A DNA stretch of 64,000 bases, taken from an uncultured Sphingomonadaceae bacterium (GTDB taxonomy: Bacteria; Pseudomonadota; Alphaproteobacteria; Sphingomonadales; Sphingomonadaceae). The translations under genes and the position numbers were made by a program. Positions 1-64,000 of the stretch are shown here, in pieces. The stretch covers positions 62,001-126,000 of the forward strand of contig CALLJS010000006.1 of assembly GCA_938050045.1 (NCBI GenBank), in the 5' to 3' direction. The number at the start of each line of letters is the position of its first letter. The stretch's first letter is position 1. The notes under the pieces were generated by a model. The model was not told the origin of the DNA. It searched no databases and was given only the letters and a program-made list of their open reading frames with translations.

Positions 1-892
1 ATTTTACAGCTTCATCGATACAATATTGCGCCGCACCTAATGATGAAGCCGCTTGGCGAATACGGTTCTCATGGACAAAATGTTGCGCGCAAGCCAGCCC
101 ATAATCCGCATCCCCCAAAACATCTTGGGCAGGAATCCAGACATTATTAAAGCCGCATTTTGGATGATCGGTGGGCATATTAAATGTCCACATATAGTCC
201 CCGACTTCAAACCCAACCGCATCGGTCGGCACTATGAAACAACCAATACCGCGTGCATCACCATCCTGACCGCTATGGCGCGCAAAGGTCATAACATGAG
301 TCGCTTTATGCAGCCCTGTAATCCACATTTTTTCGCCATCAATACGCCAACCATCTTTGCCATTGCGCATTTCTCTTACCGCGCGCGTTTCCATCCAAGT
401 GGCATCCGAACCATGCGCTTCCTCGGTTAAGCCAAACGCCCATAGCATTTTACCATCGAGCATAGCCGGTATATAATCCGATTTTTGTTTTTCAGTGCCA
501 AAATCACGCACCATCAGCGGCTGAACCAAATTACCGACTATTGAATTTTCATTTTGCAGATCATTATGCAGACCCAGTCCTTTTTCAGCAAGATGCTCTC
601 TTATCCGCGCCATCGCCAAATTATTACCATTTTGGCCACCATATTCACGCGGCAAGGCAAAGCGATAATGCCCAGCTTCATCTGCTAAACCGCGCATTTG
701 CTCCAGTAAATCTTCCCACTCTTGGGTTGGTAATCCTTGATTATCCCAATCGGTACGCGAATGCTCGCGCCGATGATCGAAAAAACGCATATTATCATCA
801 GCCTGCTGCAATGGCTGAATCTTTGCCTCGATAAATGCATCAAGCGTGGCCAGATAATCTTCAATCTCTGTGGGAATAGAAAAATTGCTCAT
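1..892 (-). CDS. Acyl-CoA dehydrogenase (partial, C-terminus off window)
   Basis: Flavin-dependent acyl-CoA dehydrogenase of the ACAD10/11-like type, which oxidises the alpha-beta bond of acyl-CoA. About 297 N-terminal codons are visible and the frame stays open to the window edge. The start is ATG at 892, read as MSNFSIPTEIEDYL. The typical FAD/substrate loop WAFGLTEEAHGSDAT is near residue 150 and GEKMWITGLHK near 185; the visible part ends in RIRQAASSLGAAQYCIDEA, the usual helix of the C-terminal domain. The catalytic Glu region lies outside the window. The gene begins one base after the stop of the phosphotransferase gene, so the two are probably translated together. In animals these two domains are fused in ACAD10/11 (family knowledge). 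The substrate is not predictable here. Confidence 0.9.
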   Translation of the reverse strand, partial: MSNFSIPTEIEDYLATLDAFIEAKIQPLQQADDNMRFFDHRREHSRTDWDNQGLPTQEWEDLLEQMRGLADEAGHYRFALPREYGGQNGNNLAMARIREHLAEKGLGLHNDLQNENSIVGNLVQPLMVRDFGTEKQKSDYIPAMLDGKMLWAFGLTEEAHGSDATWMETRAVREMRNGKDGWRIDGEKMWITGLHKATHVMTFARHSGQDGDARGIGCFIVPTDAVGFEVGDYMWTFNMPTDHPKCGFNNVWIPAQDVLGDADYGLACAQHFVHENRIRQAASSLGAAQYCIDEAVK

Positions 893-893
893 A

Positions 894-2303
894 TCATGCC
901 TTTGCTTTTGGTGTCATCCGCCATTTTTTCTGCGCCACTTTGACAGCAGCATAATGGGGTTGATCGATGGTAATTTTCTCTAGCGCGCAAAGCCGCAAAT
1001 GATTAATGACAGCATTATCGCCTGATACAGCCTGCTGGGCAATATTGTGCTCGGTCAAATTGGCTATAATTTCCTGGCGTTCTCTTTGTTGACGCGCGAA
1101 TAGCGCGCCATAGCGCAAAGAACGCTCTACATTAGCAAGGGCATTTCTGGCCACGCGCGCTTCGAATAGATCGCGCCCTCTTGCTTGGGCGATAACGCCC
1201 TCATCCCATTCATATAAAGCGCGAATTAATTCACCAACCTTAGTGGCTCCAGCGGGGGTAGCTCCAGCGGGGTTTAGATTATGCACAGGACAGTCCCATT
1301 CGCTTACTGCATTGGAAACAGGAGCATCGCCTTCCAAGAGCAAGAGCAAATCAAGCTCAACCTCTGATACGCGCGTGCCAATAACCGCACGCTCAAGCGT
1401 CCTTTCTGCTCGCACGCGCCATGAATCGAGCATTTTCAAGCACACTATGCCCCACCAAAGCGTCGAAAATAATAACCAAAAATCAAATCGGCCCCTATCA
1501 ATAGTGCGCCCGCTAATGGTTTGATAATGATGGATGAATGCATCAATTTGACCAAATCCTCCAACGGGCTTTTCATATTGTCCAAACCTCCACGAAGGGG
1601 CGCACATATAGGCCAAATCTTGCTCTGCATTTCCAATATGACCCAGCTCCCAATCCAATATTGCCGAGACGCCATTATCATCAATCAGCAAATTACCCAT
1701 GCGAAAATCACCATGCAAAAATACAGTTTCGCCAGCATTGGGACATAACGTCTCGAGGCTCAAAAAAGCCCAATCAAATATTGGTAAATGCGCTTCAAAA
1801 GCCTGATAATCTTGCTTTAAGCTATGCAGCATTGCTTTGGGGCTATCATGCCTTACCCCTCTAGATATTGGTAGATTATGGATGGACGATAATTGCGCGG
1901 CGCATTGCTGCAATAGCTTTTCGTAAAATTGCTTATCGCTATGGGCTTTGAATATCTTGTGCGGTACAGACTCACCCGACATATATTGCATGATAAATCC
2001 ATACCCAAGGGCATCGCTTTTTTCTATCTTAGCAATGATTGCGGGTACCTTTAGGCCATTATCATGAGCAATAGCAATAATATCGGCTTGATGGTCTAAC
2101 GATAAAGCCTCAGAAAGTGGGTTTTCATCGTCTTCGCGCCGCATAATATAGGGAATATTATCATATTCAAAATACCAGCTTTGCGCACTCGCTCCTCCGG
2201 TCAGGCGTTGCAGCTTATCAACTTCATTTTTGCTATCAAAAATACGATTGCATAATCGATTTAACTGTGCGCTAATTTCATTATTGGAGTGAATATCGTT
2301 AAT
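894..2303 (-). CDS. APH-family phosphotransferase (ACAD10/11 partner), probable ATT start
   Basis: Kinase-like protein of the aminoglycoside phosphotransferase fold, about 469 aa. The catalytic motif VFLHGDFRMGN is near residue 197 and the metal-binding ILDWELGHIG near 217. In ACAD10/11 systems this domain is thought to phosphorylate hydroxyacyl-CoA so that it can be dehydrated (family knowledge). The first ATG, at 2144, would remove the nucleotide-binding strand. Reading upstream in frame gives LQRLTGGASAQSWYFEYDN, the expected N-terminus, and no ATG, GTG or TTG before the stop at 2304-2306. The codon right after that stop is ATT at 2303, preceded by a Shine-Dalgarno AGAGGGG eight bases away, so ATT is the best start. 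A 15-bp in-frame duplication at 1243-1272 gives a PAGAT repeat. It is followed directly by the dehydrogenase gene. Confidence 0.85.
   Translation of the reverse strand: MNDIHSNNEISAQLNRLCNRIFDSKNEVDKLQRLTGGASAQSWYFEYDNIPYIMRREDDENPLSEALSLDHQADIIAIAHDNGLKVPAIIAKIEKSDALGYGFIMQYMSGESVPHKIFKAHSDKQFYEKLLQQCAAQLSSIHNLPISRGVRHDSPKAMLHSLKQDYQAFEAHLPIFDWAFLSLETLCPNAGETVFLHGDFRMGNLLIDDNGVSAILDWELGHIGNAEQDLAYMCAPSWRFGQYEKPVGGFGQIDAFIHHYQTISGRTIDRGRFDFWLLFSTLWWGIVCLKMLDSWRVRAERTLERAVIGTRVSEVELDLLLLLEGDAPVSNAVSEWDCPVHNLNPAGATPAGATKVGELIRALYEWDEGVIAQARGRDLFEARVARNALANVERSLRYGALFARQQRERQEIIANLTEHNIAQQAVSGDNAVINHLRLCALEKITIDQPHYAAVKVAQKKWRMTPKAKA
1243..1272. repeat. 15-bp tandem duplication inside the phosphotransferase gene
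   Basis: Two adjacent 15-base units, GTGGCTCCAGCGGGG and GTAGCTCCAGCGGGG, differ at one base. In the minus-strand protein they encode a doubled PAGAT peptide in a linker, leaving the frame intact. Confidence 0.85.
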
Positions 2304-2336
2304 CTAAAAAACCCCTCTTAACAAAGATATAACGCC

Positions 2337-2981
2337 TTAAGACACCAAATGCAAATCGGCATTGTTTTTATTCGTCAAAGCGACTGCATCCGCCTCTAAG
2401 CCTGCAAAAATGACAGAAATAATTATCTTTAATTTTTCGACAGGTAATTTTTCATGCATCTGAATTAAACTATCTGGATTCACATAGGGATACACCATTA
2501 AATTCACGAATGAGACAGCAGCATCAATGGTCAAGCCTTTGAAATATCCATTATCCATCGCCTCTGACACGATCATAGCCAGATAATGATCGCCAAGATC
2601 AACATAGCCTTCAACAACATCATAATGTTGCTCGCCCAATTCACAATAGCTGCGAAATAATTCGGGTTCTTTGACAAAACTTGCACGCATCAAAAGAAAC
2701 CGCCGTGCGAAAAATTCATATAATTTTGTTTCTACTGGCAAATCAGATGCCGTGACTTCTTCCATGATTTTGACTTTATCGCTGAACCAATTTTCAGCAA
2801 TGGCTTCCCACAATGCCTCTTTGCTCTCATAGAAACGATAAATATTGGATTGCGACATATCGGCCTCGCGGGCAATTTCTTGGAGCGTCACTTCAACCGC
2901 TCCGCGCTTACGGATTAATTGTTCAACGATACCCAATATCATTTTTTGACCCGCTTCTATATCGGTTTGAGGGCGTGCCAT
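2337..2981 (-). CDS. TetR/AcrR family transcriptional regulator
   Basis: A 214-aa DNA-binding regulator. The N-terminal helix-turn-helix is clear around residues 30-55 (VTLQEIAREADMSQSNIYRF followed by YESKEALWEAI). The C-terminal ligand-binding part is not assignable to a ligand. It lies upstream of the phosphotransferase/acyl-CoA dehydrogenase pair on the same strand, so it may control that pair or other lipid genes; this is inference from position only. TetR proteins usually repress by binding a palindrome near their own promoter, but no convincing operator was identified in the 66-bp gap to dinB. Confidence 0.9.
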   Translation of the reverse strand: MARPQTDIEAGQKMILGIVEQLIRKRGAVEVTLQEIAREADMSQSNIYRFYESKEALWEAIAENWFSDKVKIMEEVTASDLPVETKLYEFFARRFLLMRASFVKEPELFRSYCELGEQHYDVVEGYVDLGDHYLAMIVSEAMDNGYFKGLTIDAAVSFVNLMVYPYVNPDSLIQMHEKLPVEKLKIIISVIFAGLEADAVALTNKNNADLHLVS

Positions 2982-3047
2982 TTCATACTCCGTTTTATAT
3001 TGGTAGAACAGTTTTATGATAAATGAATAAATTCTTCAATACTCATT

Positions 3048-4178
3048 TTAAGAAAAATCAAAACTTTTTTGATTATCCTGATTTCGGACATTTTTAATCG
3101 CTGGTTTTTTGGCGACGCCTTCCAAATTTGTCAGAGTTAATCCCAATAATCTTACACCCTTTTCGGCGGGCAAAATAATATCCAAAATTGCCCTAGAAAT
3201 TGCGCTAAATTCAGCTTTATCAATGATATTGCGTTCCAAGGATCTTGATCGGGTGATTTGTTGAAAATCGCTATATTTGGCTTTCAAGACTATCGTTCGG
3301 CCTTGCGCTTGATTTTTCTCAATCCGCTCCCAAACAATATCGATAATATGGTCTAATGCGGCCATTAAATCTGCATTGCTCCATTTATCCGTGCGATAGG
3401 TTAATTCACCGCCAATAGATTTTCGAATGCGATTGGCCTTAACAGGGCGATGGTCAATGCCGCGCGCCGCCGAGAATAAATATTCGCCCCAACTGCCAAA
3501 ATTCTCGGTAAACCAATGCTCTGGCTTGTCGAGCAAATCGCTGCCTTTATGCACATTTAATTTGGCCATTTTTTCAGCCGTACGCGGCCCGACACCATGA
3601 AAACGGCGCACGGGTAATGATGCCACAAATTCAGGGCCTTGTTCTGGCAATATAACGCACATGCCATTGGGTTTATTTTGATCGCTGGCAATTTTGGCGA
3701 TAAATTTATTATAAGAAACTCCTGCGCTCGCCGTTAATCCTGTTTCAGATTCAATATCTGCACGGATCATCTTTGCTATTTTAATAGCACTGCCAATGCC
3801 TTGTTTATCATGGCTCACATCCAAATAAGCTTCATCGAGCGAGAGCGGTTCGATCATATCGCTATGCTGGGCGAATATCGCTCTAATCTGCTGAGAGACT
3901 TGCCGATACACATCAAACCTATGCGCTACAAAAATCAAATCTGGGCATAATCTTTTCGCTATACTCGATGGCATGGCTGATTTGACACCAAATAGCCGCG
4001 CCTCATAGCTAGCAGCGGCCACCACACCGCGTTTTGCACTCCCGCCCACGGCCACAGCTTTGCCGCGTAATTCAGGGTTATCGCGCTGCTCTACGCTAGC
4101 AAAAAATGCATCCATATCGATATGGATGATTTTGCGACCATCATCCTTGCGATCGTCAGGGAGCGATTCATTACTCAT
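3048..4178 (-). CDS. dinB: DNA polymerase IV (Y-family translesion polymerase)
   Basis: A 376-aa error-prone DNA polymerase that copies past damaged bases. The first catalytic motif HIDMDAFFASVEQ is at residues 19-31, with Asp21 and Asp23 as probable metal ligands. The second, LSLDEAYLDVS, has Asp115 and Glu116. The helix-hairpin-helix region follows around 170-215 (RFHGVGPRTAEKMAKL) and the little-finger domain fills 240-350. The C-terminus ends QKSFDFS, which resembles a sliding-clamp binding motif of the QxxxF type. Length is normal for DinB. No LexA box was identified upstream. It is divergent from the MFS gene beginning at 4295. Confidence 0.95.
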   Translation of the reverse strand: MSNESLPDDRKDDGRKIIHIDMDAFFASVEQRDNPELRGKAVAVGGSAKRGVVAAASYEARLFGVKSAMPSSIAKRLCPDLIFVAHRFDVYRQVSQQIRAIFAQHSDMIEPLSLDEAYLDVSHDKQGIGSAIKIAKMIRADIESETGLTASAGVSYNKFIAKIASDQNKPNGMCVILPEQGPEFVASLPVRRFHGVGPRTAEKMAKLNVHKGSDLLDKPEHWFTENFGSWGEYLFSAARGIDHRPVKANRIRKSIGGELTYRTDKWSNADLMAALDHIIDIVWERIEKNQAQGRTIVLKAKYSDFQQITRSRSLERNIIDKAEFSAISRAILDIILPAEKGVRLLGLTLTNLEGVAKKPAIKNVRNQDNQKSFDFS

Positions 4179-4294
4179 GCTTTTGATTTACGGGCTGCGC
4201 GGCAATCGTGCAACCATATCGGCATAAATATAGATAGGGCGCAATAGCCCCCTTTTATCTGGTCAAACCAAATAGAAAAGCGCATGGGAGGAGG

Positions 4295-5560
4295 ATGAAC
4301 GCGCAAATATCAGATGAATCTTCCAATGATCTGCCCATAAGCCCCATCGAATTAACATGGATGATGGCACTTACAATGGCGCTCAATGCAATGGCCTTAG
4401 ATTCGATGCTTCCCGCCTTTCCTGCGCTACAATCTGCCTTTGGATTGGACGGTAATGAGGTGCAATATATCATCGGTATTTATTTGGTGGGTATGGGCGC
4501 AGGGGCTATAATTTATGGCCCATTATCAGATCGCTATGGCCGAAAGCCCATCATGCTATCGACGATAAGCCTATTTTCTTTTTTCAGCCTTGCGAGCTGC
4601 TTTGCGCCCAATTTCACTCTATTTCTGCTGCTTCGGCTAGCACAAGGGCTGTGCGGCGCGGCCATGGGTGTGCTGGTCATATCCATCATACGCGATAAAT
4701 TTGAAGGCGATGCGATGGCCAAACGCATGTCGCTGATATTTCTGACCTTTATGATTGTGCCTATTATCGCGCCGAGCATTGGACAGGCGATATTATGGGG
4801 GGCTAGCTGGCACTATATTTTCTTTGGTCTAGCGGGCATTGCGATCATCATGGCCTTTTGGATTTCGCGCCGTTTACCCGAAACATTAGACCCTAAAAAT
4901 ATCATCCCGATTAAGCCCAAGCTCATCGCAAAAACTTGGAAATATGTCGCCTCCAATGGCCATGCCACCGCCTATATTGGGGCAAGCGGTATGACCCAAG
5001 CTGGCCTTTATGGATATTTGAGCAGCGCCCAACAAATATTCGATATTACCTTTGGTGCAGCAGATTTTTTCATATATGGATTTGCTATTATCGCCATTGG
5101 TATCGCCGTTACTAATTTCACCAACAGTAAAATTGTCATGCGCTTTGGCACGCGGCGCGTATCGCATAGCGCATTATTCATGTTCATATTGTGCGGTTTT
5201 CTGCAAATAGCAGCGGCCTATTTCTATCCGCAATCTTTGACGCTTTTCATCATTGTCATCACCGTAAATATGGCGATGATCGGATTTACATCCTCTAATT
5301 TCAGCGCCATCGCTATGCAACCATTTGGCGCGATGGCGGGAACAGCATCTTCGTTTCAGACATTTTTGCGTACATTAATAGGCGCATTATTGGGCGCGCT
5401 TATCGGCCAACAATTTGATGGCACTATGCTGCCCGTCTCCATCGGTTTTGCTAGCACGGGCGTGATTGCATTAATGCTGATATTATATGCGGAGAAAGGG
5501 AAATTATTCACCCGCCCCAATCTGGCACCCCCACCAAGGGGGATGGCCAGCGGGCGATGA
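4295..5560 (+). CDS. Bcr/CflA family drug-resistance MFS exporter
   Basis: A 421-aa inner-membrane transporter with twelve predicted transmembrane segments. The MFS signature GPLSDRYGRKP is at residues 75-85, between segments 2 and 3. Early residues such as LDSMLPAFPALQSAFG are typical of the Bcr/CflA subfamily, which exports bicyclomycin, chloramphenicol and other small molecules (family knowledge); the true substrate is unknown. The start is ATG at 4295, with a strong GGAGGAGG site directly upstream. It is convergent with the sodium symporter gene. Confidence 0.92.
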   Translation: MNAQISDESSNDLPISPIELTWMMALTMALNAMALDSMLPAFPALQSAFGLDGNEVQYIIGIYLVGMGAGAIIYGPLSDRYGRKPIMLSTISLFSFFSLASCFAPNFTLFLLLRLAQGLCGAAMGVLVISIIRDKFEGDAMAKRMSLIFLTFMIVPIIAPSIGQAILWGASWHYIFFGLAGIAIIMAFWISRRLPETLDPKNIIPIKPKLIAKTWKYVASNGHATAYIGASGMTQAGLYGYLSSAQQIFDITFGAADFFIYGFAIIAIGIAVTNFTNSKIVMRFGTRRVSHSALFMFILCGFLQIAAAYFYPQSLTLFIIVITVNMAMIGFTSSNFSAIAMQPFGAMAGTASSFQTFLRTLIGALLGALIGQQFDGTMLPVSIGFASTGVIALMLILYAEKGKLFTRPNLAPPPRGMASGR

Positions 5561-5588
5561 ATTTCGTCCAATATTAACTGTCCTAATA

Positions 5589-7010
5589 TTAATTGGGCAA
5601 TAAGTCTGGGAATAATCCGAATATTAGGACTAAACCAACCGCTACTGGGCTGACCCAAGCTGTCAAGAAACGATAAAAAGCCAATTTACCGCCGTTTAAG
5701 GACGTTTGGCCATCCACCAATTTCTTATCCGCTTTCCAACCAATGAATATAGTCGTGATTAAAGCCGCCACGGGCAGCAATATTTTGCCGACAAAGCCAT
5801 CAATCATGTCCATAATATTGGTTTCAGCGAAAATAGTCCAGAATCCCAATATTCTAATTTCGCTCCATATATTGAGCGAAAGCGCACAGGCTACGCCTAC
5901 TAAGAAGATTAGTCCCCCTACAATCCATGCAGCTATAGCACGGCTGCATTGAAACTTCTTAATCGCCCAAGCCACAACGGCCTCCAAAAGCGATATAGAG
6001 CTGGTGAGAGCCGCAAAGAAAATCAGCACAAAGAATAACATACCAATAAAAGAGCCAGCGGGCATGGATTGAAATGCGATTGGCAGCGATTTAAATACCA
6101 ATGTCGAGCCAGCAGCAACGTCCAAACCAGCCGAAAATACAATTGGAAAAATCATCAGGCCAGCGATTATGGCCACGCCCGTATCCGCAAAAGCAATCAT
6201 CCCAGCAGTAGGCGCCAATTTTGTTTCTTTGGGAACATAAGCGCCATAGGTGATAAGCGCAGCACTCCCCACGCTCATCGAGAATAGGGCCTGTCCTAGC
6301 GCTTCATTGACAACGCTAGGACTAAGTTTGGAAAAATCGGGGGTAAATAGAAAGGCTATGGCTTTGGCAAACTCACCCACAAAAGCACCATAAATGGTGA
6401 TACAGACCAACAAGATAAAAAATATCGGCATCAAATAGGTAGCCGCTTTTTCAATACCATCGGTCACACCGCGCGCGACAATGGCGATGGTCAGAAACAT
6501 GAATATTACATGCATGGATAATAATATTCTATTATTCTCAAAAAGATTATCCATGCGCTGCGGGATTTCTTCCTTTGTCTCATTGAGCAATGCCCCCGCA
6601 AAAGGATCGCCGCTGATTAAATTACCAAAAAAGTCACCGATAAAGACGCCGACATAATAGAGCACCCAGCCCGCAATCACGCTGTAAAAAGTAAGGATAA
6701 GGAAAGCGGCGCTGATACCGATACCACCAAAAGCAGCCCAGCCTTTACTAACATTCGAGTCTGAGGCTAATTTCTCGGCACTATGATAAGCATCAGCGCG
6801 ACCATTACGGCCGATTAAAATCTCCGATAAAACCAACGGTAGTCCAATTAAAACAACGCACGCAATATAGATGAGCACAAATGCGCCGCCGCCATTTTCG
6901 CCAGCAAGCGTTGGAAAACGCCATATATTGCCCAAACCAACGGCAGCTCCAACCGCTGCTAAGATAAAGGCGGTGCGCGATGACCAACCTTCTTGTTTTA
7001 CTGCTACCAT
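5589..7010 (-). CDS. Sodium-dependent transporter, SNF/NSS family
   Basis: A 473-aa membrane symporter of the neurotransmitter:sodium symporter (LeuT-like) family, which imports amino acids or related solutes with sodium. The family signature AAVGAAVGLGNIWRFP lies in the first transmembrane segment (about residues 17-32), where sodium and substrate bind. About eleven to twelve hydrophobic segments follow. Length is usual for bacterial NSS proteins. The substrate cannot be told from sequence. It is transcribed toward the Bcr/CflA gene and shares no obvious operon. Confidence 0.93.
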   Translation of the reverse strand: MVAVKQEGWSSRTAFILAAVGAAVGLGNIWRFPTLAGENGGGAFVLIYIACVVLIGLPLVLSEILIGRNGRADAYHSAEKLASDSNVSKGWAAFGGIGISAAFLILTFYSVIAGWVLYYVGVFIGDFFGNLISGDPFAGALLNETKEEIPQRMDNLFENNRILLSMHVIFMFLTIAIVARGVTDGIEKAATYLMPIFFILLVCITIYGAFVGEFAKAIAFLFTPDFSKLSPSVVNEALGQALFSMSVGSAALITYGAYVPKETKLAPTAGMIAFADTGVAIIAGLMIFPIVFSAGLDVAAGSTLVFKSLPIAFQSMPAGSFIGMLFFVLIFFAALTSSISLLEAVVAWAIKKFQCSRAIAAWIVGGLIFLVGVACALSLNIWSEIRILGFWTIFAETNIMDMIDGFVGKILLPVAALITTIFIGWKADKKLVDGQTSLNGGKLAFYRFLTAWVSPVAVGLVLIFGLFPDLLPN

Positions 7011-7068
7011 TATTCTCTCCCAAAAATCCGGCGTTTAACACCCTTATTATTGTGTAATAAAATTTCGT

Positions 7069-7449
7069 TTAGCCCTTATTTAACATAGGGCCAAGCAATT
7101 TCCCTGCAAAAATATGCACATGCAAATGCGGAACTTCTTGATGGGCATCGCGGCCGATATTGGCCAAGAGACGATAGCCGCTCTCCACCATGCCAGCCGC
7201 ACGCGCAACATGACCCACACCGCGCACAAATTCAGCTATCTCGGTATCGCTGCCGCGTGCTGAAAAATCATCCCAACTGACATAAGCGCCTTTTGGAATG
7301 ACCAAAATATGATACGGTGCTTGCGGATTTATATCATGAAAAGCAAGGACATAATCATTTTCATAAACCGTTTTATTGGGGATTTCACCACGCAATATTT
7401 TTGCAAAAATATTATTATCATCATATTCTAATGTTGGATCAATCGCCAT
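7069..7449 (-). CDS. HIT family nucleotide hydrolase/transferase
   Basis: A 126-aa histidine-triad protein. The triad HLHVHIF has His108, His110 and His112, near the C-terminus. Such proteins hydrolyse nucleoside phosphoramidates and related AMP conjugates (family knowledge). It lies just downstream of hisE on the same strand with a 52-bp gap. A hisE-HIT pair at the end of histidine clusters is common in alphaproteobacteria, so co-transcription is likely, though the rest of the his cluster is absent here. Confidence 0.94.
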   Translation of the reverse strand: MAIDPTLEYDDNNIFAKILRGEIPNKTVYENDYVLAFHDINPQAPYHILVIPKGAYVSWDDFSARGSDTEIAEFVRGVGHVARAAGMVESGYRLLANIGRDAHQEVPHLHVHIFAGKLLGPMLNKG

Positions 7450-7501
7450 TTCTGCCTGCCTTATATTATGTCAATTATATGCATATTGAGCGCGTTCATC
7501 A

Positions 7502-7816
7502 TCATATTCTATTGGCTTTTTCAGCGATGCCAGAGACACCCTCACGCCGCTCAAGCTCTGTGCACACATCGGCAAAATCAATATCCATATCCGCGAGCAG
7601 CATCAAATGATGAAACAATAGATCAGCCGACTCGGCCACCATCTCTTCTTTTGACCCTATCATAGAGGCTATCACCGTTTCGACAGCTTCTTCACCTAAT
7701 TTTTTGGCGATTTCAGCGCGTCCTTTGCTCGCTAGCTTTGCCACATAGCTTGTATCGGCTGAGGATGTTCTGCGCTGCGCAATAATCTTTTCCAAAGTAG
7801 CAATAATATCTGTCAT
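7502..7816 (-). CDS. hisE: Phosphoribosyl-ATP pyrophosphatase
   Basis: A 104-aa enzyme for the second step of histidine synthesis, hydrolysing phosphoribosyl-ATP to phosphoribosyl-AMP. The body carries the family core SYVAKLASKGRAEIAKKLGE followed by EAVETVIASM and the DLLFHHLMLL helix. The start is ATG at 7816, giving MTDIIATLEKI, with GAGGG just upstream; a longer frame to 7897 would overlap the MarR gene and adds nothing conserved. It follows the MarR gene by eight bases, so the two are probably in one transcript. No other his genes are in the window. Confidence 0.93.
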   Translation of the reverse strand: MTDIIATLEKIIAQRRTSSADTSYVAKLASKGRAEIAKKLGEEAVETVIASMIGSKEEMVAESADLLFHHLMLLADMDIDFADVCTELERREGVSGIAEKANRI

Positions 7817-7824
7817 ATTTCCCT

Positions 7825-8367
7825 CTAACCCAATTTGCGCAATGCTGCGATCATCGGTAGATCTTCTGCGGGAATTAATCCCTCTAACACCCGCCAAAAA
7901 CCAGATACGCTATCTTGTCCTGCTTTGGTATAGGCATTGGACAAGCCTTGGCGCAAATCATCAAATAATTGCGCCTCTAATGCTGCGCCGCTCTCGGTCA
8001 GCCGCAATAATTTTTGCCGCCTATCCGATAGGCCAGGGCGCGTCTCGATTAAATCTCTGTTCGTTAATTCGCTTAATACGCGGCCCAAAGATTGTTTTGT
8101 AATCGCCAAAAATCTGAGCAATTCTCCAACGGTGAGATCGGGCTTACGCGCGATAAAATACAGCGCTCTATGATGCGCTCGGCCCAATCCTTGCTTGGCC
8201 AATCTAGTATCAATAGCTGCGGTCAAACGGGTATAGCCGAAATATAATAATTCCGCACCGCGTCTGATTTCATCTTCGCGCAAAAAGAGCGGCGATGCGC
8301 CGATAGAGACATTTCGATCGCGCGATTCTATTTTATAAGGGTCAGCCATGTTGACGTATATATCCAT
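7825..8367 (-). CDS. MarR family regulator, PetP-like
   Basis: A 180-aa winged-helix regulator. The DNA-binding region spans about residues 70-125 (LTVGELLRFLAITKQSLGRV, then SDRRQKLLRLTESG in the wing). The N-terminal stretch LFLREDEIRRGAELLYFGY and the sequence GRAHHRALYFI resemble PetP, a MarR protein described next to petR in Rhodobacter; this is recognition from memory, not a search. A second ATG at 8349 (MADPYKIES) is an alternative start. It is divergent from ilvE across an 86-bp gap and upstream of hisE. It may regulate either side, but that is inference. Confidence 0.85.
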   Translation of the reverse strand: MDIYVNMADPYKIESRDRNVSIGASPLFLREDEIRRGAELLYFGYTRLTAAIDTRLAKQGLGRAHHRALYFIARKPDLTVGELLRFLAITKQSLGRVLSELTNRDLIETRPGLSDRRQKLLRLTESGAALEAQLFDDLRQGLSNAYTKAGQDSVSGFWRVLEGLIPAEDLPMIAALRKLG

Positions 8368-8396
8368 GATGGTAAGAGATTGGCAACCCTATCCTG

Positions 8397-8425
8397 TTAA
8401 CAACATCATTATCCGCAGATATAAT
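8397..8425 (+). promoter_or_regulatory. Sigma70-type promoter for ilvE
   Basis: TTAACA at 8397-8402 and TATAAT at 8420-8425 are separated by exactly 17 bases, and the ilvE start codon is 28 bases further on. The -35 box sits in a short palindrome (TGTTAACA) that could also serve as an operator for the divergent MarR protein; that part is speculation. Confidence 0.65.
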
Positions 8426-8453
8426 ATGCGCCCAATGAGATGAGATAAATATC

Positions 8454-9533
8454 ATGAAATTTGACATTCAGCCCAATATAAACCCTGTCTCGGCACAAGA
8501 ACGTCAGGATATTTTGCGCGATCCAGGGTTTGGCACTGTCTTCACCGATCATATGGCGATCCTTAAATATAGCGAAGATAAGGGCTGGCATGATGCGCAA
8601 ATTACCGCAAGAGAGCCTATCTCTCTCGACCCAGCAACCTGTGTTTTACATTATGCCCAAGAAATTTTCGAAGGGATGAAGGCGTATCGCACCAATGATG
8701 GCGCAGCCCTATTTCGCCCTGATGAAAATGCACGCCGATTCCAGCAATCGGCAAAGCGTATGGCCATGCCATTATTGCCCGAAGATATGTTCGTTGAATC
8801 GGTCAAACAATTAGTAAAAATTGACCAAGATTGGATTCCCGACATTGACGGCGGCTCGCTCTATTTGCGCCCCTTTATGTTCGCCAGCGAGGTGTTTTTG
8901 GGGGTTCGCCCTGCCAAAGAATATATCTATATGGTCATAGCATCTCCAGCGGGCGGATATTTCAAAAGCGGCTCACCCGCCATTCGCATATGGGTGTCCG
9001 AAGAGTATAGCCGCGCGGCCATTGGCGGAACTGGTGCGGCCAAATGCGGCGGAAATTATGCGGCCAGCCTATCCGCGCAAGCCGAGGCTATTGAAAATGG
9101 CTGCGACCAAGTCGTATTTTTGGATGCAGCAGAGCGCAAATGGGTCGAAGAATTGGGCGGTATGAACCTATTTTTCCTCTGCGATGATAAGACCGTTATC
9201 ACGCCGCCGCTATCTGGAACAATATTAGCTGGGATCACGCGCAAATCGATAATCACATTGCTGCGCGACAAAGGTTATGATGTAAAAGAGCAGCCCTATT
9301 CCATCGACCAATGGCGCAATGATGCCAATAATGGCGTGTTAAAAGAGGTATTTGCTTGCGGAACAGCGGCCGTTGTAACAGCGGTGGGCCACATATGTTC
9401 GCGCGATGGTAATTTCACTGTCGCCAAGGGCGAACCTGGCGCATTAACGACTGAATTGCGCCAACAAATTACCAATATTCAAAAATGCATTGGGCTTGAT
9501 CCTTATGGTTGGGCCGTGAAATTAGAAGCATGA
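8454..9533 (+). CDS. ilvE: Branched-chain amino acid aminotransferase
   Basis: A 359-aa fold-type IV PLP enzyme that interconverts valine, leucine and isoleucine with their 2-oxo acids. The PLP lysine is probably Lys197 in GGTGAAKCGGNYAASL. The conserved N-terminal LHYAQEIFEGMKAYR (about residues 65-79) and the C-terminal FACGTAAVVTAVG (about 301-313) match the long (type II) BCAT group. It has its own promoter at 8397-8425 and is divergent from the MarR gene. A monocistronic transcript seems likely, since tRNA-Gln follows with a promoter of its own. Confidence 0.95.
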   Translation: MKFDIQPNINPVSAQERQDILRDPGFGTVFTDHMAILKYSEDKGWHDAQITAREPISLDPATCVLHYAQEIFEGMKAYRTNDGAALFRPDENARRFQQSAKRMAMPLLPEDMFVESVKQLVKIDQDWIPDIDGGSLYLRPFMFASEVFLGVRPAKEYIYMVIASPAGGYFKSGSPAIRIWVSEEYSRAAIGGTGAAKCGGNYAASLSAQAEAIENGCDQVVFLDAAERKWVEELGGMNLFFLCDDKTVITPPLSGTILAGITRKSIITLLRDKGYDVKEQPYSIDQWRNDANNGVLKEVFACGTAAVVTAVGHICSRDGNFTVAKGEPGALTTELRQQITNIQKCIGLDPYGWAVKLEA

Positions 9534-9588
9534 GTAAAATTCAATATTAAACTTTGCGAGAATTCTCTAAAAAAAGTAACACTAGCTA

Positions 9589-9617
9589 TTGCTCTATTCT
9601 TATAAGTTCGATAATAG
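9589..9617 (+). promoter_or_regulatory. Probable promoter of tRNA-Gln
   Basis: TTGCTC at 9589-9594 and TAATAG at 9612-9617 are 17 bases apart, and the tRNA begins 28 bases after the -10 box. This is a reasonable sigma70 match seen by eye. Confidence 0.45.
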
Positions 9618-9645
9618 CCGCTTTCGTCGATGCAAAGTCGACTGC

Positions 9646-9720
9646 TGGGGTGTAGCCAAGCGGTAAGGCACCGGTTTTTGGTATCGGCATGCGCAGGTTC
9701 GAATCCTGCCACCCCAGCCA
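9646..9720 (+). tRNA. tRNA-Gln (anticodon TTG)
   Basis: A complete 75-base tRNA with encoded CCA (9718-9720). The acceptor stem TGGGGTG pairs with CACCCCA and the discriminator base is G. The anticodon stem CCGGT/ATCGG closes the loop TTTTGGT, giving anticodon TTG, which reads CAA. The T arm GCAGG TTCGAAT CCTGC is standard. It lies between ilvE and the response-regulator gene. Confidence 0.97.
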
Positions 9721-9837
9721 TTTTTGATGATGCTAATTTTCATCGCATTCGAATCATCAATAGCATTATTCTCCATAAGATTTAATTATCGTTCTAGTTT
9801 CTCAAATATATGGAATAATAGCAAGAACTAAAAGTAA

Positions 9838-9871
9838 TTTGTAAAGGTTTGTAAATCAAACTGCTTTACAA
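9838..9871. promoter_or_regulatory. TTTGTAAA direct repeats upstream of the response regulator
   Basis: Two TTTGTAAA units occur 10 bases apart (9838 and 9848), followed by an inverted CTTTACAA at 9864-9871; TTGTAAAG at 9839-9846 and CTTTACAA form a perfect 8-bp inverted repeat. Direct repeats with one-turn spacing are how OmpR-type regulators usually bind, so autoregulation by the downstream regulator is plausible but not shown. Confidence 0.4.
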
Positions 9872-9934
9872 TTGTTCCAAGTGTAAAATATGTGTACGCA
9901 GTAATTGTACAAATAATATTAGTAGGAATTATTA

Positions 9935-10621
9935 ATGCGCATAGCACTAGCCGACGATCATCAAGATGTTTTAGATTTCATGACTTCTATTTTAGAAGAA
10001 TTGGAACATATTGTTGTAACTTTTCCAGACGGAGAGCGTCTATCTCAGGGATTGATGCGCGATACTTTTGATCTGGTCATCCTAGATTGGAACATGCCCA
10101 AAAAAGATGGTCTCGCCGTTCTAAATTGGATGCAAGAAGCTATTAAAGAGGCTCCTCCTGTTATCATGATGACAAGCCGCACGGCCAAAAATGACATTAC
10201 TGCTGCGCTCAATGCTGGTGCTGATGATTATATTACAAAACCAGAAGATCGAAACGTTATTGCGGCTCGTATTTCGGCAATGCTAAGGCGTTCAACAACT
10301 AGCGGCTCTTTTGAGACCAAAGCGGTCTATGGTAAATATACCTTAGACAGAATTGACCATAAAGTCATGTATGATAGCAAAGAAGTCACGCTTACAGCCA
10401 AAGAATTTGAGCTAATCGATCTATTGTTCCGTAATCGTGATCGGACAATGTCGCGTGATTATATCATGGAAACGATATGGCGCACCAACGCGGCTCTGAC
10501 CACACGTACTCTAGATATGCATATTTCTCGGGTGAGATCGAAGCTGAATTTGAAACCAGAAAATGGGTTTCGGATATTCACTGTATTTGGCTATGGGTAC
10601 CGCTTGGAAACATTGAACTGA
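9935..10621 (+). CDS. OmpR-family response regulator
   Basis: A 228-aa two-component regulator. The receiver domain covers about residues 1-120, with the acidic pocket ADDHQ at 6-10, probable phosphorylation at Asp51 (LVILDWNMPKKDG) and the conserved lysine in ADDYITKPE. A winged-helix DNA-binding domain fills 130-228 (LTAKEFELIDLLFRN, then TLDMHISRVRSKL). The start ATG follows AGTAGGAATT. It is first in a same-strand set with the LysM-FecR protein and the CHASE2 kinase, which is its likely partner. Targets are unknown; repeats at 9838-9871 may be its own binding sites. Confidence 0.93.
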   Translation: MRIALADDHQDVLDFMTSILEELEHIVVTFPDGERLSQGLMRDTFDLVILDWNMPKKDGLAVLNWMQEAIKEAPPVIMMTSRTAKNDITAALNAGADDYITKPEDRNVIAARISAMLRRSTTSGSFETKAVYGKYTLDRIDHKVMYDSKEVTLTAKEFELIDLLFRNRDRTMSRDYIMETIWRTNAALTTRTLDMHISRVRSKLNLKPENGFRIFTVFGYGYRLETLN

Positions 10622-10735
10622 TAAATTACAAATATTTACTATTACCTCATGGCCCGTTCATGTTGCATAATTATATTAGCGTGTGTTTCTGTCATTTATC
10701 ATGTAGGGGTGAATGCATAAAATATAGTTTAAGGG

Positions 10736-12133
10736 ATGAGCATGTATAATATTGGAAACATAGAGTCAGCACCATCATCAAAAACGGCAATGATGAGATA
10801 TAGTCTTGCGCTATTTCTCATCTTATCGATGCTGCTATTAGCGATGATGCAGCCTGCCAATGCCAATACGCAAGTGAAAAAAAATGCTATCCCTTATATC
10901 ATCCAATCTGGGGATACATTACTGGAAATAAAGAATAAATATATCCGTCCCGAAATATCTTATCGCCTGATTCAAAAATATAATGGCATCGACAATAATA
11001 AACGTTTGAAAATTGGCTCTACATTATTTTTACCGCGCCAATATTTGCTCTATAAACAAAGCCGAGCCGAGATACTCTCTTTGCGCGGCGATATATTAAT
11101 TGCGGATAATAGAGGCGAGGAAGCAAAGCGTTATAAAGTCGGTGATGTGATAAGCGAGGGGGCTGTTATCAACACAGGCCGTTCGTCATTCATGTCATTG
11201 GCATTAGAAGATGGATCACAAATATCATTGCCATCCAACAGCAATGTCACCCTAAAACGCATGCGCCGCTATGTCATTGAACGTGCGATTGATTATGATT
11301 TTGATATAATGAGAGGCGGCAGCCGTACAAAAGTATCTCCATTACGCGGTAGCAATGATCGTTTTAGAATTCGCACCCCAAAAGCGGTTTCCGCCGTAAG
11401 GGGAACCGAATTTCAAATGCGGGTTGATGATAGTACAGACAATGCCATTGCCGAGGTCGTCGAAGGCCGCCTCTCGGTATCGAATAGCATCACCAACAGA
11501 GAAGTTCCTTTGCCCGCTGGTAATGGTTTGGCTGTCACCAAAACGGGCAGAGAAATTAAAGAGAAGCTCTTGCCTGCTCCAGAGGTCATCAATGGCACCG
11601 ACATTCAAAAAAATGAAAATATTAGCTTTGAAATTGCTCCTGTAAAAGGGGCCAATAAATATCGCATCTCGCTGGCCAATGATGCGAGCTTTTTAGAGCA
11701 GTTTGAGGATAAAATTATCGATGGCAACAGCCTGACTTTGCCATCGCTTGATAATGGGCGTTATTTTTTACGGGCCTCTGCAATATCCGTGAATGGCATC
11801 GAAGGGCTATATAATACCTATTCCTTTAAGCGTTTACAAAATAGCGTTAAAGCACAAGCCGCCAAGGATGATAATGGCCTATTATTCAAATGGTCTGCCA
11901 ATAGCGAAACCAATAGAAGCTTTCATTTCCAATTCTTCGCCAGCAATGGCAAAGACAAACCCAAGAGTGAGATAGCCATTATTGATGAGTCAGGGTTGAA
12001 ATCAAATAATATTTTATTATCCAATATTAGCCAAGGCGAATATGTATGGCGTTTGGGCACTATGATTTTTGATGAAGGCGAGGTTCATACCAATTGGACT
12101 GAATATCAATCATTAACCATTGGCCCAGAATAA
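10736..12133 (+). CDS. LysM and FecR domain secreted protein
   Basis: A 465-aa exported protein. A hydrophobic signal segment (about residues 21-40) ends at a likely signal-peptidase site near QPANANT. A LysM domain (53-100; YIIQSGDTLLEIKNKY at its start, LKIGSTLFLP at its end) should bind peptidoglycan. A FecR domain follows at about 110-260, including TPKAVSAVRGTEFQMRVDD. The C-terminal 200 residues look like repeated beta-sandwich modules with no clear name. It sits between a response regulator and a CHASE2 kinase. FecR proteins next to CHASE2 sensors are seen in many bacteria, and this one may feed a periplasmic signal to the kinase; that role is inferred. Confidence 0.88.
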   Translation: MSMYNIGNIESAPSSKTAMMRYSLALFLILSMLLLAMMQPANANTQVKKNAIPYIIQSGDTLLEIKNKYIRPEISYRLIQKYNGIDNNKRLKIGSTLFLPRQYLLYKQSRAEILSLRGDILIADNRGEEAKRYKVGDVISEGAVINTGRSSFMSLALEDGSQISLPSNSNVTLKRMRRYVIERAIDYDFDIMRGGSRTKVSPLRGSNDRFRIRTPKAVSAVRGTEFQMRVDDSTDNAIAEVVEGRLSVSNSITNREVPLPAGNGLAVTKTGREIKEKLLPAPEVINGTDIQKNENISFEIAPVKGANKYRISLANDASFLEQFEDKIIDGNSLTLPSLDNGRYFLRASAISVNGIEGLYNTYSFKRLQNSVKAQAAKDDNGLLFKWSANSETNRSFHFQFFASNGKDKPKSEIAIIDESGLKSNNILLSNISQGEYVWRLGTMIFDEGEVHTNWTEYQSLTIGPE

Positions 12134-12258
12134 TGGTTTGCGATGGCTCAAAATAGCAGAATAATGACCCAGAATAATGGCTTATAAATGGCTTATCTTG
12201 GCCAATTAATGGCTTGTGATGGCTTGCGCATTTACCTGCATCCCTTAATAGATATTAT
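12134..12258. repeat. Degenerate ATGGCTT repeats between the FecR and kinase genes
   Basis: This 125-base spacer holds five copies of (A/G)ATGGCT(T/C) and two copies of CCCAGAATAATGG, the first overlapping the end of the LysM-FecR gene. No gene or terminator was recognised in it. It looks like the product of local duplication. Confidence 0.6.
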
Positions 12259-14622
12259 ATGACATTTCGCCTGCGCCTTATTATCGAATGGATTATTATT
12301 GCATTGCTTGCCAATGGAGTCATTATCGCATTTTTACATTGGGACATAACCGCATCATTCGATAATTTGCTCTATGATGGCTTAAGCGAAAGCGCTAGGC
12401 CAACAGCAGATGACGCAATATTGATAGTCGCAATCGACGACGCTAGCTTGAAAGAATTTGGAAAATGGCCGTGGGGACGCGACCAACATGCGCAAGTTAT
12501 CAATAATATTAAAAAATTAGAGCCGCGCTCAATATCGCTTGATATTATCCTGAGCGAGACAGGCGAACCAGAGGCTGATGTCTCGCTTTCCAAAGCCCTT
12601 TATGGCGATCCGCTTAGCGCATTAGAAACGCAATCAAATGAGCCAGCAATCTTTCTCCCGCTCCATTTTGTAACGCCTGGCAATGATGGCAGAGCCTTTG
12701 ATACGATACTTCCTGCTCCGCTATTCTTAGACCCCCTCAATCACCAGAAAAACTTAGGCCATGTTAATTTAGCATTTGATAATGACGGTATTTTGCGAAA
12801 AAATAATATTTGCTTCCAAGCCTCAGAAGAGGCACCGCAATGGCCGCATTTGATGGAGCGCATTTATCAAAATCGCCATAATAAGCCCTCTGCAACCCTG
12901 CAAAAGGCACTCAAAAAACCATTGTGCGATGCGCCCGTCCTGATTCCATTTAGCGCAAGCGGCAGCATTTCAACTATTTCATATAGCGAAGCTGCAAATG
13001 ATACTATGTTGCCAGATTCAGTGCGCGGGAAAGATATTATCATTGGGGCCACAGCCGCTGGTTTAGGCGATAATTACCCCACCCCCTCTAGCAATGGTAG
13101 CCTGACCCCAGGCGTTGAGATTATCGCAAATATGTTAGGGGCATTAGAGCGTGATGACTTTGTGACACCTCTCTCACTTTGGCAAAGTGCCCTCATATCT
13201 TTGCTGCCCATTTGGATACTTTTGCTCGGCTTTCTGCGCTGGCAACCGCGTCTTATTCTAATGGCTTCAGGCCTGATATTCTTGGCTCTATTAATTTCGA
13301 GCGCAGCATTTTTATATTTTGGATATTGGTTTCCACCTGGCCCCGCTTTGGCCGCTTTATTATTGGCATATCCGCTATGGGGTTGGCGCCGATTGCAGGC
13401 GATAAGCTATTATATGGGGAAAAAACTTCGGGAATTGGAGAGCGATGAAGATAGCTCGCCGCTCGGCCTAATTCAAAAAAAATCAATCGATTTGGTCGGA
13501 AAACAGCGCGATACGCTCGATCAAGCCATTGATAATATTCGTGATTTGCGCCGTTTCGTTACCGATACTCTTTCTGGATTACCCGATCCAATGTTCGTTA
13601 TCAACATGGATAATGAAGTCATTTTATCAAATGATATTTTGAATATACGCATCGACAGTAATTTGGTAGGCGGCGATTTATCCAATGCTATTGATACATT
13701 GGTGCGCAAAGAGGACAGGCCCTCTGTTTGGCAATATATTGATGCAAGCGATATAGATTCTGCCAACATCATCATCGATCAAGAAGAAATAGTGCGGATG
13801 GTGGATAATTACAGCAGCAGCTATGCCCGTTTCACATCGCCGCGGGGCCGTAATTTTGTTATGCGCCGTGTACCATTGCGCAATAATGAAGGCGAATATA
13901 GAGGCTATATCCATTATTTGGCCGATATTACCGCGCTAGCCCGTGCAGATTCGCAGCGCGAGGAAATGTTGCAATTACTCTCGCATGATATGCGCGCCCC
14001 ACAATCGGCTATTCTAGCTCTGCTCGATGGGAAAATCGACGAACAAGCCAAACAAAGCATTGCCAATAATTCAAAACGAACATTGCAATTAGCGCAAGAT
14101 TTTGTTGAAATTGCCCGCATGGGCGAAACCCCATTTGACGGTGAAGAATTATTAATAGACAGCTTAGTCGAAGAGGTGATTGATTCCCTATGGCCGCTCG
14201 CAAATGAGAGAGGTATCAAGATTGATCTTAGCAATATCGACGATGGAACTTTTATCATCGGCGAAGCAGACAGCCTGTCGCGCGCTTTCATGAACTTGCT
14301 CGACAATGCTATAAAATTTAGCCCCGATAATTCTAATATCGCGGTCAAAATTAAGAATATGGAGTTTGGCAAAACCACTATGGTGAGCATCACGATAGAA
14401 GATCAAGGCGATGGTATTGATAGCGATATGCTACCGATTTTATTTGAAAAATTCACAACCAATCGTGGTAATGAGGGCCGTGCTCAGGGGACGGGCCTTG
14501 GTTTATCATTTGTCTCAGCAGTGATTGAACGGCATCATGGTAGCATTTCAGCGGATAATAAACGCGATGGCGGTGCCATTTTCAGTATATTGATTCCAGA
14601 GTCGATAGAAAATGATGAGTGA
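12259..14622 (+). CDS. CHASE2-PAS sensor histidine kinase
   Basis: A 787-aa membrane sensor kinase. One N-terminal transmembrane segment (about residues 9-26) leads to a periplasmic CHASE2 domain (about 30-290; FDNLLYDGLSESARPTADDA, IVAIDDASLKEFGKWPWGR). Three further hydrophobic segments lie at 307-375, then a PAS-like region (about 430-550). The H-box LLSHDMRAPQSAIL has the phospho-acceptor His at about 576, the N-box NLLDNAIKFS is near 680, and the ATP lid has EDQGDGID and GTGLGLSF. All catalytic boxes are intact. It is third in an operon with its likely response regulator and a LysM-FecR protein. The signal is unknown. Confidence 0.92.
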   Translation: MTFRLRLIIEWIIIALLANGVIIAFLHWDITASFDNLLYDGLSESARPTADDAILIVAIDDASLKEFGKWPWGRDQHAQVINNIKKLEPRSISLDIILSETGEPEADVSLSKALYGDPLSALETQSNEPAIFLPLHFVTPGNDGRAFDTILPAPLFLDPLNHQKNLGHVNLAFDNDGILRKNNICFQASEEAPQWPHLMERIYQNRHNKPSATLQKALKKPLCDAPVLIPFSASGSISTISYSEAANDTMLPDSVRGKDIIIGATAAGLGDNYPTPSSNGSLTPGVEIIANMLGALERDDFVTPLSLWQSALISLLPIWILLLGFLRWQPRLILMASGLIFLALLISSAAFLYFGYWFPPGPALAALLLAYPLWGWRRLQAISYYMGKKLRELESDEDSSPLGLIQKKSIDLVGKQRDTLDQAIDNIRDLRRFVTDTLSGLPDPMFVINMDNEVILSNDILNIRIDSNLVGGDLSNAIDTLVRKEDRPSVWQYIDASDIDSANIIIDQEEIVRMVDNYSSSYARFTSPRGRNFVMRRVPLRNNEGEYRGYIHYLADITALARADSQREEMLQLLSHDMRAPQSAILALLDGKIDEQAKQSIANNSKRTLQLAQDFVEIARMGETPFDGEELLIDSLVEEVIDSLWPLANERGIKIDLSNIDDGTFIIGEADSLSRAFMNLLDNAIKFSPDNSNIAVKIKNMEFGKTTMVSITIEDQGDGIDSDMLPILFEKFTTNRGNEGRAQGTGLGLSFVSAVIERHHGSISADNKRDGGAIFSILIPESIENDE

Positions 14623-15123
14623 TTAATTAACCGGCAACAGATTTGATAGAGCGACACTCGTTAAATAGCGCATGCTATTTTGCTCATCAATATCGCATCT
14701 TCTCTGCGCTGCAGCACCTTCATAATGAATGCTACCATCGTTAATATCATACATTTTCAGCGATAATTTTATAACATTATCATCGCAAAACTTCAAAAAT
14801 ACATCATCCGTAGATTCCGATATGACCGCTTTACCATCTTCATTTTGAACGCTGACAGAGCTTGCCGCATCGCGCTGAGACAGCGTGATCGTGACATATA
14901 ATTGACCATCATCCACCTGACGATAGCCTCTCTTGGTCAACTTATCTCTGACCAATTTTTGTGCTAAAATATAAGCATCGCTTCTATTTTCAACCGTATG
15001 GGCGAATTGAAATGTCTTGCTTTGCAAAACAGTGGGGGTTGAAATATTAGTTTCTAGGGGGTGATTACAAGCAGCCAATAAAAATAATGATGCAAAAGCA
15101 GCTATAGGCCCAATATTTTTCAT
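14623..15123 (-). CDS. Lipoprotein, DUF4136-like
   Basis: A 166-aa predicted lipoprotein with the lipobox LLAAC (Cys19) after a short hydrophobic leader. The body, with YILAQKLVRDKLTKRGYRQV and the strand LYVTITLSQRD, resembles the DUF4136 family; this is recognition from pattern and not certain. No function is known. It is convergent with, and directly abuts, the CHASE2 kinase gene, so the two transcripts must end in each other's coding region or run through. Confidence 0.75.
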   Translation of the reverse strand: MKNIGPIAAFASLFLLAACNHPLETNISTPTVLQSKTFQFAHTVENRSDAYILAQKLVRDKLTKRGYRQVDDGQLYVTITLSQRDAASSVSVQNEDGKAVISESTDDVFLKFCDDNVIKLSLKMYDINDGSIHYEGAAAQRRCDIDEQNSMRYLTSVALSNLLPVN

Positions 15124-15223
15124 AATATCTCCTGTTCAACACCATTTTAAGCATTGCTCTATTTGTAACAAAAATTTTACAAATAAGCTAATATATAATG
15201 TGATTAATCATTATTTTTAGTGG

Positions 15224-15418
15224 TTAAGATTGGGTTAGAATAAAGTAAATGATATAAAGCCATGAAAATAGACCATGAATTATTGCCCAGATAATCGACT
15301 CATTAGCCACATAACTTACCGCTATCGCTAAGGTGGAGCCAAATGTCACACCGCGCTGAACGGTACGATTGGTTGTTACATAATGATATAATGGTGGTTT
15401 TCCTGATGGTTGTTCCAT
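15224..15418 (-). CDS. Small membrane protein, 64 aa
   Basis: A short protein with a basic N-terminal part (YHYVTTNRTVQRGVTFG) and one or two hydrophobic segments (about residues 25-62). It begins five bases after the end of the DAHP synthase gene on the same strand, so it is probably co-translated with it. I do not recognise a family name, but the composition and tight spacing argue for a real gene. Its function is unknown. Confidence 0.65.
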   Translation of the reverse strand: MEQPSGKPPLYHYVTTNRTVQRGVTFGSTLAIAVSYVANESIIWAIIHGLFSWLYIIYFILTQS

Positions 15419-15423
15419 ATCAA

Positions 15424-16794
15424 TTATGCCGCCAAACTATTGCGTTCAGATATTTCACGATTGAGCATCTCTGCCAATAAAAATGCAAGCTCGATCGATT
15501 GCGCCGCATTTAAGCGCGGATCGCAATGGGTGTGATAACGATCCGCTAAACTCTCATCGGTAACGGCCACCGCACCGCCGGTGCATTCGGTCACATTCTG
15601 ACCCGTCATTTCACAGTGGATGCCCCCAGCGATGCTACCTTCGGCGCGATGCACCGCAAAAAAGCCTCTTACTTCGGCCAATATACGCTCAAATGGGCGA
15701 GTTTTATACCCGCTGTCCGATTTGATAACATTCCCATGCATAGGGTCGCATGACCATGTTACGGGATGCCCCTCGCGCATGACGGCGCGCACTAATTTTG
15801 GTAAGCCAGACTCAATCTTATCATGGCCATAGCGTGTTATCAGCGTCATCCGCCCAGCTTCACGATTGGGGTTTAATGTATCGAGCATAGGCAGCAGGGC
15901 ATCTGGTTCCAAAGATGGGCCGCACTTCATGCCAATCGGATTATCTATACCGCGCAAAAATTCAACATGTGCGCTGCCATCAAAACGTGTCCTATCGCCA
16001 ATCCATAGAAAATGCGCAGAAGTATCATACCATTTACCCGTTATCGAATCTTGGCGTGTTAAGGCCTGTTCATAGGGCAATAATAAAGCTTCGTGGCTGG
16101 TATAAAATTGAGTCGCTTTTAACTGCGGAACAGTATCGGGATTGATGCCGCATGCTTCCATAAATTCTAAGGCTTCGCCAATTTTATCAGCCATGTCAGA
16201 AAATTTCTTTGCCCATGGACTACGGCCCATAAATTCTAATGTCCAACCATGTACTTGCTTCAAATTAGCATAGCCGCCTTGGCTAAATGCGCGCAATAGA
16301 TTGAGCGTAGCAGCCGCTTGGCTATAGGCTTTTACCATACGCTCTGGGTCGGGCTCTCTGGCCTTTTTTTCAAAGGCAATATCGTTGATAATATCGCCGC
16401 GATAGCTTGGTAATTCGACGCCATCAATATTTTCGACATCGCTGCTGCGCGGTTTGGCAAATTGCCCTGCCATACGCCCTAATTTTACCGTCGGTTGTTT
16501 CGATGCATAGGTTAGCACAACGGCCATTTGCAATATGACGCGAAATGTATCGCGAATATTGTTGGGGTGAAATTCGGCAAAACTCTCTGCACAATCGCCG
16601 CCTTGCAATAAAAAGGCTTTGCCTTCTGCCACGTCGGCCAAATCAGCTTTCAAGCTTCTAGCTTCACCAGCAAATACCAGCGGTGGATAAGAACCAAGCT
16701 TTTCCTCTGTCGCATTTAATGCAGCAACATCGCGATAGGTTGGCATTTGAATACCATTATGATCGCGCCAGCTTTGCGGCGTCCAATTCGCCAT
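15424..16794 (-). CDS. Class II 3-deoxy-7-phosphoheptulonate synthase
   Basis: A 456-aa DAHP synthase that joins phosphoenolpyruvate and erythrose 4-phosphate, the first step of aromatic amino acid synthesis. The class II (plant-type) signature [12 protein letters not shown] is at residues 61-72, with Cys68 a likely metal ligand. Other conserved stretches are [33 protein letters not shown] and [10 protein letters not shown]. Length matches the family. It is followed by a 64-aa membrane protein five bases downstream. No aromatic leader peptide or attenuator was seen in the 176 bases before the next gene. Confidence 0.95.
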
Positions 16795-16970
16795 TTTAAT
16801 TCTCCGTTCGCCTTAAATATTCATATCATCGCTATAGACTATTTTTACAATCGCCTAGATATTATTAGTTTCAAACGTCATCATATAGAGGGGTTTTTCA
16901 TCGAAATATCAGAAAATCGGCAATTTTTCGAGTGATATTATTCAATTTACCTCAGCGCAAATAGGACGAT

Positions 16971-18275
16971 TTACTCGCCAGTCACTTTTTTGTCACCGCT
17001 TAGGGCTTTATCATCGCTTGAGGCTTTATCACTCTCCAAAACTGGCGTTTCTGCTGCTTTTGTTTCAATCGTAACACCGCGCCGCGTGATATAATATGTT
17101 GCAAAACTAGCCAGCCAATGACTACCAGAATAATGCGCAGCCGATACCGATTCCAAACCGGATTTTGCATGCGCTTTTTTAGCCGCATCTAATGAGGCTA
17201 TGCGCGGATCATCTTCTGCCAATGCGCTTGCTATACCATCGAGCGCCCAAGCCCGAGATAAATTAAGACCATCAATATGCACTAGCTTCCCATCGCTGGG
17301 ATCATTGACAATGCCAATTTTCAACCAATCACCATCCCGATCGCCATCCCGAAAACCAGCGTCATCTATAGGAATATTGGGCAAAAATTTACTCAGCCAT
17401 GTTGAGAACTCTTGCGGCGGCAATAGTCTGCGCATCAAATCGGCTTCCATCAAGCAAGGCGAGAGAAAATCTTCGCCCGATGGCTCATAGCCCAAGGGGC
17501 AATTTTCATCATTTTGATGAAATTCGAGGCTTTTATCGCGCACAAGCCGCCCTAGACCCGCATCGCCGCCAGCGCGTTCCCAATCCAATATCAGTCCAAA
17601 AGCAAAGGCCGTTTGATTGTGGGTGCCAATGCGCACAGGATAAGCCAATTTGGGCAGCCATTTTTTTAATTTCTCAATGATTACAAATTCCAACGGCGCC
17701 ATAATTTCCATAAGCTGTTTTGCTTTTTGGGCTTTTGCACCCTGGCCTTTGCTAATGTCGCGCAATTCGGTCATTAATTGGAAATACCAAGCCACACCAT
17801 AAGGCCGCTCAAAACTATCGCGGTCATTGCCAAGAAAATATTGCCGTTCGATGGCTACTTTTTCTGGCGTAAAACTATTATCCAATAATGCTTCTATATC
17901 TGCGTCTAATTCGGGGACATCATTACGCCCCCATAAACGCACCAATAACCAATGCCCATGAACAGAGCTGTGCCAGTCGAAACAACCGTAGAAAATCGGA
18001 TATAATTCTTGCGGAGATTTCACATCTTCGCCGCTGGAAAGCACATGTGCAATTTTATTGGGATATTGGCGGGCCACACAATCCAATGCTAGCCTTGCAA
18101 ATTTGGCTTCGGTCGTCGCGATCGCATCGCCTGCAATTGTATCGGCTATAGGCGCAAATCGGCCTGGGGTTTTTTCAGCAATCGTTCCGCTTCGTTCGGC
18201 GTCTCCCTCGCCGTTGCATGCAGAGACAAGCAATAATATCGATAAAAGAGAGATTTTATACTTAAGTTTCGGCAT
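16971..18275 (-). CDS. DUF2891 family lipoprotein
   Basis: A 434-aa predicted lipoprotein with the lipobox LVSAC (Cys20). The body carries the DUF2891 hallmarks: LDCVARQYPNKIAHVL near the start of the domain, YPIFYGCFDWHSSVHGHW and RIGTHNQTAFAFGL. The His/Trp-rich motif suggests an enzyme with an alpha-alpha toroid fold, but no reaction is established. A 12-bp duplication at 17329-17352 doubles an RDGD peptide. The C-terminal 30 residues are lysine- and acid-rich and low in complexity. Confidence 0.85.
   Translation of the reverse strand: MPKLKYKISLLSILLLVSACNGEGDAERSGTIAEKTPGRFAPIADTIAGDAIATTEAKFARLALDCVARQYPNKIAHVLSSGEDVKSPQELYPIFYGCFDWHSSVHGHWLLVRLWGRNDVPELDADIEALLDNSFTPEKVAIERQYFLGNDRDSFERPYGVAWYFQLMTELRDISKGQGAKAQKAKQLMEIMAPLEFVIIEKLKKWLPKLAYPVRIGTHNQTAFAFGLILDWERAGGDAGLGRLVRDKSLEFHQNDENCPLGYEPSGEDFLSPCLMEADLMRRLLPPQEFSTWLSKFLPNIPIDDAGFRDGDRDGDWLKIGIVNDPSDGKLVHIDGLNLSRAWALDGIASALAEDDPRIASLDAAKKAHAKSGLESVSAAHYSGSHWLASFATYYITRRGVTIETKAAETPVLESDKASSDDKALSGDKKVTGE
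17329..17352. repeat. 12-bp tandem duplication inside the DUF2891 gene
   Basis: Two adjacent units, TCACCATCCCGA and TCGCCATCCCGA, differ by one base and encode a doubled arginine-aspartate-glycine-aspartate peptide in frame. Confidence 0.8.
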
Positions 18276-18676
18276 CAGATAATCCTAATGAAGTGCTTTT
18301 CTTACACGCATAAATTTGATTTTTTCATTCAAATTAACGTTACCCCATCACTGCTCTAAAGGCTAGTGATCTATAAGAAGATTTTGCATAATAATGAATA
18401 AATGAAATCCGTTTGAACTTTATTGGCATCAAAATTTTCAAAAATGGTGCATATTCATTAACCATATCCATAAATTCTTTCTGGCTCTGGAATAGAAATT
18501 TTTACATTAAACCTAGGTTTTCCATTGGTTATTTCATGGTTAATTAATTATGGTTGCACCACCCGTCCCAAGCTGGCACATCAGACATATGTAGAGTGAT
18601 TCGACTCGTGTTTTGGTCTAATAAGGCAGCTCTACACAATAGCGTTAAATAGTAGATTCGCGAAGGTTACAGTAGT
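18276..18676. promoter_or_regulatory. 401-bp divergent intergenic region with CtrA-like half sites
   Basis: This gap separates the minus-strand DUF2891 gene from the plus-strand cell wall hydrolase gene. It has two copies of the CtrA-type half site TTAACCAT, one direct (18458-18465) and one inverted (ATGGTTAA, 18536-18543), and two GATTC (GANTC) methylation sites close to the hydrolase start. CtrA control of cell wall genes is known in alphaproteobacteria, so regulation of the hydrolase is plausible. No small gene was recognised. Confidence 0.3.
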
Positions 18677-19918
18677 TTGCCCAATAACCAGATTAACATT
18701 CCGCCAATTCATGATGGCCAAAGAAAGACCGCACGCAACAGGCGACGTCTAGTTGGTATGCGTGAAATCATTATCATCAGCATTGCCTTTTCTTTGGCGA
18801 TATTGGGCCCATCTTCGAGCAACTTTTGGGCGCAAGCGCAAGATGTGAAGCTCTCTGAAACGGGCCTAGTAGAAGCCGAAATGGCGGCTAAAAATTTCCC
18901 AGGATCCGCTTTTTATTTTACCGAAGATGATCGCGAAGGCACTGATTTTGATAATGCTCAATCCCAGCCTTTGGATGATTTGGCGGGACTTGGTAATGAC
19001 AATCTATTCGCCTCCGATATTGATGGTTTCTCTTTCGCCGTGGCGAGCGATAAGGGCCAGCAACGCCTGCCCAACCAAAAAGGGGTTGGCCCATTTGTAA
19101 TCGACCCGCGCAACGCTGGATATACGCGGGCGTTAAAATGTCTAACCGACGCAATTTACTATGAAGCTGCAAACGAGCCTGACTCTGGTCAACGCGCCGT
19201 GGCACAAGTGATATTAAACCGTTTGCGTCACCCAACCTACCCTACATCTGTGTGCGGCGTAATTTATCAAGGCTCTGAGCGCAGAACAGGCTGTCAATTC
19301 TCTTATAGTTGTGATGGGTCAATGGCCCGCACGCCAAGCAGATTTTATTGGAATCGCGCGCGCCGCGTCGCCGCAGATGCGCTTGCGGGAAAAATATATG
19401 CACCCGTTGGCACAGCAACCCATTATCATACAACACAGATTAGCCCTTATTGGGCGCCAAGCTTAGATTTTATTGGCACAGTCGGGGCGCACCGTTTTTA
19501 TCGGTGGAAAGGAAGCGCAGGCAGGCCATCCGCATTTTTCAAACGCTATGCTGGCCGCGAGCCATTCCCTGGCCCTAAAGCAAAAAAATATCAGCCGCGC
19601 AAACAGCTTAATCCTATGGAGCTGCAAAAAGAATATGAACGTAAATTTCGTATTGCGGCTGAAAAGGCAGAAAAAAAAGCCTATGCCAAAGAATTAGCAG
19701 CGCAAACCAAAGCCGATAGCGCGATACCATTTGCATCTGCTGTGACCTCCAATCGCGCTGCATCTGTGACGCCCAATCGCGCTGCGCAATATGCAGAGCC
19801 AGATTATTCTCAAGAAGCCCAAAAAGCGGGCGGTGAAAAACAATTTGGTGGTTCTAACTTGCCAACTAATGGCAATATCAAATCCAAGTATAGAAATAGC
19901 GGTACCTGGAAAAAATAG
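18677..19918 (+). CDS. SleB-type cell wall hydrolase
   Basis: A 413-aa exported peptidoglycan hydrolase. A basic N-terminus and one hydrophobic segment (about residues 30-50) act as signal or anchor. The Hydrolase_2 (SleB/CwlJ) domain lies at about 150-260, with LTDAIYYEAANEPDSGQRAV holding the conserved glutamate and later CQFSYSCDG. The C-terminal third is charged and Ala/Lys-rich, with a 24-bp in-frame duplication at 19741-19788. The start here is TTG at 18677, nine bases after GAAGG; ATG at 18758 is an alternative and would still leave a good signal segment. The role is cell wall remodelling. Confidence 0.88.
   Translation: MPNNQINIPPIHDGQRKTARNRRRLVGMREIIIISIAFSLAILGPSSSNFWAQAQDVKLSETGLVEAEMAAKNFPGSAFYFTEDDREGTDFDNAQSQPLDDLAGLGNDNLFASDIDGFSFAVASDKGQQRLPNQKGVGPFVIDPRNAGYTRALKCLTDAIYYEAANEPDSGQRAVAQVILNRLRHPTYPTSVCGVIYQGSERRTGCQFSYSCDGSMARTPSRFYWNRARRVAADALAGKIYAPVGTATHYHTTQISPYWAPSLDFIGTVGAHRFYRWKGSAGRPSAFFKRYAGREPFPGPKAKKYQPRKQLNPMELQKEYERKFRIAAEKAEKKAYAKELAAQTKADSAIPFASAVTSNRAASVTPNRAAQYAEPDYSQEAQKAGGEKQFGGSNLPTNGNIKSKYRNSGTWKK
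19741..19788. repeat. 24-bp tandem duplication inside the cell wall hydrolase gene
   Basis: Two adjacent 24-base units, both starting TGTGAC and containing CCAATCGCGCTGC, encode a doubled VT(S/P)NRAA peptide in the C-terminal tail. Confidence 0.8.
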
Positions 19919-19943
19919 CCCATTTAATCCTAATTTGAAAAAA

Positions 19944-20004
19944 CTATAATCCATAATAGAGGATTATAGAGCGATGCTCTCTCCACTATGGATAGAGCAT
20001 TGCT
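19944..20004. terminator. Two consecutive hairpins after the cell wall hydrolase gene
   Basis: A perfect 9-bp stem (CTATAATCC with GGATTATAG, 19944-19969) is followed directly by a 16-base stem with two mismatches (19970-19985 with 19989-20004). There is no clear T-run, so this may be a mixed terminator or a structured leader of the next gene rather than a classical intrinsic terminator. Confidence 0.45.
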
Positions 20005-20109
20005 ATATGATAATATTTCATTAATCATGATACTGCACATTTAAGTCCTGCACAGAGAAGGTATAGCCCCAGCTTCTCTCGCTTACTCTCTTCATTGGAG
20101 GATTTGGAT

Positions 20110-21246
20110 ATGGCACTATTGGTTCAAAATAAATTTGCTAAGACCAATAATAAGGCAATAAACGCACAGAAAAATACGGGTCTTAGTGATGATATTTTAC
20201 AAGAAAAATTTGATTTAATTAGCGATCAAGACCAGCGGTTACACAATAAGATTGATACATTATTCATAGGCACGAGCGTTGCAGCCCGCACAGTAAAACA
20301 AATGATCGCACGCGCAGCACCATCATCTAGCCCCATCTTAATAACAGGCCCTACCGGCAGCGGCAAAGAAGTCGCAGCTCAGGCTATACATGCCGTATCT
20401 CCGCGCCGCGACAAACCCATTATTTGCCTCAACTGCGGTGCGCTTGCGAGCGAACTTATCGAATCTGAATTATTTGGTCACAGCAAAGGGGCTTTCACGG
20501 GGGCGCATAAAGAGCATATGGGCCTGTTCGAACAAGCCAATGGCGGCACCCTATTTTTGGATGAAATTGGTGACATGCCATTGAACCTGCAAATAAGGCT
20601 ATTGCGAACATTGGAAGACGGAATGATTCGTGCTATTGGCGGGCGAGAAAAGAAAGTGGATGTGCGCATCATTGCGGCCACAAATAAAGATATTGGTCAT
20701 TCCATTGGCCAAGGCGCGTTTAGAGAAGATCTCTATTATCGGCTATCTGTGCTTTCTATTTCTATACCTAGGCTGAACGATAGGCGCGATGATGTCAGAG
20801 CTTTAATAGAATATTTTGACGAACGCATATCAAATAAACAGCTTATGATTGATGAGACTGGCTGGCGCGCTCTTATCAACCATGATTGGGCGGGTAATGT
20901 TCGAGAGCTGCGTAATTTTGTAGCGCGCGCCTCTTTGTTTCAATCCTCTAAGAGGCTCGATGCGCCGCATATTCTCTCTTTATTAAACATGGGTATTATC
21001 AAACAGAAAATTGCATATTTTGAACAGCCCGAAATTGCCGTTTCGCCTGGCAATGAAATGCCCCATGAATTTGATAGCATCGTATTGGGCGATGGATTTG
21101 ATATGCGCAGCCATCTAAAGAAAGAGGAGATAAAATATATGAAATTAGCATTGCAACAGGCCAATGGCGTGATTGCACAATCGGCCCGGGCTTTGGGCAT
21201 GAAGCGCACGACCTTTGTTGAGAAAATGAAACGCTATACACTATAA
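20110..21246 (+). CDS. Sigma54-dependent transcriptional activator, no receiver domain
   Basis: A 378-aa bacterial enhancer-binding protein. The AAA+ domain has Walker A GPTGSGKE (residues 80-87), the sigma54-contact loop GAFTGA (127-132) and Walker B GGTLFLDEIGDM (145-156), so it should activate sigma54 holoenzyme. A Fis-type helix-turn-helix lies at the end (GVIAQSARALGMKRTTFVEK). The short N-terminus has no receiver, PAS or GAF domain, as in FleQ/FlbD-like flagellar regulators. ATG at 20110 is chosen because TTGGAGG lies just upstream; the frame extends five codons to a TTG. It is convergent with a sigma28 gene, which supports a motility role. Confidence 0.9.
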   Translation: MALLVQNKFAKTNNKAINAQKNTGLSDDILQEKFDLISDQDQRLHNKIDTLFIGTSVAARTVKQMIARAAPSSSPILITGPTGSGKEVAAQAIHAVSPRRDKPIICLNCGALASELIESELFGHSKGAFTGAHKEHMGLFEQANGGTLFLDEIGDMPLNLQIRLLRTLEDGMIRAIGGREKKVDVRIIAATNKDIGHSIGQGAFREDLYYRLSVLSISIPRLNDRRDDVRALIEYFDERISNKQLMIDETGWRALINHDWAGNVRELRNFVARASLFQSSKRLDAPHILSLLNMGIIKQKIAYFEQPEIAVSPGNEMPHEFDSIVLGDGFDMRSHLKKEEIKYMKLALQQANGVIAQSARALGMKRTTFVEKMKRYTL

Positions 21247-21286
21247 TTATCCGATAATTTAACTTTTGCGGTTCAATACCGTTCTT

Positions 21287-21381
21287 ATTTATGAGATGTC
21301 TATAGATATAGAATGTCTCTAGCCATAAATATCCCCTCTAAACGGCTTCTGAGTATTCCCCACCTCTCAGGAGCCGTTTTC
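21287..21381 (+). ncRNA. Candidate small RNA or structured 3' end with C-rich loops
   Basis: Between the convergent sigma54 activator and sigma28 genes, a first hairpin (ATTTATG at 21287-21293 with CATAAAT at 21324-21330) is followed by single-stranded ATCCCCTCTAAA. A strong terminator hairpin comes next (21341-21353 with 21366-21378, one wobble), its loop carrying TATTCCCC, followed by a T-run. The two exposed C-rich patches could pair with Shine-Dalgarno sequences. It may simply be the 3' end of the activator mRNA; no promoter of its own was found. Confidence 0.3.
21341..21381 (+). terminator. Intrinsic terminator of the sigma54 activator gene
   Basis: A 13-bp stem, AACGGCTTCTGAG with CTCAGGAGCCGTT, contains one wobble pair and is followed by TTTT. 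It lies 95 bases after the activator's stop codon. Confidence 0.85.
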
Positions 21382-21420
21382 CTATGCCAATAATGATAAA
21401 TTAATAGGCTTACCATCACA

Positions 21421-21454
21421 AAAAACCCAACCTTAATCGTTAAGGCTGGGTTTT
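21421..21454. terminator. Bidirectional terminator between the activator and sigma28 genes
   Basis: AAAACCCAACCTTAA pairs with TTAAGGCTGGGTTTT around a three-base loop, with one internal mismatch. A-runs and T-runs on both sides let it work in either direction, most likely to end the sigma28 transcript. Confidence 0.8.
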
Positions 21455-21500
21455 AAGCTGGGTGCCTGCTTAGGAGTTTAAGATTGAATCATATTTAATA

Positions 21501-22256
21501 TTAGGCTAATTTATATGCATCGTGCGTATTAATATTGCTGCGCATATTCTCAATCGCTTTTTTACGAATTTGACACACTCTAGCCGCGCTAATACCTAGA
21601 TTTTCTCCTATTTTATCAAGCTTCATCTCCTGACCATAGCTCATCATAATGATTTGCGCCTCTATAGCCGGCAATGATTCAATCATTTCTTCTAATAATA
21701 CGCTGCGCTGGCTCATTTCCATCGCTTGATCGGGCAATAAAGAGCTATCGCTGAAATTCATATCATGGTCGCTATAACTATTATCCAATGATGTTTTTTC
21801 TATGGGATTGATTTGTGATTGCAACGATAGCCATGCCTTACCGTCCAATCCCAAAGAAGCGGCCAACATTTTATCCGATGGCTTGCACCCCGTTTGGCGT
21901 TCTAATTCTTGTCTTTCAATCTCCAACGCGCGCCTCTTTGAGCGGCTGGTGCGGCTCTCATCACTGTGCGAGCGCAAAGCATCAACCATAGCACCTTTGA
22001 CGCGCAATTTGGCATAGGCTGCAAAACCAACACCGCGATCTTCAAACTTTTCAGCAGCCTGAACGAGCGCAAGCATACCAATTTGCTGCAAATCATCCCA
22101 TTCTATAGCGCGCGACATTTTGTAATAAATATCATTAGCAGCACCATCAACCAATGGTCTATAACGCAATATTAATTGATCTCTTCTGCGAATTTTTTTC
22201 GCATTTTGCGACGCTTTATTGCAAAATTGAACTTTATGAAAAGAAAGATCGGCCAT
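21501..22256 (-). CDS. fliA: Sigma28-type RNA polymerase sigma factor (FliA-like)
   Basis: A 251-aa alternative sigma factor. Region 2 is at about residues 25-95 (LILRYRPLVDGAANDIYYKM, DDLQQIGMLALVQAAEKFED and FAAYAKLRVKGAMVDALRS), the last being the FliA/WhiG signature. Region 3 follows with RRALEIERQELERQTG. Region 4 has the helix-turn-helix LDKIGENLGISAARVCQIRK. FliA directs late flagellar and chemotaxis genes (family knowledge). The start follows AGGGGATATAAA. No flagellin, hook or motor genes lie in the window; the neighbouring sigma54 activator is the only related gene. Confidence 0.9.
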   Translation of the reverse strand: MADLSFHKVQFCNKASQNAKKIRRRDQLILRYRPLVDGAANDIYYKMSRAIEWDDLQQIGMLALVQAAEKFEDRGVGFAAYAKLRVKGAMVDALRSHSDESRTSRSKRRALEIERQELERQTGCKPSDKMLAASLGLDGKAWLSLQSQINPIEKTSLDNSYSDHDMNFSDSSLLPDQAMEMSQRSVLLEEMIESLPAIEAQIIMMSYGQEMKLDKIGENLGISAARVCQIRKKAIENMRSNINTHDAYKLA

Positions 22257-22675
22257 TTTATATCCCCTGTGTTACTGATGGGGATAGATTTGCAATGGTT
22301 GTGCCAGTTCTAAAAAATTAAGCCGATTATAAGGTTCAATCCCAATTAAATTAGCCGTAATTTTAGGACAGCATTAATAATTTAAGATAGGCCTATTATA
22401 ATCAGCAGAGCATTGGTGGATTGGCTGTTTTGAAAAAATGAATATAATATGACAAATTCTAATCATTATGGATTATGTCTATTTCCATAGCGAAAAGACC
22501 ATCAGCCCCCGCTATAATTTTGATAATTCTATCCGTCAAATATATGACGCTAAGCGTCACATTGATGGCTATGCGTCAAAAATTTACCGCTATTACCCTA
22601 TACACTCTATACCGCCACTGCACATAAGCGACTATCTCATAGGGTGAACATTCAATGAGATTGATTGCCCAGCCA
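22257..22675. other. 419-bp intergenic region with a perfect dyad
   Basis: This gap lies upstream of fliA and beyond the 3' end of the DUF1289 gene. It contains TGACGCT-A-AGCGTCA, a perfect 7-bp dyad at 22545-22559, flanked by further GTCA/TGAC pieces (CGTCAAATATATGACG at 22534-22549 and GCGTCA at 22573-22578). A 59-codon open frame at 22468-22647 exists but lacks a ribosome-binding site and looks non-coding. Otherwise nothing was recognised. Confidence 0.5.
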
Positions 22676-22843
22676 TCACGCACCATTTTTTCGCGCTGCA
22701 ATAGCTTCTAAAATCTGGTTTTTGCGTTTATCGGATGCGCTAGCCCATTCCCCTATTTCCTCTAATGTTCTAAGGCATCCTTGGCACAGACCATTTTTAT
22801 TGATGCTACAAATATTCTTACAAGGGGATTGCGGTTTATTCAT
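22676..22843 (-). CDS. DUF1289 small cysteine protein
   Basis: A 55-aa protein with four conserved cysteines (Cys8, 12, 20 and 23; CKNICSINKNGLCQGC), followed by LRTLEEIGEWASASDKRKNQ. This is the DUF1289 pattern, a probable metal-binding module of unknown role found across proteobacteria. An ATG five codons upstream (22858) is a possible alternative start. It stands alone, divergent from the dehydrogenase fusion gene. Confidence 0.88.
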   Translation of the reverse strand: MNKPQSPCKNICSINKNGLCQGCLRTLEEIGEWASASDKRKNQILEAIAARKNGA

Positions 22844-22969
22844 ACAATATGACTTCATTCCATCTATAGCGAATTAGATTATTTTATCCGCTATGCTATA
22901 TCTATCATTGTTTTGACATTAAATGTCATTAGAAACAAACAGAGAATTAAATTTCAGCAAGGATAAGCA

Positions 22970-25159
22970 ATGGATCGTGCAAAAATTGTTCACGAAAATT
23001 TTCTACGATGCGTGTCTGATGAAATTTTCCCGCTGGGCAACGCGCCTAATGGACCGCTCTCTAACAGCCTTGCTGTTTCGATTTATAGATCAGCCTGCCT
23101 AAGCAGGGCGTTAGATATAGAAAGTCGTAACCTGCAAGCGCGCGGGCAAGGCTTTTATACAATTGGGTCATCGGGCCATGAAGCAATGGCTGCGCTAGCA
23201 GCCGCATTAGAGCCCAGCGATATGGCATTTTTACATTATCGCGATGCTGCGTTTCAAATAGAGCGTTCCAAGCAAATAGCTGGTCAATCGATAATATGGG
23301 ATATGCTGCTGTCTTTCACTTGTTCGTCCGAAGACCCAATCTCTGGCGGGCGGCATAAAATATTAGGATCAAAAACGCTCAATATTCCGCCGCAAACTTC
23401 GACCATTGCCAGCCACCTTCCCAAAGCTGTGGGTACAGCCTATTCGCTCGGGCTAGCGAAACATTTGAAATCGGCTGGCAAACCCCTTGCCACAGACAGT
23501 ATCGTGATATGTTCATTTGGCGATGCATCGGCCAATCATTCCACGGCGCAAGGCGCATTTAACACCGCGCAATGGACAGCCTATCAATCGATAGCCTTGC
23601 CGATATTATTCATCTGCGAAGATAATGGCATCGGTATTTCAACCAAGACTCCGAAAAATTGGATTCAAGAAGTTTTTTCTAACCGCCCTGCCCTTAAATA
23701 TTTTTCTTGCGATGGGCTGGATATGTATGACAGCTATCAAACGGGCATGCATGCTGCAGAATATGTGCGCAAGCATCGCAAACCTGCTTTCCTCCATATC
23801 AGCACACTGCGCCTATATGGTCATGCTGGCGCCGATATGCCGACAAGCTATATGCCGCGTACCGAGATAGAAGCCGAAGAAGCCAATGATCCGTTGCTGC
23901 ATAGCGTGCGCCTCTTATCACAAAGCGGTGCTCTTTGCCCTGCTGAAGCGTTAAACATTTACCAACAGACGCTTGCTAGCGTGCAGCGGGTTGCCCAACA
24001 AGCCGTAAAACGCCCGCACCTGCAATCGGCCAGTGCTGTTATGGCGAGCATCATCCCACCCAAGCGCGCGATCAAAAATAGCAATGCGCCAACCACAGAT
24101 GCAAGAAAACAGATATTTGGTCATGATATTCAATTAATGCAAGAACCCCAAATCATGTCGCGCATCATCAATTGGGCCTTAGCCGATTTGATGCTTGAGC
24201 ATAAGGACATCATCCTCATGGGTGAGGATATTGGCAAAAAAGGCGGCGTTTATGGCGTTACGCAAAAATTATGTGATCGCTTTGGTCGCGCCAGAGTGAT
24301 TGACACTTTGCTCGACGAACAATCTATTCTTGGGCTTGGCATTGGATTAGCGCATAATGAATTTCTGCCCATTCCCGAGATTCAATTTTTGGCCTATTTG
24401 CACAATGCCGAAGACCAATTAAGGGGTGAAGCCGCAACATTGCCGTTCTTTTCCAACGGCCAATTTACAAACCCAATGGTTGTTCGTATCGCGGGCCTTG
24501 GTTATCAAAAAGGATTTGGCGGCCATTTCCATAATGATAATAGCTTTGCTGTTCTGCGCGATATTCCCGGATTAATATTGGCCTGCCCATCCCATGGTGA
24601 AGACGCGGCATTGATGCTGCGCGAATGCGTTAGGCTGGCGCAAGAGGAACAGAGATTAGTTGTATTTTTAGAGCCTATCGCGCTTTATGCGGCGCGCGAT
24701 TTGCATGAAAAAGGCGATGGTGGATGGGTATCGCATTACCCCTCCCCTGAAAAACGCGCTACATTTGGCAAAGTTCGTCACTATGGCGATGGCAAAGATA
24801 TAGCGATAGTGAGTTTTGGCAATGGCATATTCCTCTCATCGCAAGCCCAGCGCATATTGCAAAACGAAGGAATAGAGGCGCGCATCATTGATTTGCGGTG
24901 GCTTAACCCTCTGCCAACGGACTCCTTGTTGGATTCTATTGCCGCGTGTGGGCAAATATTAGTGGTTGATGAAACGCGCCATAGCGGCGGATTAGCCGAA
25001 GCATTAATGGCGTTTTTTACAGAGAATAGCGATAAAAAATGTAACCGATTATGCGCAGAAGATAGCTTCATAGCTACTGGCCCTGCCTATGCTGCGACGA
25101 TGCCGTCTGCCGATGCTATTGTAACGGCGGCGCGAAATATGATGAAAGCGGTACAATGA
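22970..25159 (+). CDS. Fused E1 alpha-beta thiamine-diphosphate dehydrogenase
   Basis: A 729-aa protein joining both halves of a branched-chain 2-oxoacid dehydrogenase E1. The alpha part (about residues 30-350) has the TPP region CSFGDASANHSTAQGAFN followed by FICEDNGIGIST. The beta part (about 390-729) begins with IMLMGEDIGKKGGVYGV-type sequence and includes PEIQFLAYLHNAEDQLRGE and LRWLNPLPTDSL. Normally E1 decarboxylates a 2-oxo acid and passes the acyl group to a lipoyl E2; no E2 or E3 gene is near. The next gene, ten bases on, encodes a malonyltransferase-like protein, so the pair may load acyl groups differently. The start follows AAGGATAAGCA. Confidence 0.88.
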   Translation: MDRAKIVHENFLRCVSDEIFPLGNAPNGPLSNSLAVSIYRSACLSRALDIESRNLQARGQGFYTIGSSGHEAMAALAAALEPSDMAFLHYRDAAFQIERSKQIAGQSIIWDMLLSFTCSSEDPISGGRHKILGSKTLNIPPQTSTIASHLPKAVGTAYSLGLAKHLKSAGKPLATDSIVICSFGDASANHSTAQGAFNTAQWTAYQSIALPILFICEDNGIGISTKTPKNWIQEVFSNRPALKYFSCDGLDMYDSYQTGMHAAEYVRKHRKPAFLHISTLRLYGHAGADMPTSYMPRTEIEAEEANDPLLHSVRLLSQSGALCPAEALNIYQQTLASVQRVAQQAVKRPHLQSASAVMASIIPPKRAIKNSNAPTTDARKQIFGHDIQLMQEPQIMSRIINWALADLMLEHKDIILMGEDIGKKGGVYGVTQKLCDRFGRARVIDTLLDEQSILGLGIGLAHNEFLPIPEIQFLAYLHNAEDQLRGEAATLPFFSNGQFTNPMVVRIAGLGYQKGFGGHFHNDNSFAVLRDIPGLILACPSHGEDAALMLRECVRLAQEEQRLVVFLEPIALYAARDLHEKGDGGWVSHYPSPEKRATFGKVRHYGDGKDIAIVSFGNGIFLSSQAQRILQNEGIEARIIDLRWLNPLPTDSLLDSIAACGQILVVDETRHSGGLAEALMAFFTENSDKKCNRLCAEDSFIATGPAYAATMPSADAIVTAARNMMKAVQ

Positions 25160-25181
25160 AGGCAGCACAATGAAAACAGCA
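25154..25181. repeat. 14-bp tandem duplication at the junction of two genes
   Basis: CAATGAAGGCAGCA and CAATGAAAACAGCA are adjacent. The first copy holds the dehydrogenase stop, the second the start codon of the acyltransferase-like gene, so the duplication shaped the gene boundary. Confidence 0.75.
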
Positions 25182-26195
25182 GTCATCATATGCCCTGGAC
25201 GCGGCACTTATAATAAGACGGAACTTGGCTATCTACAGCGTCATTTTCCTGATGCTAAATTATTGCACAGTTTCGATGCTATCCGAGAGCAGCAGCAGCA
25301 ACCAAGCTTAAGCGCACTTGATGGGGCAGATCGCTATTCGGTGGCCCAGCACACGCGCGGTGATAATGCATCCGCGCTTATCTATGCGGCAACGCTTGGT
25401 GATTATATGGCCCTTAATCGCGAAAATATTGACGTGGTTGCGGTCACGGGTAATTCGATGGGCTGGTATTCGGCATTGGCTTGTGCAGGAGCATTGAGCG
25501 CGGCCGATGGATTTCACCTTGTCAACACCATGGGCAGATTGATGCAAGATGCGCTCATCGGCGGACAGCTTATCTATCCATTTGTCGATGAACAATGGCG
25601 CGTTATTCCTCAGAAACGCCAAGACATATTATCCAAGCTAGCGCAGATTAATAGCCGCAAAGACCATGCTCTCTATCTCTCTATCGAACTTGGCGGGATG
25701 CTCGTTCTGGCGGGTAATGAGGCTGGCTTACATGCTTTTGAAAAGGCCGTTGCACCAGCATTGGGTAAATTTCCAATGCGGCTGCATAATCACGGGGCCT
25801 TTCACACCATTTTGCAAAACCCAGTCGCGCTTCAAGGGCAAAATAGCATAGACCCGCAAATTTTCCATCAACCGCGTTTGCCCTTGATTGATGGGCGCGG
25901 CTCTATTTGGTGGCCCAAAGCATGCGAAACTGACGCATTATATGATTATACATTGGCTACGCAAGTCACGCAGACTTATGATTTTACCCGCGCCATCGCT
26001 ATTGCAGCACGCGAATTTGCACCCGATTATTGCATCATCACTGGGCCTGGGTCAACGCTCGGCGGGGCGGTGGCGCAATCCTTAATCCTATCGTCTTGGC
26101 ACGATATGAAGGATAAATCTGATTTCCAAAAAATCCAAGAAAAAGAGCCGCTGCTCATCTCTATGGGTATGAAGCAACGCGCATTAGTTACTTAA
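25170..26195 (+). CDS. ACP S-malonyltransferase-like acyltransferase
   Basis: A 341-aa protein of the FabD acyltransferase fold. The nucleophile is probably Ser96 in VTGNSMGWYSAL (a GxSxG elbow) and the partner histidine lies in LHNHGAFHT. The opening AVIICPGRGTYNKTELGYL is typical of a subgroup that differs from housekeeping FabD. FabD moves malonyl from CoA to acyl carrier protein (family knowledge). Here the tight spacing to a fused E1 dehydrogenase suggests transfer of a different acyl group made from a 2-oxo acid; this is inference. No acyl carrier protein gene is adjacent. Confidence 0.82.
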   Translation: MKTAVIICPGRGTYNKTELGYLQRHFPDAKLLHSFDAIREQQQQPSLSALDGADRYSVAQHTRGDNASALIYAATLGDYMALNRENIDVVAVTGNSMGWYSALACAGALSAADGFHLVNTMGRLMQDALIGGQLIYPFVDEQWRVIPQKRQDILSKLAQINSRKDHALYLSIELGGMLVLAGNEAGLHAFEKAVAPALGKFPMRLHNHGAFHTILQNPVALQGQNSIDPQIFHQPRLPLIDGRGSIWWPKACETDALYDYTLATQVTQTYDFTRAIAIAAREFAPDYCIITGPGSTLGGAVAQSLILSSWHDMKDKSDFQKIQEKEPLLISMGMKQRALVT

Positions 26196-26237
26196 CCCAT
26201 CATAATATATAGAATAGGATATATAGTGTGAGAGAGT

Positions 26238-26311
26238 TGGAGCGGGTAAGGGGAATCGAACCCCTCTAGCTAGCTTGGAAGGCTAGAGCATTACCACTAT
26301 GCTATACCCGC
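26238..26311 (-). tRNA. tRNA-Gly (anticodon TCC)
   Basis: A complete 74-base tRNA with encoded CCA. Read on the minus strand, the acceptor stem GCGGGTA pairs with TACCCGC, the discriminator is T as usual for bacterial tRNA-Gly, the anticodon loop CTTCCAA gives TCC, and the T arm is GGGG TTCGATT CCCC. It follows the acyltransferase-like gene in convergent orientation. Confidence 0.97.
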
Positions 26312-26401
26312 TTATGCGATGCTATTGCCAGCATGATGCGCACTAGTCAATCATAGAAAATCAAATGCGGCGCAATGTTTTGCATAAATTGACAGCATCT
26401 T

Positions 26402-26437
26402 CATAAAATAAAAGAGCCGCCAAAGGCAGCTCTTTAT
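26402..26437 (-). terminator. Intrinsic terminator of petABC
   Basis: On the minus strand AAAGAGC pairs with GCTCTTT and an inner GCC/GGC adds three pairs across one mismatch. The hairpin is followed by TTTTATTTTA. It lies just after the cytochrome c1 stop codon. Confidence 0.88.
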
Positions 26438-26457
26438 CTATGACTAAAATATAGAGA

Positions 26458-27306
26458 TTAATCTTTGCGTTTTTGCGCTTTCAAATCAGCCCAAATATTC
26501 TGATAAGAGAAATAAGCCAAGAAGGTAAAGACTATCAAGAAACCAATAACCCCAAGACCTATGCTTTTGCGGGCTTCCATTTTCGGCTCTGCCGTCCAAG
26601 CAAGGAAGGCCGATACATCTTTCGCCATTTGATCAATGCTCGCTTTGGTACCATCATCATAACTCACTTGGCCTTCGCTATTTAGCGGCGGTGCCATAGC
26701 GATGTTCAGATTGGCAAAATAAGCATTATAATAAAGACCCGTTCCAGGGCGATTTTCTTCGGGAAGATCGCTTGGCGGATCGGTATAACCGGTGAGCAAA
26801 CTATAAACATAATTTGTACCATCATGGCGCGCTTTGGTCATCAAAGACAAATCAGGCGGCAAAGCATTATTATTCGCGGCCCGTGCCTGCACATCGTTCA
26901 AATAAGGCGAAGGAATTTGATCGCTCGCCAAAGATGGGCGCGTTGATGCTTCGCCCGTATCGGGGTTAATCGAAGGTGTTTCGGTGGCCCAATTTTTGGC
27001 AATCGTTTTAATCTGACCTTCGCTATAGCCCAAATCTTCAAAATTACGAAATGCCACCAAATTCATAGAATGGCATGCAGCGCATACTTCTTGATAGACT
27101 TTCAAGCCGCGCTGTAATTGACCGCGATCAAATTTACCAAATATGCCTTCATGGGCAAAACCAGGTTTCTCGGGATGCTTATGAAATGAATATTCCACAG
27201 CCTTCACAGGCGGTTCTTTAATAAAATTAACCGCACCCATAACGAAAGAATAGAGCAATATCAGCGTAAAGCCAGCACCAGCAGCGATTCCAAATAAGCG
27301 TATCAT
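26458..27306 (-). CDS. petC: Cytochrome c1 of the bc1 complex
   Basis: A 282-aa membrane-anchored c-type cytochrome that passes electrons from the Rieske centre to cytochrome c. The heme-binding motif CAACH is at residues 75-79. An N-terminal hydrophobic segment (about 7-26) is a signal or anchor, and a C-terminal transmembrane helix (about 250-270, GLGVIGFLIVFTFLAYFSY) holds it in the membrane. The distal ligand region NIAMAPPL is present. It is last in the petABC operon, 12 bases after petB, and followed by a strong terminator. Confidence 0.95.
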   Translation of the reverse strand: MIRLFGIAAGAGFTLILLYSFVMGAVNFIKEPPVKAVEYSFHKHPEKPGFAHEGIFGKFDRGQLQRGLKVYQEVCAACHSMNLVAFRNFEDLGYSEGQIKTIAKNWATETPSINPDTGEASTRPSLASDQIPSPYLNDVQARAANNNALPPDLSLMTKARHDGTNYVYSLLTGYTDPPSDLPEENRPGTGLYYNAYFANLNIAMAPPLNSEGQVSYDDGTKASIDQMAKDVSAFLAWTAEPKMEARKSIGLGVIGFLIVFTFLAYFSYQNIWADLKAQKRKD

Positions 27307-27318
27307 GTTATTATTCCT

Positions 27319-28590
27319 TTATGCCGCCGATTCCAGAGGCTTACCCGTTACCGCTTCCGTGATGGAATTGGGCAATGGTTTGGGCTTCTCTGTCATTGAA
27401 ATGATAGGTAATATGATTAAGAAATGCGCAAAATAATAGGCCGAAGCCAATTGTGAAAGCATCACATAAGGCTCTTCCGCAGGAGCACCGCCCAAATATC
27501 CCAACAATAAGATACATGGGATGAGACCGAACCAAAAGAATTTGCGAAATATAGGACGATAATGGCCCGAGCGCACGGGTGATTTATCGAGCCATGGCAA
27601 GAAGAAGAGCAACAAGATTGATCCAAACATTGCGATTACGCCCAATAATTTCGCTGGAATGAAAAGAAAATCAAAGGTGAAAGCGCGCAATATGGCATAG
27701 AATGGCCAAAAATACCATTCGGGCACGATATGCGCTGGCGTCGAGAGTTCATTCGCGGGGATATAATTATCGGGATGCCCCAAGAAATTCGGCATAAAGA
27801 ATGTCAATATGCAAAAGAATATAAGAAAGATGCCCAATCCGAAGCCATCTTTCGCCGTGTAATATGGATGAAATGGGATCGTATCTTGCTGGCCCTTAAT
27901 CTCTATACCCGTTGGATTAGAAGACCCTGGAATATGCAAGGCCCAAATATGCAATATAATCACACCAAAAATCACAAATGGTAATACAAAGTGCAATGAG
28001 AAAAAGCGATTAAGCGTGGCATTATCGGGCGAGAAACCACCCAATAGCCATTCTTGCAAAGCAGGGCCGACCAGCGGAATTGCTGAAAATAGACCCGTAA
28101 TCACTTTAGCACCCCAGAAGCTCATTTGCCCCCAAGGAAGCACATAACCCATAAATGCTGTCGCCATCATCAGTAGGAATATGACCAACCCTAAGAGCCA
28201 CACCATTTCGCGCGGTGCTTTATAAGAGCTATAGAATAAACCCCTAAATATGTGGATATAAACAACGATGAAGAAGAAGCTAGCCCCGTTCATGTGCGCA
28301 TAACGCAATAACCAACCGCTGTTCACATTGCGCATAATATGCTCAACGCTATCAAAAGCGACACCAACATTGGCCGCATAATGCATCGCCAAAATGACGC
28401 CTGTTAAAATTTGAATCACCAATGCAACGCCAGCCAATACGCCAAAATTCCAAAAATAGTTCAAATTACGCGGTACGGGATAGCCTGCACCGATAGCGTT
28501 ATATATTAAACGAGGAAGTGGAAGGCGCGAGTCCATCCATTTCATAAATTCATTTTCAGGTTGATACTGATTAGCCCAAGGAAAACTCAT
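27319..28590 (-). CDS. petB: Cytochrome b of the bc1 complex
   Basis: A 423-aa integral membrane cytochrome with eight expected helices and two hemes. Characteristic segments are [39 protein letters not shown] with a heme-ligand pair of histidines, the Qo-site [15 protein letters not shown] and the conserved [15 protein letters not shown]. It oxidises ubiquinol and moves protons across the membrane. It is the middle gene of petABC, with 12-base spacers on either side, and is normal in length. Confidence 0.97.
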
Positions 28591-28602
28591 TTTTAGACTC
28601 CT

Positions 28603-29163
28603 TTACCCTATTTTCACAACAGTATCGGAAATGAATGAAAATTCCGGCACTTCTAAATTAGTGGGTGCTGGGCCTTTTCTAATGCGGCCAGCGGCATCAT
28701 AATGCGAACCATGGCATGGGCAAAAATAGCCGTCATATTCGCCTTTAATCTCGCCTTGCGCTGCGCCCAATGGGATACAGCCAAGATGGGTACAAACCCC
28801 AAGCATCACCAGCCAATTTTCTTTGCCAGGCAGTGTACGCTCTTCAAAAGTGGCGGGATCGCGCAAATCACTGGCATTCACAGCTTTTGATTCGGCAATT
28901 TCTTCAGATGTAAGGTTACGAATAAAAATAGGTTGCTTGCGCCATGTTGTTTTGATCGCTTGACCGACTTCGATAGACGATACATCGACCTCAACGGAGG
29001 CTAAGGCCAAAACATCAGCACTAGGCGACATTTGACTGACGAGCGGCAAAGCCACTACTCCTGCGCCAACGCCAGCAAAGCTGACTGCTGCTATATTGAT
29101 AAAATCACGGCGACGGACTTCCCCGCCTTCATTTGTTTCTGTCATTTCTGGCTCAGCCATCAC
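28603..29163 (-). CDS. petA: Rieske iron-sulfur subunit of the bc1 complex
   Basis: A 186-aa subunit carrying the Rieske 2Fe-2S centre. The twin-arginine signal RRRDFINIAAVSF (about residues 17-29) doubles as a membrane anchor. The cluster motifs are CTHLGCIPLG and CPCHGSHYD, each giving one Cys and one His ligand, with the extra disulfide cysteines present. The frame opens with GTG then ATG (29163, 29160); the ATG start is equally good. It is the first gene of petABC and is divergent from trmL across about 200 bases in which no clear promoter was fixed. Confidence 0.97.
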   Translation of the reverse strand: MMAEPEMTETNEGGEVRRRDFINIAAVSFAGVGAGVVALPLVSQMSPSADVLALASVEVDVSSIEVGQAIKTTWRKQPIFIRNLTSEEIAESKAVNASDLRDPATFEERTLPGKENWLVMLGVCTHLGCIPLGAAQGEIKGEYDGYFCPCHGSHYDAAGRIRKGPAPTNLEVPEFSFISDTVVKIG

Positions 29164-29366
29164 CCTGCCTTTTCTGCCTTATTTACCCGCATCAGACCGT
29201 AAAATATAATGCGATGATAGTCCCCTAACGCCATAAAATAATGCGAAACATATATTTCGCTATATTTATAGCCGATTCAAGGGCCTAATAGCCCTGTTTA
29301 TACCCATTTGCCAACAGTGTTTTTTCAATATGATGACAAGAAATGATTAGCTGTTATATAACGCCC

Positions 29367-29828
29367 ATGAATCTAGCACTTTTTCAACCCGATATAGCAG
29401 GAAATACAGGTACAATTTTGCGCCTAACCGCCTGCCTTGGCGTCCACTGTGACATAATTGAACCATGCGGTTTTGCATTTGGCGAGCGCGGATTAAAACG
29501 CGCGGGCATGGATTATGCCGCCTCTGCATCGATGACGCGCCATAGCGATTGGGAACATTTTGAAGCCATGGCCTCTGAAAAGGGCAAACGCATAATTTTA
29601 ATGACCAGCAAAGGGTCTGTTGCGCTGCATCACGCCACATTTGCACCCAATGACATAATATTAATGGGCAGCGAGAGCTCAGGCGTTCCAGACCATGTCC
29701 ATCGGCGCGCCGATGCGCGCATCCATATTCCAATGCAATCAGGCTTTCGTTCGCTCAATGTCGCGGTCGCCGCTGGCATGGCATTGGGCGAAGGATTGCG
29801 CCAGACAGATCAATTTGCGCAAGGCTGA
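29367..29828 (+). CDS. trmL: tRNA (cytidine/uridine-2'-O-)-methyltransferase TrmL
   Basis: A 153-aa SPOUT-class methyltransferase that 2'-O-methylates the wobble base of tRNA-Leu. The N-terminus MNLALFQPDIAGNTGTILR and the C-terminal knot (LMGSESSGVPDHVHRRAD, IPMQSGFRSLNVAVAAGMAL) are the family hallmarks. The frame runs eight codons further up to an ATG at 29343, but homologues start at the residue chosen here. It is monocistronic as far as can be seen and lies between petA and hemF. Confidence 0.93.
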   Translation: MNLALFQPDIAGNTGTILRLTACLGVHCDIIEPCGFAFGERGLKRAGMDYAASASMTRHSDWEHFEAMASEKGKRIILMTSKGSVALHHATFAPNDIILMGSESSGVPDHVHRRADARIHIPMQSGFRSLNVAVAAGMALGEGLRQTDQFAQG

Positions 29829-29947
29829 TAATATATCAATCTGCTCCAAATATTATTGCCATTGGTCCTCACCTTATGAGATAAGCATAGGTTAATAAGA
29901 TAATTAAGCATGGCTAATACGATAATATTGCCACATTATATGGATTT

Positions 29948-30826
29948 ATGAATATGCCCATCATTTTGGATAAACAACAGCAAGCCGCACGCACTTGGTT
30001 TGAACAATTACGCGATTTAATCTGCGCCGAATTTACAGCGATAGAGCGCGAAGCAGGCAGCGATGCCGCATTTGAATTTATCGAATGGGACCGTATCGAA
30101 GATGATAGCTCAGAGGGCGACGGCAATGATGGCGGCGGCGGCGTGCGCGGCGTCATGAAAGGCAAAGTCTTTGAAAAAGTTGGCGTTAATGTCTCCACAG
30201 TGGGCGGAAAATTTAATCCCGAATTTGCGGCTAGCATCAATGGCGCCGAGCAAGACCCGCGCTTTTTTGCCACAGGCATTTCATTGGTGGCGCATATGGC
30301 CAATCCGCATGTTCCTGCGGTGCATATGAACACACGATTTTTGGCGACGGCCAAACGCTGGTTCGGCGGCGGTGCAGACCTAAATCCGCCGATACCTTAT
30401 GACGCGGATAGCAAAGAATTTCATGCCGCTTACCGCGCTGCTTGCGCGCCCTATGGGCCAGAAGTCTATGAGAAATATAAAAAATGGGCCGATGATTATT
30501 TCTATATCCCGCACCGCAATTGCCATCGCGGGGTCGGCGGGATATTTTATGACCATTTAGAAATAGAGGATGACGCCGCTTTTGACCGTCATTTCAAATT
30601 TACCCGCGATGTAGGTCAAACATTTTTGGACACATACCCTGCCATTGTGCGCAAAAGAATGGATCAAGAATTTTCAGAGGCCGAAAAATTAGCGCAGCTC
30701 AAATGGCGCGGACGCTATGCCGAATTTAATCTCATCTATGATCGCGGGACATTATTCGGGCTAAAAACGGGCGGCAATATTGATGCTATTTTAATGAGCC
30801 TACCGCCCGAAGCAATATGGGAATAA
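29948..30826 (+). CDS. hemF: Oxygen-dependent coproporphyrinogen III oxidase
   Basis: A 292-aa heme-synthesis enzyme that decarboxylates coproporphyrinogen III with oxygen. Recognised stretches are NVSTVGGKFNPEFAA, HVPAVHMNTRFL, RWFGGGADLNPPIPYD and HRNCHRGVGGIFYDHL, including the conserved histidines of the active site. The end, DRGTLFGLKTGGNIDAILMS followed by LPPEAIWE, is the normal family terminus. It fits the respiratory setting beside petABC and lipB. It abuts a convergent membrane protein gene with no bases between stop codons. Confidence 0.96.
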   Translation: MNMPIILDKQQQAARTWFEQLRDLICAEFTAIEREAGSDAAFEFIEWDRIEDDSSEGDGNDGGGGVRGVMKGKVFEKVGVNVSTVGGKFNPEFAASINGAEQDPRFFATGISLVAHMANPHVPAVHMNTRFLATAKRWFGGGADLNPPIPYDADSKEFHAAYRAACAPYGPEVYEKYKKWADDYFYIPHRNCHRGVGGIFYDHLEIEDDAAFDRHFKFTRDVGQTFLDTYPAIVRKRMDQEFSEAEKLAQLKWRGRYAEFNLIYDRGTLFGLKTGGNIDAILMSLPPEAIWE

Positions 30827-31588
30827 TTATACCTGATTGACAGAAGCATCAGCAGTATTGCCATCGAGCTGTGGTTTCAAATGGCGATAAATAGCGATCA
30901 TCAAGGCTGCCAAAATAACAGAGCCAATGGCCCCTACCAATGATGAAATTGCGGTGATTAGTAATTGACCACCCGCTAAGGCCGCCAATAGTCCAACAAA
31001 TAATTCAACTACTAAGCCCACAATGAATAGCACTATTGAAACTATGAATATCATCAAAAATGCCATCCAACCCACATTATGGGTGAGCGACCATCCATAT
31101 TTGATAGAGCCCAATATGCCGCGTTCTGGTTCAGCGGCAACGACGCCTGCAACAGCAGAAAATCGGCCTGTTAGATATAATGCACCAACAAAGAATGCCA
31201 ACAGACCTAAACCCGTTAGTAAACCAGTAATGATATTCACAATTAAAAATATTGGGAATATCGGCAATGCTCTTGCAATTCCGCTACCGATGGAATCATA
31301 ATCTTTGCGCGATAAAATTACATAATATGCTAAAGTCCCAAATGAGGCTAATAAGACCATAGCAATGAGTGGCAATATATTATCAGAATAAAATTGCAGC
31401 ATTATATCCAATATTTTATCCGTATCTACAACCCCATCAGTATCGGGTTTACCCACGAAATAAGCAAATAGCCAAGAGGGCAGAAATAGAAAAACGCCAG
31501 CTATCGCAACCGCTGCTTCTTTGTGCGCGCCAAGCAATACCATTGTATCATCCCAAACCGCCGTTAAATTTAATGTTGTTTTTGTCAT
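30827..31588 (-). CDS. Multi-pass membrane protein of unknown function
   Basis: A 253-aa hydrophobic protein with about six predicted transmembrane segments (for example AAVAIAGVFLFLPSWLFAYF and GQLLITAISSLVGAIGSVIL). ATG at 31588 (MTKTTLNLTAVWDDT) is chosen because AGAGAGGGG lies upstream; the frame extends 25 codons further without conserved sequence. The layout suggests a sphingomonad family of uncharacterised proteins, but I cannot name it. It is divergent from lipB. Confidence 0.8.
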   Translation of the reverse strand: MTKTTLNLTAVWDDTMVLLGAHKEAAVAIAGVFLFLPSWLFAYFVGKPDTDGVVDTDKILDIMLQFYSDNILPLIAMVLLASFGTLAYYVILSRKDYDSIGSGIARALPIFPIFLIVNIITGLLTGLGLLAFFVGALYLTGRFSAVAGVVAAEPERGILGSIKYGWSLTHNVGWMAFLMIFIVSIVLFIVGLVVELFVGLLAALAGGQLLITAISSLVGAIGSVILAALMIAIYRHLKPQLDGNTADASVNQV

Positions 31589-31745
31589 AATATAAACCCC
31601 TCTCTTACATCTTATTACGCATTTCGAATGATGCAGCAAGACAAGTTTGCAAATCAAAGCCAATTATATAATTTCTGTGTTTCCGATGCGGCACATTATG
31701 CAAAACATCTTGTATCCTCTCTTTATCAGGCATAGATGATAAGCG

Positions 31746-32411
31746 ATGGATGATATGAGCAATAATATTGGCGATGATATTATATGGGAGCGCGCGAAAG
31801 AGCTTATCCTCTACCCCGATGCGGTGCAGCGCATGGAAAAACTGCAAACCGATATAGTTGCAGCGAATTGCAAAGAGCATATTTGGTTGATCGAACATCC
31901 GCCTTTATATACGGGCGGAACAAGCGCAGAGCCTGCAGAATTATTGCACCAAAATTTTCCCGTGTATGACAGCGGGCGCGGCGGACGTTATACCTATCAT
32001 GGCCCAGGGCAGCGCGTTGGCTATGTGATGCTCAACCTTGGTCAAAGAGGCAAAGATGTGCGCCAATATGTCCACGCCCTAGAAGGATGGGTAATTGATA
32101 GCTTGGCGGTTTTTGGGGTTCAAGCGCGCCGTGCAGAAGGGCGCATTGGCATTTGGTGCGATAATCAGCAAGGACAAGAAGCCAAGATTGGCGCGATTGG
32201 CGTACGCATCAAAAAATGGGTCACAGCGCATGGTTTTGCCGTGAACATTAACCCCGATCTGAGCCATTTCAATGGTATCGTGCCATGCGGGATTACAGAA
32301 TATCCCGTTACCAGCCTGCACGATTTGGGGTTGGATGTGAGCATGGCGGATTTTGATGCCGCCTTGCAACACTGTTTTGCTAATTTTATAGCCGCCATCT
32401 CAAAAAAATAA
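31746..32411 (+). CDS. lipB: Octanoyl-[acyl-carrier-protein] transferase LipB
   Basis: A 221-aa enzyme that moves octanoate from acyl carrier protein to lipoyl domains, the first step of lipoate synthesis. The signature GRGGRYTYHGPGQRVGYVM is near residue 75, the conserved lysine lies in AKIGAIGVRIKKWVTAHGFA and the catalytic cysteine in GIVPCGITEYPVTSL. ATG at 31755 is an alternative start. Its product is needed by 2-oxoacid dehydrogenases. It is followed by a small lipoprotein gene 52 bases on. Confidence 0.95.
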   Translation: MDDMSNNIGDDIIWERAKELILYPDAVQRMEKLQTDIVAANCKEHIWLIEHPPLYTGGTSAEPAELLHQNFPVYDSGRGGRYTYHGPGQRVGYVMLNLGQRGKDVRQYVHALEGWVIDSLAVFGVQARRAEGRIGIWCDNQQGQEAKIGAIGVRIKKWVTAHGFAVNINPDLSHFNGIVPCGITEYPVTSLHDLGLDVSMADFDAALQHCFANFIAAISKK

Positions 32412-32463
32412 GTTTTATTGCAAAACCTATATTTATCCATTACGCAATATTGAGGAATATAAA

Positions 32464-32736
32464 ATGAATCATTGTAAATTAACTCTCATATTATTAGCTG
32501 CGGTCGGCCTATCGGCTTGCGATACAGAAGATAAGAGCATCGATAAGGATGTAGCTGGCGATGCTATCATCACCGAAACCATATTGGATGATGTCGAAGG
32601 CAGCGAAGGCACGATTAGCGATGCCATGATTAATGTTGAGGGGTTGGACGAAACCACCGACGCGCCAAAAGAGAGCGATGATAGCGAAGATGGCGCAAAT
32701 TCTGATGACGATAGTGACAAGAAAGATAGCGCATGA
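32464..32736 (+). CDS. Small acidic lipoprotein
   Basis: A 90-aa predicted lipoprotein with lipobox LSAC (Cys19). The mature part is extremely acidic, ending in a run of Asp, Glu and Ser with a final KKDSA. No family is recognised. The stop overlaps the start of the OYE-family gene by four bases (ATGA), so translation is coupled and this is likely a real gene. It could be a periplasmic tether or metal-binding tail; that is a guess from composition only. Confidence 0.7.
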   Translation: MNHCKLTLILLAAVGLSACDTEDKSIDKDVAGDAIITETILDDVEGSEGTISDAMINVEGLDETTDAPKESDDSEDGANSDDDSDKKDSA

Positions 32737-34061
32737 ACAAAGCTGCCGATATATTAAACACGCCTCTAACGCTGCCATGCGGAGCGGTGCTGAATAACCG
32801 TATCGGCAAAGCCGCTATGACCGAGGGGCTGGCTACTATGGCGGGCGTTCCTACCTCTTATCTCGATACGCTCTATGGCCTGTGGTCTGATGGCGGCGCT
32901 GGCTTGTTACTAAGCGGCAATATTCAAATCGACAAAGATCATTTGGAACGGCCCGGCAATGTCATCATCGATGGCAGCGCCGATGCAGCACTCAAAACCG
33001 CGCTAGCATCTTTTGCCAAAGCTGCGACTCGCAACGGCAATCATTTTTGGGCACAGATAAGCCATGGTGGCCGCCAAACCATGAAGAATGTTAACCCCAC
33101 CCCCAAAGCACCTTCTGCAATAAAATTGGGCTTACCAGGCGGGCAATTTGGCCAACCTGTGGCCTTGAGCGTTGATGAGATTAAGCAGCTTATCCAAAAA
33201 TTCGCATTCGCTGCTAAAAGCTGTAAAGAGTGCGGTTTTACGGGCGTGCAAATTCACGCGGCGCACGGATATTTGCTCAGCTCATTTTTAAGCCCACGCG
33301 CCAATATACGCACCGATGAATATGGCGGCAGCATAGAAAATCGCGCGCGCTTCTTGCGCGAAGTGATTATCGCCGTGCGCAAAAGCGTTGGCCCCAAATT
33401 TCCCATAGCCGTCAAATTAAACAGCGCCGATTTTCAGCGCGGCGGATTTGCATTTGAAGATAGTATCACCGTCGCCAAATGGCTCGAACAAGACAGCGTC
33501 GATTTGATCGAAATATCGGGCGGAAATTATGAACAACCCAAATTATTGGGTGTTGAAGGATTAGAAGAAGTTGAAGATCAAAAAATAACGCAAACTGGCA
33601 CCGATGCCGATAGAGACAATAGAGCGCAATCCACCATCGAACGCGAAGCCTATTTCGTCGATTTTGCAATGGCGATGCAAAAGCATGTGAGCATCCCATT
33701 GATGGTAACGGGCGGGTTTCGCCATGCATCAACGATGCAATATGCCATCGAAAGCGGTGCCGCCGATATAGTGGGATTGGGCCGTCCGATGTGCGTGATG
33801 ACCGATGCACCCAATGCGCTGTTATCGGGGCAAGAAAGCTTGCCAGCTTATGAGAATGATCTGGCCCTTATTCCTGCATGGCTTGGGTTTTTGAAGACCA
33901 TCAAAACAATCCGCACTATCGATAGCTTTGCGGTGCAATATTGGTTTTACGCACAGCTCTCTGCACTAGGACGAACGGGCAAAGCCAATCCAAAACTATC
34001 AACTTTTGCCTCAGCTAAATTGATCGATGCCGAACAAAAAGCTTTGTTAAAAACGCGCTAA
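32733..34061 (+). CDS. NADH:flavin oxidoreductase, Old Yellow Enzyme family
   Basis: A 442-aa FMN enzyme with a TIM barrel. Visible motifs include FWAQISHGGRQTMKN (FMN/substrate pocket), GVQIHAAHGYLLSSFLSPRA with the substrate-binding His, IRTDEYGGSIENRARF and the phosphate-binding SGAADIVGLGRPM. Such enzymes reduce activated alkenes or take part in xenobiotic degradation (family knowledge). The particular substrate is unknown. It is translationally coupled to the acidic lipoprotein gene and convergent with the acyl-CoA ligase gene. Confidence 0.93.
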   Translation: MNKAADILNTPLTLPCGAVLNNRIGKAAMTEGLATMAGVPTSYLDTLYGLWSDGGAGLLLSGNIQIDKDHLERPGNVIIDGSADAALKTALASFAKAATRNGNHFWAQISHGGRQTMKNVNPTPKAPSAIKLGLPGGQFGQPVALSVDEIKQLIQKFAFAAKSCKECGFTGVQIHAAHGYLLSSFLSPRANIRTDEYGGSIENRARFLREVIIAVRKSVGPKFPIAVKLNSADFQRGGFAFEDSITVAKWLEQDSVDLIEISGGNYEQPKLLGVEGLEEVEDQKITQTGTDADRDNRAQSTIEREAYFVDFAMAMQKHVSIPLMVTGGFRHASTMQYAIESGAADIVGLGRPMCVMTDAPNALLSGQESLPAYENDLALIPAWLGFLKTIKTIRTIDSFAVQYWFYAQLSALGRTGKANPKLSTFASAKLIDAEQKALLKTR

Positions 34062-34086
34062 TAGGCCGCTTTAATAGAGCAAATAT

Positions 34087-35772
34087 TCACCCCAATTCTT
34101 GGGTGCGTAATGCTTTGCGATCAAGCTTGCCAATCATAGTTTTGGGCAGTTCATCGCGTATAGCAACGGCAACGCAACGTTCATGCTTACCCAGCTCCCC
34201 ATTGAGCCAATCCTTTAGCTCTTCACAGCTAATATCCGCACCATTTTCTAATACCACAAAGGCTTTGGGTCGTTCTCCCGAATAATCATCGGGCACACCG
34301 ATCACTAAATTTTCTTTGACGCTTTCATGATGGCATAGGATATGTTCAATCTGCGTGGGAAATACTTTGAAGCCGCCAACCGAAATCATATCTTTTATCC
34401 GGTCAACAATTTTGATAAAACCATCGCTATCAACCGTTGCAACGTCGCCCGTTCGCAAATATTCCCCCATAAAAACTTCTGCATCCGCATCGGGCCTATT
34501 CCAATAGCCTTGCATCACTTGTGGGCCAGAAAAGGTGAGCTCGCCAGGCCCGCCTTTTGGGGCGGCCTTGGTATGATCCTCTTTATCGACAAGACGAATT
34601 TTTGTGCCAGGAACGGGAAGGCCGATACTGCCTATTTGCCCTTCGCCTTCATAGGGATTGCAGCTCACAACGCCGCTGCTTTCAGTCAAACCATAGCCCT
34701 CTATAAGGCGCGATCCTGTTTTGGCCTCAAACTTCTGTTTCAAATCACCTGGCAAAGGGGCACCGCCCGAAATACAGGCCCGTAGCGCGGAAAAATCGGT
34801 GCTATCAATCTTGGGATTGTCGAGCAATGCTTGATACATAGTTGGTACGCCTGGCATCGCTGTAATCGATTCTTTATCGATTGCTGCCAGAGCTTGGTCA
34901 GCATCAAAACGCGGCAGCATAAAGATAGAGCCGCCATTATTGATAGTGCGATTGAGTACGCACGCATTTGCAAATACGTGGAAAAATGGCAATACACCCA
35001 GGATTATATCCTTGGCTGGTTCGGTGGGATTGTGCATTTTTGCAAAAGGGTCGAGCATATTAATTTGCCGCGCATTGGCGGTTATATTTTGATGGCTGAG
35101 CATCGCCCCTTTCGGCGTCCCCGTTGTGCCGCCTGTATATTGTAACAAAGCTATGTCTTTTAGAGCATCAAATTCTGTGAGATAATATTCTCCATCATTT
35201 TGTAGCAAGTCAAAATAATGGGTGACATTATCGGCATCAGGAATGGGGCTCATTTCTGAACGTTTGAACAAACGATATAGGATTGATTTAATAGGAGGCA
35301 ATGCCTGCTCTATCGTTCCCACAATTAATCGCTCCAGCGATGAATGCTCTAATACTTCTAACGCCGTTGGCAGCAAAGCCGCCGCATTGACCGTGAATAA
35401 AAAGCGCGACCCGCTATCTTCGACCTGATGCGATAATTCTTCGGCTGTATAAAGAGGTGAAAAGTTCACAACGATAGCACCGATCGCCATCGCGCCATAA
35501 TAGGCCGCGACATAATGCGGTACATTGGGCAAAAATAACCCAATACGATCGCCGCTTTTCACGCCCATTTCTTGCATTGCTTTAGCGATTTTTCGCACAT
35601 CATTCGCAACATCATTATAGCTATATTTTCTGCCCATAAAGTCGAGCAGATTATCATCGCCAAACTCTTTTACCGCATCAAAAAACATATCGGATACCGA
35701 CAAAGGGGTAAAATCATGCTCGCCCATTATAGGGTGTTTATTTGCGGCAATATTTGTTTGCATATCATTCAT
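34087..35772 (-). CDS. Long-chain fatty acid-CoA ligase-like enzyme
   Basis: A 561-aa adenylate-forming enzyme that activates a carboxylic acid as an acyl-CoA. The ATP motif LLQYTGGTTGTPKGAMLSH is near residue 213, the acyl-adenylate motif GYGLTES near 360, the hinge IKDMISVGGFKVFP near 460, and the catalytic lysine is in LPKTMIGKLDRKAL near the end. All core motifs are intact. It is 12 bases downstream of the metallo-beta-lactamase gene on the same strand, so the two are probably co-transcribed. The chain length it prefers cannot be told. Confidence 0.94.
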   Translation of the reverse strand: MNDMQTNIAANKHPIMGEHDFTPLSVSDMFFDAVKEFGDDNLLDFMGRKYSYNDVANDVRKIAKAMQEMGVKSGDRIGLFLPNVPHYVAAYYGAMAIGAIVVNFSPLYTAEELSHQVEDSGSRFLFTVNAAALLPTALEVLEHSSLERLIVGTIEQALPPIKSILYRLFKRSEMSPIPDADNVTHYFDLLQNDGEYYLTEFDALKDIALLQYTGGTTGTPKGAMLSHQNITANARQINMLDPFAKMHNPTEPAKDIILGVLPFFHVFANACVLNRTINNGGSIFMLPRFDADQALAAIDKESITAMPGVPTMYQALLDNPKIDSTDFSALRACISGGAPLPGDLKQKFEAKTGSRLIEGYGLTESSGVVSCNPYEGEGQIGSIGLPVPGTKIRLVDKEDHTKAAPKGGPGELTFSGPQVMQGYWNRPDADAEVFMGEYLRTGDVATVDSDGFIKIVDRIKDMISVGGFKVFPTQIEHILCHHESVKENLVIGVPDDYSGERPKAFVVLENGADISCEELKDWLNGELGKHERCVAVAIRDELPKTMIGKLDRKALRTQELG

Positions 35773-35784
35773 AATAAAGCTCCA

Positions 35785-36912
35785 TCACGCAGATTTACCC
35801 TCTGATTTGAACCAAGCAACGCCATCACGAATGTCGCAGCTTGCTCGGCCCTCTTCGACTAAATAGACGAGGTGCGCCATAGCTTCGCCCGTGGCCAGAC
35901 CATAAACGCTATCATCTATAGGCCGCGAAAATAGAAGCTTAAATGTATCTACGGCCCTTAATTCGCTTTTTTTAAGCGCTGCTGCCAAATCATCCAATCT
36001 CTCATGATGCCCCTCTGCCAATCTATCAAGGCGCGAATAAGCCCCTGTAAAGGGTTCACCATGCGCGGGCAATATCAATGTATCCTCGGCCAATGTAGCG
36101 CGAAATTTATCAATACTATCGAGCCATTCCGCCAATGGATTGGCGCTAGGCTCGCTCGTCATAAATGAAACATTGGACGTAATTCGCGGTAATATTTGAT
36201 CGCCAGCGATTAAAACACCATTATCTTCATCATACAGGCAAACATGTTCGGGCGTATGACCGCCGCCCGTTATGATACGCCAATTCCTCTTGCCAATGCG
36301 CACCATTTGTTGATCTTGCAAACGGACATGCCCCACGGGTACTGGCGATACAACACGGGCAAAATTACCCCAGCCGCGCTTTTTGAAAGCCGCCAACCGA
36401 TCATCATCCCATCCGCAATGGCGCATCTGGTCAATGGCTTCTTGCGGTGGTTCATCGCGAATATCGGCGGCAAGCAACCGCGCCATCAGCCATTCGGTGC
36501 GATTCATCCATAACCGCACCTTATGTTTATAACAGAGCCACCCTGCCATCCCGACATGATCGGGATGAAAATGCGTCACAATCACGCGCGTAATTCTTTT
36601 GCCGGCCAATGGCCCGCTTAACAGCTTATTCCACGCCGCTTTGCTATCGGGCAGATTGAGCCCTGTATCAACAATAGCGATACCTTCGCCCTGTTCATCC
36701 CGATCCGCGAGGAGCCAAATATTGATATGTTTTAAGGCCCCCGGCACGGGCAATCGCGTCCAACCCATATCGGGGGTGAGCGGATAATATTCGCCATATT
36801 CAGGGCCAAATTCCCCCAAAGGATATGTTAGCCCCTTTAGCACATGGGAATCAAAATCATGATCCGTCAGCGACATATCATAAGCAGGCGGTTGTTTAGC
36901 CGATTTGTTCAT
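35785..36912 (-). CDS. Metallo-beta-lactamase fold hydrolase
   Basis: A 375-aa hydrolase of the LACTB2/glyoxalase II-like group. The zinc motif VIVTHFHPDHVGMAGW (HxHxDH) is followed by further ligands in ITGGGHTPEHVCL and IAGDQIL. The C-terminal helical domain, with HGEPFTGAYSRLDRLAEGHH, is typical of the subgroup. The substrate may be a thioester or other ester; pairing with an acyl-CoA ligase in one operon suggests thioester turnover, which is inference. Confidence 0.9.
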   Translation of the reverse strand: MNKSAKQPPAYDMSLTDHDFDSHVLKGLTYPLGEFGPEYGEYYPLTPDMGWTRLPVPGALKHINIWLLADRDEQGEGIAIVDTGLNLPDSKAAWNKLLSGPLAGKRITRVIVTHFHPDHVGMAGWLCYKHKVRLWMNRTEWLMARLLAADIRDEPPQEAIDQMRHCGWDDDRLAAFKKRGWGNFARVVSPVPVGHVRLQDQQMVRIGKRNWRIITGGGHTPEHVCLYDEDNGVLIAGDQILPRITSNVSFMTSEPSANPLAEWLDSIDKFRATLAEDTLILPAHGEPFTGAYSRLDRLAEGHHERLDDLAAALKKSELRAVDTFKLLFSRPIDDSVYGLATGEAMAHLVYLVEEGRASCDIRDGVAWFKSEGKSA

Positions 36913-37010
36913 ACTGCCTAACTAGCGGTAGTTGCAATGCAATAGCAACCATGCCCTTAGGTAAGGTTGGCAAATTTATTTTTTAGCCAGAGCTAATGAT
37001 AAGATATTGC

Positions 37011-37706
37011 TTACTTTTTCTTGAACAGATTATCGGCGGTCAATTCTTCTTTGACCGCTTCGCCTGCTTGCGCATTAAAGGCCGCTTCAGCATCGCTAAT
37101 TTCTTTGGCGCGTTCAGCATGCAATTGCTCGATCATCGCGTCTTTATCTTGGCCCAATCGCGAATCAACCGTTGGCGGTGCTTCCACGCCTGCTTTTTTA
37201 GCAGCCTTAGCCACAACGGCATCCAATTCACGCTGCGGACAAAGCCCCAGCGTCACAGGATCTTTGGGTTGAATTTCGGCACTATTCCAGTGGCTACGAT
37301 CCCGAATAGCGGCAATGGTATTGCGCGTTGTCCCGATAAGCTTGCAAATCTGGCCATCGGAGACCTCTGGATGATTGCGCAAGAGCCATGCAATGCCATC
37401 GGGCTTGTCTTGGCGTTTGGATACAGGCGTATAGCGCGGCCCTTTGGTACGGCGCACTTGATCTGGCCCTTTGCTAATCACCAACGCATAATCAGGATCA
37501 TTTTGCCCTTTTTCAATTTCAGCCGTGGTCAGCTCGCCCGCTTGCACAGGATCGCGCCCTGTATATTTGGTGCTGGCGGTATCGTCGGCCATGGCTTGAA
37601 CTTCCAAAATATGCAGGCCGCAAAATTCTGCGATCTGGTCAAAAGCAAGTCCAGTATTGTCAACGAGCCAAGTCGCCGTTGCGTGGGGCATTAAAGGTAA
37701 CACCAT
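37011..37706 (-). CDS. trcR: Cell cycle transcriptional regulator TrcR (DUF1013)
   Basis: A 231-aa protein of the DUF1013 family, annotated as TrcR in alphaproteobacteria. The conserved start MVLPLMPHATATWLVDNTGL supports ATG at 37706, with GGAGA just upstream. The middle has a helix-turn-helix-like segment (VSDGQICKLIGTTRNTIAAI) that likely binds DNA. The C-terminal tail is charged and alanine-rich. The family is nearly restricted to Alphaproteobacteria, which supports the taxonomic call. A hairpin lies 16-42 bases before the start. Confidence 0.9.
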   Translation of the reverse strand: MVLPLMPHATATWLVDNTGLAFDQIAEFCGLHILEVQAMADDTASTKYTGRDPVQAGELTTAEIEKGQNDPDYALVISKGPDQVRRTKGPRYTPVSKRQDKPDGIAWLLRNHPEVSDGQICKLIGTTRNTIAAIRDRSHWNSAEIQPKDPVTLGLCPQRELDAVVAKAAKKAGVEAPPTVDSRLGQDKDAMIEQLHAERAKEISDAEAAFNAQAGEAVKEELTADNLFKKK

Positions 37707-37721
37707 CATTCTCCATAAAAT

Positions 37722-37748
37722 AAGGGCCACCCCGCACGGGATGGCCTT
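37722..37748 (-). promoter_or_regulatory. Hairpin in the trcR leader
   Basis: On the minus strand AAGGCCATCCCG and CGGGGTGGCCCTT form a stem with one mismatch around a tiny loop, followed by ATTTTATGGAGA that runs into the ribosome-binding site. It could be an attenuator-like terminator or a translation-control hairpin. Confidence 0.35.
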
Positions 37749-37838
37749 CTGTTAATACCATCTTTACGCCACATTTTCACAAACGGCAAGAGGCGAATTT
37801 TATAGATTTTTTCAGGACAATTCATTAGCGTTAATTTT

Positions 37839-38264
37839 ATGAGTGAAACTAGAATTAGCGGATCATGCCATTGCCAATCGGTAAATATCATTGTGAATGC
37901 TAAACCAGACTATATCAATGATTGTAATTGTTCATTGTGCAGCAATAGCGGCGCAATATGGGGATATTATAAAGGTGACGATATTATCGTAACTGGTAGC
38001 ACCATCACCTATAGCCGCACCGATCGGCCTAATCCCGCCGTTCAAATCCATAGCTGCAAGATATGCAGCGCAACCACTCACTGGACATGGACCGAAACAT
38101 TTGCGGCGCAAAATAAAGATATTAATCCACCCTATGATACTGGCATTAATATGTATTTATTTAATGATGATGCATTAACCGGCTGCGAACTGCGCTTTCC
38201 CGATGGCAAAGCATGGGATGGGATTACATCCTACGCCTACCGAAAAGATAGCATCATATTATAA
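37839..38264 (+). CDS. GFA family zinc protein
   Basis: A 141-aa protein of the glutathione-dependent formaldehyde-activating (GFA/CENP-V) fold. The zinc cysteines appear as SCHCQSVNI, DCNCSLCSNSGAIWGYY and SCKICSA. The start is ATG at 37839 (MSETRISGSCHCQS). Family members bind zinc and glutathione; the real activity of most is unknown. It is convergent with the quinone oxidoreductase gene, with only two bases between them. Confidence 0.9.
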   Translation: MSETRISGSCHCQSVNIIVNAKPDYINDCNCSLCSNSGAIWGYYKGDDIIVTGSTITYSRTDRPNPAVQIHSCKICSATTHWTWTETFAAQNKDINPPYDTGINMYLFNDDALTGCELRFPDGKAWDGITSYAYRKDSIIL

Positions 38265-38266
38265 TA

Positions 38267-39247
38267 TCACCCCATCGTCAGGATGATTTTCCCGCAATGC
38301 TTGCCGCTTTCCATATAATCATGCGCGGCCTTTACATCGTCCAATGCAAAACTTTTATCCATCACAGGCTTTAATTTACCCTCGGCAGCAAAAGGCCAAG
38401 CCACGCGGCAGATCTCATCAACCAACATCGCTTTGAATCCATCATCGCGGTGGCGCAGCGTTGATCCTGTCATGGTGATACGTTTCAGCATGATTTGCAG
38501 CATATTGATATTGGCTTGCATCCCGCCTTGTACGGCGATGGTGACATGCCGTCCATCGGGCCGCAGACAAGCAATATTGCGCTCCATATAGTCGCCAGCC
38601 ACCATATCCATAATGACATGCACGCCCTGACCATTGGTGATTTTCAGCACTTCTTCGGCAAAATCCCGGGCTTTATAATTGATCGCATGATCGGCGCCGA
38701 CAGCTCTCGCCTGCGCGCATTTTTCATCGCTGCCACACGTCACGATAATCTCTATATCAAATAATTTGCACAGCGTAATCGCCATCGTGCCAATGCCGCT
38801 CGTCCCGCCATGCACTAACGCCGTTTCGCCACCGACAATATAAGCGCGTTCAAATAAATTATGCCAGACGGTCATCAATGTTTCGGGCATCGCCGCCGCT
38901 TCGTCCATTGATAGCGCAGGAGGCACGGGGATGCATTGCGCGGCTTTGGCCACGCAATATTGGGCATAGCCGCCGCCCGCCACCAAGGAGCATATTTTTT
39001 GCCCAATCAGATCGGGCATTACGCCTTTGCCAACGGCGATAATTTCACCCGATATTTCAAGCCCCAGCACTGGATTTACGCCTTTGGGGAGCGGATATAA
39101 GCCCATGCGCTGCAATATATCAGGTCTATTCACACCAGCAGCATGCACCTTGACCAAGACCTCATCTTCATCTGGAACAGGAATTGCGCCTTGAGCCAAT
39201 GTTAAGCCCTTAGAATCACCAGTTTTGATAACATCAATATATTTCAT
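38267..39247 (-). CDS. NAD(P)H-quinone oxidoreductase, PIG3-like
   Basis: A 326-aa zinc-independent medium-chain reductase. The N-terminal catalytic domain shows VLVKVHAAGVNRPDILQRMG, and the nucleotide-binding domain has LVHGGTSGIGTMAITLCKL. Such enzymes reduce quinones with NADPH (family knowledge). ATG at 39247 (MKYIDVIKTG) is chosen; the frame extends 12 codons further but homologues begin here. It is divergent from the DUF1192 gene. Confidence 0.93.
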   Translation of the reverse strand: MKYIDVIKTGDSKGLTLAQGAIPVPDEDEVLVKVHAAGVNRPDILQRMGLYPLPKGVNPVLGLEISGEIIAVGKGVMPDLIGQKICSLVAGGGYAQYCVAKAAQCIPVPPALSMDEAAAMPETLMTVWHNLFERAYIVGGETALVHGGTSGIGTMAITLCKLFDIEIIVTCGSDEKCAQARAVGADHAINYKARDFAEEVLKITNGQGVHVIMDMVAGDYMERNIACLRPDGRHVTIAVQGGMQANINMLQIMLKRITMTGSTLRHRDDGFKAMLVDEICRVAWPFAAEGKLKPVMDKSFALDDVKAAHDYMESGKHCGKIILTMG

Positions 39248-39353
39248 ACTATCTGACAAAAACCCATCTCCCCCAACAGCCAATTAAAATAGTTATTTTT
39301 AATCGCTTAACTGCTCTATTGACTTCTCGCTCTCTTAGGTCAACAATTTGCGG

Positions 39354-39548
39354 ATGGATGATGATTTAGAAATTGTAAAAAAGCAAGGTGATTTGGCTGA
39401 AATGCTCAGCAAGGAAGATTTAGACCCTTATTCTGTGCAAGAATTAAAGGTTAGAAAATCCTTATTGGAACAAGAGATTAAGCGAACAAAAAGCAAAATA
39501 GAGTCCGCTAATGACCATCTTAGCGCAGCAGAAAATTTGTTCAAATAA
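39354..39548 (+). CDS. DUF1192 small coiled-coil protein
   Basis: A 64-aa protein matching DUF1192: an acidic start (MDDDLEIVKKQGDLAEM), the motif LDPYSVQELKVRKSLLEQEI and a helical coiled-coil tail. The family is common in alphaproteobacteria and of unknown function. ATG at 39354 is used; a TTG two codons upstream is the other option. It is the only gene between the quinone reductase and clpA. Confidence 0.85.
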   Translation: MDDDLEIVKKQGDLAEMLSKEDLDPYSVQELKVRKSLLEQEIKRTKSKIESANDHLSAAENLFK

Positions 39549-39807
39549 TATAGATGAATTTACATTCCTATCTCTTAATGAACAGACCAAATAACCGTCA
39601 TTCATTATATGCGGCTATGCCATGGGCAAAATAACAATTTATTTTGCCCTTTTGCTATTGAATAATGATGTTTAATGACAACATCCTAACAGAATATAGA
39701 ATCAGCATTACGTGGAATTAACGTTTGCAAATCATTATTATATGGTTCAGCTTTCATTAGTCATATATTGATATGATGCGTAGAAGTTAAGATTTTGGAG
39801 AATAAAT

Positions 39808-42156
39808 ATGCCGTCATTTGCAGAATCGTTAGAGGCTACCTTGCATCAAGCGTTGACCAACGCAACGGAGCGTTCTCACGAATATGCAACATTGGAGCAT
39901 CTTTTGTTGGCGCTGATTAATGATAATGATGCCGCCCAAGTGATGCGTTCATGCGGCGTGAATTTGAGCGAGCTATCAGAAGCCGTGAAACAATATCTTG
40001 ATACAGAATTGGATAGCTTGCGCATTGATGGTAAGATTGACCCATCCCCCACCAGCGGATTTCAACGCGTCGTGCAGCGCGCTATATTGCATGTCCAATC
40101 CTCGGGTAAAAATTTGGTACCTGGGGCCAATGTTTTGGTAACTGGGGCCAATGTTCTAGTGGCATTATTTTCCGAACGCGAGAGCTATGCCGTTTATTTT
40201 CTGCAGCAACAAGATATGAGCAGATTGGATGCTATATCCTTTATCAGCCATGGCGTGGGTAAAGATGGTGCTGTAGCTGAACCGCGCGAATTAGAGGGGC
40301 TGGACGAAGAAGAAGGGGCTTCTGCTGAAGGCCAATCTAAAAAAGAGAGCGCGCTCGACCTTTACACCATCAATTTGAATGAAAAAGCCAAGGCGGGCAA
40401 AATTGACCCGCTCATCGGCCGCAGCGAAGAAGTTGACCGTACCGTCCAAATCTTATGCCGCCGTTCCAAAAATAATCCGCTCTATGTTGGTGAGCCTGGC
40501 GTGGGTAAAACAGCTATTGCAGAAGGTTTGGCGCGCCGCATTACCGAAGCGGATGTCCCCGAAGTCTTGCTTCCAGCCGAGATATTCTCGCTCGACATGG
40601 GCGCATTATTAGCAGGAACGCGCTATCGTGGTGATTTTGAAGAACGTCTAAAAGCCGTGGTCAATGAGCTTGAAAAAATGCCCGACGCGATTTTATTCAT
40701 TGATGAAATCCACACAGTGATCGGCGCAGGTTCGACCAGCGGCGGTGCAATGGATGCATCAAATTTGCTCAAACCCGCACTATCAAATGGCAGCATTCGT
40801 TGCGTGGGATCGACCACTTATAAAGAGTTTCGCAATCATTTTGAAAAAGACCGCGCCTTGCTGCGCCGTTTTCAGAAAATCGATGTTAAAGAACCGTCAA
40901 TTGACGATACAATCAGAATTTTGGCGGGCTTGCGCAGCGCATTCGAAGACCATCATAAGGTTAAATATACAAACCCTGCGATAAAATCCGCTGTGGAATT
41001 ATCAGCCCGCTATATTAATGATCGCAAATTACCCGACAAAGCCATCGATGTGATTGACGAGGCTGGGTCTATGCAAATGCTCGTTCCGCCCAGCAAACGC
41101 CGCAAAACCATTACACCCAAAGAGATTGAAGCGGTGATTGCGACTATGGCCCGCATTCCGCCAAAGCAAGTATCCTCTGATGATCGCAGCACATTAAAAA
41201 ATCTTGAGACCGATTTGAAACGCGTTGTATTCGGTCAAAATACCGCCATTGAAACGCTATCAAGCGCGGTAAAATTGAGCCGCGCAGGATTGCGCGATGC
41301 AGAAAAACCCATTGGCAATTATCTGTTCAGTGGCCCAACTGGTGTTGGTAAAACCGAAGTCGCCAAACAATTAGCTTCTATCATGGGTATCCCGCTCAAA
41401 CGCTTTGATATGAGCGAATATATGGAGCGTCATTCCGTGAGCCGCCTTATTGGTGCGCCTCCTGGATATGTGGGCTATGACCAAGGCGGGCTGCTTACCG
41501 ATGCCGTCGATCAGAACCCGCATTGCATTTTATTGCTCGACGAGATTGAAAAAGCGCATCCTGATTTGTTCAATATATTGCTGCAAGTCATGGACAATGG
41601 CCGTTTGACCGATCATCACGGCAAGACCGTCGATTTTCGCAATGTTGTTTTGATTATGACCACCAACGCTGGTGCGAGTAATATGGCGAAAGACGGCATC
41701 GGTTTTGGCAATAATATCAACAAAGAAGATGCGAGCGACGAAGCCGTCAAGAAAATGTTCACGCCCGAATTTCGCAACCGTCTGGATGCGGTTATACCCT
41801 TTGGATATTTGCCAACACAGGTTGTCATCCGCGTTGTCGATAAATTCATCATCGAATTGGAATTACAGCTAGCCGAACAAAATGTGCATATCAAATTGGA
41901 TGATGACACGCGCCAATGGCTCAGTGAAAAAGGCTATGACCGCCTCTATGGAGCGCGGCCTATGGCCCGATTAATCCAAGAACGGATTAAAACGCCACTC
42001 GCCGAGGAATTATTGTTCGGCAAATTAGCGCAGGGCGGCGAGGTATCTGTGCATATGAAAAATGGTACACCGCATTTTGAAATATCGCCTTCTGCGCCCA
42101 ATGATCGCAAAAAACCAAAAGGGCCAAAGAAAAAAAAGACAGTTAAGGCAAAATAA
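39808..42156 (+). CDS. clpA: ATP-dependent Clp protease ATP-binding subunit ClpA
   Basis: A 782-aa AAA+ unfoldase that feeds proteins to ClpP. The N-domain (1-145) has repeated Clp_N motifs. The first ATPase ring has Walker A YVGEPGVGKTAIAEGLARR and Walker B LFIDEIHTVIG; the second has GPTGVGKTEVAKQL and LLLDEIEKAHPD. The C-terminus, including YDRLYGARPMARLIQ, is normal, then Lys-rich. A 21-bp duplication at 40114-40155 doubles LV(P/T)GANV in the N-domain. No clpS gene lies directly upstream, unlike many alphaproteobacteria. The start follows TTGGAGAATAAAT. Confidence 0.96.
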   Translation: MPSFAESLEATLHQALTNATERSHEYATLEHLLLALINDNDAAQVMRSCGVNLSELSEAVKQYLDTELDSLRIDGKIDPSPTSGFQRVVQRAILHVQSSGKNLVPGANVLVTGANVLVALFSERESYAVYFLQQQDMSRLDAISFISHGVGKDGAVAEPRELEGLDEEEGASAEGQSKKESALDLYTINLNEKAKAGKIDPLIGRSEEVDRTVQILCRRSKNNPLYVGEPGVGKTAIAEGLARRITEADVPEVLLPAEIFSLDMGALLAGTRYRGDFEERLKAVVNELEKMPDAILFIDEIHTVIGAGSTSGGAMDASNLLKPALSNGSIRCVGSTTYKEFRNHFEKDRALLRRFQKIDVKEPSIDDTIRILAGLRSAFEDHHKVKYTNPAIKSAVELSARYINDRKLPDKAIDVIDEAGSMQMLVPPSKRRKTITPKEIEAVIATMARIPPKQVSSDDRSTLKNLETDLKRVVFGQNTAIETLSSAVKLSRAGLRDAEKPIGNYLFSGPTGVGKTEVAKQLASIMGIPLKRFDMSEYMERHSVSRLIGAPPGYVGYDQGGLLTDAVDQNPHCILLLDEIEKAHPDLFNILLQVMDNGRLTDHHGKTVDFRNVVLIMTTNAGASNMAKDGIGFGNNINKEDASDEAVKKMFTPEFRNRLDAVIPFGYLPTQVVIRVVDKFIIELELQLAEQNVHIKLDDDTRQWLSEKGYDRLYGARPMARLIQERIKTPLAEELLFGKLAQGGEVSVHMKNGTPHFEISPSAPNDRKKPKGPKKKKTVKAK
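40114..40155. repeat. 21-bp tandem duplication inside clpA
   Basis: Two 21-base units differ at one base (TTGGTA(C/A)CTGGGGCCAATGTT). They add seven residues to the N-domain just before VALFSER, where other ClpA proteins have a single GANVLVALFSE. Confidence 0.85.
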
Positions 42157-42244
42157 AATCATTTTATTTACAATGATTTAGAAAATATTTTCAATATGAT
42201 GAATATTTTTTTGAACTTTTTTATGCCCAAATGTAACTCATTAA

Positions 42245-42441
42245 ACGAGTCTTGCGAATAGGTTGTTATAAGCGCGTATCAGCTTAGCTAGTCGCAAGAC
42301 TTGCCATATTTATTGGGCCAACAGCATCCCCTTCCATTGTTGGCCCTTTAACCAGTAAATTTATGCAGGGTCAACGCCTCCCCTCCAAAAGTTGACCCAC
42401 AAACTCACACCCTGAAGTCCTTATCTGGCTTCAGGGTTTTT
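42245..42441 (+). ncRNA. Candidate four-hairpin small RNA with C-rich loops
   Basis: The spacer between clpA and bioF folds, by eye, into four consecutive perfect stems: 42249-42257 with 42292-42300 (9 bp), 42315-42323 with 42338-42346 (9 bp), 42368-42375 with 42391-42398 (8 bp) and 42410-42417 with 42429-42436 (8 bp, then TTTTT). Loops two and three expose GCATCCCCTTCCAT and GCCTCCCCTCCAAAA, which are complementary to Shine-Dalgarno sequences. Small RNAs with CCUCC loops are known in alphaproteobacteria (the cuckoo/CcsR type), so this is probably a trans-acting riboregulator. A leader of bioF is less likely because the fourth hairpin is a terminator. The 5' end is estimated. Confidence 0.6.
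42410..42441 (+). terminator. Intrinsic terminator before bioF
   Basis: CCCTGAAG pairs with CTTCAGGG around an 11-base loop, followed by TTTTT. It closes the candidate small RNA and lies 56 bases upstream of the bioF start. Confidence 0.88.
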
Positions 42442-42497
42442 CTTTGCGCAATCGCTTGAATGCGCTAAAAGAACATTATGTTTCAATATGCTCTTTC

Positions 42498-43658
42498 ATG
42501 ACCGAGAATTATCCCTTGCCACGCTTTAATTTTCATCAGAAATATCTGAATGCTCTTTCCCAAACCTCGCAAAGACGGCATTTATATCAAAGCCATGGCT
42601 TATCTTTCTCCTCCAATGATTATTTGGGTTTAGCCACGGGTACTGAAATATCAAACGCAGCCCAAAAAGCGATTGATGCTAACATCCCGATCGGCTCTGG
42701 CGGATCGCGCTTATTAAGCGGCAACCATGAACAACATGAAGCATTGGAAACCGAAGCGGCTGCTTTTTTCAAGGCCCAATCTAGCCTCTATTTTGCCAAT
42801 GGCTATGCTGCAAATATGGCAGTTCTCTCAACCTTACCGCAAAAAGGGGATATGATATTTTATGATGATCTTATCCATGCGAGCAGCCATGATGGTATGC
42901 GGCTTGCGCGGTGCGAAGCGCAAAGCTTTGCCCATAATGACACCCAAGATTTGCACGCTAAAATAAAAATATGGCGCGCCAAAAATCCAGACAATAATAT
43001 GTGGATATTGTTTGAAACTTACTATTCGATGGATGGCGATCGCGCCCCCATCGATGCTATATCTGATTTAGCCCACCAATATGATGCTATCATGGTGATT
43101 GATGAAGCCCATGCTTGCGGCGTTTATGGCCCTGATGGGCGCGGTTTAGCAGCGCATTTAGATGGCCGCGACAATGCGATTATCTTGCGCACATGCGGCA
43201 AAGCTATGGGATGCGAAGGCGCGCTTCTGTGCTTGCCCAATATTGCCAAAGATTTTCTGATAAACCGTGCGCGCCATTTCATATTTTCCACAGCCCCATC
43301 TCCCCTCATCGCCCATAGCGTGCGAACAGCATTACGCATCATGCAGATCCAGCCGCAGCGCCGCGAGGCATTGATGCAACTGTGCGATTATGCCGCTAAA
43401 ATATTATCGCCACTGGGCGCTATCACCCACGGTGGGCCTATCATCCCAATTATCATCGGCGAGGCTAAACGGACAATGGATATTGCCGCCGCTTTGCAAG
43501 ATGCAGGCTTTGATATACGCGCGATAAGACCGCCAACGGTAGCGCAGGGAAGTTCGCGTTTGCGTATCTGCATCAGTTTGAATATTGATAGAGAAGATAT
43601 TGATAATCTTGCTTTGACGCTCAAAAAATTATTATCAAAGGACTGCTATGAAAGCTAA
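42498..43658 (+). CDS. bioF: 8-amino-7-oxononanoate synthase
   Basis: A 386-aa PLP enzyme that condenses pimeloyl-ACP/CoA with alanine, an early step in biotin synthesis. The body has LSFSSNDYLGLATG, IGSGGSRLLSGNHEQHEALE, VIDEAHACGVYGPDGRG and the PLP lysine in RTCGKAMGCEGALL. ATG at 42498 (MTENYPLPRFNFHQKY) is chosen; the frame reaches back to 42444, right against the terminator, with no good start there, and no strong ribosome-binding site is seen. It overlaps bioD by 11 bases. bioB is not in the window. Confidence 0.94.
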   Translation: MTENYPLPRFNFHQKYLNALSQTSQRRHLYQSHGLSFSSNDYLGLATGTEISNAAQKAIDANIPIGSGGSRLLSGNHEQHEALETEAAAFFKAQSSLYFANGYAANMAVLSTLPQKGDMIFYDDLIHASSHDGMRLARCEAQSFAHNDTQDLHAKIKIWRAKNPDNNMWILFETYYSMDGDRAPIDAISDLAHQYDAIMVIDEAHACGVYGPDGRGLAAHLDGRDNAIILRTCGKAMGCEGALLCLPNIAKDFLINRARHFIFSTAPSPLIAHSVRTALRIMQIQPQRREALMQLCDYAAKILSPLGAITHGGPIIPIIIGEAKRTMDIAAALQDAGFDIRAIRPPTVAQGSSRLRICISLNIDREDIDNLALTLKKLLSKDCYES

Positions 43659-44280
43659 GCAATTTATCATTACAGGCACCGATACCGATGTCGGTAAAAC
43701 TATATTTGCTGCGGCTCTGACCCGTGCATTAAACGCTCATTATTGGAAACCTGTGCAAGCAGGCATAGAAGATGGCACCGATACCCAGCGAGTAACGGCA
43801 TTAAGCGGGCTTGCTGATACGCATATATTACCAGAATCCTATTGCTTAAACACGCCATGCTCGCCGCATCTGGCCGCTGAAATTGACGCTGTAGAAATTG
43901 ATATAGACCGCTTAACCCCGCCCGTTACCGAAGGCACGCTTATCATAGAAGGCGCAGGCGGTGTATTGGTGCCGCTTAATCGGCGCATCACTTATGCCGA
44001 CATATTTGCCCGCTGGCAGATACCCACGATCATAGTGGCGCGCACCGCGCTGGGTACGATTAACCACAGCCTGATGACCATAGAGGCTTTGCGCAGCCGA
44101 AATATTCCCATTCACGGCGTTGCATTCATCGGCGACGAAATGCACGACAGCCAATCCACGATCTGCACAATGGGTGCAGTAAAGTCTTTGGGCCGATTGC
44201 CAATGCTTGACCCATTGAATAGCGAGACAATCCTAACAGCCTTTCATCAGGCCTTTAAGGTTGAGGATTTCCAATCATGA
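43648..44280 (+). CDS. bioD: Dethiobiotin synthetase
   Basis: A 210-aa ATP-dependent carboxylase that forms the ureido ring of dethiobiotin. The P-loop ITGTDTDVGKTIFAAAL starts near residue 8, KPVQAGIEDGTDTQRV follows, and IIEGAGGVLVPLNRR holds the conserved glycine-rich loop. Length is somewhat short but complete. It overlaps both neighbours (11 bases with bioF, 4 bases with bioA), so the three genes are tightly coupled in translation. Confidence 0.94.
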   Translation: MKAKQFIITGTDTDVGKTIFAAALTRALNAHYWKPVQAGIEDGTDTQRVTALSGLADTHILPESYCLNTPCSPHLAAEIDAVEIDIDRLTPPVTEGTLIIEGAGGVLVPLNRRITYADIFARWQIPTIIVARTALGTINHSLMTIEALRSRNIPIHGVAFIGDEMHDSQSTICTMGAVKSLGRLPMLDPLNSETILTAFHQAFKVEDFQS

Positions 44281-45533
44281 CTTCACCAATTTGGCATCCC
44301 TTTACGCAACATGGTTTGGGCCATGACATCCCCGAAGTCAAAAGCGCATCGGGTGCATTATTGCATACCAAAGATGGCCGCGATGTTATCGATGCCATTT
44401 CATCATGGTGGGTGACGACGCATGGGCATTGCAACACAGAGATTATCGCCGCTATCCAAAATCAAGCGACGCAATTAGATCAGCTTATCTTTGCTGGATG
44501 GACGCATGAGCCTGCCGAAACATTAGCCGCTTCGTTAATCGCCCTAACGCCCGATAATTTGCAGCATGTTTTTTATTCCGACAGCGGATCAACTGCGGTC
44601 GAAGTCGCCTTAAAAATGGCTTTGGGGTATTGGAATAATATTGGGATTAAGCGCGAACGCATCATTGTCATGGAACATAGCTATCATGGAGATACTATCG
44701 GCACTATGTCGGTGGGGGAGCGCGGGGTTTTCAATCAAGCCTATAAAGCGCTCATGTTTGATGTTGATAAAATTGCTTTTCCCGCTACGGGGCAGGAACA
44801 AACAACGCTCGACCAATTAGAGCAATATTGTGCATCGAAAAATGCTGCGGCTTTCATTGTTGAACCGCTCTTGCTGGGTGCTGGAGGAATGCTGATATAT
44901 GGGCCAGAAACATTAAAGGCGATGCGCGATATATGCACCGCGCATGATGTATTATTTATCGCAGATGAAGTGATGACTGGATGGGGCCGTACAGGGACGT
45001 TATTTGCCTATGAACAAGCGGATATTAGCCCCGATATATTATGCCTATCCAAAGGCATAACGGGCGGCAGCATCCCACTGGCCGTTACCGTGTCAAATAA
45101 AGCGATATTTGATGCACATTATTCCACGGATCGCAGTAAATTATTTTTCCATAGCAGCAGCTATACCGCCAACCCCATTGCTTGTGCGGCGGCCAATGCC
45201 AATATAAAAATTTGGGAAAAACCAGAAACACGCACAAATCTTGATGCGTTATGCGCACGGCAAAAGTGGCATCTTGATCATATTGCGCGCATGCCCAATG
45301 TCCAAAACCCGCGCCAAATCGGCAGCGTTACGGCGCTAGAAATCGCCGATAGCAAAGGGGCTTATATGTCCGAACTCGGCCCGAAGCTATTGGCATTTTT
45401 CAAATCCAATGATGTATTGCTACGCCCATTGGGGAACACCATATATGTAATGCCGCCCTATTGCATCAGCAATGAACAGCTCGCTGCAATCTATGCGATT
45501 ATCGCTGAAGCCATTGAGAAATTAGCTGATTAA
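44277..45533 (+). CDS. bioA: Adenosylmethionine-8-amino-7-oxononanoate aminotransferase
   Basis: A 418-aa class III PLP aminotransferase that makes 7,8-diaminopelargonic acid using S-adenosylmethionine. Recognised stretches are IWHPFTQHGLG at the start, SSWWVTTHGHCNTEI, FYSDSGSTAVEVALKMAL and the PLP lysine in LCLSKGITGGSIPLAVT. Length and motifs are normal. It is the last gene of bioFDA and is convergent with the next lipoprotein gene. Confidence 0.95.
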   Translation: MTSPIWHPFTQHGLGHDIPEVKSASGALLHTKDGRDVIDAISSWWVTTHGHCNTEIIAAIQNQATQLDQLIFAGWTHEPAETLAASLIALTPDNLQHVFYSDSGSTAVEVALKMALGYWNNIGIKRERIIVMEHSYHGDTIGTMSVGERGVFNQAYKALMFDVDKIAFPATGQEQTTLDQLEQYCASKNAAAFIVEPLLLGAGGMLIYGPETLKAMRDICTAHDVLFIADEVMTGWGRTGTLFAYEQADISPDILCLSKGITGGSIPLAVTVSNKAIFDAHYSTDRSKLFFHSSSYTANPIACAAANANIKIWEKPETRTNLDALCARQKWHLDHIARMPNVQNPRQIGSVTALEIADSKGAYMSELGPKLLAFFKSNDVLLRPLGNTIYVMPPYCISNEQLAAIYAIIAEAIEKLAD

Positions 45534-45543
45534 CGGCCAGCAT

Positions 45544-46206
45544 TTATGTTGGCTTTTGATCGCCATATTGAGCATGCCAATCCGCCAATGCTTTTTGATA
45601 GGCTTCGTAGCTGTCATAAAAGTCGATAAAAATAGCATCGATTTTTGGCAATGTGGTGGCCGCATAATCCCCTAATTCAGAAGATTGCAGCCTCGTTAAT
45701 TCATTGGCTATATCATACATCTCTGAACAAAAACGTGCTTTTACAGGCGGAAGTGAAAAATAATTATATAATGATGTAATATGCGTATCGCGGGCACGCA
45801 GGCCAGCACGGCCCCTATTTTCTCGCTGAAACTTTGCTTCTATTGCACGATTGGCAATCGCCAATCTTTTGCCATGTTTTTTAATAAAGCCATTATAGCT
45901 TGGGGCCATTTGCGTCCATTCACCATTCTTACAGGTCAGTGCCGCAACATTGAAAGATGAGCGCACATGCCATAATGTTTCCTCTGGCCCGAGCCCTTTA
46001 TTGGGGCTGCTGCGAGTCCCATCTGCATCCAATGGCGGGATGGTAAGCGTGGCTGCTGCACCCAATGGCGGTAATGGCATAGAGGGGATTGGCGGTGGCG
46101 ATGCTGTTACAACAACGGGTGCTGGTGGCTGCACCACCGCTACAGGCTGGCAAGCCGCTAATATTGAAAAACCCAATAATAGGGTTATTTTACAAGGAAG
46201 CTTCAT
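45544..46206 (-). CDS. Predicted lipoprotein of unknown function
   Basis: A 220-aa exported protein with the lipobox LAAC (near residue 19), then a proline-rich linker (about residues 25-60). The folded part, with SFNVAALTCKNGEWTQMAPS and SLYNYFSLPPVKARFCSEM, has two conserved cysteines. I do not recognise a named family, though such proteins occur in sphingomonads. ATG at 46206 is the likely start. It is convergent with bioA. Confidence 0.75.
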   Translation of the reverse strand: MKLPCKITLLLGFSILAACQPVAVVQPPAPVVVTASPPPIPSMPLPPLGAAATLTIPPLDADGTRSSPNKGLGPEETLWHVRSSFNVAALTCKNGEWTQMAPSYNGFIKKHGKRLAIANRAIEAKFQRENRGRAGLRARDTHITSLYNYFSLPPVKARFCSEMYDIANELTRLQSSELGDYAATTLPKIDAIFIDFYDSYEAYQKALADWHAQYGDQKPT

Positions 46207-46352
46207 AGCCATATTTCCTAATTTTATGTTCTTTTTGAGTTACTATTTCTCGACGCGATTCTCTTTTGGAGTAACCCCACATCTTAACCTTGAACAAAAA
46301 ATACAAATATTTCAAGCCCAATGAATATAATTATACAGTCATGATTTATTCG

Positions 46353-46384
46353 CAAAAAAAGGCCAGCATCGCTGCTGACCTTTC
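46353..46384 (-). terminator. Intrinsic terminator of the BI-1 family gene
   Basis: On the minus strand AAAGGTCAGCA pairs with TGCTGGCCTTT around a GCGA loop, followed by TTTT. It begins 22 bases after the stop codon. Confidence 0.88.
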
Positions 46385-46405
46385 TATTATCCTGATGCTA
46401 TAATT

Positions 46406-47137
46406 TTAGTCTTGACTGCCCAAGAAGTTGAGCAAGAATTGGAACATATTCACAAAGTCTAAATAGAGAGTCAAAGCACCCATAATGGCCGCTTTACCGA
46501 GCATCGATGTACCCGCCAGTTGGAAATATGTGCTTTTAATTTTTTGCGTATCATAAGCGGTTAAACCAGCAAAAATAAGTACGCCCAATGAGCTAATCAC
46601 CCATTGCATGGTAGACGAACCGATGAACATATTTGCGATAGATGCTACAATCAAACCAACCAAGCCCATGATGAGAAAGGTGCCCATGCCGCTCAAATCT
46701 CTTTTGGTGGTATAACCGAACAAGCTAAGACCAGTGAAAGCCGCAGCGGTTGCAAAAAATGTTTGAGCTATTGATGCTCCAGAGAAAAACATGAAGATTT
46801 GAGACATGGATAGTCCCATCAAAACACAAAAAGCCCAGAATAAGGCATGCAATGTGCTGGTTTTCATTTTATTGACACCAAAGCTCATCGCCAAAATCAT
46901 CACCAATGGTGAAAACATTATCACCATGCGTAATCCGCCGCCCATGGTTTGAGCGAATGTGGTTTGTGCAAATAACATGGCAACAATGCCAGTTAAAAAT
47001 ACACCGCTTGCCATATAATTATATACTTTAAGCATGTGCGAACGAAGGCCAGCATCAAATGCTACTTCGGCATTTTGCTGCACGCCCTCTAAGGAAGCGC
47101 GCTGCGCTGTTGAACGTGAATCAAAAGGATTTGCCAA
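46406..47137 (-). CDS. Bax inhibitor-1/YccA family membrane protein
   Basis: A 243-aa protein with seven predicted transmembrane segments and the BI-1 end TLYLDFVNMFQFLLNFLG. The central sequence includes GLSLFGYTTKRDLSGMGTFL and YDTQKIKSTYF, both hallmarks of the family. The family contains pH-gated calcium channels, and YccA in E. coli modulates FtsH (family knowledge). The local role is unknown. It is monocistronic with its own terminator. Confidence 0.94.
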   Translation of the reverse strand: MANPFDSRSTAQRASLEGVQQNAEVAFDAGLRSHMLKVYNYMASGVFLTGIVAMLFAQTTFAQTMGGGLRMVIMFSPLVMILAMSFGVNKMKTSTLHALFWAFCVLMGLSMSQIFMFFSGASIAQTFFATAAAFTGLSLFGYTTKRDLSGMGTFLIMGLVGLIVASIANMFIGSSTMQWVISSLGVLIFAGLTAYDTQKIKSTYFQLAGTSMLGKAAIMGALTLYLDFVNMFQFLLNFLGSQD

Positions 47138-47275
47138 TATAATCTCCTATAAATTAACTCGGGATAATACCCAATTTCTATAATATCGTATCAAATGCAC
47201 AATATTTCAAGCGAAACATGGTGATTTATCTATACCATGCATCATTGCTATCAAGGCAATCTATCAATCAAACTC

Positions 47276-47725
47276 TTAATATTTTCTTATAATGGCTTCG
47301 CAGGCCGCGCTGAGCTGAGTCCAAACTGTCTCAAAATCGGATATTTCGCCATAATAAGGATCAGCCACAGATTGCGATTGGCCCAGCTCTTCGCGCAGCA
47401 AAAATAATTTGGCTTTGCTCTTTTCGGGGCGCATATTTTCCAAATCGCGCAAATTTTGAATATCCATGGCATAAATAATATCAAAGCGATCAAAATCCTC
47501 GGCGCACACTTGCCGTGCTTTATAATGGCTCATATCGGTATCAGCATTGTGCAAAACCACTTGCTGTCCCCGTATATCGGGGGCTTTACCAATATGATAG
47601 GCCGCCGTACCCGCTGAATCGACGCTTATTGCAACCCCTGCTTTTTCGGCATGATAGCGCAATGCCGCCTCGGCCATAGGGGATCGGCATATATTGCCCA
47701 AACAGACCATCAATATTGCGTTCAT
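47276..47725 (-). CDS. Low-molecular-weight protein-tyrosine phosphatase
   Basis: A 149-aa phosphatase. The P-loop VCLGNICRSPMAEA has the nucleophilic Cys8 and Arg14, and the general acid lies in VADPYYGEISDFE. ATG at 47725 (MNAILMVCLGN) is preferred; three more codons are open upstream. No polysaccharide or kinase genes are nearby, so the substrate is not suggested by context. It is divergent from the MFS gene. Confidence 0.93.
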   Translation of the reverse strand: MNAILMVCLGNICRSPMAEAALRYHAEKAGVAISVDSAGTAAYHIGKAPDIRGQQVVLHNADTDMSHYKARQVCAEDFDRFDIIYAMDIQNLRDLENMRPEKSKAKLFLLREELGQSQSVADPYYGEISDFETVWTQLSAACEAIIRKY

Positions 47726-47810
47726 TATTATCATCCTTTTGTAATAAAGCGGTTTATCATTTTATACCGCTATGCTAGCCCTATTTTCTAAGACAAAAAA
47801 GGAGAGAGTT

Positions 47811-49436
47811 TTGTCCGACAATGAAATGCGCCCAAAAAGCAATCAATTAGGCAAAAATCAATCCGAGAATTTAGCTGGAAAGCCAAGCGATAATAATGGC
47901 AAAGATCAAAAAGCCACACCCTATGCTTGGTATGGGCTTTCGGTTTTAGTCATTGTCTATATGCTCAATTTTATTGATCGCAATATTATCTCAATCTTAG
48001 CCGAGGATATTAAAGCCGATTTGGGCATAAGCGATGCGCAGTTGGGCTTTCTCTATGGCACAGCATTTGCTGTTTTCTATGCGCTATTTGGTATCCCGCT
48101 TGGCAAATTAGCCGATAATTGGCACCGCATAAGATTAATGACCATTGGCTTGGTTTTATGGTCGAGCATGACGGCCTTATCGGGCTTTGCCAAAAATTTC
48201 GCGATGCTCAGCATCGCCCGTATTGGTGTTGGCGTTGGTGAAGCCACCGCTAGCCCAGCCGCTTATTCGCTCATATCGGATTGGTTTCCTAGGCACATGC
48301 GCGGCAGGGCATTGGCCATATATTCTTCGGGACTCTATGTCGGGGGCGGTATATCATTATTAATCGGCAGTTTGGTCGTTGAGAATTGGAATAGGACTTA
48401 TCCCATCGATGCACCTTTGGGCCTAGCAGGCTGGCAGGCTGCGTTTTTGGCCGTTGGTATCCCAGGAATATTATTGGCTATATGGGTGTTGAGCTTAAGA
48501 GAGCCAGCGCGCGGTGCGATCGATGGATTAAAAACAAAAAAAACCGAACGACCGTTTAAGGAATTTTTTCAAGAATTGTTCGCAATCATCCCACCCCTCA
48601 CATTAATCGGTGCCGCAATGGCGGGCCCAAATGCCTTTATAAAGAATATCATAGGGGCGATTATCATAGCCATACTCTGTTACGCCTTCATCCTATTAAC
48701 GGGCAATATCGCGCAATGGGTTTTCATCGGCATTGGATATTACGCCGTATTTTCTTGGGCCAGCACGCTCAAAAGCCGAGATTTGCCGACATTTACGCTA
48801 ATCTGGGCAAACCCGGCCTTCATTTGCACAATTTTGGGCTATGGCTGCGTTGCCTTTCTAAGCTATTCCAGCTCATTTTGGGGGGCTCCTTATGCTATTC
48901 GTGAATTGGGCATTGATCGCGTTGATGCGGCATTGCTGCTCGGCGCACCCAGCGCAGCATCTGGATTTGCTGGCGTTATTTTGGGCGGCTGGGCATCCGA
49001 TTGGTTATTAAAACGCAACCCGAGTGGCCGTATTTTAGTCATCGCATTTGGCTTATTAGCCCCCATTCCATTCTATATCATCACCTTTACGACCCAGTCC
49101 TTACCGATATTTTATTTCGCAGCATTCACATCCACATTATTTGCCAGCAGCGCATTGGGGGCCGCTGCCGCCACCACCCAAGATTTAGTATTGCCCAGAA
49201 TGCGCGGTACAGCCACAGCAACATTTTTCATCGCAACCACTATGGTGGGTCTGGCCCTTGGTCCCTATGCAGCGGGACAAGTGTCAACCGCCACGAATAG
49301 CTTATCCACTGGCATGTTATCGATCCAGACTATCGCTCCCATCGGCGCCATCTTATTGATTGTCGCTTATAAATTACTGCCCACTGCCGAAGCCACGCGC
49401 AACGAACGCGCGCGCTCAGCAGGCGAGGATATATAA
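47811..49436 (+). CDS. Spinster-like MFS transporter
   Basis: A 541-aa membrane transporter with about twelve segments. The N-terminal signature YMLNFIDRNIISILAEDIKA and the later GEATASPAAYSLISDWFP are typical of spinster-like MFS proteins, often linked to lipid or organic-acid transport. The start is taken as TTG at 47811 because GGAGAG lies six bases away; an in-frame ATG at 47772 and another at 47826 are alternatives. A long polar N-terminus (about 40 residues) comes before the first helix. The substrate is unknown. Confidence 0.88.
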   Translation: MSDNEMRPKSNQLGKNQSENLAGKPSDNNGKDQKATPYAWYGLSVLVIVYMLNFIDRNIISILAEDIKADLGISDAQLGFLYGTAFAVFYALFGIPLGKLADNWHRIRLMTIGLVLWSSMTALSGFAKNFAMLSIARIGVGVGEATASPAAYSLISDWFPRHMRGRALAIYSSGLYVGGGISLLIGSLVVENWNRTYPIDAPLGLAGWQAAFLAVGIPGILLAIWVLSLREPARGAIDGLKTKKTERPFKEFFQELFAIIPPLTLIGAAMAGPNAFIKNIIGAIIIAILCYAFILLTGNIAQWVFIGIGYYAVFSWASTLKSRDLPTFTLIWANPAFICTILGYGCVAFLSYSSSFWGAPYAIRELGIDRVDAALLLGAPSAASGFAGVILGGWASDWLLKRNPSGRILVIAFGLLAPIPFYIITFTTQSLPIFYFAAFTSTLFASSALGAAAATTQDLVLPRMRGTATATFFIATTMVGLALGPYAAGQVSTATNSLSTGMLSIQTIAPIGAILLIVAYKLLPTAEATRNERARSAGEDI

Positions 49437-49471
49437 TCATCGCTTTGTTTTAGTTGATAAAATAGAGAGCT

Positions 49472-49993
49472 TTAGAATATGTCCATGACCGTATCGCGCG
49501 ATAGCATCGGCAATAATTGCAGCATCGCATCGCGCGCAATAGCCACGCAGCCCTCGGTTGCGCGCTCTGCCATAGGTTTTTCATGATTCCATAAATGGAA
49601 AAATATCGCACTGCCCTTGCCCGAAATCGGCGGATCATCATTATGGCCCAATATCACGATAATATCATAGAGTGGATCGTCGCGGCGCAAAGTTTCAGCC
49701 GAATGGCCATGCGGGAAAAGCACAGGCCGGTTATAGCTAGGATCGCCCAAACCATCTGACCATCCATCCTGTATCCGTGTCCATCGCCACGGTAATTGCA
49801 TAGCCTCTGGCACGGTTGAACGGTGCGGATTAAAGAGCGCAGCGCGCAATGGATAGCGGCCCAAAGGCGTGCAACCATCGCCTTCGACCTTATCGGCTGC
49901 GCGACATGTGCCGCCGCGCCCAATAGAGCATGGCGTTTCAAGAGCATCAAATCTCAATATCAAAGCCTTGGTATCAACGATGATTTTACCCAT
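49472..49993 (-). CDS. L,D-transpeptidase family protein
   Basis: A 173-aa YkuD-fold enzyme. The catalytic motif is HLWNHEKPMAERATEGCVAI, with the histidine and the nucleophilic cysteine in place. The early CSIGRGGTCRAADKVEGDG and GRYPLR are family features of the small L,D-transpeptidase group. No signal peptide is seen. Such enzymes cross-link or trim peptidoglycan (family knowledge). It follows the 33-bp repeat array on the same strand, so ribosomes and polymerase from ribA would reach it through that array. Confidence 0.88.
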   Translation of the reverse strand: MGKIIVDTKALILRFDALETPCSIGRGGTCRAADKVEGDGCTPLGRYPLRAALFNPHRSTVPEAMQLPWRWTRIQDGWSDGLGDPSYNRPVLFPHGHSAETLRRDDPLYDIIVILGHNDDPPISGKGSAIFFHLWNHEKPMAERATEGCVAIARDAMLQLLPMLSRDTVMDIF

Positions 49994-50005
49994 GCGCTAT
50001 TCCCA

Positions 50006-50383
50006 TCACAAATGAAACATAGCTGATGAGCGTTTTTGTTGCTGGCCATGCATAGCTGATGAGCGTTTTTGTTGCTGGCCATTCATAGCTGATGAACGTT
50101 TTTGTTGCTGGTCATTCATAGCTGATGAGCGTTTTTGTTGCTGGTCATTCATAGCTGATGAGCGTTTTTGTTGCTGGTCATTCATAGCTGATGAACGTTT
50201 TTGTTGCTGGTCATTCATAGCTGATGAACGTTTTTGTTGCTGGTCATTCATAGCTGATGAACGTTTTTGTTGCTGGCCATTCATAGCTGATGAACGTTTT
50301 TGTTGCTGGTCATTCATAGCTGATGAACGTTTTTGTTGCTGGTCATTCATAGCTGATGAACGTTTTTGTTGCTGGTCATTCAT
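50006..50383 (-). CDS. Repeat ORF: eleven copies of an 11-residue peptide
   Basis: A 125-codon frame made of eleven MNDQQQKRSSA units (three have N-G, one of them H-G) plus MFHL. Its first ATG overlaps the ribA stop (ATGA), so re-initiation is possible. The protein would be polar, Gln- and Ser-rich and without any known domain. Most base differences between units are synonymous or conservative, but whether it is translated is unknown. In the +1 frame each unit instead reads as ATG, nine codons and a stop. It may be a by-product of a noncoding repeat. Confidence 0.35.
   Translation of the reverse strand: MNDQQQKRSSAMNDQQQKRSSAMNDQQQKRSSAMNGQQQKRSSAMNDQQQKRSSAMNDQQQKRSSAMNDQQQKRSSAMNDQQQKRSSAMNDQQQKRSSAMNGQQQKRSSAMHGQQQKRSSAMFHL
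50021..50383. repeat. 33-bp tandem repeat array, eleven units
   Basis: Eleven head-to-tail 33-base units fill 363 bases between ribA and the L,D-transpeptidase gene. Units differ at only a few positions (GAACG/GAGCG, GGTCATT/GGCCATT, one GGCCATG). A ninth-to-tenth partial copy (AGCTGATGA) extends into the last codons of ribA at 50384-50392. A perfect hairpin, CTGGTCAT with ATGACCAG (50372-50379 with 50389-50396), sits at the ribA border and could have promoted slippage. Confidence 0.97.
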
Positions 50384-51432
50384 AGCTGATGACCAGTGCG
50401 ATCGCGTTTGGTGTCGAGATATTTTTCATTATGCGCATTGGACTCAATCTTTATCGGCACGCGCTGCGTCACAACAATGCCCTGCTCTTCTAACCCTACT
50501 ACTTTTTCGGGGTTATTGGTCATCAGCGCAACTCTATCGAGCCGCAATAATTTCAGCATCTTCGCGGCAATAGAAAAATCGCGCGCATCGATAGCAAAGC
50601 CCAATCGCACATTGGCATCGACGGTATCAAACCCTTGGTCTTGCAGGGCATAAGCGCGTAATTTATTGATTAACCCAATAGCTCGCCCTTCTTGGCGCAA
50701 ATAGAGCAATACGCCCCAATTTTGCGCCATTCGATCCAAAGCATGATGCAGTTGTGGCCCGCAATCGCACTTTAATGACCCTAGCACATCGCCCGTTAAA
50801 CATTCGCTATGAATGCGGGTTAATGGTGCTGTGTCATCGGGTGTGCCAACGATCAGCGCAACATGCTCGCTGCCATCGGCATCGCTGCGAAAGGCTATGA
50901 TTTGCGCGTCTTGATTGGCGACTATTGGCAATTTGGCTCGCGATGCAATGCGCAAATTATCGCTGTCTGAATAATCATCGACATCATCTGCGCATATATG
51001 CTGCGCATCAGCATCGGCGCAAAGGATTATAAAGGCTGGCAATAATCCAGCGTGGCGCGCCAATTCCATCGCCGCCAGCGCAGCCTTTGGATGTTTGAGC
51101 GCATGGGTGGTGAATGGCCCTTTCATCGGATAGCGCAAATCTAAGACTGGATCGGCAATCGCTATCGCACTGTGCGGTGATAGGGGCGCGCCAGTGGAAA
51201 GACATATGGGTAATGCAGTATCTGCCGCCGCAATTTGGTTGGTTATATTCAATGTTGCGGCGCGGCCCGATGATATGAGCATCTGATCGCATATTGCATC
51301 ATCATGCCACATTTCAGCCGCTCGCAGATAAAGCGCATTATCGATGCAAACACTCCACCCGCGTTTCAGCGCGTCGATGGCTTTCGCTGCTTTGCGCGCG
51401 CCATGATGGTGATTGGATGGCCTCTCGCTCAA
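50380..51432 (-). CDS. ribA: GTP cyclohydrolase II
   Basis: A 350-aa enzyme opening the imidazole ring of GTP, the first step of riboflavin synthesis. The C-terminal catalytic half has RIHSECLTGDVLGSLKCDCG with the three zinc cysteines, LLYLRQEGRAIGLINKLRAY and the LMTNNPEKVVGLE stretch. The N-terminal 150 residues resemble a degenerate RibB-like domain. TTG at 51432 is chosen because it overlaps the xthA stop; the frame continues 19 codons into xthA. The end TGHQL resembles the usual RibA terminus and its last codons lie in the first, partial repeat unit of the array. Confidence 0.9.
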   Translation of the reverse strand: MSERPSNHHHGARKAAKAIDALKRGWSVCIDNALYLRAAEMWHDDAICDQMLISSGRAATLNITNQIAAADTALPICLSTGAPLSPHSAIAIADPVLDLRYPMKGPFTTHALKHPKAALAAMELARHAGLLPAFIILCADADAQHICADDVDDYSDSDNLRIASRAKLPIVANQDAQIIAFRSDADGSEHVALIVGTPDDTAPLTRIHSECLTGDVLGSLKCDCGPQLHHALDRMAQNWGVLLYLRQEGRAIGLINKLRAYALQDQGFDTVDANVRLGFAIDARDFSIAAKMLKLLRLDRVALMTNNPEKVVGLEEQGIVVTQRVPIKIESNAHNEKYLDTKRDRTGHQL

Positions 51433-52223
51433 AAAGCAAACTCGCTGGTAATTGGAATATGGTCTGATGGTTTTTCCCAATCTCGGCAATATTCTGAGAC
51501 TTCATGCGATAGGACTTTGCTAAGCAAATCAGGGGTAATCCACATATGGTCGAGCCTGCGCCCACGGTCTGACGCGCGCCAATCCTTTGCCCGGTAACTC
51601 CACCATGTGAATAATCGTTCTGGATCTTTGATAAATTTACGCCCAACATCGGTCCAATTACCGGCGGCTTTAAGCGCATCCATAATATCGACTTCGATAG
51701 GTGTGTGGCTGACGACTTTGAGCAATTGTTTATGATTCCACACATCGCTAGGCAGCGGCGCAACGTTAAAATCGCCCGTGACTATCGTCGGCTTATCAAT
51801 GGTTTTTGACCATTGGATCATGCGGCCAAAAAAATCGAGTTTTTGTCCAAATTTAGGATTTTCATCGCGATCAGCAATATCACCACCCGCTGGAATATAA
51901 ACATTTTCAAGCCTTGCGCCATTGGGCAGAGCTACCCCAATATGGCGGGCCTCGCCATTGGCCTGCCAGTCAAATTTTTCTATATCGGTGAGCGCTATCT
52001 TGCTAAGCGTTGCAACGCCATGATGCATTTTTTGTCCATTGATGGCCATATGGACATAGCCCAACTGCTCAAACATTGCTCTTGGAAATAAATCATCTGC
52101 AACTTTGGTTTCCTGCAAACATAATATATCGGGCGATTCTTTTTTCAGAAATTCTTCGACAATGCCGATACGGGCGCGAACGGAATTAATATTCCAAGAT
52201 GTAATGCGAACTTTTTGGGTCAT
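51429..52223 (-). CDS. xthA: Exodeoxyribonuclease III
   Basis: A 264-aa AP endonuclease/3' exonuclease of base excision repair. The family sequence is intact: ITSWNINSVRARIGIVEEFL at the start, LCLQETKVADDLFP with the metal-binding Glu, VTGDFNVAPLPSDVWNH, and the end RRLDHMWITPDLL and SDHIPITSEF with the catalytic Asp-His. Its stop overlaps the ribA start, so ribA may be translationally coupled to it. Confidence 0.96.
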   Translation of the reverse strand: MTQKVRITSWNINSVRARIGIVEEFLKKESPDILCLQETKVADDLFPRAMFEQLGYVHMAINGQKMHHGVATLSKIALTDIEKFDWQANGEARHIGVALPNGARLENVYIPAGGDIADRDENPKFGQKLDFFGRMIQWSKTIDKPTIVTGDFNVAPLPSDVWNHKQLLKVVSHTPIEVDIMDALKAAGNWTDVGRKFIKDPERLFTWWSYRAKDWRASDRGRRLDHMWITPDLLSKVLSHEVSEYCRDWEKPSDHIPITSEFAF

Positions 52224-52297
52224 TTATATCGCTTAGTATGCCGAAGATATTTCAGCAAGAAATAGTGCGAAATCGGGTGCATTTTTTCGCTATTAAA

Positions 52298-52333
52298 TAG
52301 CCCCCATCTCGGGGGCATGAGAGATGGAGGCTA
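52298..52333 (-). terminator. Hairpin between lolA and xthA
   Basis: TAGCCCCCATCTC pairs with GAGATGGAGGCTA (12 of 13 bases) around a loop of ten. On the minus strand it is followed by TTTAA, a weak terminator for lolA. The rest of this 284-base spacer shows nothing else I can name. Confidence 0.55.
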
Positions 52334-52507
52334 AATATGCGTTTAATACGCCTTGTCAGATCATCATTACCTCGTCAGGGAGATATGGGAATGAATTCGA
52401 CCTGATTTGTAAAATATAGTATAGTAAATCTTTCGCTAAAATGAACGAAACCATTAATCTATACTTTATTGTTAAATTAACTTGGCTACAGGTCATAAAT
52501 AGTTGAT

Positions 52508-53170
52508 TCAGCGTCTTCCTCTTGGGCCGCCGCGTCGTCTTGGATCGCGCCATTTGAACGCACTATTGCTGACGGCCGTGTTAAATTTAACATTATTCAA
52601 CTGGACGGTGGTGCGGTTATTTTTCGAATCAAGAGCAACCCACCCCACCAAGCTAAGCCCTGCTGGTGCGTTGGATTGCCGATTAAAGAACATAGTGATA
52701 ATCCCATATTCAGGATGCTTAGGGTCGCGCACTTCAACGCTGATGACATTTTCATTATTGGTCGGAATGATTTTACCAAAGCGCGTTAAATCTTTGTTGG
52801 AATCTAATAATGCCGATAAAGGGCTATTTTTGATCGGCCAGCGCTGCACCTGGTTGACCTCATAATCAATCATATTCAGGGAATTACCATCAGCCACAAT
52901 CAATAAGGATTGGTCATTTTTATATTCAAAGCGCACTTTACCTGGGCGGCGCATAATCATCGTTCCATCAACGCGCTGCCCCAAACGATTGGTTTGTACA
53001 AAATTGGCCCGCATCGTTCTTACCACTTTCAAATGCTGTGTTATCTCAGCCAATTTTTGCGCCGATGTTTTCACATTTTGGGCGTGAATAGCATTTGGGA
53101 TGGTTACCGCCGGTATTGCGGCACATAATGAAGCTGATACTATGATTTTGCGCATTCTCTTGCTTACCAT
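52508..53170 (-). CDS. lolA: Outer-membrane lipoprotein carrier protein LolA
   Basis: A 220-aa periplasmic chaperone that carries lipoproteins from LolCDE to LolB at the outer membrane. A signal peptide (about residues 1-30, ending near IHAQNVK) comes before LKVVRTMRANFVQTNRLGQ, GTMIMRRPGKVRFEYKND and the strand-rich core, typical of LolA. The C-terminus ends in an unusual Arg/Gly-rich tail (about 12 residues). The start follows AAGGATTAAAAA. It lies 135 bases downstream of ftsK on the same strand. Confidence 0.92.
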   Translation of the reverse strand: MVSKRMRKIIVSASLCAAIPAVTIPNAIHAQNVKTSAQKLAEITQHLKVVRTMRANFVQTNRLGQRVDGTMIMRRPGKVRFEYKNDQSLLIVADGNSLNMIDYEVNQVQRWPIKNSPLSALLDSNKDLTRFGKIIPTNNENVISVEVRDPKHPEYGIITMFFNRQSNAPAGLSLVGWVALDSKNNRTTVQLNNVKFNTAVSNSAFKWRDPRRRGGPRGRR

Positions 53171-53305
53171 TTTTTAATCCTTAGCTTTTCAATATCATTC
53201 TGATCGAGATTATCTTCGCACATAAGATGATTGGGGTTGAATATAGGCTGAACTTATCTGTCAGTTTAGATATTCATTGGTAAATCAATCTTAGAGTTTT
53301 AATCA

Positions 53306-55651
53306 TCAGAGGGGTTGCCCATTTTGATCGCGCAACACTTCTCTGCGGCCAATATGGTTGGGGGCCGAGACGATAGCTTCTTCTTCCATACGGTCGATCA
53401 ATCGCGCTGCACTATTATAGCCGATACGCAATTGTCTTTGTATCCAGCTAGTTGAGGCTTTTTGGCTTTCAAACACAATCTGACAGGCTTTTATATATTG
53501 CTCATCTTCGGGGTTATTGGCTTTTAATCCATCGAGCGCAAAACCGCCATCTTCAGGTTCTTCGGTAACGGCTTGAATATATTCTGGCGTCCCTTGCTCG
53601 CGCCAATAATCGGCTACGCGGCGCACTTCTTCATCGGATACAAATGGCCCGTGGATACGCATTAATTGCTTGCCGCCTGCCATATAGAGCATATCGCCCT
53701 TGCCCAATAATTGTTCGGCGCCCTGTTCGCCCAAAATGGTGCGCGAATCTATCTTTGATGTAACATGAAAGCTGATCCGCGTCGGCAAATTTGCTTTGAT
53801 AACACCGGTAATAACATCCACCGAAGGCCGCTGCGTCGCCATAATAAGATGAATGCCAGCCGCCCTTGCCTTTTGGGCAAGACGCTGGATAAGAAATTCA
53901 ACCTCTTTGCCCGCTGTCATCATCAAATCGGCAAGCTCATCAACCACCACCACAATTTGCGGCATCGCTTCATAATCGAGGCTCTCTTCTTCATATTGCG
54001 GTTGCCCCGTCATTTGATCATAGCCAATTTGCACTTTGCGGCCCAAGGGATTACCTTTGGCTTTGGCATTGCGCACCTTTTCATTGAAATTTGCTAAATT
54101 ACGCACCGATAATGAGGACATCATACGATAGCGTTCTTCCATCTGCTCCACCGCCCATTTTAGCGCGCGAACCGCTTTGGCGGGCTCTGTAACAACGGGG
54201 GATAATAGATGCGGAATATCATCATAAATGCTTAGCTCTAACATTTTCGGATCGATCATTATCAATCGGCATTGATCGGGTGTCATTCGGTATAATAATG
54301 ATAATATCATACAGTTTAGGCCCACCGATTTACCCGACCCCGTCGTACCCGCAACTAATAAATGCGGCATCGGAGCAAGGTCAGCAATCACTGGGTCTCC
54401 CGAAATATTCTTGCCCAAAATTATCGGTAATTGGCCATCTTTACCTTGGAAATCATCCGATTCCACCATCTCCGATAGCGACACCATTTCACGCTCTGAA
54501 TTGGGCAATTCAATCCCCATCACCGTGCGCCCTGGAATCACCGAAACACGGGCCGAGAGCGCCGACATATTGCGCGCAATATCCTCGGCCAACTGTATCA
54601 CACGGCTCGATTTAATGCCAGGCGCTGGTTCCAATTCATACATAGTCACCACAGGGCCTGGGCGGACAGCTTTAATCTCACCCTTAACGCTAAAATCATC
54701 GAGCACCGTTTCGAGCAATCTGGCATTGCGCTCTAAAGCCGCTTTGTCGAGCTTTGGGGCAGATTTTTCAGCAGCAGGGTCAAGCAAATCAACCGATGGC
54801 AATGCATAATTGCTCAAAAAATCGCCTTGGCGTGCGCCCGTTGAAAAACTTGCCTTTTTTGGGGCTTGGCTTGGTTCAGCAATCTCTGGTGCGGGGCGTT
54901 TATCAGCGACGACTTGTTTGCGCGGCACAGGCTCTTTGGCCGATATAATATCGATATCGCCTTGCGCATCTTCTTGCACATCTTCTAGCGTGTCTTCTTG
55001 CGTGTCCTCTTTTTGCTTCCTCGCAAATGAGAAACCTAATTTGGGCCGTTTCATCGAAGGGATATGGATAATGCGATCTTCCAACCGCAACGCGCTCACA
55101 ACGCTATATAATCCGCCGATGAGCGATACCGCCAACAATAAAATTCGGCCAAAACTCTGCCAACCCGCATCCACCAATATTATGGCTTCATTGCCAAGTT
55201 TAGCGAGCAATAATGCAAAAACACCACCCCAGCCCGCGGGCAGACTGACCTTACTCTCTTGCTGCCAAAATGCCATCGCAAAGCCAATGAGCAAAACACC
55301 GATGATCGTGAAGATAATCTGTCTGCGCCAATAGGGCTGCGTTTTATTTTTCCACATCCGGTGGGTAAAAACCACCAACAACGGAATGAATAATATCGAC
55401 GGGAGGCCAAACAAAAATAGAGCCGCATCGGATAAATAAGCCCCAAAAGAACCCAATAAATTATGCGATGCGCCAGACGCTGCGCTATTGAATGCATTGT
55501 CTTCGGATGCATAGCTCAAAAGCGATAATGTATAGATAATGGTGAATAAACCCAGAGCAATAGCCCCAAATAGCATACCGCTGCGCCGCACGCTTAATTT
55601 TATCATTTCGCGCCAATTTACCGCTGAATTATTTTTGCTTGTTGATGCCAT
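53306..55651 (-). CDS. ftsK: DNA translocase FtsK
   Basis: A 781-aa DNA pump that clears and segregates chromosome ends at the division septum. Four N-terminal transmembrane segments occupy about residues 20-185. A charged linker follows with short ED-rich repeats (about 205-240). The motor has Walker A VAGTTGSGKSVGLNCMIL and Walker B VVVVDELADLMM, and the winged-helix gamma domain lies at the end (STSWIQRQLRIGYNSAARLI). ATG at 55651 (MASTSKNNS) is preferred over the TTG at 55669. Length is normal. It is divergent from the UbiH-type gene. Confidence 0.95.
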   Translation of the reverse strand: MASTSKNNSAVNWREMIKLSVRRSGMLFGAIALGLFTIIYTLSLLSYASEDNAFNSAASGASHNLLGSFGAYLSDAALFLFGLPSILFIPLLVVFTHRMWKNKTQPYWRRQIIFTIIGVLLIGFAMAFWQQESKVSLPAGWGGVFALLLAKLGNEAIILVDAGWQSFGRILLLAVSLIGGLYSVVSALRLEDRIIHIPSMKRPKLGFSFARKQKEDTQEDTLEDVQEDAQGDIDIISAKEPVPRKQVVADKRPAPEIAEPSQAPKKASFSTGARQGDFLSNYALPSVDLLDPAAEKSAPKLDKAALERNARLLETVLDDFSVKGEIKAVRPGPVVTMYELEPAPGIKSSRVIQLAEDIARNMSALSARVSVIPGRTVMGIELPNSEREMVSLSEMVESDDFQGKDGQLPIILGKNISGDPVIADLAPMPHLLVAGTTGSGKSVGLNCMILSLLYRMTPDQCRLIMIDPKMLELSIYDDIPHLLSPVVTEPAKAVRALKWAVEQMEERYRMMSSLSVRNLANFNEKVRNAKAKGNPLGRKVQIGYDQMTGQPQYEEESLDYEAMPQIVVVVDELADLMMTAGKEVEFLIQRLAQKARAAGIHLIMATQRPSVDVITGVIKANLPTRISFHVTSKIDSRTILGEQGAEQLLGKGDMLYMAGGKQLMRIHGPFVSDEEVRRVADYWREQGTPEYIQAVTEEPEDGGFALDGLKANNPEDEQYIKACQIVFESQKASTSWIQRQLRIGYNSAARLIDRMEEEAIVSAPNHIGRREVLRDQNGQPL

Positions 55652-55815
55652 ATTGGCAAATATCCTCAATTAATTGCTTCAATCGGATACCTTTTGCGCC
55701 TTATAAGGACTCCCCGTCAAGAGTCTGCTTCAAATCAATAGAAATTTTAACAAATATCATAAGACAATATCCCCTATATGATATAAGGAAATATGCAGCA
55801 ATAAAGGTGAAATTG

Positions 55816-57039
55816 ATGAACAAAGCAGCGCATAATTTTGATGTCATCATTGTCGGCGGCGGATTAATTGGGTTATTACAGGCTCTATCGTTGGCACAAT
55901 ATGATGTGCGCTGTGCCATTATCGATCAGAGCGATATAGTCTTGATGCAATCTCACAGTTTCGATGGCCGCACCTCGGCCCTTACCAGCGCGAGTATGAA
56001 TATGCTCAATATGCTCAATCTAGATAAAGCTATTTTGGGCCAAGGCGCGCCTATAGAAAAAATCATTGTCCGCGATGGCAATGATGGCCCGCCTATCTGT
56101 TTTGATGATGACGCAGCATTGGCAAATGTCTTTGAAAACCAAAAATTACGCATTGCGCTGTTGGATGCCGCGTTAAAACATGATAATATTACCCCCTATT
56201 TTTCGGCAATAATCGCTGAACATAATAGTGATGATTATGGCGTCCATATCCTAATGGATGACGGCACAAATTTGCGCTCTCACCTGCTAATTGGTGCCGA
56301 TGGCCGCAATAGCCAAGTGCGTCAATCAGCCCAAATCACCCTATCGCAATGGAGCTATAACCATCACGCCTTAGTAGGGGCCATTGCCCATGAAAAACCG
56401 CATGATAATATCGCGCATGAGCTGTTTTTTAACGAAGGGCCATTGGCGTTATTGCCCATGACACCCAGTGCATCGGCGCAGCATCGCTCTTCGCTGATAT
56501 GGTCAGTTCCGCAAAGCCAAAGCAACGCCTATCAAAAATTATCACCAAAAATATTGGCGCATGAATTGGACAAAAAAACCAATGGATTATTGGGTAAATC
56601 CAACCTCATTGCCCCGCTTATCTCCTATCCGCTAGGGTTTCACAGCGCGGTAAATCTCACCGCCAAACGGGTCGCATTGATTGGCGATAGCGCGCACCGC
56701 GTTCACCCCATCGCGGGCCAAGGATTGAACCTTGGTTTCAGAGATGTAGCAGCGCTCACCGAAGCATTAGTCGATGGTACGCGCCTTGGGTTGGAATGCG
56801 GTGATGCGCAATTACTGGCCCGCTATGAACGTTGGCGCAGCGTTGATAATCTAACGGTTTGCATGGCCACCGATGGTATTAATCAGCTCTATGCCATTCC
56901 TGGAAAAACGGCCCAAGGGATAAGACGCATGGGCATGGATATGATCCAAAAATCAGAACGTATCAAAGCATTCCTTACACAAGAAGCGCGCGGCGAAGCT
57001 GGGGAATTGCCCAAAATGCTCTCGGCAACCATACTCTAA
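55816..57039 (+). CDS. UbiH/UbiF/COQ6 family FAD-dependent hydroxylase
   Basis: A 407-aa flavoprotein monooxygenase acting on ubiquinone-ring intermediates. The FAD fold begins DVIIVGGGLIGLLQALSLAQ, and the second FAD motif is ALIGDSAHRVHPIAGQGLNL near residue 290. ATG at 55816 is chosen because AAAGGTGAAATTG lies upstream; the open frame reaches back 59 codons without homology. Which ring position it hydroxylates cannot be told. It links to the respiratory theme of the petABC genes. Confidence 0.93.
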   Translation: MNKAAHNFDVIIVGGGLIGLLQALSLAQYDVRCAIIDQSDIVLMQSHSFDGRTSALTSASMNMLNMLNLDKAILGQGAPIEKIIVRDGNDGPPICFDDDAALANVFENQKLRIALLDAALKHDNITPYFSAIIAEHNSDDYGVHILMDDGTNLRSHLLIGADGRNSQVRQSAQITLSQWSYNHHALVGAIAHEKPHDNIAHELFFNEGPLALLPMTPSASAQHRSSLIWSVPQSQSNAYQKLSPKILAHELDKKTNGLLGKSNLIAPLISYPLGFHSAVNLTAKRVALIGDSAHRVHPIAGQGLNLGFRDVAALTEALVDGTRLGLECGDAQLLARYERWRSVDNLTVCMATDGINQLYAIPGKTAQGIRRMGMDMIQKSERIKAFLTQEARGEAGELPKMLSATIL

Positions 57040-57060
57040 ACCTATAAGATTATGCTTTCT

Positions 57061-57732
57061 TCAACTCGATTCCGTGACAGGTACAATCCGGATTTCGACG
57101 CGGCGATTGAGGGCGCGGCCCTCATCGGTCACATTGCTCGCGCGCGGCTGGCTCTCACCAAATCCGCGCGTTGCAATGCGCGCCTGATTAACCCCGCGCC
57201 CCGAGAGATATTCTGCTACGCTATTGGCTCTGCGTTCGGATAATTGTTGATTATGGCTATCAGAGCCGGTTGAATCGGTGTGCCCCAACACATCAACATA
57301 GGATTGTTCAAATTCGGCAAGCGTTGTCGATACTTTATCCAATGAAGCACCAAATTGCGAATTAATGGTAGCACTATTCACATCAAACGTGACCTCTGAT
57401 GGTAAATCAAGGATTAGATTATCGCCATCGCGCACCACATTAATGCCTGTTCCAGACGTTTGCTCGCGCAATTTCTTTTCTTGATCGTCCATATAACGAC
57501 CAATGCCTGCACCCGCGATAGCCCCAATGCCTGCGCCCAATAATTTTTCGCTGCGATCGTTGCGCCCGCCGATGACGTCACCTAGCAAATACCCCCCCAA
57601 TGCTCCGCCTACACCACCCATCGCGGTTTTAGAAATTGATTTTTTGCCCGTTTCTGGGTTTGTAACGCAAGCCGAGAGCGCCATCATAATGCCCATGATA
57701 GAGAGCGAGGCCATTGTATTTTTTATATTCAT
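57061..57732 (-). CDS. OmpA-family lipoprotein with glycine zipper
   Basis: A 223-aa outer-membrane lipoprotein. The lipobox is LSAC near residue 22, a glycine-zipper segment (GGVGGALGGYLLGDVIGG, then GAGIGAIAGAGIGRYMDD) follows, and the OmpA C-terminal peptidoglycan-binding domain is at about 115-220 (VLGHTDSTGSDSHNQQLSER, IATRGFGESQP). This is the YiaD-like arrangement, anchoring the outer membrane to the wall. The start follows AGAGGAATGCTTAT. It is convergent with the UbiH-type gene. Confidence 0.93.
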   Translation of the reverse strand: MNIKNTMASLSIMGIMMALSACVTNPETGKKSISKTAMGGVGGALGGYLLGDVIGGRNDRSEKLLGAGIGAIAGAGIGRYMDDQEKKLREQTSGTGINVVRDGDNLILDLPSEVTFDVNSATINSQFGASLDKVSTTLAEFEQSYVDVLGHTDSTGSDSHNQQLSERRANSVAEYLSGRGVNQARIATRGFGESQPRASNVTDEGRALNRRVEIRIVPVTESS

Positions 57733-57888
57733 ATAAGCATTCCTCTTATAAATAATTCCATGCTAAACTCCGCATGACGCGCTATATCTGCACTTTTGAA
57801 TATTAACGATAGATGATTGAACGGATATTCTTGTAAAATTTGCATATTCAGATAAATCACAAAATATGAAATATATTTGGTTGCCCCA

Positions 57889-59196
57889 ATGACAATTTTC
57901 CCATGGCTAGATGCCGCCATTATCATGGCCCTCATAATGCTCAATGGCGTGTTTGCAATGTCCGAACTGGCCATTGTATCGGCGCGCACGGCCAAATTAA
58001 ACGCTATGGCAGAATCTGGCAATAAAGGGGCGGCCATGGCCATAGAATTGGCCAAAGACCCTGGAAAATTTCTCTCCACGGTTCAAATCGGCATCACTTT
58101 AATCGGTATTATTGCTGGTGCTTATTCTGGCGCAAGCCTTGGCGGCCCCGTAGCCGAGAGATTAGCCGCTCTGGGTATGGATGATTCTTTGGCGAGCAGT
58201 TTTGGCTTTGGCCTAGTGATTGGCATCACCACCTATTTTTCATTGGTCATTGGTGAATTAGTCCCCAAACAATTTGCACTGGTGGCGCCCGAACGTTTGG
58301 CCTCTATCATGGCGATGCCGATGCGCTGGCTTTCCATTATTGCGGCTCCATTTGTATGGATATTGGACAAATCTAGCGCGATAATATTTCGGCTATTGGG
58401 GTTGCGCAGAGACAGTAGGGTCGCATTATCGGCCGAAGAATTAAAAATGATTTTTGCTGAGGCGACATCCGAGGGCATTATCGAAGAGCATGAGCAAAAG
58501 GTGATTGCAGGTGTTGTGCGCTTGGCCGATCGCCCAGTGCGCGAGGTGATGACGCCGCGTACCGAGGTTGATTGGATCGCCGCTGAAGCATCGCTCGAAG
58601 ATGTTAATAGAGCTTTGCTACAATCTCCGCACACGCGATTGCCCGTCGCTGAAGCAAATGTCGATAATATTATTGGCGTTGTGCAAGCCCGCGATATTAT
58701 GCGATCACAGATTAAAGGCAGCACCACAAATATACGCACCCTAATGCGCCGTGCGACTATCGTCCCCGATCAATTGGATGCTATGGATGCGCTGGAACAA
58801 TTACGCAGTGCCGAGGTACCAATGCTGCTCGTTCATGATGAATATGGGCATTTCGAAGGTATCGTCACGCCCAATGATTTACTCACCGCCATTGCGGGCG
58901 AATTTGCATCCGATAGAGATATAGGAGCAGCCCCAGAGATTATTGCGCTAAACGATGGCAGCCGCATAATTTCGGGGGCCATGTCCGCAGATAATATGTC
59001 AGAAATATTGGGCATCAACCTACCTGAGGATAGAGATTATGCTACCGTTGCTGGCCATGCGTTGCATGTTTTACGCCACCTCCCATCCGAAGGCGAATAT
59101 TTTGTCGATCAGGGCTGGCATTTTGAAATTATCGATATGGATGGACGCAAGATTGATAAATTGCGTATTTTTCAGATTGAACCAAAAGAATCCTAA
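57889..59196 (+). CDS. CNNM/CorC-type transporter-associated protein
   Basis: A 435-aa membrane protein of the hemolysin/CorC (CNNM) family. A DUF21 transmembrane domain fills about residues 1-180 (IIMALIMLNGVFAMSELAIV, IGITTYFSLVIGELVPKQFA). Two CBS domains follow (about 205-330; REVMTPRTEVDWIA, LLVHDEYGHFEGIVTPNDLL), then a C-terminal CorC/HlyC domain. The family transports or senses divalent cations such as magnesium (family knowledge). ATG at 57889 is used; the frame extends four codons to a TTG. Confidence 0.9.
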   Translation: MTIFPWLDAAIIMALIMLNGVFAMSELAIVSARTAKLNAMAESGNKGAAMAIELAKDPGKFLSTVQIGITLIGIIAGAYSGASLGGPVAERLAALGMDDSLASSFGFGLVIGITTYFSLVIGELVPKQFALVAPERLASIMAMPMRWLSIIAAPFVWILDKSSAIIFRLLGLRRDSRVALSAEELKMIFAEATSEGIIEEHEQKVIAGVVRLADRPVREVMTPRTEVDWIAAEASLEDVNRALLQSPHTRLPVAEANVDNIIGVVQARDIMRSQIKGSTTNIRTLMRRATIVPDQLDAMDALEQLRSAEVPMLLVHDEYGHFEGIVTPNDLLTAIAGEFASDRDIGAAPEIIALNDGSRIISGAMSADNMSEILGINLPEDRDYATVAGHALHVLRHLPSEGEYFVDQGWHFEIIDMDGRKIDKLRIFQIEPKES

Positions 59197-59553
59197 GCCA
59201 AGAACAACGCCCCAAACAAAAATAAAGTTCTGAACAAAAATAAAGTCCCGCGCAAATAATATGGCTTTATAGGTCGGTAATAATAATGCCCAAAACCCAA
59301 GGCTAGCCCTAACAAACCCAAAGCTAGGCCCTAACAAACCCAAGGCTAGGCCTAACAAACCCAAAGCTAGGCCCTAAAAAATCCAAGGCTAGACCCTACA
59401 AAAAATCCAGAGTCAGCCTCTAGTTAGACGCGCGGACGCACCGTCAAAATGGCACTGAAATCTGGAAAAAAAGCTCTGTTGGCTATATTTATTGCCTCGG
59501 CAAAGCATTTTCTGCCAGAAATTTAAGCCATTTTGGCGTGCGCAAAATTTGTC
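59197..59553. repeat. Gene-free 357-bp spacer with degenerate 23-bp repeats
   Basis: Between about 59287 and 59396 lie five imperfect units of about 22 bases around AAACCCAAGGCTAGGCCCTAA, and just before them a doubled ACAAAAATAAAGT at 59216-59247. A 97-codon frame on the minus strand (59071-59364) runs through the repeat into the CNNM gene; it is hydrophobic, overlaps that gene and is probably not coding. The 150 bases after the repeat show nothing recognisable. Confidence 0.7.
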
Positions 59554-60390
59554 CTAACGTTTAATCTCTGATCCCAAAGAGCCATATTTTTTCTCAAAGC
59601 CTTTGACATCGCCTTTGCTGAGTAATTTGGCTTGGTCGACCCAATTATCGCGGCTGATACGGCCTGCAAAACTGCCAAGTTTAGAATCAACATCTCTCAC
59701 ATCAGCAGCCTTCCAATTGGCGATTTGATCGAATGATGTGACACCAAGCGATTTAAGCAAGCCATTTAATTTTGGCCCTACGCCTTTTAACAATTCCAAA
59801 TCATTTGGAATGACGGTTGGCGTGGCTTTTTTGGCGGCTGGTTTTTTGGCGGCGGGTTTTTTGGTAGCTGGTTTTGCTGCAGCCGCCTTAGGAGCCGCTT
59901 TAGCAGCCGTCTTCTTTACCGTAGAAGCGGCCTTGGTCGCTGATTTCTTGGTGGTGCTCGCCGCTGTTTTGGCGGTTGATTTTGTTTTAGATGCCGCTGC
60001 TACGGTTGCTTTTTTCGCCGTTGCAGCGGTCTTTTTTGCTGTTTTAGGAGCACCGCTGGCGGCCTTAGCCGTTTTCTTGGTCGCGCTCGCCGCTTTTTGG
60101 GCCGTCGATCTGGTCTTTTTCGCCGTTGATGTAGCCGCGCTTTGTGTTTTTTCGATCCCTGATTTAGCCGTTGATAAGCTTGTATCCGCTGCTTTCTTTG
60201 TCACATTTACCGCACCAGAGGCCGTTTTAGTGACTGTATCTGTCGCAGAATTGATAAGGCCAGAAGCCATGCCTGCATTATTATCATGGCTATCGGCTCC
60301 TGGTTTCGCCCATGCCCACCATGCTGTCAAAAGCCCAATCAATAGAGCTATCGCTAGCCATATCCAATTTTCTGCTAAAAATTCCATCAT
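59554..60390 (-). CDS. Membrane-anchored histone-H1-like protein with HhH domain
   Basis: A 278-aa protein with three parts. A single transmembrane segment (about residues 8-28, WIWLAIALLIGLLTAWWAW) comes first. A long Ala/Lys/Thr/Ser-rich region (about 55-195) follows, with repeated KKPAAKK and STAKK units like histone H1 tails. A helix-hairpin-helix domain (about 200-265; LELLKGVGPKLNGLLKSLG, FDQIANWKAADVRDVD) ends the protein. HhH domains of this kind bind DNA or serve in protein contacts. The likely orientation puts the tail in the cytoplasm. The start at 60390 follows GGGGGA by eight bases. It lies 112 bases after a 31-aa microprotein gene on the same strand. Confidence 0.85.
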   Translation of the reverse strand: MMEFLAENWIWLAIALLIGLLTAWWAWAKPGADSHDNNAGMASGLINSATDTVTKTASGAVNVTKKAADTSLSTAKSGIEKTQSAATSTAKKTRSTAQKAASATKKTAKAASGAPKTAKKTAATAKKATVAAASKTKSTAKTAASTTKKSATKAASTVKKTAAKAAPKAAAAKPATKKPAAKKPAAKKATPTVIPNDLELLKGVGPKLNGLLKSLGVTSFDQIANWKAADVRDVDSKLGSFAGRISRDNWVDQAKLLSKGDVKGFEKKYGSLGSEIKR

Positions 60391-60464
60391 TTTCTAAGTC
60401 CCCCATACTTATGATTATATTCTATCTAAATTTTATTTTTTTGATATAATTATTGTTCGCTCGC

Positions 60465-60512
60465 GCCCGCTTAATTATTGGCCCGCTTAATTATTGGCGC
60501 ACTTAATTGTTG
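60465..60512. repeat. 16-bp triple tandem repeat at the end of a microprotein gene
   Basis: GCCCGCTTAATTATTG occurs twice (60465-60480, 60481-60496), followed by the related GCGCACTTAATTGTTG (60497-60512), which contains the last codons and stop of the 31-aa gene. The two outer copies look like duplications of that gene's 3' end. Confidence 0.85.
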
Positions 60513-60598
60513 GCGCGATACCAAATAAGACTCCCCAAAAATAATCCTATTCCAAAAAACACCAACATACCCAACAATGTTTCCATTAATACTGGCAT
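60503..60598 (-). CDS. 31-aa single-pass membrane microprotein
   Basis: A short frame reading MPVLMETLLGMLVFFGIG then LFLGSLIWYRANN. It has a strong ribosome-binding site, GGAGAG, five bases before the ATG. One hydrophobic helix with a WYR end suits a small inner-membrane protein. It lies between the OmpA-BON gene and the HhH gene on the same strand, so the three may form one operon. I do not recognise a family. Small size makes translation unproven, but the site and composition argue for it. Confidence 0.6.
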   Translation of the reverse strand: MPVLMETLLGMLVFFGIGLFLGSLIWYRANN

Positions 60599-60667
60599 AA
60601 AATCTCTCCAACTATTTGTCTAATAAAAATCGGCAACAGCCATGCAACATTGCTGTTACATTCTCAA

Positions 60668-61414
60668 TTATGAAATTATAAATATCGTGCGGCGGTTTTT
60701 GGCATTAGCTGCTGATGTTCTAGCATTTTCCAGCGGTTTGCTGCTGCCATAGCCTTTTGCAATCACACGGTCAGCATCCAGACCGCGCTTGATAAGTTCA
60801 TCCCTTACAGAGGCTGCGCGTCCTTCTGATAGCCTCTGGTTGACATCAGCGGCACCCATTAAATCGGTATGGCCTTGCACTTCTAATTTTACACCAGCGC
60901 AGGGTTTGATAGCGGCAACAATTTCATCCAATAATCCATAGCTATTGGGTGTCACATAAGAGCTGCCCGAGCGAAAGTTGATATTTTTACCATCTGTAAT
61001 GCTATTAACCCCGCTTTGGCATTTTGCTACCACAGCCTGAATCGCAGGATCATCGGTTTCATTGGCAGCAATTTCTTTTGTGTCATGGGCCGCACTGTTA
61101 CGCGCCATGCTGTCATTTGCGCTATCATCAGCCCAGCGCACATTGCCAATGCCAGAAATATTTTCGGCGATAGATAATGCTTTATTGCGTTGATCCTCTG
61201 AGACATTGCCGCTCAAAATAGCATTTCGGGTGATTGATGGATCGCGTTCAAAATCTATTGCAACGCCTTCGATACCTGCATTGGCTATTTCATATTGCGT
61301 TTTGCTCTCTAATGTATCAACAAATGATGACCCCGTAGAGCCAATAAAATGCGCCCCCAATGCCAATAAAGATGTGACCACTGAACCGATTAAAATTTTA
61401 GTACTATTATCCAT
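60668..61414 (-). CDS. OmpA-family protein with BON domain
   Basis: A 248-aa membrane-anchored protein. An N-terminal hydrophobic segment (about residues 6-24) is followed by a BON-like domain (about 35-95; ITRNAILSGNVSEDQRNKAL, ISGIGNVRW) and a C-terminal OmpA peptidoglycan-binding domain (about 135-248; LEVQGHTDLMGAADVNQRLS, VIAKGYGSSKPLENAR). ATG at 61414 (MDNSTKILIG) follows GGGAGGGGGAAAT. The extra upstream frame contains a 13-bp triple repeat and no homology. It may tether the envelope to the cell wall. Confidence 0.88.
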   Translation of the reverse strand: MDNSTKILIGSVVTSLLALGAHFIGSTGSSFVDTLESKTQYEIANAGIEGVAIDFERDPSITRNAILSGNVSEDQRNKALSIAENISGIGNVRWADDSANDSMARNSAAHDTKEIAANETDDPAIQAVVAKCQSGVNSITDGKNINFRSGSSYVTPNSYGLLDEIVAAIKPCAGVKLEVQGHTDLMGAADVNQRLSEGRAASVRDELIKRGLDADRVIAKGYGSSKPLENARTSAANAKNRRTIFIIS

Positions 61415-61427
61415 ATTTCCCCCTCCC

Positions 61428-61466
61428 AATACAGCGAACCAATGCAGCGAACCAATGCAGCGCAAC
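61428..61466. repeat. 13-bp triple tandem repeat upstream of the OmpA-BON gene
   Basis: AATACAGCGAACC, AATGCAGCGAACC and AATGCAGCGCAAC are adjacent and lie just before the ribosome-binding site, so they are transcribed as part of the leader or sit in the promoter. Confidence 0.8.
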
Positions 61467-61689
61467 GATCGTATCACTATGCCCATCACACAAATATTGA
61501 TTCTCTCAAAGCCAGCTTAACCATAGTAAATCAAGAGTCCAGCCTGTCGGCGCAATAATCGCGTTTTGAGATAGGATTTTAACCATGGCCCAAGATTATA
61601 AGCGGATATGTTCCGCTATGATACAAATTGCGGCTGTTATTGGGTCACGCGCAAATATGAATATGCATCATCAAGGTCTAAAATTAGGC

Positions 61690-63510
61690 TTATTGCGCGT
61701 TTAGCGAGGCAATATCTGCTAATTCTAAAAATTCTTGCCGCCAAAAAATATCCTGATTGCCCGCAAGCTTTGAAATATCAGCAAAGCTATAATCGCCCAA
61801 ATATGTATCACCGCGCAATTTTTGGCCAAATGCCCCCACGGCAACAGCGAATGCCATATCACCGCTTGGTGCTTTCAAATCCTGCATTGCCTCGGCAAAT
61901 AACGGATATTCTATCAACGATGATATATCGCTATCGGGCAATTTATAGCGTAGTTTTAAGAAACCCATTTCCCCATTATGCGCCAATTTTACCTTAGCTT
62001 CATTGGCTTGATAACGGCGTTGCGAAGCCCAGCCTTCGCCGCCCGCTGGAACAATCTCATACAAAGCGGTGACTTGGTGCGATGCGCCAATATCGCCTGC
62101 ATCGACCTTATCATTGTTAAAATCTTCTTCGGCTAACGCACGGTTCTCATAACCGATGAGACGATATTGTGACACATAGGCTGGATTAAATTCAAGCTGC
62201 AATTTCACATCTTTGGCGATGGTGAATAGCGTCGAACTCAGCTCTTCTTTCATCACCTTTTTCGCTTCTAATGCGCTATCGATAGTGGCATAATTACCAT
62301 TACCGACATTAGCAATGCCTTCCATTATCTCTTCGCGATAATTGCCTTGGCCATAACCCAGCATCGTCAGTGTAACGCCGCTCTCGCGCTCTTTGGCGAC
62401 AATATCTTTGAGCTGATCGGTATCCGAAGTCCCCACATTAAAATCGCCATCGGTGGTCATGATGATACGGTTTATGGCATCCTTATCATAATTGCTGCGA
62501 GCCACATTATAGGCCATTTTCAGAGCATCGCCGCCCGCCGTTGATCCTCTGGCCACCATACAAGAGAGCGCAGCTTTGATATGCGCTTTATTTGATGTGG
62601 GTTTGAGCAATGTCCCCACCGTGCCCGAATAGACCACAATCGATACACGATCATCATCGCGTAATTGCTGAGAGAGCGTCAATAATGTTTGCTTAACCAA
62701 TGGCAATTTATCTTGGCTGTTCATCGAACCAGAGACATCGACCAAAAATACCAAATTGGCCGATGGCCGCTCGGCTCGATCAATATCATAACCGCGCAAT
62801 CCAATGCGCAATAATTGCGTATCCTTATTCCACGGCGTTTGCGCCATATCGGTGGTCACGCTGAACGGTATTTTGCGATTTTTGGGCAGCGGATAATCAT
62901 AGCGGAAATAATTAATCATCTCTTCGCTGCGCACAGCGGCCTTGGGCGGCATTTGCCCTTTATTTAGGAACCTGCGCACATTGCTATAGCTGCCCGTATC
63001 GACATCAACGCTGAATGTAGAAACAGGGGTTTCGGTAACGCGCTTGATGCGCGCAACCGCTTCGCCCGCATATTGTTCACCATTCTTAGGCGGGAGTAAT
63101 ATTGGACGCGGATAGCGATGCTTGGGAAAGGGCAGTGTCGCGATATTCTCTTTGGCCAGGGTTGATAGGTCGGTAGCATCTGCTGCTACTGAGGTCGATG
63201 CTGATACTTGAGAGAGTGATGATTGTGATCTATTCACTCTGTTTCCCGTAACCACAGCAGGTGCAGATTGCGCCGATGACGGCGGTGTTGCTCCCGAAGC
63301 TGGAGCCGCGTTTTTTACGCGCGGATTGCGGGCAAAGGATGCGGTAAAAGGCTGAGTTCGACTATCAAATATCCTGCAATTAACGGGGCTATCTTGCGGT
63401 GCAGCACTGCGATTAACCTGCTGCGGTTGCGCCAATAATGGTGCGCTCAATGATGCTATCACTAGCCCAAAACAGGCAAAGCTTGCTATAATCTTTGAAT
63501 ATATCTGCAT
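61690..63510 (-). CDS. vWA domain protein, YfbK-like
   Basis: A 606-aa exported protein. A signal peptide (about residues 1-28) is followed by a low-complexity Ser/Ala/Pro region, a vWF_N domain (about 150-230; TPVSTFSVDVDTGSYSNVRR), a von Willebrand A domain (about 255-430) with the MIDAS motif FLVDVSGSMNSQDKLP, and a DUF3520-like C-terminal part. This matches the YfbK-type family, probably an envelope-associated adhesion or stress protein of unknown role. It is normal in length. It lies 80 bases downstream of purD on the same strand. Confidence 0.92.
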   Translation of the reverse strand: MQIYSKIIASFACFGLVIASLSAPLLAQPQQVNRSAAPQDSPVNCRIFDSRTQPFTASFARNPRVKNAAPASGATPPSSAQSAPAVVTGNRVNRSQSSLSQVSASTSVAADATDLSTLAKENIATLPFPKHRYPRPILLPPKNGEQYAGEAVARIKRVTETPVSTFSVDVDTGSYSNVRRFLNKGQMPPKAAVRSEEMINYFRYDYPLPKNRKIPFSVTTDMAQTPWNKDTQLLRIGLRGYDIDRAERPSANLVFLVDVSGSMNSQDKLPLVKQTLLTLSQQLRDDDRVSIVVYSGTVGTLLKPTSNKAHIKAALSCMVARGSTAGGDALKMAYNVARSNYDKDAINRIIMTTDGDFNVGTSDTDQLKDIVAKERESGVTLTMLGYGQGNYREEIMEGIANVGNGNYATIDSALEAKKVMKEELSSTLFTIAKDVKLQLEFNPAYVSQYRLIGYENRALAEEDFNNDKVDAGDIGASHQVTALYEIVPAGGEGWASQRRYQANEAKVKLAHNGEMGFLKLRYKLPDSDISSLIEYPLFAEAMQDLKAPSGDMAFAVAVGAFGQKLRGDTYLGDYSFADISKLAGNQDIFWRQEFLELADIASLNAQ

Positions 63511-63590
63511 ATCACTCCCGTCAATATCCCAGAAAAATCACACAAGGGATATGACTAGAATATGAATGAAATATAATTGCTAAGAATATA

Positions 63591-64000
63591 TCAGCCGCTT
63601 TCAGCCTCGCGCGCGATTTCCCGATGGCCAATATCGCGGCGATAAAATCCGCTTGGAAAATCAATTTTATCAATCGCGGCATAGACGCTTTTTTGCGCGG
63701 CTGTGACGCTCTCTCCCATTGCTGTCACATTTAATACGCGCCCGCCATTGGCCAACAATGCACCATCTTTGATCGCCGTGCCTGCATGAAAAATCTGCAC
63801 ATCGACATTTTGCGCACCCAAATCAATCGCGCCGCCTTTTTCAGGGGATGCTGGATAGCCTTTGGCGGCCATCACCACGGTCATCGCGCTTTGGTTAGAA
63901 AATTCCATGGCTTCATCTGCGCCCAATGCACCATCGGCAATGCGTTTTAGCAAAGCCGCGAAATCCCCATGATAGCGCATCATTAATACTTGGCATTCAG
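63591..64000 (-). CDS. purD: Phosphoribosylamine-glycine ligase (partial, N-terminus off window)
   Basis: The C-terminal 136 or so codons of PurD, the ATP-grasp enzyme joining phosphoribosylamine and glycine in purine synthesis. The visible part begins ECQVLMMRYHGDFAALLKR, where ECQ holds a metal-binding residue of the family, then MTVVMAAKGYPASPEKGGAI, GGRVLNVTAMGESVTAAQ and a normal end. The frame is open to the right edge of the window, so the start and ATP-binding core are not seen. Confidence 0.95.
   Translation of the reverse strand, partial: ECQVLMMRYHGDFAALLKRIADGALGADEAMEFSNQSAMTVVMAAKGYPASPEKGGAIDLGAQNVDVQIFHAGTAIKDGALLANGGRVLNVTAMGESVTAAQKSVYAAIDKIDFPSGFYRRDIGHREIAREAESG

Follow-up and report, generated by a model that had tools for sequence, protein, structure and literature searches.

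The DNA analysed, called the window below, is a stretch of 64,000 nucleotides from an uncultured Sphingomonadaceae bacterium. On its minus strand a tandem array lies directly 3' of a ribA-like ORF, running from position 50383 down to 50021, and is followed by a ykuD-like transpeptidase gene. The features of the locus are listed below in the direction of reading.

50380-51489 (ORF limits), minus strand: ribA-like ORF with a GTP cyclohydrolase II domain (Pfam PF00925, E 5e-59), stop TGA at 50380-50382.
50372-50396, minus strand: 8-bp inverted repeat CTGGTCAT/ATGACCAG; its loop contains the stop of ribA and the ATG that overlaps it.
50380-50383, minus strand: ATGA, in which the ribA stop and the frame-1 start share 4 nt; this is the ribA/ykuD junction of the family.
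50021-50383, minus strand: eleven 33-bp units, consensus ATGAATGACCAGCAACAAAAACGTTCATCAGCT.
50006-50383, minus strand: frame-1 ORF of 125 codons from the ORF list, (MNDQQQKRSSA)n followed by MFHL; ykuD, downstream of it, is in the same frame.
50083-50379, minus strand: nine complete frame-2 minigenes, each of ten codons and a TGA, each stop followed immediately by the next ATG.
49960-50082, minus strand: units 10 and 11 read through as one in frame 2, 40 codons and a stop, out of frame with ykuD.
49994-50020, minus strand: post-array tail, holding the end and stop (50006-50008) of frame 1 and then a 12-nt spacer with a TAG, after which comes the ykuD ATG.
49472-49993, minus strand: ykuD-like gene, 173 aa, with an L,D-transpeptidase catalytic domain (Pfam PF03734, E 9e-13).

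Repeat detection gave a tandem period of 33 bp with 11.4 copies and 97% matches (50018-50392), and eleven units were found within at most 3 mismatches of the consensus, a number set against zero in 100 shuffles of the window. The unit was not found elsewhere in the genome at up to 3 mismatches. The 11-copy array described in the earlier note is real and confined to one location, the copy number being that of a single assembly in 28 contigs. The last two units, 10 and 11, are the most divergent from the consensus. Every unit carries the motif ATGAATG, in which a start overlaps a stop and a second start stands right behind. The 12-nt end of ribA, CATCAGCTATGA, recurs inside the units, which bears out the likeness between the gene terminus and the unit end that had already been pointed out. 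A pattern scan of seven genomes, with the same limit of 3 mismatches, detected the unit in four of them and at the ribA-ykuD locus only.

Two further features were observed elsewhere in the window. A second tandem array with a 22/43-bp period (score 185) occupies 59292-59402; it lies downstream of a plus strand ORF (57877-59196) and takes in the start of a small minus strand ORF (59071-59364). On the minus strand, 59554-60390 encodes a protein of 278 aa, the middle of which is very rich in Lys, Ala, Ser and Thr and by eye resembles histone H1-like tails.

The continuity of frame 1 and the overlap of its ATG with the ribA stop, both stated earlier, were confirmed by the 125-codon ORF and its 4-nt overlap. 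When a repeat measures 3n bp, an open frame across it is unremarkable in itself, because one open unit opens every copy. The transpeptidase ATG at 49993 is in the frame of frame 1, with a TGA and a TAG in between; in the window the direct overlap joins ribA to frame 1, and ykuD lies 378 nt further on, at +12 nt from the frame-1 stop. The minigenes lie in frame 2, the frame of ribA. The expectation that each unit would contain one stood for nine of the eleven units. A change from ATGA to ATGC where unit 11 begins has fused units 10 and 11 in frame 2, and the tenth minigene, having no stop, enters ykuD out of frame and ends at 49960. Nor is the minigene peptide constant, as the single reading MTSNKNVHQL had implied: residue 2 is either T or A, and residue 7 either V or A.

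The hairpin noted at 50372-50396 does fold in prediction (-12.7 kcal/mol, z -4.2), and a hairpin enclosing the stop and the start is predicted at the junctions of all four species carrying the unit, with energies from -12.1 to -14.8 kcal/mol. Covariation lent it no support, one of its eight pairs changing on both sides, as was also the case in 233 of 500 shuffles. The predicted z of the whole-array fold (-5.3) is inflated, because shuffling destroys the repeats. Between ribA and ykuD no terminator-like site was found, and promoter-like sites numbered 6 as against 5.7 expected; the two genes and the array are presumably co-transcribed.

Overlapping stop and start codons are very common in prokaryotes, and a 4-nt stop/start overlap is the usual signature of translational coupling by termination-reinitiation. 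A protein search with ykuD in 397 genomes of the family gave matches in 121, and 120 of these loci were examined, G291 being left out for its truncated contig. The end of ribA lies just upstream of the ykuD homologue in 106 of the 120 loci and is absent from 14. At 98 of the 106 loci the ribA TGA and a start codon share 4 nt, and the frame stays open for 20 codons or more or as far as the stretch extends; the start codons are GTG (64), ATG (18), TTG (13) and CTG, which was allowed as a start (3 loci). In 25 loci of a subset of 30, the ykuD motif is reached from a start codon in the frame entered at the overlap. When the window's own species, G042 and G043 are set aside, this ancestral overlap is present in 95 of 103 ribA-ykuD loci and so is the rule in the family. 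Since frame 1 starts exactly at this family-wide overlap, the array is a tandem copy of the ribA-stop/ykuD-start junction. The earlier proposal that the array grew out of the 3' end of ribA therefore stands as to the place, while the source has to be widened from the gene end to the whole junction. Direct repeats of at least 9 bases covering the stop occurred, in the stretch scanned, only at L045, L046, L047 and L093 among the 106 loci. At L055 and L057 the N-terminus of ykuD, which follows the ribA overlap immediately, seems to contain an internal in-frame duplication (VDT...VDT).

When 148 related genomes were searched at the DNA level, the array or its unit was detected in four, the window's own included, all of the same genus. 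In the comparison of array length proposed earlier, the number of units varied by species (one genome per species): 11 in the window's species, 3 in G042 and 1 each in G043 and G037, so that the 11-copy state is found in the window's species only. In G043 the single unit shows as an 18-bp direct repeat, TCATCAGTTATGAATGAC, stop included, at a distance of 33; its frame 1 continues in frame into ykuD (MNDQQQRRSSV-MNDIIVDTK), and it has one closed minigene, the frame-2 TGA of which overlaps the ykuD ATG by 4 nt. In case of G037 the single unit gives a 15-codon frame-1 ORF that ends 12 nt before ykuD, and there is no closed minigene. The units of G042 measure 33, 33 and 31 bp, two full ones and a shorter third; a 34-codon frame-1 ORF ends 8 nt into ykuD, and it is frame 2 of the third unit that matches the ykuD frame. 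All four species therefore have a frame-1 ORF that begins at the ribA stop, fused to ykuD in G043, overlapping its start by 8 nt in G042 and ending 12 nt short of it in G037 and in the window. A reading in which the minigenes are the conserved element is not supported, G037 having no closed one.

The four species were paired by ribA identity: the window's species and G042 share 0.87, G043 and G037 share 0.89, and values across the pairs are 0.77-0.81. Their history is not that of a simple tree, because the stop-containing tail (49994-50020 of the window; L037, L035 and L036 compared) is common to the window and G037 and absent from G042 and G043, and the unit variants at positions 8 and 25 are common to both pairs. 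Across the pairs the 17-nt core of the unit is identical at 14-17 of 17 positions, as against 46-52% at pooled 4-fold sites (P 0.0023 to 1.5e-5 in four comparisons that are not independent); units 1 (one base off unit 2) and 3 (31 bp, diverged) of G042 did not enter this test. The last 33 codons of ribA have a codon-level conservation of 0.77 compared with a gene mean of 0.57, a value reached by 2 of the 331 stretches scored, this one included (column permutation P 0.0036). These figures point either to nucleic-acid constraint at and near the junction or to possible local recombination between the species. Selection at the protein level on either frame was considered and is not supported: the five variable unit positions fall on codon positions 1, 2, 2, 2 and 3 of frame 1 and on positions 1, 1, 1, 2 and 3 of frame 2, and show no preference for silent sites.

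At eight of the 106 loci ribA and ykuD do not overlap directly. In six of these (L093, L099, L124, L131, L133 and L148) a short ORF of 4-19 codons spans the distance from the ribA stop to a start in the ykuD frame, with overlaps of -4 or -1 at both ends; L071 and L168 are the two exceptions. The insert of L093, which belongs to another genus, is a 14-bp duplication of the ribA/ykuD junction. Shuffled spacers were bridged in 0 to 8% of cases per locus, which gives P 8e-9 for six of eight. Because L124 and L131 share a genus, as do L133 and L148, the inserts were also counted as independent events, and four of six were then bridged (P 1.2e-5). If an overlap is assumed at both ends of the insert, with an assumed frame rate of 0.28, the values become P 0.056 (4/6) and 0.0078 (6/8). 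The excess of bridging is thus strong under the shuffled-spacer null and weak under the null that assumes the overlaps. At L071 (G417, again another genus) a palindromic, REP-like insert separates ribA, which ends there with TAA, from ykuD, and a G-rich stretch just 5' of the ykuD ATG is a possible ribosome binding site.

The array is a real and recent-looking expansion of an ancient, presumably coupled junction. The explanation that we consider probable is slippage at this translationally coupled junction, which would have been tolerated because ribosomes were still relayed to ykuD. In the ancestral state ribA and a ykuD-type gene were joined by the 4-nt overlap and would have been coupled by termination-reinitiation. 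In the clade of the window the junction may then have gained the 33-bp unit, 18 bp of the junction being repeated around approx. 15 bp of filler, and the number would have risen to eleven in the species of the window, by slippage or by unequal exchange among the repeats. Since the unit equals 11 codons, frame 1 is open at any unit number, and since it stays open and its end is 12 nt short of the ykuD start, it could still deliver ribosomes from the end of ribA to the neighbourhood of ykuD. A ribosome that takes the second start of ATGAATG would make a ten-residue peptide and then meet the same choice again; the frame-2 minigenes would be a by-product, as re-entry into frame 1 should be feasible at each stop. 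The last step of 12 nt may be a weak one, because in published tests coupling was nearly gone at about 20 nt (PMC10666635). The number eleven itself is probably near-neutral.

The foremost alternative is plain tandem-repeat slippage with no translational role, in which a short direct repeat arose at the site by chance and the 33-bp period opened the frames. The restriction of 11 copies to one species, with 1-3 units in the relatives, would suit it, as would the lack of third-position bias in either frame at the five variable positions and the quasi-palindromic, slippage-prone sequence within the unit. Neutral slippage of the unit itself fits poorly, however, because the unit differs less between species than the 4-fold sites do (14-17/17 identical in the core against 46-52%). 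It also leaves aside that the continuity of frame 1 to, or near, ykuD was kept in four of four species and that ORFs bridge the unrelated inserts which other genera have at this junction. We regard this reading as possible but doubtful. A further reading, which goes beyond tolerated slippage, must be called unlikely: the ribA-ykuD junction would be under selection for the relay, with the bridging ORFs keeping the coupling, the 33-bp unit with its hairpin and ATGAATG double start would be a conserved restart cassette, and the 11-copy array would function as a start-stop ladder, its frame 1 gathering ribosomes for ykuD.

That the array is a copy-number tuner or a ribosome buffer, in which the number of ten-codon minigenes sets the transpeptidase output, is very improbable. 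Nine complete tandem stop-start minigenes, unit numbers that differ between species and a link between repeat length and expression described for a mycobacterial gene (PMC2734929) would speak for it. Closed minigenes are absent in G037, however, and number one in G043, and the frame-2 path of the window ends out of frame inside ykuD. Moreover, a relay calculation, made with assumed restart rates and not with data, saturates within 2-3 units; since frame-1 delivery barely rises past that number, eleven units should not tune much by this route, and the tuner suggested earlier is not supported in a form that acts through the minigenes. There is even less reason to expect that the frame-1 product, a 125-aa protein of 11-residue repeats, is itself functional: its frame is open and its ATG stands at the coupled overlap, yet it matched no Pfam family at E 0.1, silent changes are not favoured at the variable positions, and the ORF differs between the species, with 15 codons in G037, 34 in G042 and a fusion to ykuD in G043. 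An assembly artefact in the copy number, which the 28 contigs of the genome might suggest, is hardly credible, as the internal unit variants stand in a fixed order and the relatives carry the unit independently. A dispersed repeat or mobile element was also considered and is out, the unit being at the ribA-ykuD locus only, in 4 of 7 and 4 of 148 genomes searched.

The fate of stop-start junctions that gain DNA is rarely visible, and here it is. Slippage at a coupled junction, which we prefer, is set within a graded series at one junction: no unit in other genera, 1, 3 and 11 units in related species, and unrelated bridged inserts. The series makes both the selection for coupling and the tolerance of spacing testable. 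The array is of interest as such a natural series and not as a new machine.

Among known systems, the variable-number tandem repeats (minisatellites) share with the array the near-identical tandem units (11.4 copies, 97% matches) and numbers that differ between related species (11, 3, 1, 1); in contrast to them, the array is built on a stop-start junction, and the single-unit form is retained in related species. Of 14 overlapping stop-start gene pairs put to the test, 13 were strictly coupled (PMC6728339). The likeness of ribA and ykuD to such pairs lies in the -4 overlap of the 95/103 loci outside the clade, and the difference in the window is that the direct overlap is between ribA and frame 1, with ykuD at +12 nt past the frame-1 stop. 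Of the co-directed -4 or -1 overlaps that mark termination-reinitiation, ribA and frame 1 have the former, and the coupling itself is predicted. The ribosome termination structure, an mRNA hairpin at the stop codon, lies immediately downstream of the stop (PMC7518266), whereas the hairpin of the array junction straddles it and has the stop and the start in the loop.

Among titles and abstract openings from the full-text literature, a collection with few subscription journals, no comparable tandem array at a gene junction was found outside mycobacteria. The closest likeness is to the mycobacterial MIRUs, the original description of which is said to be that of Supply et al. in 1997. These elements insert at start codons, and their internal ORF is thereby coupled at -4 spacing (review, PMC12548453); they are 40-100 bp long and scattered over 41 sites (PMC2734929). 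In the latter paper the abstract states that longer repeats raise expression and a results passage gives lower values for the strains with 4 and 6 repeats, and the two do not seem to match. The opinion of the earlier note that no system like the array had been described is therefore not upheld: both have units at coupled junctions, a short ORF with a -4 overlap and a variable copy number (PMC12548453, PMC2734929). In the window the ribA stop and frame 1 have 4 nt in common, and in G043 the minigene TGA overlaps the ykuD ATG. The differences are as definite. The unit is 33 bp long, a multiple of 3, it comes from Sphingomonadaceae and not from mycobacteria, it was apparently made from the host junction, and in the seven genomes scanned it is found at the ribA-ykuD locus alone. 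Since it is not dispersed, the array is not a MIRU; judged by its description, it would nevertheless work like one. As a single-locus counterpart to the MIRUs from outside the mycobacteria, the array could show how such repeats begin.
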